From: a candidate division Zixibacteria bacterium SM23_81
GTDB lineage: Bacteria; SM23-81
Length of the DNA stretch: 10,719 nt
NCBI GenBank assembly: GCA_001304015.1
Contig: LJUY01000071.1
Span: forward strand, 1 to 10,719
Reading direction: 5' to 3'
Shown: positions 1 to 10,719 of the stretch, in pieces
How positions within the stretch are numbered: position 1 is the first letter of the stretch
Layout: the number at the start of each line of letters is the position of its first letter
The notes under the pieces: model-generated
What the model saw: the letters and a program-made list of their open reading frames with translations, nothing else
The model's database searches: none
What the model was told of the DNA's origin: nothing
Translations under genes and position numbers: made by a program

Positions 1-420
1 CTCATGATCCGCTTTGCTCGCTGCTGTCAGCCCATTCCAGGGGATCACATCGTGGGATACGTGACCCGGGGGCGGGGCATCTCAGTGCATCGGGCCAGCT
101 GTCCCAACAGCAAGCGTCTGATGGAGAATCCCGAACGCCGGGTGCAGGTGGAATGGGATACGGAGAGGGGGCAATCTTTCCCGGTGCGCATCGAGGTGGT
201 TGGGGAGCGAAAGGTGGATTTGCTCAGCAACGTGACCAGGGTTGTCTCGGACCTCGGCGCTGAGGTGCGCGGTGCCTCGGTTCAAATTGAGGGAGCGGCC
301 TTTTTTGGAAGATTTCTCATAGCGGTACGAGATCTGCAGCATCTCCGCAGGACCATGGACAAAATTCAGCGTGTGCAGGGGATTGAGCGAGTCAGCCGTT
401 TGACCAGAGGGCGTGTCTGA
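1..420 (+). CDS. RelA/SpoT-family (p)ppGpp synthetase/hydrolase, C-terminal fragment
   Basis: The reading frame is open at the left window edge, so only the last ~139 residues of a long RSH protein are visible; the catalytic hydrolase, synthetase and TGS domains lie outside. The visible start has the conserved-cysteine (RIS/zinc-finger-like) region: an RFARCCQPIPGD motif followed by GYVTRGRGISVHRASCPN, a hallmark of the RelA/SpoT C-terminal half. Residues ~60-139 form the C-terminal ACT domain (VRIEVVGERKVDLLSNVTRVV). In this family these domains sense ribosome or regulatory state and control (p)ppGpp synthesis and hydrolysis in the cytoplasm. RelA and SpoT/Rel cannot be told apart from this part alone. 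The ATG at position 4 is an internal Met, not a start. The TGA stop lies 3 bp from the stop of the convergent GH57 gene. Confidence 0.93.
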   Translation, partial: LMIRFARCCQPIPGDHIVGYVTRGRGISVHRASCPNSKRLMENPERRVQVEWDTERGQSFPVRIEVVGERKVDLLSNVTRVVSDLGAEVRGASVQIEGAAFFGRFLIAVRDLQHLRRTMDKIQRVQGIERVSRLTRGRV

Positions 421-423
421 GGG

Positions 424-2181
424 CTACCCTGGCCTTGAGCCTGATGGGGTGATTTCTGGGGACAGGAACCACTCCAGCTTCAGAAAAGGAAAGAGATTAT
501 CTCTACGATGACACTCTCCCAGGAAATTCCATTCACCAGGATCGACATGCTCTCCGCGGCCATATTTCTCTGCCATGTCCGCTAAACGCTGAAAGGATTG
601 GTGATGCTCCACGAGTCGCAATTCGGCATAATCCCGGGCCGACCATGTGCTGATGAGAAACTGCCAATCGGAAGCCTCCAGCAGAAGGATCTCCCGAGCC
701 GCCTGGGTGAGGATATCCTGGAGGTTACGGTCCATACTCTGACCGAACTCCTTAAGAAGTGCTGCCAATCGCACCTCGTCCTCGTAAATATGCTTCCAGG
801 TCCACTCCGTCCACTCGTTGAGCCAGATATAGTGGTACCCTCCCTTGCCCCATGATCCCTCCGGCAAGGAAATGACCTTCACAGGGTGCACCTCGTCCAA
901 AAAGCGAGCGCATGTGGTCAGTTCTAGCTCTGGATCCCGATCTATTTTGTCCAAGACCTGTCTGAGCCACTGAGGTCCTTCAAACCACCAATGCCCAAAT
1001 AGCTCGGCATCAAAGGGAGCGCAGAGAATGCCCTTTTTACCTGTCTGCTGGTGGTGCTCCCGCAGAATGCCCTTTACCAGATCCACAAAGTGCTGGGCAT
1101 TTTCCGGGAGACGTTGTGCGGCTTTGTCTGGATCATACTCATCTTTCTCGGCCAGATCGCTCTTGGCACTCGTTACCCTCCAGTAACGGTGCCCGCCGGG
1201 ATAGTGCTTTTTGTGGAAGTCCAGGTACCAACCGTCACCCGGATAGCCATGTTCTCCGCTCCAAACCTGCAGGCCGGTGCTTGGATCCCGGGTAAAAACT
1301 GCCACCGGCCGTTTTCCCTCAACGGGATTGCCCACTAAATAAACCTCTCGTGGAGACTTCTCTCGATCCTCGGGCTTTTCTCGATATTGGCTTTCAAACT
1401 GGCTCCATAGGCGGCGCAGGGCTTCGAATCGGTCGATATACACGCCAACAGCTTTGCCTCCACTGAGCAAGGCTGCGTCCGCGATAAAGTACTCCAGTCC
1501 GTTCTCGGCCAAAATTTCCTCCACCCCGCGTCTGGGAGCACGTTTGGCCAGGACTGATGTTTCCACTGGAGGGGACCACTTATAGGCCGGACGGTAGGCA
1601 CATTCCGGGAGCCAGATGCCTCGAGGTGGACGCTGGAAATGGTGTCGATAGCTCTCCACACCGACGCGAACCTGAGCTCTCACGCTGTCGTCCAGACCCA
1701 GCAAGGGCAGATATCCGTGTGTGGCCGCACAAGTGATGATTTCCAAATAGCCTTCATCTTGGAGACGTCTGAAGACTTCGATGATATCTCGACCATATCG
1801 ATTTTCGAAGTTTTCCTTCACCTGGCGGTAATGATCCCGCCATCGCAGAGCCATCTGGGAGAGATGAGCTCGATCCCATTGGCGAAAGGTCTGCTGGTCC
1901 GCCTCAGCGGCCAGAATCTTACGGTCTAAGTATTCGCTGAATTCCGCTTTGAAATTCTGGTCAGCGAGTTGTTCGCAGAGTACAGGAGATAGGCCTAGGG
2001 TCAATCGGGGAGACCGGTCCGCTTCGATCAGCTCTGTGAGCACATCCAAGAGGGGAACGTAAGTCTCGGCCGCCGCTTCATTGAGCCAGTCCATTCCATG
2101 GGGCCAACGACCGTGAGCCATGACATAGGGCAGATGGGCGTGCAGCACGAAGGTGAAACTGCCCAGTGGCTTTGCACTCAT
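424..2181 (-). CDS. GH57 family 1,4-alpha-glucan branching enzyme (DUF1957 type)
   Basis: 585-residue glycoside hydrolase family 57 protein of the branching-enzyme subgroup. It would cut alpha-1,4-glucan and re-join the piece as an alpha-1,6 branch during glycogen synthesis in the cytoplasm. Visible family motifs, in order: HAHLPY (H14, H16); ATHGYLPLL near 153-161; WLPECAY with probable nucleophile E193; APFDAELFGHWWFEGP with probable acid/base D391; and the late GSWGKGGYHYIWLNEWTEWTW and SDWQF segments typical of this subgroup. The length fits bacterial GH57 branching enzymes (about 520-600). The ATG is preceded by an AAAGGG ribosome binding site about 6 nt upstream. It is the last gene of the minus-strand cluster, separated by 120 bp from the preceding gene. 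No signal peptide is seen. An alpha-amylase or 4-alpha-glucanotransferase activity is the alternative, but the motif set and the C-terminal helical part favour branching enzyme. Confidence 0.9.
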   Translation of the reverse strand: MSAKPLGSFTFVLHAHLPYVMAHGRWPHGMDWLNEAAAETYVPLLDVLTELIEADRSPRLTLGLSPVLCEQLADQNFKAEFSEYLDRKILAAEADQQTFRQWDRAHLSQMALRWRDHYRQVKENFENRYGRDIIEVFRRLQDEGYLEIITCAATHGYLPLLGLDDSVRAQVRVGVESYRHHFQRPPRGIWLPECAYRPAYKWSPPVETSVLAKRAPRRGVEEILAENGLEYFIADAALLSGGKAVGVYIDRFEALRRLWSQFESQYREKPEDREKSPREVYLVGNPVEGKRPVAVFTRDPSTGLQVWSGEHGYPGDGWYLDFHKKHYPGGHRYWRVTSAKSDLAEKDEYDPDKAAQRLPENAQHFVDLVKGILREHHQQTGKKGILCAPFDAELFGHWWFEGPQWLRQVLDKIDRDPELELTTCARFLDEVHPVKVISLPEGSWGKGGYHYIWLNEWTEWTWKHIYEDEVRLAALLKEFGQSMDRNLQDILTQAAREILLLEASDWQFLISTWSARDYAELRLVEHHQSFQRLADMAEKYGRGEHVDPGEWNFLGECHRRDNLFPFLKLEWFLSPEITPSGSRPG

Positions 2182-2240
2182 GATAATCCCTTTCTAATCA
2201 ATGAGTTGAACCATGGTGGGGATCGCCAAAGGTGTAATAA

Positions 2241-2261
2241 GGCTGATGGTGACCATCGGCC
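2241..2261. promoter_or_regulatory. Near-perfect dyad upstream of the GH57 gene
   Basis: Two 10-bp arms, GGCTGATGGT and ACCATCGGCC, are complementary at 9 of 10 positions around a single central base. The loop is too small for a good RNA hairpin over its full length, so a protein operator is at least as likely. It sits in the 120-bp gap between the 193-residue gene and the GH57 gene, about 60 bp upstream of the GH57 start. I see no convincing promoter next to it. Function is inferred from symmetry and position only. Confidence 0.35.
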
Positions 2262-2301
2262 TCGACAGTTCTCACCTAGAGCAACCTCACTCAGTAAACG
2301 A

Positions 2302-2883
2302 TCATCGAGTGAATCGTGAGTCCATCTTCATGAAAGCGGCGATCTCCTCCTCGTTCAGCGGAACAAAACCCTCGGCCAAAAAGGGAAAGGGACCCTCCAG
2401 CCCGGCCTTCTCCTGCTCCTTGGCCCATGAGGAGAAAGCCAGCTCCAAAAGTAACCCCTTTTCTCCGCCGGCTTCCAACCAGCGGAAGCTGAACGAGTCG
2501 ATGGCCATGAATCGCAGCCCCTGAATGGCCTCTTGGAATGAGGGGGAAAAATTTGGGGCTACCAGAATGAGCCTGGGATAAAGGACTAGATTGGCCTGCC
2601 TGTCGGCTACGACATCAGCTATTTGGTGGCGGTTTCGCCAAAGCCAGCTCACGTGAGCCAGCCCCTCCACCAGCAGCTGGTCCGCTTGCCGGGGCGACAC
2701 ATCTATGACCACCAGACGACGCTGAACATCCACGCCCAGCAGATCCATGGGCCCGAACTTTCCACCGCCGTCATGCTGATCCAAGATCTTTAAACCCTGC
2801 TCCAGAGCCGCACAATGCTCGGCCACAAGCTTGGCCAGCTCCTCTCTGTTTTTCAAAGGCAAATGGGTAAACACCAAGGTCAC
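2302..2883 (-). CDS. Hypothetical protein resembling a degenerate PD-(D/E)XK nuclease fold
   Basis: 193 residues, no signal peptide or membrane segment. I do not recognise a named family with certainty. Residues ~20-85 follow the layout of NucS/DUF91-like PD-(D/E)XK domains: an early helix with E28, then GPMDLLGVD (D47), then a hydrophobic strand VVIDVSP, then a helix and HVSWLWRN. In active enzymes the strand carries E/D-x-K; here it reads D61-V62-S63, so the catalytic lysine is replaced. The protein would therefore be non-catalytic or use another residue. A second strand/helix region follows (VLYPRLILVAPNFSPSFQEAI), and the tail has LNEEEIAAFMKMD. The start is GTG at 2881-2883, sharing a GTGA overlap with the upstream stop, which indicates translational coupling to the MinD/FlhG-like gene. 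The fold assignment is by eye. Confidence 0.72.
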   Translation of the reverse strand: MTLVFTHLPLKNREELAKLVAEHCAALEQGLKILDQHDGGGKFGPMDLLGVDVQRRLVVIDVSPRQADQLLVEGLAHVSWLWRNRHQIADVVADRQANLVLYPRLILVAPNFSPSFQEAIQGLRFMAIDSFSFRWLEAGGEKGLLLELAFSSWAKEQEKAGLEGPFPFLAEGFVPLNEEEIAAFMKMDSRFTR

Positions 2884-3833
2884 GGACGATCCTCCAACGC
2901 TTGAAAGAGAGAGGCGAAAAAGGAACTGCTACCGGTCTGGGCTCCGGTCTCCTCCTGAGCCATGATTCTCTCAGCGATAAGGCTAAGACACGTCGCTGCC
3001 TTGCTCCTTATGGAGGAGAGTGCCAGAGGTTTTCGTTGCGAGATTGATTTGACGATGTTCAGGTCAGCGAACAGGAAGCCCAGGTTGGTGATGTCGGAGT
3101 TCAAAAACTTCCGAACTACCTGAGTCATCCTGTTGGTGACGGCCTCGGCCTCGGCCACCATCCTGATATTATAGGCCACCATCCCGACCAGGGCGTTGGG
3201 CCTCAGGCCCAGGATTCTCTTAATGGCTGCGTAAGCATCGATCATGCCCAGATGATCTGAGGGAACCAGAACCACGATCTGATGTGCCATCTGCAAAATC
3301 AATCGAGAGTTGGAGTTAAGGCTTGCGGAGACGTCCACCAGCATCACCTGAGCGTCGGCTTCGAAGGCCATTAGCCTGGCAAGAAGTCGACGGCGGATTG
3401 TCTCCGGAAGGGCCGAGAGCTTGGAGAAATCGATATCCAGGCATAAAAGCCGCGATCCATATGGTCCCTGAAGAACGACCTGGCTTTCCTGGGCATTTTC
3501 CTGAGCCATAGCCCAGTACGCCATCGACTCACCCGGTCGTAATCCCCACAAGAAGGGCTGATCGGGGAAGTTGAGGTCAGCATCAAGAACCCTGACCTGA
3601 TGACCTCGCCGGGCCAGTTCGATGGCCAAGTTGCTCACCAGGAATGATTTCTCTAGGCTCCTGTGGTCACCAGTAACGGCCACCACTCTGGGGAAGTGAT
3701 GCTCAGTGTTCTTTTTAACTGGCGGGGAGGGCGCAGGTAGTTCTTGGGAAGATGTTCGCTGTTTCTCATCAGTGGAAAGGAATAGATGGGAGATATCCTC
3801 CAGACCCTTACCCAATCTTTTATGATTTTTCAC
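2880..3833 (-). CDS. MinD/FlhG-like P-loop ATPase homologue with degenerate Walker A
   Basis: 317 residues from a GTG start at 3831-3833, overlapping the end of the ParA-CBM48 gene by 14 bp. The frame stays open upstream to 4244, but that extension is antiprotein-like and lies wholly over the CBM48 coding sequence, so I reject it. Residues 1-20 are a basic motif (KRLGKGLEDISHLFLS); 21-46 are a Pro/Ser-rich linker; 47-290 are a SIMIBI ATPase domain. The Walker A' strand VRVLDADLNFPD (D84, D86), the switch-like LVDVSASL (D167) and the C-terminal part (EAEAVTNRMTQVVRKFL ... LGFLFADLNIVKSISQR) look like FlhG/MinD. The Walker A loop, however, reads DHRSLEKS (56-63) where GKGGVGKT is expected, keeping only the final Lys-Ser. 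It probably binds nucleotide weakly or not at all and may be a partner or adaptor of the neighbouring ParA. No flagellar genes are nearby. Confidence 0.85.
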   Translation of the reverse strand: MKNHKRLGKGLEDISHLFLSTDEKQRTSSQELPAPSPPVKKNTEHHFPRVVAVTGDHRSLEKSFLVSNLAIELARRGHQVRVLDADLNFPDQPFLWGLRPGESMAYWAMAQENAQESQVVLQGPYGSRLLCLDIDFSKLSALPETIRRRLLARLMAFEADAQVMLVDVSASLNSNSRLILQMAHQIVVLVPSDHLGMIDAYAAIKRILGLRPNALVGMVAYNIRMVAEAEAVTNRMTQVVRKFLNSDITNLGFLFADLNIVKSISQRKPLALSSIRSKAATCLSLIAERIMAQEETGAQTGSSSFFASLFQALEDRP

Positions 3834-4938
3834 CTCGCCGTGTCTCTTTCCGCTGACGGTACTTGATGACCGAGTTCCAGCCCCCAAAGGGACTCTCCGT
3901 CTTATTGGGATTTTTAGGATCCTCCAGCCACTGGCCGTCCACCACGAAGCGGTACTGGTAGGTTCCCGGCTCCAGAGGCAGCACTTTTGACCAGACACCC
4001 TGGCCTTCGGTGTCCAGCAGGACTCCCTTATTGGGATTCCAGTTGTTGAAGTCCCCGGCCACCTGCACGTTCTTGGCTCCCAGGGCTTTGATGCTGAACT
4101 TGATGCCGTTCTTGACCGTCTGTGGTCCCAGAGGAGTGGTGATAGTAGGCTCAGGTCTGTCCCCGTAAGCCCTGGTTTTCGATAGGGAGTGCACCTCTTT
4201 GGCAAGGGCAGCGTAGTCCCGGTAGCCGCTGCTGCGACGGTCATACTGGCAGATAGGCTGGCCGAAGCCGGTGGCCTCCTTAAGGCGAACGTTTATGTGG
4301 ATGATGGTCTTGAAAAGGTTCTTGCCGAAGTATTTACGGAGCTCACCGAAGACCTCACCAGCGATTCTGGTACGGCGATCATAGAGGGTGGCCAGAGCAT
4401 GTACGTGTTTTTTCTGATCGAACCGGTCTTCTACTAGCTTGATGGTCTCGCTGAGCTTGCCCAGGCCATGCAGGGCAAAAAAGCTGGCCTCCACGGGAAC
4501 GATCAGTTCACGGGATGCTCTGAGGGCATTGAAGGTGAGCAGGCCTAAGCTGGGTGGACAGTCGACGATGATATAGTCATAGAAATTGGGCATTTCCGCC
4601 AAAGCGTTTAACAGGCGGTCCTCCCGGCCTGGTTGTCCAGCCAGTTCCTGCTCCACTGCGCTGAGGATGATTCCTGAGGGCGCCAGATCAAGATATTTGT
4701 CCACTCCGATGATAACATCTTTCATCCCCGTATCCCAGTGGCTTTCGGAGAGGACGTGGTACATGTTTTTCTCCAGTTCCTCGGGCTTAACGTTGAAGCC
4801 CAGGGAGGCATGGCCCTGAGGGTCCAGGTCCACAAGGAGGACCTTTTTCTTGCTCTCTGCCATGCAAGCGGACAAATTGATGGCCGTAACGGTCTTAGCA
4901 CAGCCTCCCTTATGATTGACCACAGCGATGGTTCGCAT
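3820..4938 (-). CDS. ParA/Soj-type ATPase fused to a C-terminal glycogen-binding CBM48 domain
   Basis: 372 residues. Residues 1-255 are a full ParA ATPase: deviant Walker A KGGCAKT (10-16, with signature Lys10 and catalytic Lys15), Walker A' LVDLDPQG (D37, D39), Walker B DYIIVDCPPSLG (D126). ParA proteins dimerise on ATP, bind DNA non-specifically and move or space cargo such as plasmids, chromosome origins or protein compartments. Residues ~275-360 are a CBM48/AMPK-beta-type carbohydrate-binding module: VQVAGDFNNWNP (W300), GTYQYRFVVDGQWLEDP (W337), then NPNK and the closing FGGWNSVI. Such modules bind glycogen or starch. A ~20-residue linker joins the two. ATG at 4936-4938 has a strong GGGGGA Shine-Dalgarno. 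No ParB gene is in the window. The Walker A glycine before Lys15 is Ala, a variant that may still be active. Domain calls are firm; the combined role is inferred. Confidence 0.93.
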   Translation of the reverse strand: MRTIAVVNHKGGCAKTVTAINLSACMAESKKKVLLVDLDPQGHASLGFNVKPEELEKNMYHVLSESHWDTGMKDVIIGVDKYLDLAPSGIILSAVEQELAGQPGREDRLLNALAEMPNFYDYIIVDCPPSLGLLTFNALRASRELIVPVEASFFALHGLGKLSETIKLVEDRFDQKKHVHALATLYDRRTRIAGEVFGELRKYFGKNLFKTIIHINVRLKEATGFGQPICQYDRRSSGYRDYAALAKEVHSLSKTRAYGDRPEPTITTPLGPQTVKNGIKFSIKALGAKNVQVAGDFNNWNPNKGVLLDTEGQGVWSKVLPLEPGTYQYRFVVDGQWLEDPKNPNKTESPFGGWNSVIKYRQRKETRRGEKS

Positions 4939-4976
4939 GGCTCCCCCTTTGAGAAAGATGAAGCACCGGGCATAAT

Positions 4977-4995
4977 ACCAGTCAACATGACTGGT
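4977..4995. promoter_or_regulatory. Inverted repeat between the DUF3467 and parA-like genes
   Basis: Perfect 7-bp arms ACCAGTC and GACTGGT around a 5-base loop, lying directly after the stop codon of the DUF3467 gene on the minus strand. There is no T-run after it on that strand, so it is not an intrinsic terminator. It could be an operator, or an mRNA stem that protects or sets the ratio of the two cistrons. The call rests on symmetry and position alone. Confidence 0.35.
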
Positions 4996-5322
4996 CTACT
5001 GTAATTTCTCTCCGGAGCCTTCGGGGCGTGCGGTCTGGAAGCCTATCTCCTGGCCCTTATGTCCCATAAGCTTGATGTTTCCGAATCGTTCCTCAAACTT
5101 CTTGATATTTTCCTGCAGAGCGTTGAGGAGCATCTTGATGTTCTGAGGGGTCATGACGATGCGCGCGTAGACCTTGGTCTTCTTGACACCTGGCATGACT
5201 CGGGCGAAATCGATGAAGAACTCTGAAGGGGAGTGACTGATCAGAGCCAGGTTAGAGTAAATCCCCTCAGATTCTTTCTCGCCTAGCTCCAGGGAAATCT
5301 GGTGGGGTGGTTTTTCGGGCAT
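4996..5322 (-). CDS. DUF3467 family protein
   Basis: 108 residues from the ATG at 5320-5322. This start has a GGAGAGG ribosome binding site at ideal spacing, so I prefer it to the TTG four codons upstream, which lies inside that site. The sequence matches the DUF3467 family pattern: IYSNLALISHSPSEFFIDFARVMPGVKKTKVYARIVMTPQNIKMLLNALQENIKKFEERFG, here read as segments of a single ~65-residue domain. DUF3467 proteins are small, cytosolic, widespread and of unknown function. The tail after residue ~85 is short and polar. It is the first gene of the minus-strand cluster, 57 bp upstream of the ParA-CBM48 gene, and has its own candidate promoter at 5373-5401. Co-transcription with the ParA fusion suggests a shared role, but nothing in the sequence shows what it is. 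Confidence 0.9.
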   Translation of the reverse strand: MPEKPPHQISLELGEKESEGIYSNLALISHSPSEFFIDFARVMPGVKKTKVYARIVMTPQNIKMLLNALQENIKKFEERFGNIKLMGHKGQEIGFQTARPEGSGEKLQ

Positions 5323-5372
5323 AATCCTCTCCAACTATGATACGACCCATTATGTTGTATTCGACGTCGGTT

Positions 5373-5401
5373 AAAGTAAGACCAATGTCGCCAAAAGTCA
5401 A
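5373..5401 (-). promoter_or_regulatory. Candidate sigma-70 promoter for the DUF3467-parA-GH57 cluster
   Basis: Read on the minus strand, TTGACT (5401-5396) is followed by a 17-base spacer and TACTTT (5378-5373). The -35 is 5/6 to consensus; the -10 is weak (3/6). Transcription would start near 5366, giving a leader of about 44 nt before the DUF3467 ATG. The 8-bp palindrome CGACGTCG (5362-5369) overlaps the expected start site and could be a repressor site. Confidence 0.45.
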
Positions 5402-5537
5402 GAGATTTAAAATTGTGGGGGAAAAAATTGCGGCAAACTCCCTGCTGTGAAGAAGGCCCTGACTGCGGCTAAAAAGAGAGGATGCGGTCAAGAGGTTCAA
5501 TGATCCTTGTGGCCCCAAAAAGTGGGTATATTTTCTC

Positions 5538-5566
5538 TTGACACCGGTGTGGAATCTTTTTATATT
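5538..5566 (+). promoter_or_regulatory. Sigma-70 promoter of the riboflavin operon
   Basis: A perfect -35 TTGACA (5538-5543), a 17-base spacer and -10 TATATT (5561-5566, 5/6 to consensus). The predicted start is near 5573, exactly where the first paired base of the FMN aptamer lies. A promoter that places the riboswitch at the very 5' end of the transcript is the expected arrangement. Confidence 0.85.
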
Positions 5567-5572
5567 TTTGTA

Positions 5573-5700
5573 ACCTTCGGGGCGAGGTGGAATTCCTCGA
5601 CCGGCGGTAAGAGCCCGCTAGCCTCAGCACGCCGGCAGAGTGTGCTGGCAGAGCCGGTGAAATTCCGGCGCCGACGGCAATAGTCCGGATGGGAGAAGGT
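5573..5700 (+). promoter_or_regulatory. FMN riboswitch (RFN element)
   Basis: All parts of the conserved RFN aptamer are visible. P1 closes ACCTTC (5573-5578) with GAAGGT (5695-5700). P2 is CGAGG (5583-5587) with CCTCG (5595-5599). The conserved CCGGCGGTAAGAGCCCGC core follows. A variable stem is CAGCAC (5625-5630) with GTGCTG (5642-5647). The next stem is GCCGG (5653-5657) with CCGGC (5665-5669), enclosing the TGAAATT loop. The signature CCGACGGCAATAGTCCGGAT and GGGAGAAGG end the element. In known cases FMN binding represses riboflavin synthesis genes by premature termination or by hiding the ribosome binding site. It sits directly upstream of ribD, as expected. Confidence 0.97.
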
Positions 5701-5731
5701 GAGGTAGAGGAGCAAAGTCTCTCTACGCGAG

Positions 5732-5756
5732 GCCCCGGAGGATAATTCTTCGGGGC
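5732..5756 (+). terminator. Attenuator hairpin of the rib leader
   Basis: An 11-bp stem (5732-5742 with 5746-5756; six strong pairs GCCCCG/CGGGGC at the base and three G-U pairs higher up) with a 3-nt loop, followed by ATTTTC. The T-run is short, so termination may be incomplete. The GGAGG at 5737-5741 lies inside the stem, so ribosome access could also be affected, though it is 24 nt from the nearest ribD start. The 5' arm can alternatively pair with TTCGGGGC at 5576-5583 in the aptamer, which gives a plausible antiterminator when FMN is absent. The choice between the two structures is inferred. Confidence 0.72.
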
Positions 5757-5765
5757 ATTTTCACA

Positions 5766-6848
5766 GTGTCAGGACAATTGGACGAAACATATATGCGTTT
5801 GGCCCTTCGGCTGGCAGCCAAGGGGAGGGGAAGGACTTCTCCGAATCCCATGGTGGGAGCGGTTGTGGTCAAGAATGGACGGATTCTTGGCCAGGGTTTT
5901 CACAGGGGGCCTGGGGAAGCTCACGCCGAGGTCATTGCCATGCGCCAAGCTGGCAAGCGTGCCCGAGGAGCTACCTTGTATCTCAACTTGGAGCCCTGTT
6001 GTGTCCATGGGCGAACCCCGCCCTGCACTGAGGAGATCATCCGCCGGGGATTATCAAAGGTGGTCTGCGCTCATATCGACCCCAATCCTGAGGTGTCGGG
6101 ATGTGGCCTGGCTCGTCTACGGGATCATGGCATCGAGGTGATGGCTGGTTCTCTCGAGAGGGAGGCCAGGGAGCTGAATGAGGTCTATATCAAGCATATC
6201 ACCACCGGCTACCCCTTTGTCTACTTGAAAATTGCCCAAACTCTAGATGGGAAAATCGCCACTCAAAACGGCGACTCCAGATGGATAAGCTCCCCTGAAT
6301 CTCGGCGGCTGGCACATCGAATAAGGGCCTGGGTTGACGCCATTCTGGTGGGAGTGGGAACCATCTTGAGGGATGATCCTCAGCTGAACGTTCGGCACGT
6401 AAAGGGGCCAAATCCGGTGAAGATCATCTTGGACAGCACATTAAAAACCCCTCTGGACGCCAAAGCTTTGGATGGGGGACGAGTGATCATCGCCACACAC
6501 CAAAGGGCTGATTCATCTCGGGCTCGACGATATCGGAGCCGCCAAGTCGAGGTGTGGCAGTTACCCCCTGATGACCGCGGTATGGTGAACTTGATGGCGC
6601 TTCTCAGGCGTGCGGGAGAAAAGCAGCTCACCAGCGTGCTCATAGAGGGGGGGCAGAAGGTCTTTAACTCCGTTTTGAAGGCTAAGGCGGTGGACAAACT
6701 GCTCATATTCCTCGCTCCCTGTTTGCTGGGAGACGGCAAGGAGTCTTTTGGAGATTTAGGAGTGCACCGCATGGCCGATGCCTTACAGATCCGTGAGTTT
6801 CAGACTCGCCGCGTGGGGGCAGATCTTTTGGTGACCGGACGATTGTGA
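5766..6848 (+). CDS. ribD: Bifunctional riboflavin deaminase/reductase RibD
   Basis: 360 residues, the usual length. The N-terminal deaminase domain (to ~145) acts on 2,5-diamino-6-ribosylamino-pyrimidinone phosphate: zinc ligands and catalytic Glu are seen in HAEVIA (H53, E55) and PCCVHGRTPPC (C78, C87). The C-terminal NADPH-dependent reductase domain (~147-360) then reduces the ribose chain; its YLKIAQTLDGKIA, RDDPQLNVR and IEGGQKVFNS segments match the family. The start is uncertain: GTG at 5766 gives the longest protein but has no close Shine-Dalgarno. TTG at 5778, with AGGA just before it, would begin xDETYMRLALRLA, which matches the normal RibD N-terminus better. It is the first gene of the operon under the FMN riboswitch. 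Its stop is 8 bp before the ribE start. Confidence 0.97.
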   Translation: MSGQLDETYMRLALRLAAKGRGRTSPNPMVGAVVVKNGRILGQGFHRGPGEAHAEVIAMRQAGKRARGATLYLNLEPCCVHGRTPPCTEEIIRRGLSKVVCAHIDPNPEVSGCGLARLRDHGIEVMAGSLEREARELNEVYIKHITTGYPFVYLKIAQTLDGKIATQNGDSRWISSPESRRLAHRIRAWVDAILVGVGTILRDDPQLNVRHVKGPNPVKIILDSTLKTPLDAKALDGGRVIIATHQRADSSRARRYRSRQVEVWQLPPDDRGMVNLMALLRRAGEKQLTSVLIEGGQKVFNSVLKAKAVDKLLIFLAPCLLGDGKESFGDLGVHRMADALQIREFQTRRVGADLLVTGRL

Positions 6849-6856
6849 GGACCATC

Positions 6857-7495
6857 ATGTTCACCGGCATCGTGAGGGAAAGGGGAGAGATAGTGGCGGT
6901 TGAGCGTATTCCCGGGGGGGTACGCTTGAAACTCAAGGCCCGGAAGATTCGTGAGGGGATGCAGTTGGGAGACAGCATTGCCATCAACGGAGCTTGCCAG
7001 ACGGTGATGGCCATGGAGCAGGATTTCTTCTCCATCGAGGCCTTGCATGAGACGCTGAGGCGAACTACTATGAGTGGGTGGAAACCAGGCGATCTGGTAA
7101 ACCTGGAGAATCCCTTGAGTCCCCATGACCTGCTGGGTGGACACCTGGTCAAAGGTCATGTGGACGGGGTGGGGGTAATACGGGCTAAGGTTCGACGAGC
7201 CGGGGACATGGTCTTACGCGTCCAGGCTCCACAAGAGCTGATGGTGCAGGTTTTTGAGAGAGGTTCCATAGCCCTGGACGGGGTCAGTCTGACGGTGGTG
7301 GCGGTTCAGGGAAATCAGTTCAGCGTCACTCTTATTCCATACACTCAGAGGGAAACGACCTTGGGATCTAAAGAGGTGGGAGATGGGGTTAATTTGGAGA
7401 CGGACATGGTCGTAAAGGCTGTTCAAAGGCTCCTAGGCCCTAAGGTGAAAAATCGAGGGCTCACCAGGGAGCGTTTAGAAGAACTGGAGTTCTGA
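6857..7495 (+). CDS. ribE: Riboflavin synthase, alpha subunit
   Basis: 212 residues. The enzyme converts two molecules of 6,7-dimethyl-8-ribityllumazine into riboflavin plus the pyrimidinedione precursor, usually as a trimer. The ATG at 6857 is chosen because it gives the universal MFTGIV N-terminus and has GAGG about 6 nt upstream; the GTG at 6845 overlaps the ribD end and is rejected. The two tandem lumazine-binding barrels are visible: the first with SIAINGACQTV (40-50) and the second with GSIALDGVSLTVV, linked through GGHLVKGHVDGVG (94-106). The first repeat has Gln where Leu is common (GACLTV). Also called ribC in E. coli naming. Second gene of the operon. Confidence 0.97.
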   Translation: MFTGIVRERGEIVAVERIPGGVRLKLKARKIREGMQLGDSIAINGACQTVMAMEQDFFSIEALHETLRRTTMSGWKPGDLVNLENPLSPHDLLGGHLVKGHVDGVGVIRAKVRRAGDMVLRVQAPQELMVQVFERGSIALDGVSLTVVAVQGNQFSVTLIPYTQRETTLGSKEVGDGVNLETDMVVKAVQRLLGPKVKNRGLTRERLEELEF

Positions 7496-7518
7496 GCAGT
7501 GGGAAGTGAGGTTTAAAG

Positions 7519-8775
7519 ATGTCAGCAGGTCACAAATTGGCGTTTGATAACATAGCCGAGGCGGTGGAGGAGATTCGCCAAGGCAAGATGGTCATCGTGG
7601 TGGACGATGAAGGCCGAGAAAATGAAGGTGATTTCATCATGGCTGCGGGGAAGGTGACCGCTCAAGCAATTAATTTTATGGCCAAACATGGTCGCGGTCT
7701 GATCTGCATGCCCATGACAGGCCAGAGACTGGATGAGCTCGGTCTGACCCTCATGGTGGATAAAAATACCGCCAAGATGGGCACTCCTTTCACCGTCTCT
7801 GTTGATGCCGTTCGGGGTACCTCTACCGGAATTTCCGCTCATGACAGAGCCGTCACCGTCAAGACGCTCATCGATCCAGCCTCTCGCTCGGAAGATCTGG
7901 CCAAACCGGGCCATATTTTCCCACTCAGGGCTATGGAGGGTGGTGTCTTACGGCGAGCCGGCCATACCGAGGCGGCCGTCGATTTGGCCGTGCTGGCTGG
8001 ATTGGTACCTGCCGGTTTGCTCTGCGAGATTATGGCAGACGATGGCACAATGGCCCGGGTTCCTGAGCTGCTCAAGCTGAAGTCCAAATTCGGCCTCAAG
8101 CTCATCACCATCAAGGATCTCATCAAATATCGTCGTCGTACGGAAAAACTGATTCGATGCTTAGTCACCACAAGACTACCCAGCAAGTTCGGGGATTTTA
8201 CTCTCCACCTTTACGAGAGCACCCTCACCGGCGATCACCACGTTGCCCTCGTGAAAGGAGAAGTGAAAGGAGCCCGGAACGTGCTGGTTCGTGTTCATTC
8301 TCAGTGTCTCACCGGAGATCTTTTTGGCTCTTTGCGCTGTGATTGCGGCCAGCAGCTGGAGAAGGCTCTGCAGAGAATCGAACGTGAGGGCAGGGGGGTT
8401 TTCTTATACATGCGACAGGAGGGCAGAGGCATCGGCTTGGCCAACAAACTGAGAGCCTATGAGCTGCAAGACCAAGGGCGAGACACTGTGGAGGCCAACG
8501 AGGAACTGGGCTTTGCTCCTGATCTGCGAGATTACGGTATTGGCGCGCAGATATTGGTGGATTTGGGTCTGTCCACCATCCGGATTATGACCAACAATCC
8601 TCGTAAGATTACCGGATTGGATGGATATGGCCTTAAGGTGTTGGAACGTATACCGTTGCAGGTAATGCCAGGAGAGGAAAACGTCCATTACCTGGTGACG
8701 AAAAGGGAGAAAATGGGGCATCTTTTGGAGTTGTCGGAGAAAGGCGTGCAGGCACTGAAAGGGAGGAAAAGATGA
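7519..8775 (+). CDS. ribBA: Bifunctional DHBP synthase/GTP cyclohydrolase II RibBA
   Basis: 418 residues, the usual length for the fused enzyme. Residues 1-~205 are 3,4-dihydroxy-2-butanone 4-phosphate synthase, acting on ribulose 5-phosphate: [11 protein letters not shown] (29-39), GLICMPM, and HTEAAVDLA. Residues ~206-418 are GTP cyclohydrolase II, the first step from GTP: the zinc cysteines C263, C274 and C276 in [18 protein letters not shown], the [17 protein letters not shown] loop and the TNNPRKI segment are all present. Both halves therefore look active. The ATG has GTGAGG about 7 nt upstream. It lies 23 bp after ribE and shares an ATGA overlap with ribH, indicating coupling. Confidence 0.97.
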
Positions 8776-9251
8776 AGGTTCGCAAGGGATATTTAAACGC
8801 CTCTGGCAGGAAGTTCGCCATCGTGGTGAGCCGGTTCAACCAGTTCATCACCCAAAAGCTTCTAGAGGGAGCTCTTGATTGTCTGCATCGCCATGGGGCC
8901 AAAGACGATGACCTGGAAGTTACCTGGGTACCAGGTGCCTTTGAGATTCCCTATTTGGCCAAGAGGATCGCTGAGAGCGGAAGCTGCGACGGTATCGTAT
9001 GCCTTGGGGCCGTTATCAGAGGAGCGACACCCCACTTCGACTTCGTGGCCAATGAGGTGGCCAAAGGAGTGGCTCGCGTCGCTCTGGAGACGGGAATTCC
9101 CACAGTATACGGTGTTGTCACTGCTGACAACATCGAGCAGGCGGTTGAACGAGCAGGGGCAAAGGTTGGTAACAGGGGTTTTGACGCAGCGTTGGCCACC
9201 ATTGAGCTCGTGGACCTATACCGCAATTTGCCGAGGGCCAAGAAGTCTTGA
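8772..9251 (+). CDS. ribH: 6,7-dimethyl-8-ribityllumazine synthase
   Basis: 159 residues, normal length. It condenses the ribitylamino-uracil with 3,4-dihydroxybutanone phosphate to give the substrate of riboflavin synthase, and usually assembles into pentamers or 60-subunit shells. Key segments are [16 protein letters not shown] (20-35), WVPGAFEIP (52-60), [19 protein letters not shown] with catalytic-type His88, and [16 protein letters not shown]. The start ATG overlaps the ribBA stop by 4 bp. The upstream GGGAGG inside the ribBA end serves as a ribosome binding site. It is followed 13 bp later by nusB. Confidence 0.97.
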
Positions 9252-9264
9252 AAGGGCACCCAGG

Positions 9265-9672
9265 ATGGGGAAGAGGCGCAAGGCACGTGAACTGGTCCTA
9301 CAGACTCTTTATGCCTTCGAGATTTCAGGCGAACCCATCGAGGCGGTTTTGGCCAATGTCTTAAATCGCCAAAATCCTCCTCACGATGTGGCTGAGTTCA
9401 CGATCTTACTGGCTACCAGCACTGTTCAGCATCGTCGCGAAATCGACAAGCTCATCGCCGAGAAGGTGAAGCGATGGGAACTGTCACGAATTGCTGTGGT
9501 GGACAGAAACATCCTCCGATTAGCCATCTGCGAGCTGCTTCATTTCCCGGACATCCCTCAGAAGGTCTCCATCAATGAGGCCATCGAGTTGGCCAAGACT
9601 TATAGCACCAAGGAGTCTGGGCGGTTTGTCAATGGGATTCTGGACTCAGTTGCTGGGCTGCACGGAAGCTAG
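9265..9672 (+). CDS. nusB: Transcription antitermination factor NusB
   Basis: 135 residues, normal length. NusB binds boxA RNA with NusE (ribosomal protein S10) and promotes antitermination of rRNA transcription. The N-terminal MGKRRKARELVLQTLYAFE and the C-terminal DRNILRLAICELL, VSINEAIELAKTYSTKESGRFVNGILDSVA match the all-helical family. The ATG at 9265 is chosen because it yields the standard N-terminus and has AAAGGG 8 nt upstream; longer versions in this frame run back over ribH and are spurious. A ribH-nusB pair at the end of rib operons is common in many bacteria, so this supports the reading of the operon. Confidence 0.97.
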   Translation: MGKRRKARELVLQTLYAFEISGEPIEAVLANVLNRQNPPHDVAEFTILLATSTVQHRREIDKLIAEKVKRWELSRIAVVDRNILRLAICELLHFPDIPQKVSINEAIELAKTYSTKESGRFVNGILDSVAGLHGS

Positions 9673-9744
9673 AGGCCAGCAGTAAGAGGAGCTGGGAGAG
9701 ATGATTGTCCCGCAATTTTTCCTGCCCTGCTCCAGGGGACTTTT

Positions 9745-10467
9745 ATGCGCTACGCTATTATCTCGGATATTCACAGCAACCTAGAAGCGCTGGAGGCTGT
9801 TCTCGAAGACGCTCAGCGGCAGAATATCGACTCCTTCATATGCCTTGGCGACATCGTGGGCTATGGTGCCAATCCCAACGAATGCATTCAGCAAGTTCAG
9901 CAGCTCACCGAGCAGGTGGTGGTGGGCAATCACGATCATGCCGCCGTGGGACTGACGGATATCTCATATTTTAACGTTCATGCCAAACGAGCCGTGGAGT
10001 GGACCGCGAAAGTTCTTTCCCCAGAGAATAGCGATTATCTATCCAAACTGCCTTTCACCATACAGGCGGGGAATCTCTTCTTCGTCCACGCGACCCCTGC
10101 TGATCCGCCCGCCTGGAATTACCTTATGACACCCCGGATGGCCTTGGTTGAATTCGAGGTATTCGAGGGCCTATGCTGCTTCATTGGACATTCTCATCAG
10201 CCGATCATCTTTTGCCAGAAGAGTGGCAGTCACCCCAGACTGGTCGAGGCGATGGTCTGTTCTCAGGATGAGAAATACATCGTCAACGTGGGCAGTGTGG
10301 GGCAGCCTCGCGATGGAGATCCTCGCTGTTGTTACGCCATTTTCGACAACCATGAGTGTCACCTCCAGCTGCGCCGGGTGAACTATGACGTGCAAGCGGC
10401 GCAGCGAAAAATTCTTCAGGCGGGATTGCCACCGGTGCTGGCTATCAGGTTGGCCCATGGAGAGTGA
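9745..10467 (+). CDS. Calcineurin-like metallophosphoesterase (YfcE/MJ0936-like)
   Basis: 240 residues with a complete di-metal phosphoesterase motif set: SDIHSN (D8, H10), GDIVGYG (D36), GNHDHA (N62, H63), VHATP (H115) and GHSHQP (H149, H151). These bind two metal ions and hydrolyse phosphomonoesters or phosphodiesters; the physiological substrate cannot be read from the sequence. No signal peptide is seen, so it is probably cytosolic. The GYGANPNECI segment is typical of the bacterial single-domain subgroup annotated only as phosphoesterase or phosphodiesterase. The ATG has an AGGGGAC ribosome binding site. It is 72 bp downstream of nusB on the same strand with no terminator seen between, so it may be read through from the rib operon. 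Confidence 0.9.
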   Translation: MRYAIISDIHSNLEALEAVLEDAQRQNIDSFICLGDIVGYGANPNECIQQVQQLTEQVVVGNHDHAAVGLTDISYFNVHAKRAVEWTAKVLSPENSDYLSKLPFTIQAGNLFFVHATPADPPAWNYLMTPRMALVEFEVFEGLCCFIGHSHQPIIFCQKSGSHPRLVEAMVCSQDEKYIVNVGSVGQPRDGDPRCCYAIFDNHECHLQLRRVNYDVQAAQRKILQAGLPPVLAIRLAHGE

Positions 10468-10484
10468 TGGGATCGGAAAGCGAG

Positions 10485-10513
10485 TTGACAAGCCCGCAGG
10501 CAAAACGTAATTT
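10485..10513 (+). promoter_or_regulatory. Candidate promoter for the DUF2723 gene
   Basis: A perfect TTGACA (10485-10490) is followed after 17 bases by TAATTT (10508-10513), a weak -10. It lies in the 115-bp gap after the phosphoesterase gene, about 70 bp before the next start codon. I see no clear intrinsic terminator in the gap. The -35 is good, the -10 is poor, so confidence is modest. Confidence 0.35.
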
Positions 10514-10582
10514 TTTCTCGGCACAGCACTTTAAGGGACCCTTTAGGGAGACTCTGGCAAGAGGAGATTTGAGGAAGCAGAG

Positions 10583-10719
10583 ATGAAAAGGTGGGATCTG
10601 AGCAGGGTTTTCGGAGCCCTGTTTGTGTTTGTGGTGGTGTTGGTGGTGTATGTGCGGACCATGGCGGCGTCGGTGTCTTTTTGGGATTGTGGTGAGTTTA
10701 TAGCCTGTGCGCATATTTT
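10583..10719 (+). CDS. DUF2723 family membrane protein, N-terminal fragment
   Basis: The frame starts at ATG 10583, with GAGGAAG about 6 nt upstream, and is open to the right edge, giving 45 codons. Residues ~9-25 form a strongly hydrophobic, Val-rich membrane helix ([15 protein letters not shown]). It is followed by the diagnostic [17 protein letters not shown] segment, the N-terminal signature of DUF2723 proteins, which are large multi-pass membrane proteins related to protein O-mannosyltransferase-type (GT-C) glycosyltransferases and are frequent in Bacteroidota and related phyla. The acidic pair-like Asp/Glu in WDCGEF corresponds to the first periplasmic loop where GT-C enzymes keep catalytic acids. 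The rest of the gene, including the substrate-binding domain, is outside the window. Confidence 0.82.

Follow-up and report, generated by a model that had tools for sequence, protein, structure and literature searches.

Bacterial polyester granules and carboxysomes are placed in the cell or shared out at division; to our knowledge no comparable placing machine exists for glycogen, and in the systems of which we are aware it is the partner protein, not the ATPase, that carries the cargo-binding part. It has been reported that partners of ParA-type ATPases exert their effect by means of an N-terminus that is disordered and basic, and McdAB, ParC/PpfA in chemotaxis and FlhG all combine a dedicated ParA-like ATPase with a member of a diverse set of partners that share this feature (PMC10241942); for ParB, an N-terminal motif is reported to be sufficient to stimulate ParA (PMC12462528). 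Where CBM48 modules are concerned, that of AMPK beta sits on a kinase complex, and plant PTST uses one non-enzymatically as an alpha-glucan anchor (PMC4339375), PTST being a coiled-coil adaptor with neither an ATPase nor nucleoid-based movement.

The locus described here lies in a window of 10,719 nucleotides (the whole stretch of DNA that was analysed) and encodes a ParA ATPase that carries a CBM48 module of its own, followed by a partner gene and a third gene (Table 1). It resembles McdAB and its like in pairing a dedicated ATPase with a partner whose N-terminus is disordered and basic, but differs from these and other ParA/MinD cargo systems in that a putative cargo module is fused to the ATPase itself, and in that what it carries would be a polysaccharide used for storage. 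The reading that we prefer, to which we would give roughly even chances, is that this is a positioning system of the ParA type in which the ATPase brings along its own anchor for alpha-glucan, with release through partner-activated ATPase activity. More tentatively, with confidence somewhat below even, it may be a widespread dedicated machine for positioning and partitioning glycogen, built from a nucleoid-walking ATPase fused to a polysaccharide anchor, from unrelated partners sharing a ParA-activating tag, and from a pseudo-nuclease as third member. If confirmed, the system would take its place with the ParA/MinD positioning systems and be novel in both cargo and geometry: the grip would lie on the ATPase itself, and what it grips would be a polysaccharide. 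The open-access literature, to which the search was confined, yielded no paper describing a ParA–CBM48 protein or a glycogen-positioning ParA.

Table 1 Features of the locus, with positions numbered along the window.
Feature	Position	Strand	Remarks
GH57 1,4-alpha-glucan branching enzyme	424..2181	-	585 aa; 120 bp downstream of third gene, same strand
Third gene, NucS C-terminal (PD-(D/E)XK)-related	2302..2883	-	193 aa; overlaps partner gene by 4 bp
Partner gene	2880..3833	-	317 aa, GTG start; directly downstream of ParA gene, overlapping it by 14 bp
Partner N-terminal 20 codons	3774..3833	-	VKNHKRLGKGLEDISHLFLS; putative ParA-contact/activation peptide
ParA–CBM48 fusion	3820..4938	-	372 aa; ORF, Pfam, phmmer, AlphaFold2
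Fusion P-loop	4891..4911	-	residues 10–16, KGGCAKT
Fusion layout			ParA/Soj ATPase 1–256; disordered linker 257–267; CBM48 (AMPK-beta type) about 270–361
DUF3467 small protein	4996..5334	-	directly upstream of fusion, same strand

The ParA–CBM48 fusion and its distribution

The original prediction, that a complete ParA ATPase and a CBM48 module occupy one continuous frame, is borne out: the frame runs without interruption from its ATG start, and the Walker A motif, D37, D39, D126, W300, W337 and the closing FGGWNSVI all lie where they had been placed. Analysis of the two halves using Pfam assigned residues 1–175 to AAA_31 (E 1e-51), residues 287–359 to AMPK1_CBM (PF16561; E 1.3e-13, 51.4 bits against a curated cut-off of 26.8) and residues 269–335 to CBM_48 (PF02922; E 4e-9, 37.0 bits against 22.4), and phmmer against PDB sequences matched ParA/Soj chains to residues 2–251 and AMPK beta-1/beta-2 CBM chains to residues 286–361. 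An AlphaFold2 model made from 29 homologues (mean pLDDT 88.5) has two confident domains, the C-terminal one strand-rich, joined by a linker that is modelled with low confidence. The structure comparison covered residues 1–261 of this model, the ATPase part superposing over about 250 residues on Soj/ParA entries with Z 34–39, and the CBM fold rests on the sequence profiles and the confident model. It is thereby confirmed that the protein consists of a full ParA/Soj ATPase and an AMPK-beta-type CBM48 connected by a short disordered linker.

The ATPase belongs to the ParA/Soj type, having a deviant Walker A motif with its signature lysine, the catalytic aspartates and a ParA fold over the whole domain, and it is about 40–43% identical to solved Soj/ParA structures. 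Among the 29 homologous proteins extracted from genomes (see below), K10 (the signature lysine), K15, D37, D39 and D126 are invariant, and position 16 is threonine in all except one, which has serine. R189, which we take to correspond to the DNA-binding arginine of Bacillus subtilis Soj, occurs in 27/29; at position 218, presumably another of the DNA-binding positions of that protein, 24/29 have arginine or lysine. The window protein does depart from the others in its P-loop, where residue 14 is alanine; the remaining 28 have KGGCGK[ST], and this peculiarity of the window protein alone weakens our preferred reading.

Searching 386 genomes with the whole fusion protein (E < 1e-68) gave 29 loci in 26 genomes, and at 27 of these loci, distributed over 24 genomes and 15 families, the CBM48 is present. 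Most of these proteins are 36–50% identical to that of the window, and 13 of the 15 families belong to phyla other than that of the window's genome. The prediction had asked whether the fusion might prove to be confined to a single assembly with a coverage break at the domain border; recurrence on this scale excludes a coverage break, a misassembly or a one-off fusion. When further genome contigs were searched with the fusion protein, the matches were to the CBM48 only, the ParA part being absent, and viral contigs gave no match. A plasmid search gave ordinary ParA among the matches listed; 10 of its records, including one from Nocardia farcinica at 30% identity, had at least 80% coverage.

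In a phylogeny built from just the ATPase domains, for which candidates were picked by full-length score so that CBM-less relatives are under-sampled, a branch with support 100 separates 23 Soj-type proteins from all of the fusions together with two CBM-less proteins. The window's genome (G000) also has a separate Soj, followed by a ParB-like gene, on another contig (C55), and this, together with the support-100 branch, rules out the idea that the fusion is merely the chromosomal Soj with a tail. The two CBM-less proteins come from a single genus (G089 and G229; L055 and L088) and retain a tagged partner (LGRGLAEVSNVFQ); they group with the fusion of G358 at support 99, which suggests that the CBM48 was probably lost in them.

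The putative glucan-binding site and the company of glycogen genes

By sequence, the C-terminal domain comes nearest, among solved structures, to the CBM48 of AMPK beta, and in the alignment W300, R330, W337 and N355 of the fusion correspond to W100, K126, W133 and N150 of AMPK beta1, so that both of the glucan-stacking tryptophans have their equivalents on what is here a bacterial ParA. Across the 27 fusions W300 and a lysine or arginine at 330 are present without exception and W337 in 26, while position 355 is asparagine in 19 and aspartate in five. Plant PTST lost its ability to bind starch when the two tryptophans at the aligned positions were mutated (PMC4339375). Although falling short of proof, these residues offer strong support for the view that the CBM48 of the fusion would bind glucan. 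Should it do so, the system could be put to the test in numerous lineages, and ParA transport would gain a new geometry, in which the ATPase grips the cargo.

It must be considered whether the fold might instead have been taken over for contact with a protein (a glycogen enzyme, say, or the product of the third gene), with glucan binding lost. CBM48 modules in multidomain proteins do also mediate intramolecular contacts, and the operon contains a small conserved third protein that could serve as such a partner. However, loss of glucan binding would be expected to release the tryptophans and K/R330 from constraint, and that these are kept in 26–27 of 27 proteins, at overall identities mostly of 36–50%, argues against this explanation, which we regard as decidedly improbable.

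The original prediction also asked whether the fusion tracks GH57 or GlgB branching enzymes, and here the outcome depends on whether genomes or gene neighbourhoods are considered. Counted by genome, the branching-enzyme C-domain of GH57 occurs in 21 of the 26 carriers as compared with 142 of the 360 other genomes (one-sided Fisher p 4e-5), a strong match to glycogen-synthase-type GT5 (E < 1e-50) in 24/26 as against 231/360 (p 0.0016), and some GH57 match in every carrier; these are plain genome counts, uncorrected for common descent or for genome size. Linkage, on the other hand, is weak: tests for conserved linkage between GH57 and the operon found none beyond the window itself and a distance of 9 kb in G138, the GH57 genes of the remaining carriers being on other contigs or far away. 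That the operon does not regularly have glycogen genes as neighbours also counts against our preferred reading.

The same figures bear on a further proposal, namely that the ATPase brings a glycogen-enzyme complex (branching enzyme, synthase) to some site in the cell, the CBM48 reading nascent glucan, so that granules would be seeded and finished ones not distributed, much as PTST, a non-catalytic CBM48 targeting protein, delivers granule-bound starch synthase in plants (PMC4339375). Besides the precedent of PTST, the presence of a GH57 branching enzyme in the window's gene cluster and the tracking of branching enzyme with the system speak for such delivery. Set against the lack of conserved GH57 linkage at other loci, these points leave it, in our estimation, very unlikely.

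The partner gene and its N-terminal tag

What the original prediction did not remark upon is the gene directly downstream, which emerged as a common companion when neighbourhoods were compared. Its product begins with a disordered, basic stretch (KNHKRLGKGLEDISHLFLS) containing the motif KRLGKGLEDISHLFLS; residues 1–43 are predicted to be disordered (pLDDT < 50), and a basic LGKGL motif lies within them. The body of the protein (residues 46–315) has, by structure comparison, the FlhG/FleN/MinD fold, with Z 24–29 at 21–24% identity; the best match is to FlhG (Z 29.3 at 23% identity), the FlhG/FleN fold being matched at Z 29.3 and 27.0. Unlike FlhG/FleN, it does not have an intact deviant Walker A motif: the P-loop is degraded to GDHRSLEKS, and in an alignment of 14 FlhG-type partners KGGxGK[ST] occurs in none, the nearest approach being GKGVRGKT (G138). 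The N-terminal motif also differs from what we take to be the known activator motif of FlhG, and the window contains no flagellar genes. A search with a profile of these partners found them in 14 genomes having this ParA clade and in 0/360 others (E 1e-52), a comparison in which, the profile having been built from the same partners, only the absence from other genomes is informative.

At 24 of the 29 loci, representing 24 of the 26 genomes, the gene that immediately follows the ParA opens with a tag resembling LGRGLxDISHxFLS. Three of the five loci without a tagged partner (G001:C210, G138:C76 and G231:C19:631924-632970) are second ParA–CBM48 copies, the other copy in each of those genomes being accompanied by one. 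The tag is the only part conserved across the 24 partners and all partner types: in a second type (G027, G174 and G312, at L056, L097 and L095 respectively) a DISHYFLS tag stands on a different domain, which begins ENCASCAHLIA and has no match in Pfam. A strict form of the pattern, written after the sequences had been inspected, is found in 20 of the 24 N-termini as against 0.01 expected in shuffles, and nowhere in the remaining 5,528 partner residues; those that fail the strict form are G121, G229, G258 and G368.

The comparison with ParABS is instructive. As with ParB, the partner gene lies directly downstream and its product bears an N-terminal basic peptide of LGxGL type; the ParB-like gene that follows Soj in the window's own genome begins MARKALGKGISAIIPDVS, and an LGKG-hydrophobic pattern is common to that start and to the partner tag. 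The tag thus resembles, in sequence, the peptide at the N-terminus of ParB through which ParA is bound and activated, and by this analogy we infer that it may contact and activate the ParA encoded beside it. In contrast to ParABS, the ATPase here has a C-terminal CBM48 and forms a clade apart from Soj, and the gene next to it encodes an FlhG/MinD-fold protein (or, at other loci, another domain) and not ParB; with no ParB gene adjoining the fusion, the locus falls outside chromosomal ParABS. As judged from sequence and model, then, the locus has what would be expected of a positioning system, namely a partner with a basic, disordered N-terminal peptide that is a candidate for contact with the ATPase, and nothing speaks more strongly for such a system, as opposed to a ParA with an incidental affinity for sugar, than the adjacency of a partner with a ParB-like motif. 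Orphan ParA proteins might also have their partners traced through the same tag, used as a sequence signature.

CBM48 is thought to report the glycogen level in AMPK, and one may therefore ask whether it acts here as a glucan sensor, through which energy reserves would switch a ParA/partner system that serves some other cargo (division, surface structures or the chromosome might be candidates). The FlhG/FleN fold of the partner body, and its variation from lineage to lineage, could provide links to cargos other than glycogen. Moreover, G089 and G229 keep ParA and partner without a CBM48, which implies that the system can work without the module and which, besides favouring a sensor, weakens the reading that we prefer. 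Against this, the partner body is variable and the glucan site hardly so, a pattern that fits a constant cargo contact placed on the ATPase better than it fits an accessory switch. On balance we think a sensor unlikely.

A possible mechanism and the remaining neighbours

Returning to a positioning system with its own glucan anchor, the cycle might be as follows. ATP-bound ParA dimers would bind the nucleoid non-specifically, and the CBM48, on its flexible linker, would hold either an enzyme particle bound to glucan or glycogen itself. The partner peptide (LGRGLxDISHxFLS) would then dock on the ParA dimer, as happens with ParB, McdB and other ParA partners, and so trigger hydrolysis of ATP and, with it, release; over many rounds in which it is tethered and let go, glycogen would become distributed along the nucleoid and be shared between daughter cells. 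This proposal has behind it the fusion and its conservation, the intact residues of the ATPase and of the glucan site, the partner with its motif, and the association with glycogen genes, from which we infer the DNA binding, the glucan binding, the action of the peptide on ParA and the movement of glycogen. A difficulty is that placing the grip on the ATPase reverses the arrangement of the known systems. Of the glycogen-linked ParA originally envisaged, the widespread architecture, the conserved glucan residues and the genomic enrichment in glycogen genes have held up well, and glycogen as a cargo that is moved would follow if the steps above apply. The occurrence of the same ParA/partner pair in many unrelated bacterial families suggests, at the level of sequence, an undescribed system that places or shares out glycogen stores.

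As to a possible kinship with McdA, carboxysome or shell genes are absent from among those window genes that have family assignments, and the ATPase is not classed with McdA. The third gene is related only weakly to the C-terminal domain of NucS (1e-6), scoring 20.3 bits against PF01939 (cut-off 24) and 28 bits against PRK04247 (cut-off 216). Its motif region reads MDLLGVDVQRRLVVIDVSP, in which the lysine is absent, and no (D/E)xK is conserved across 12 homologues, so that neither the profile cut-offs nor the catalytic D...(D/E)xK would place it among the NucS or PD-(D/E)XK nucleases; those homologues that were tried against Pfam gave no match. Relatives follow the partner gene at 12 loci (the window, L050, L052–L054, L082, L083, L085, L089, L092, L094 and L098), with W80 and E147 nearly invariant. 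The protein is probably catalytically dead, a pseudo-nuclease, and the want of a conserved (D/E)xK makes a binding protein more likely than a nuclease.

On the other side of the fusion, the DUF3467 gene adjoins it in only three genomes, those of the window, G001 and G002, all of the same phylum. Elsewhere in the window's genome, where there are nine CBM48 matches in total, a CBM48 of the AMPK type lies beside a GH57 domain within a frame of 1137 residues (G000:C85:7700-9925), and next to that frame lies another, of 147 residues, which also has a CBM48.
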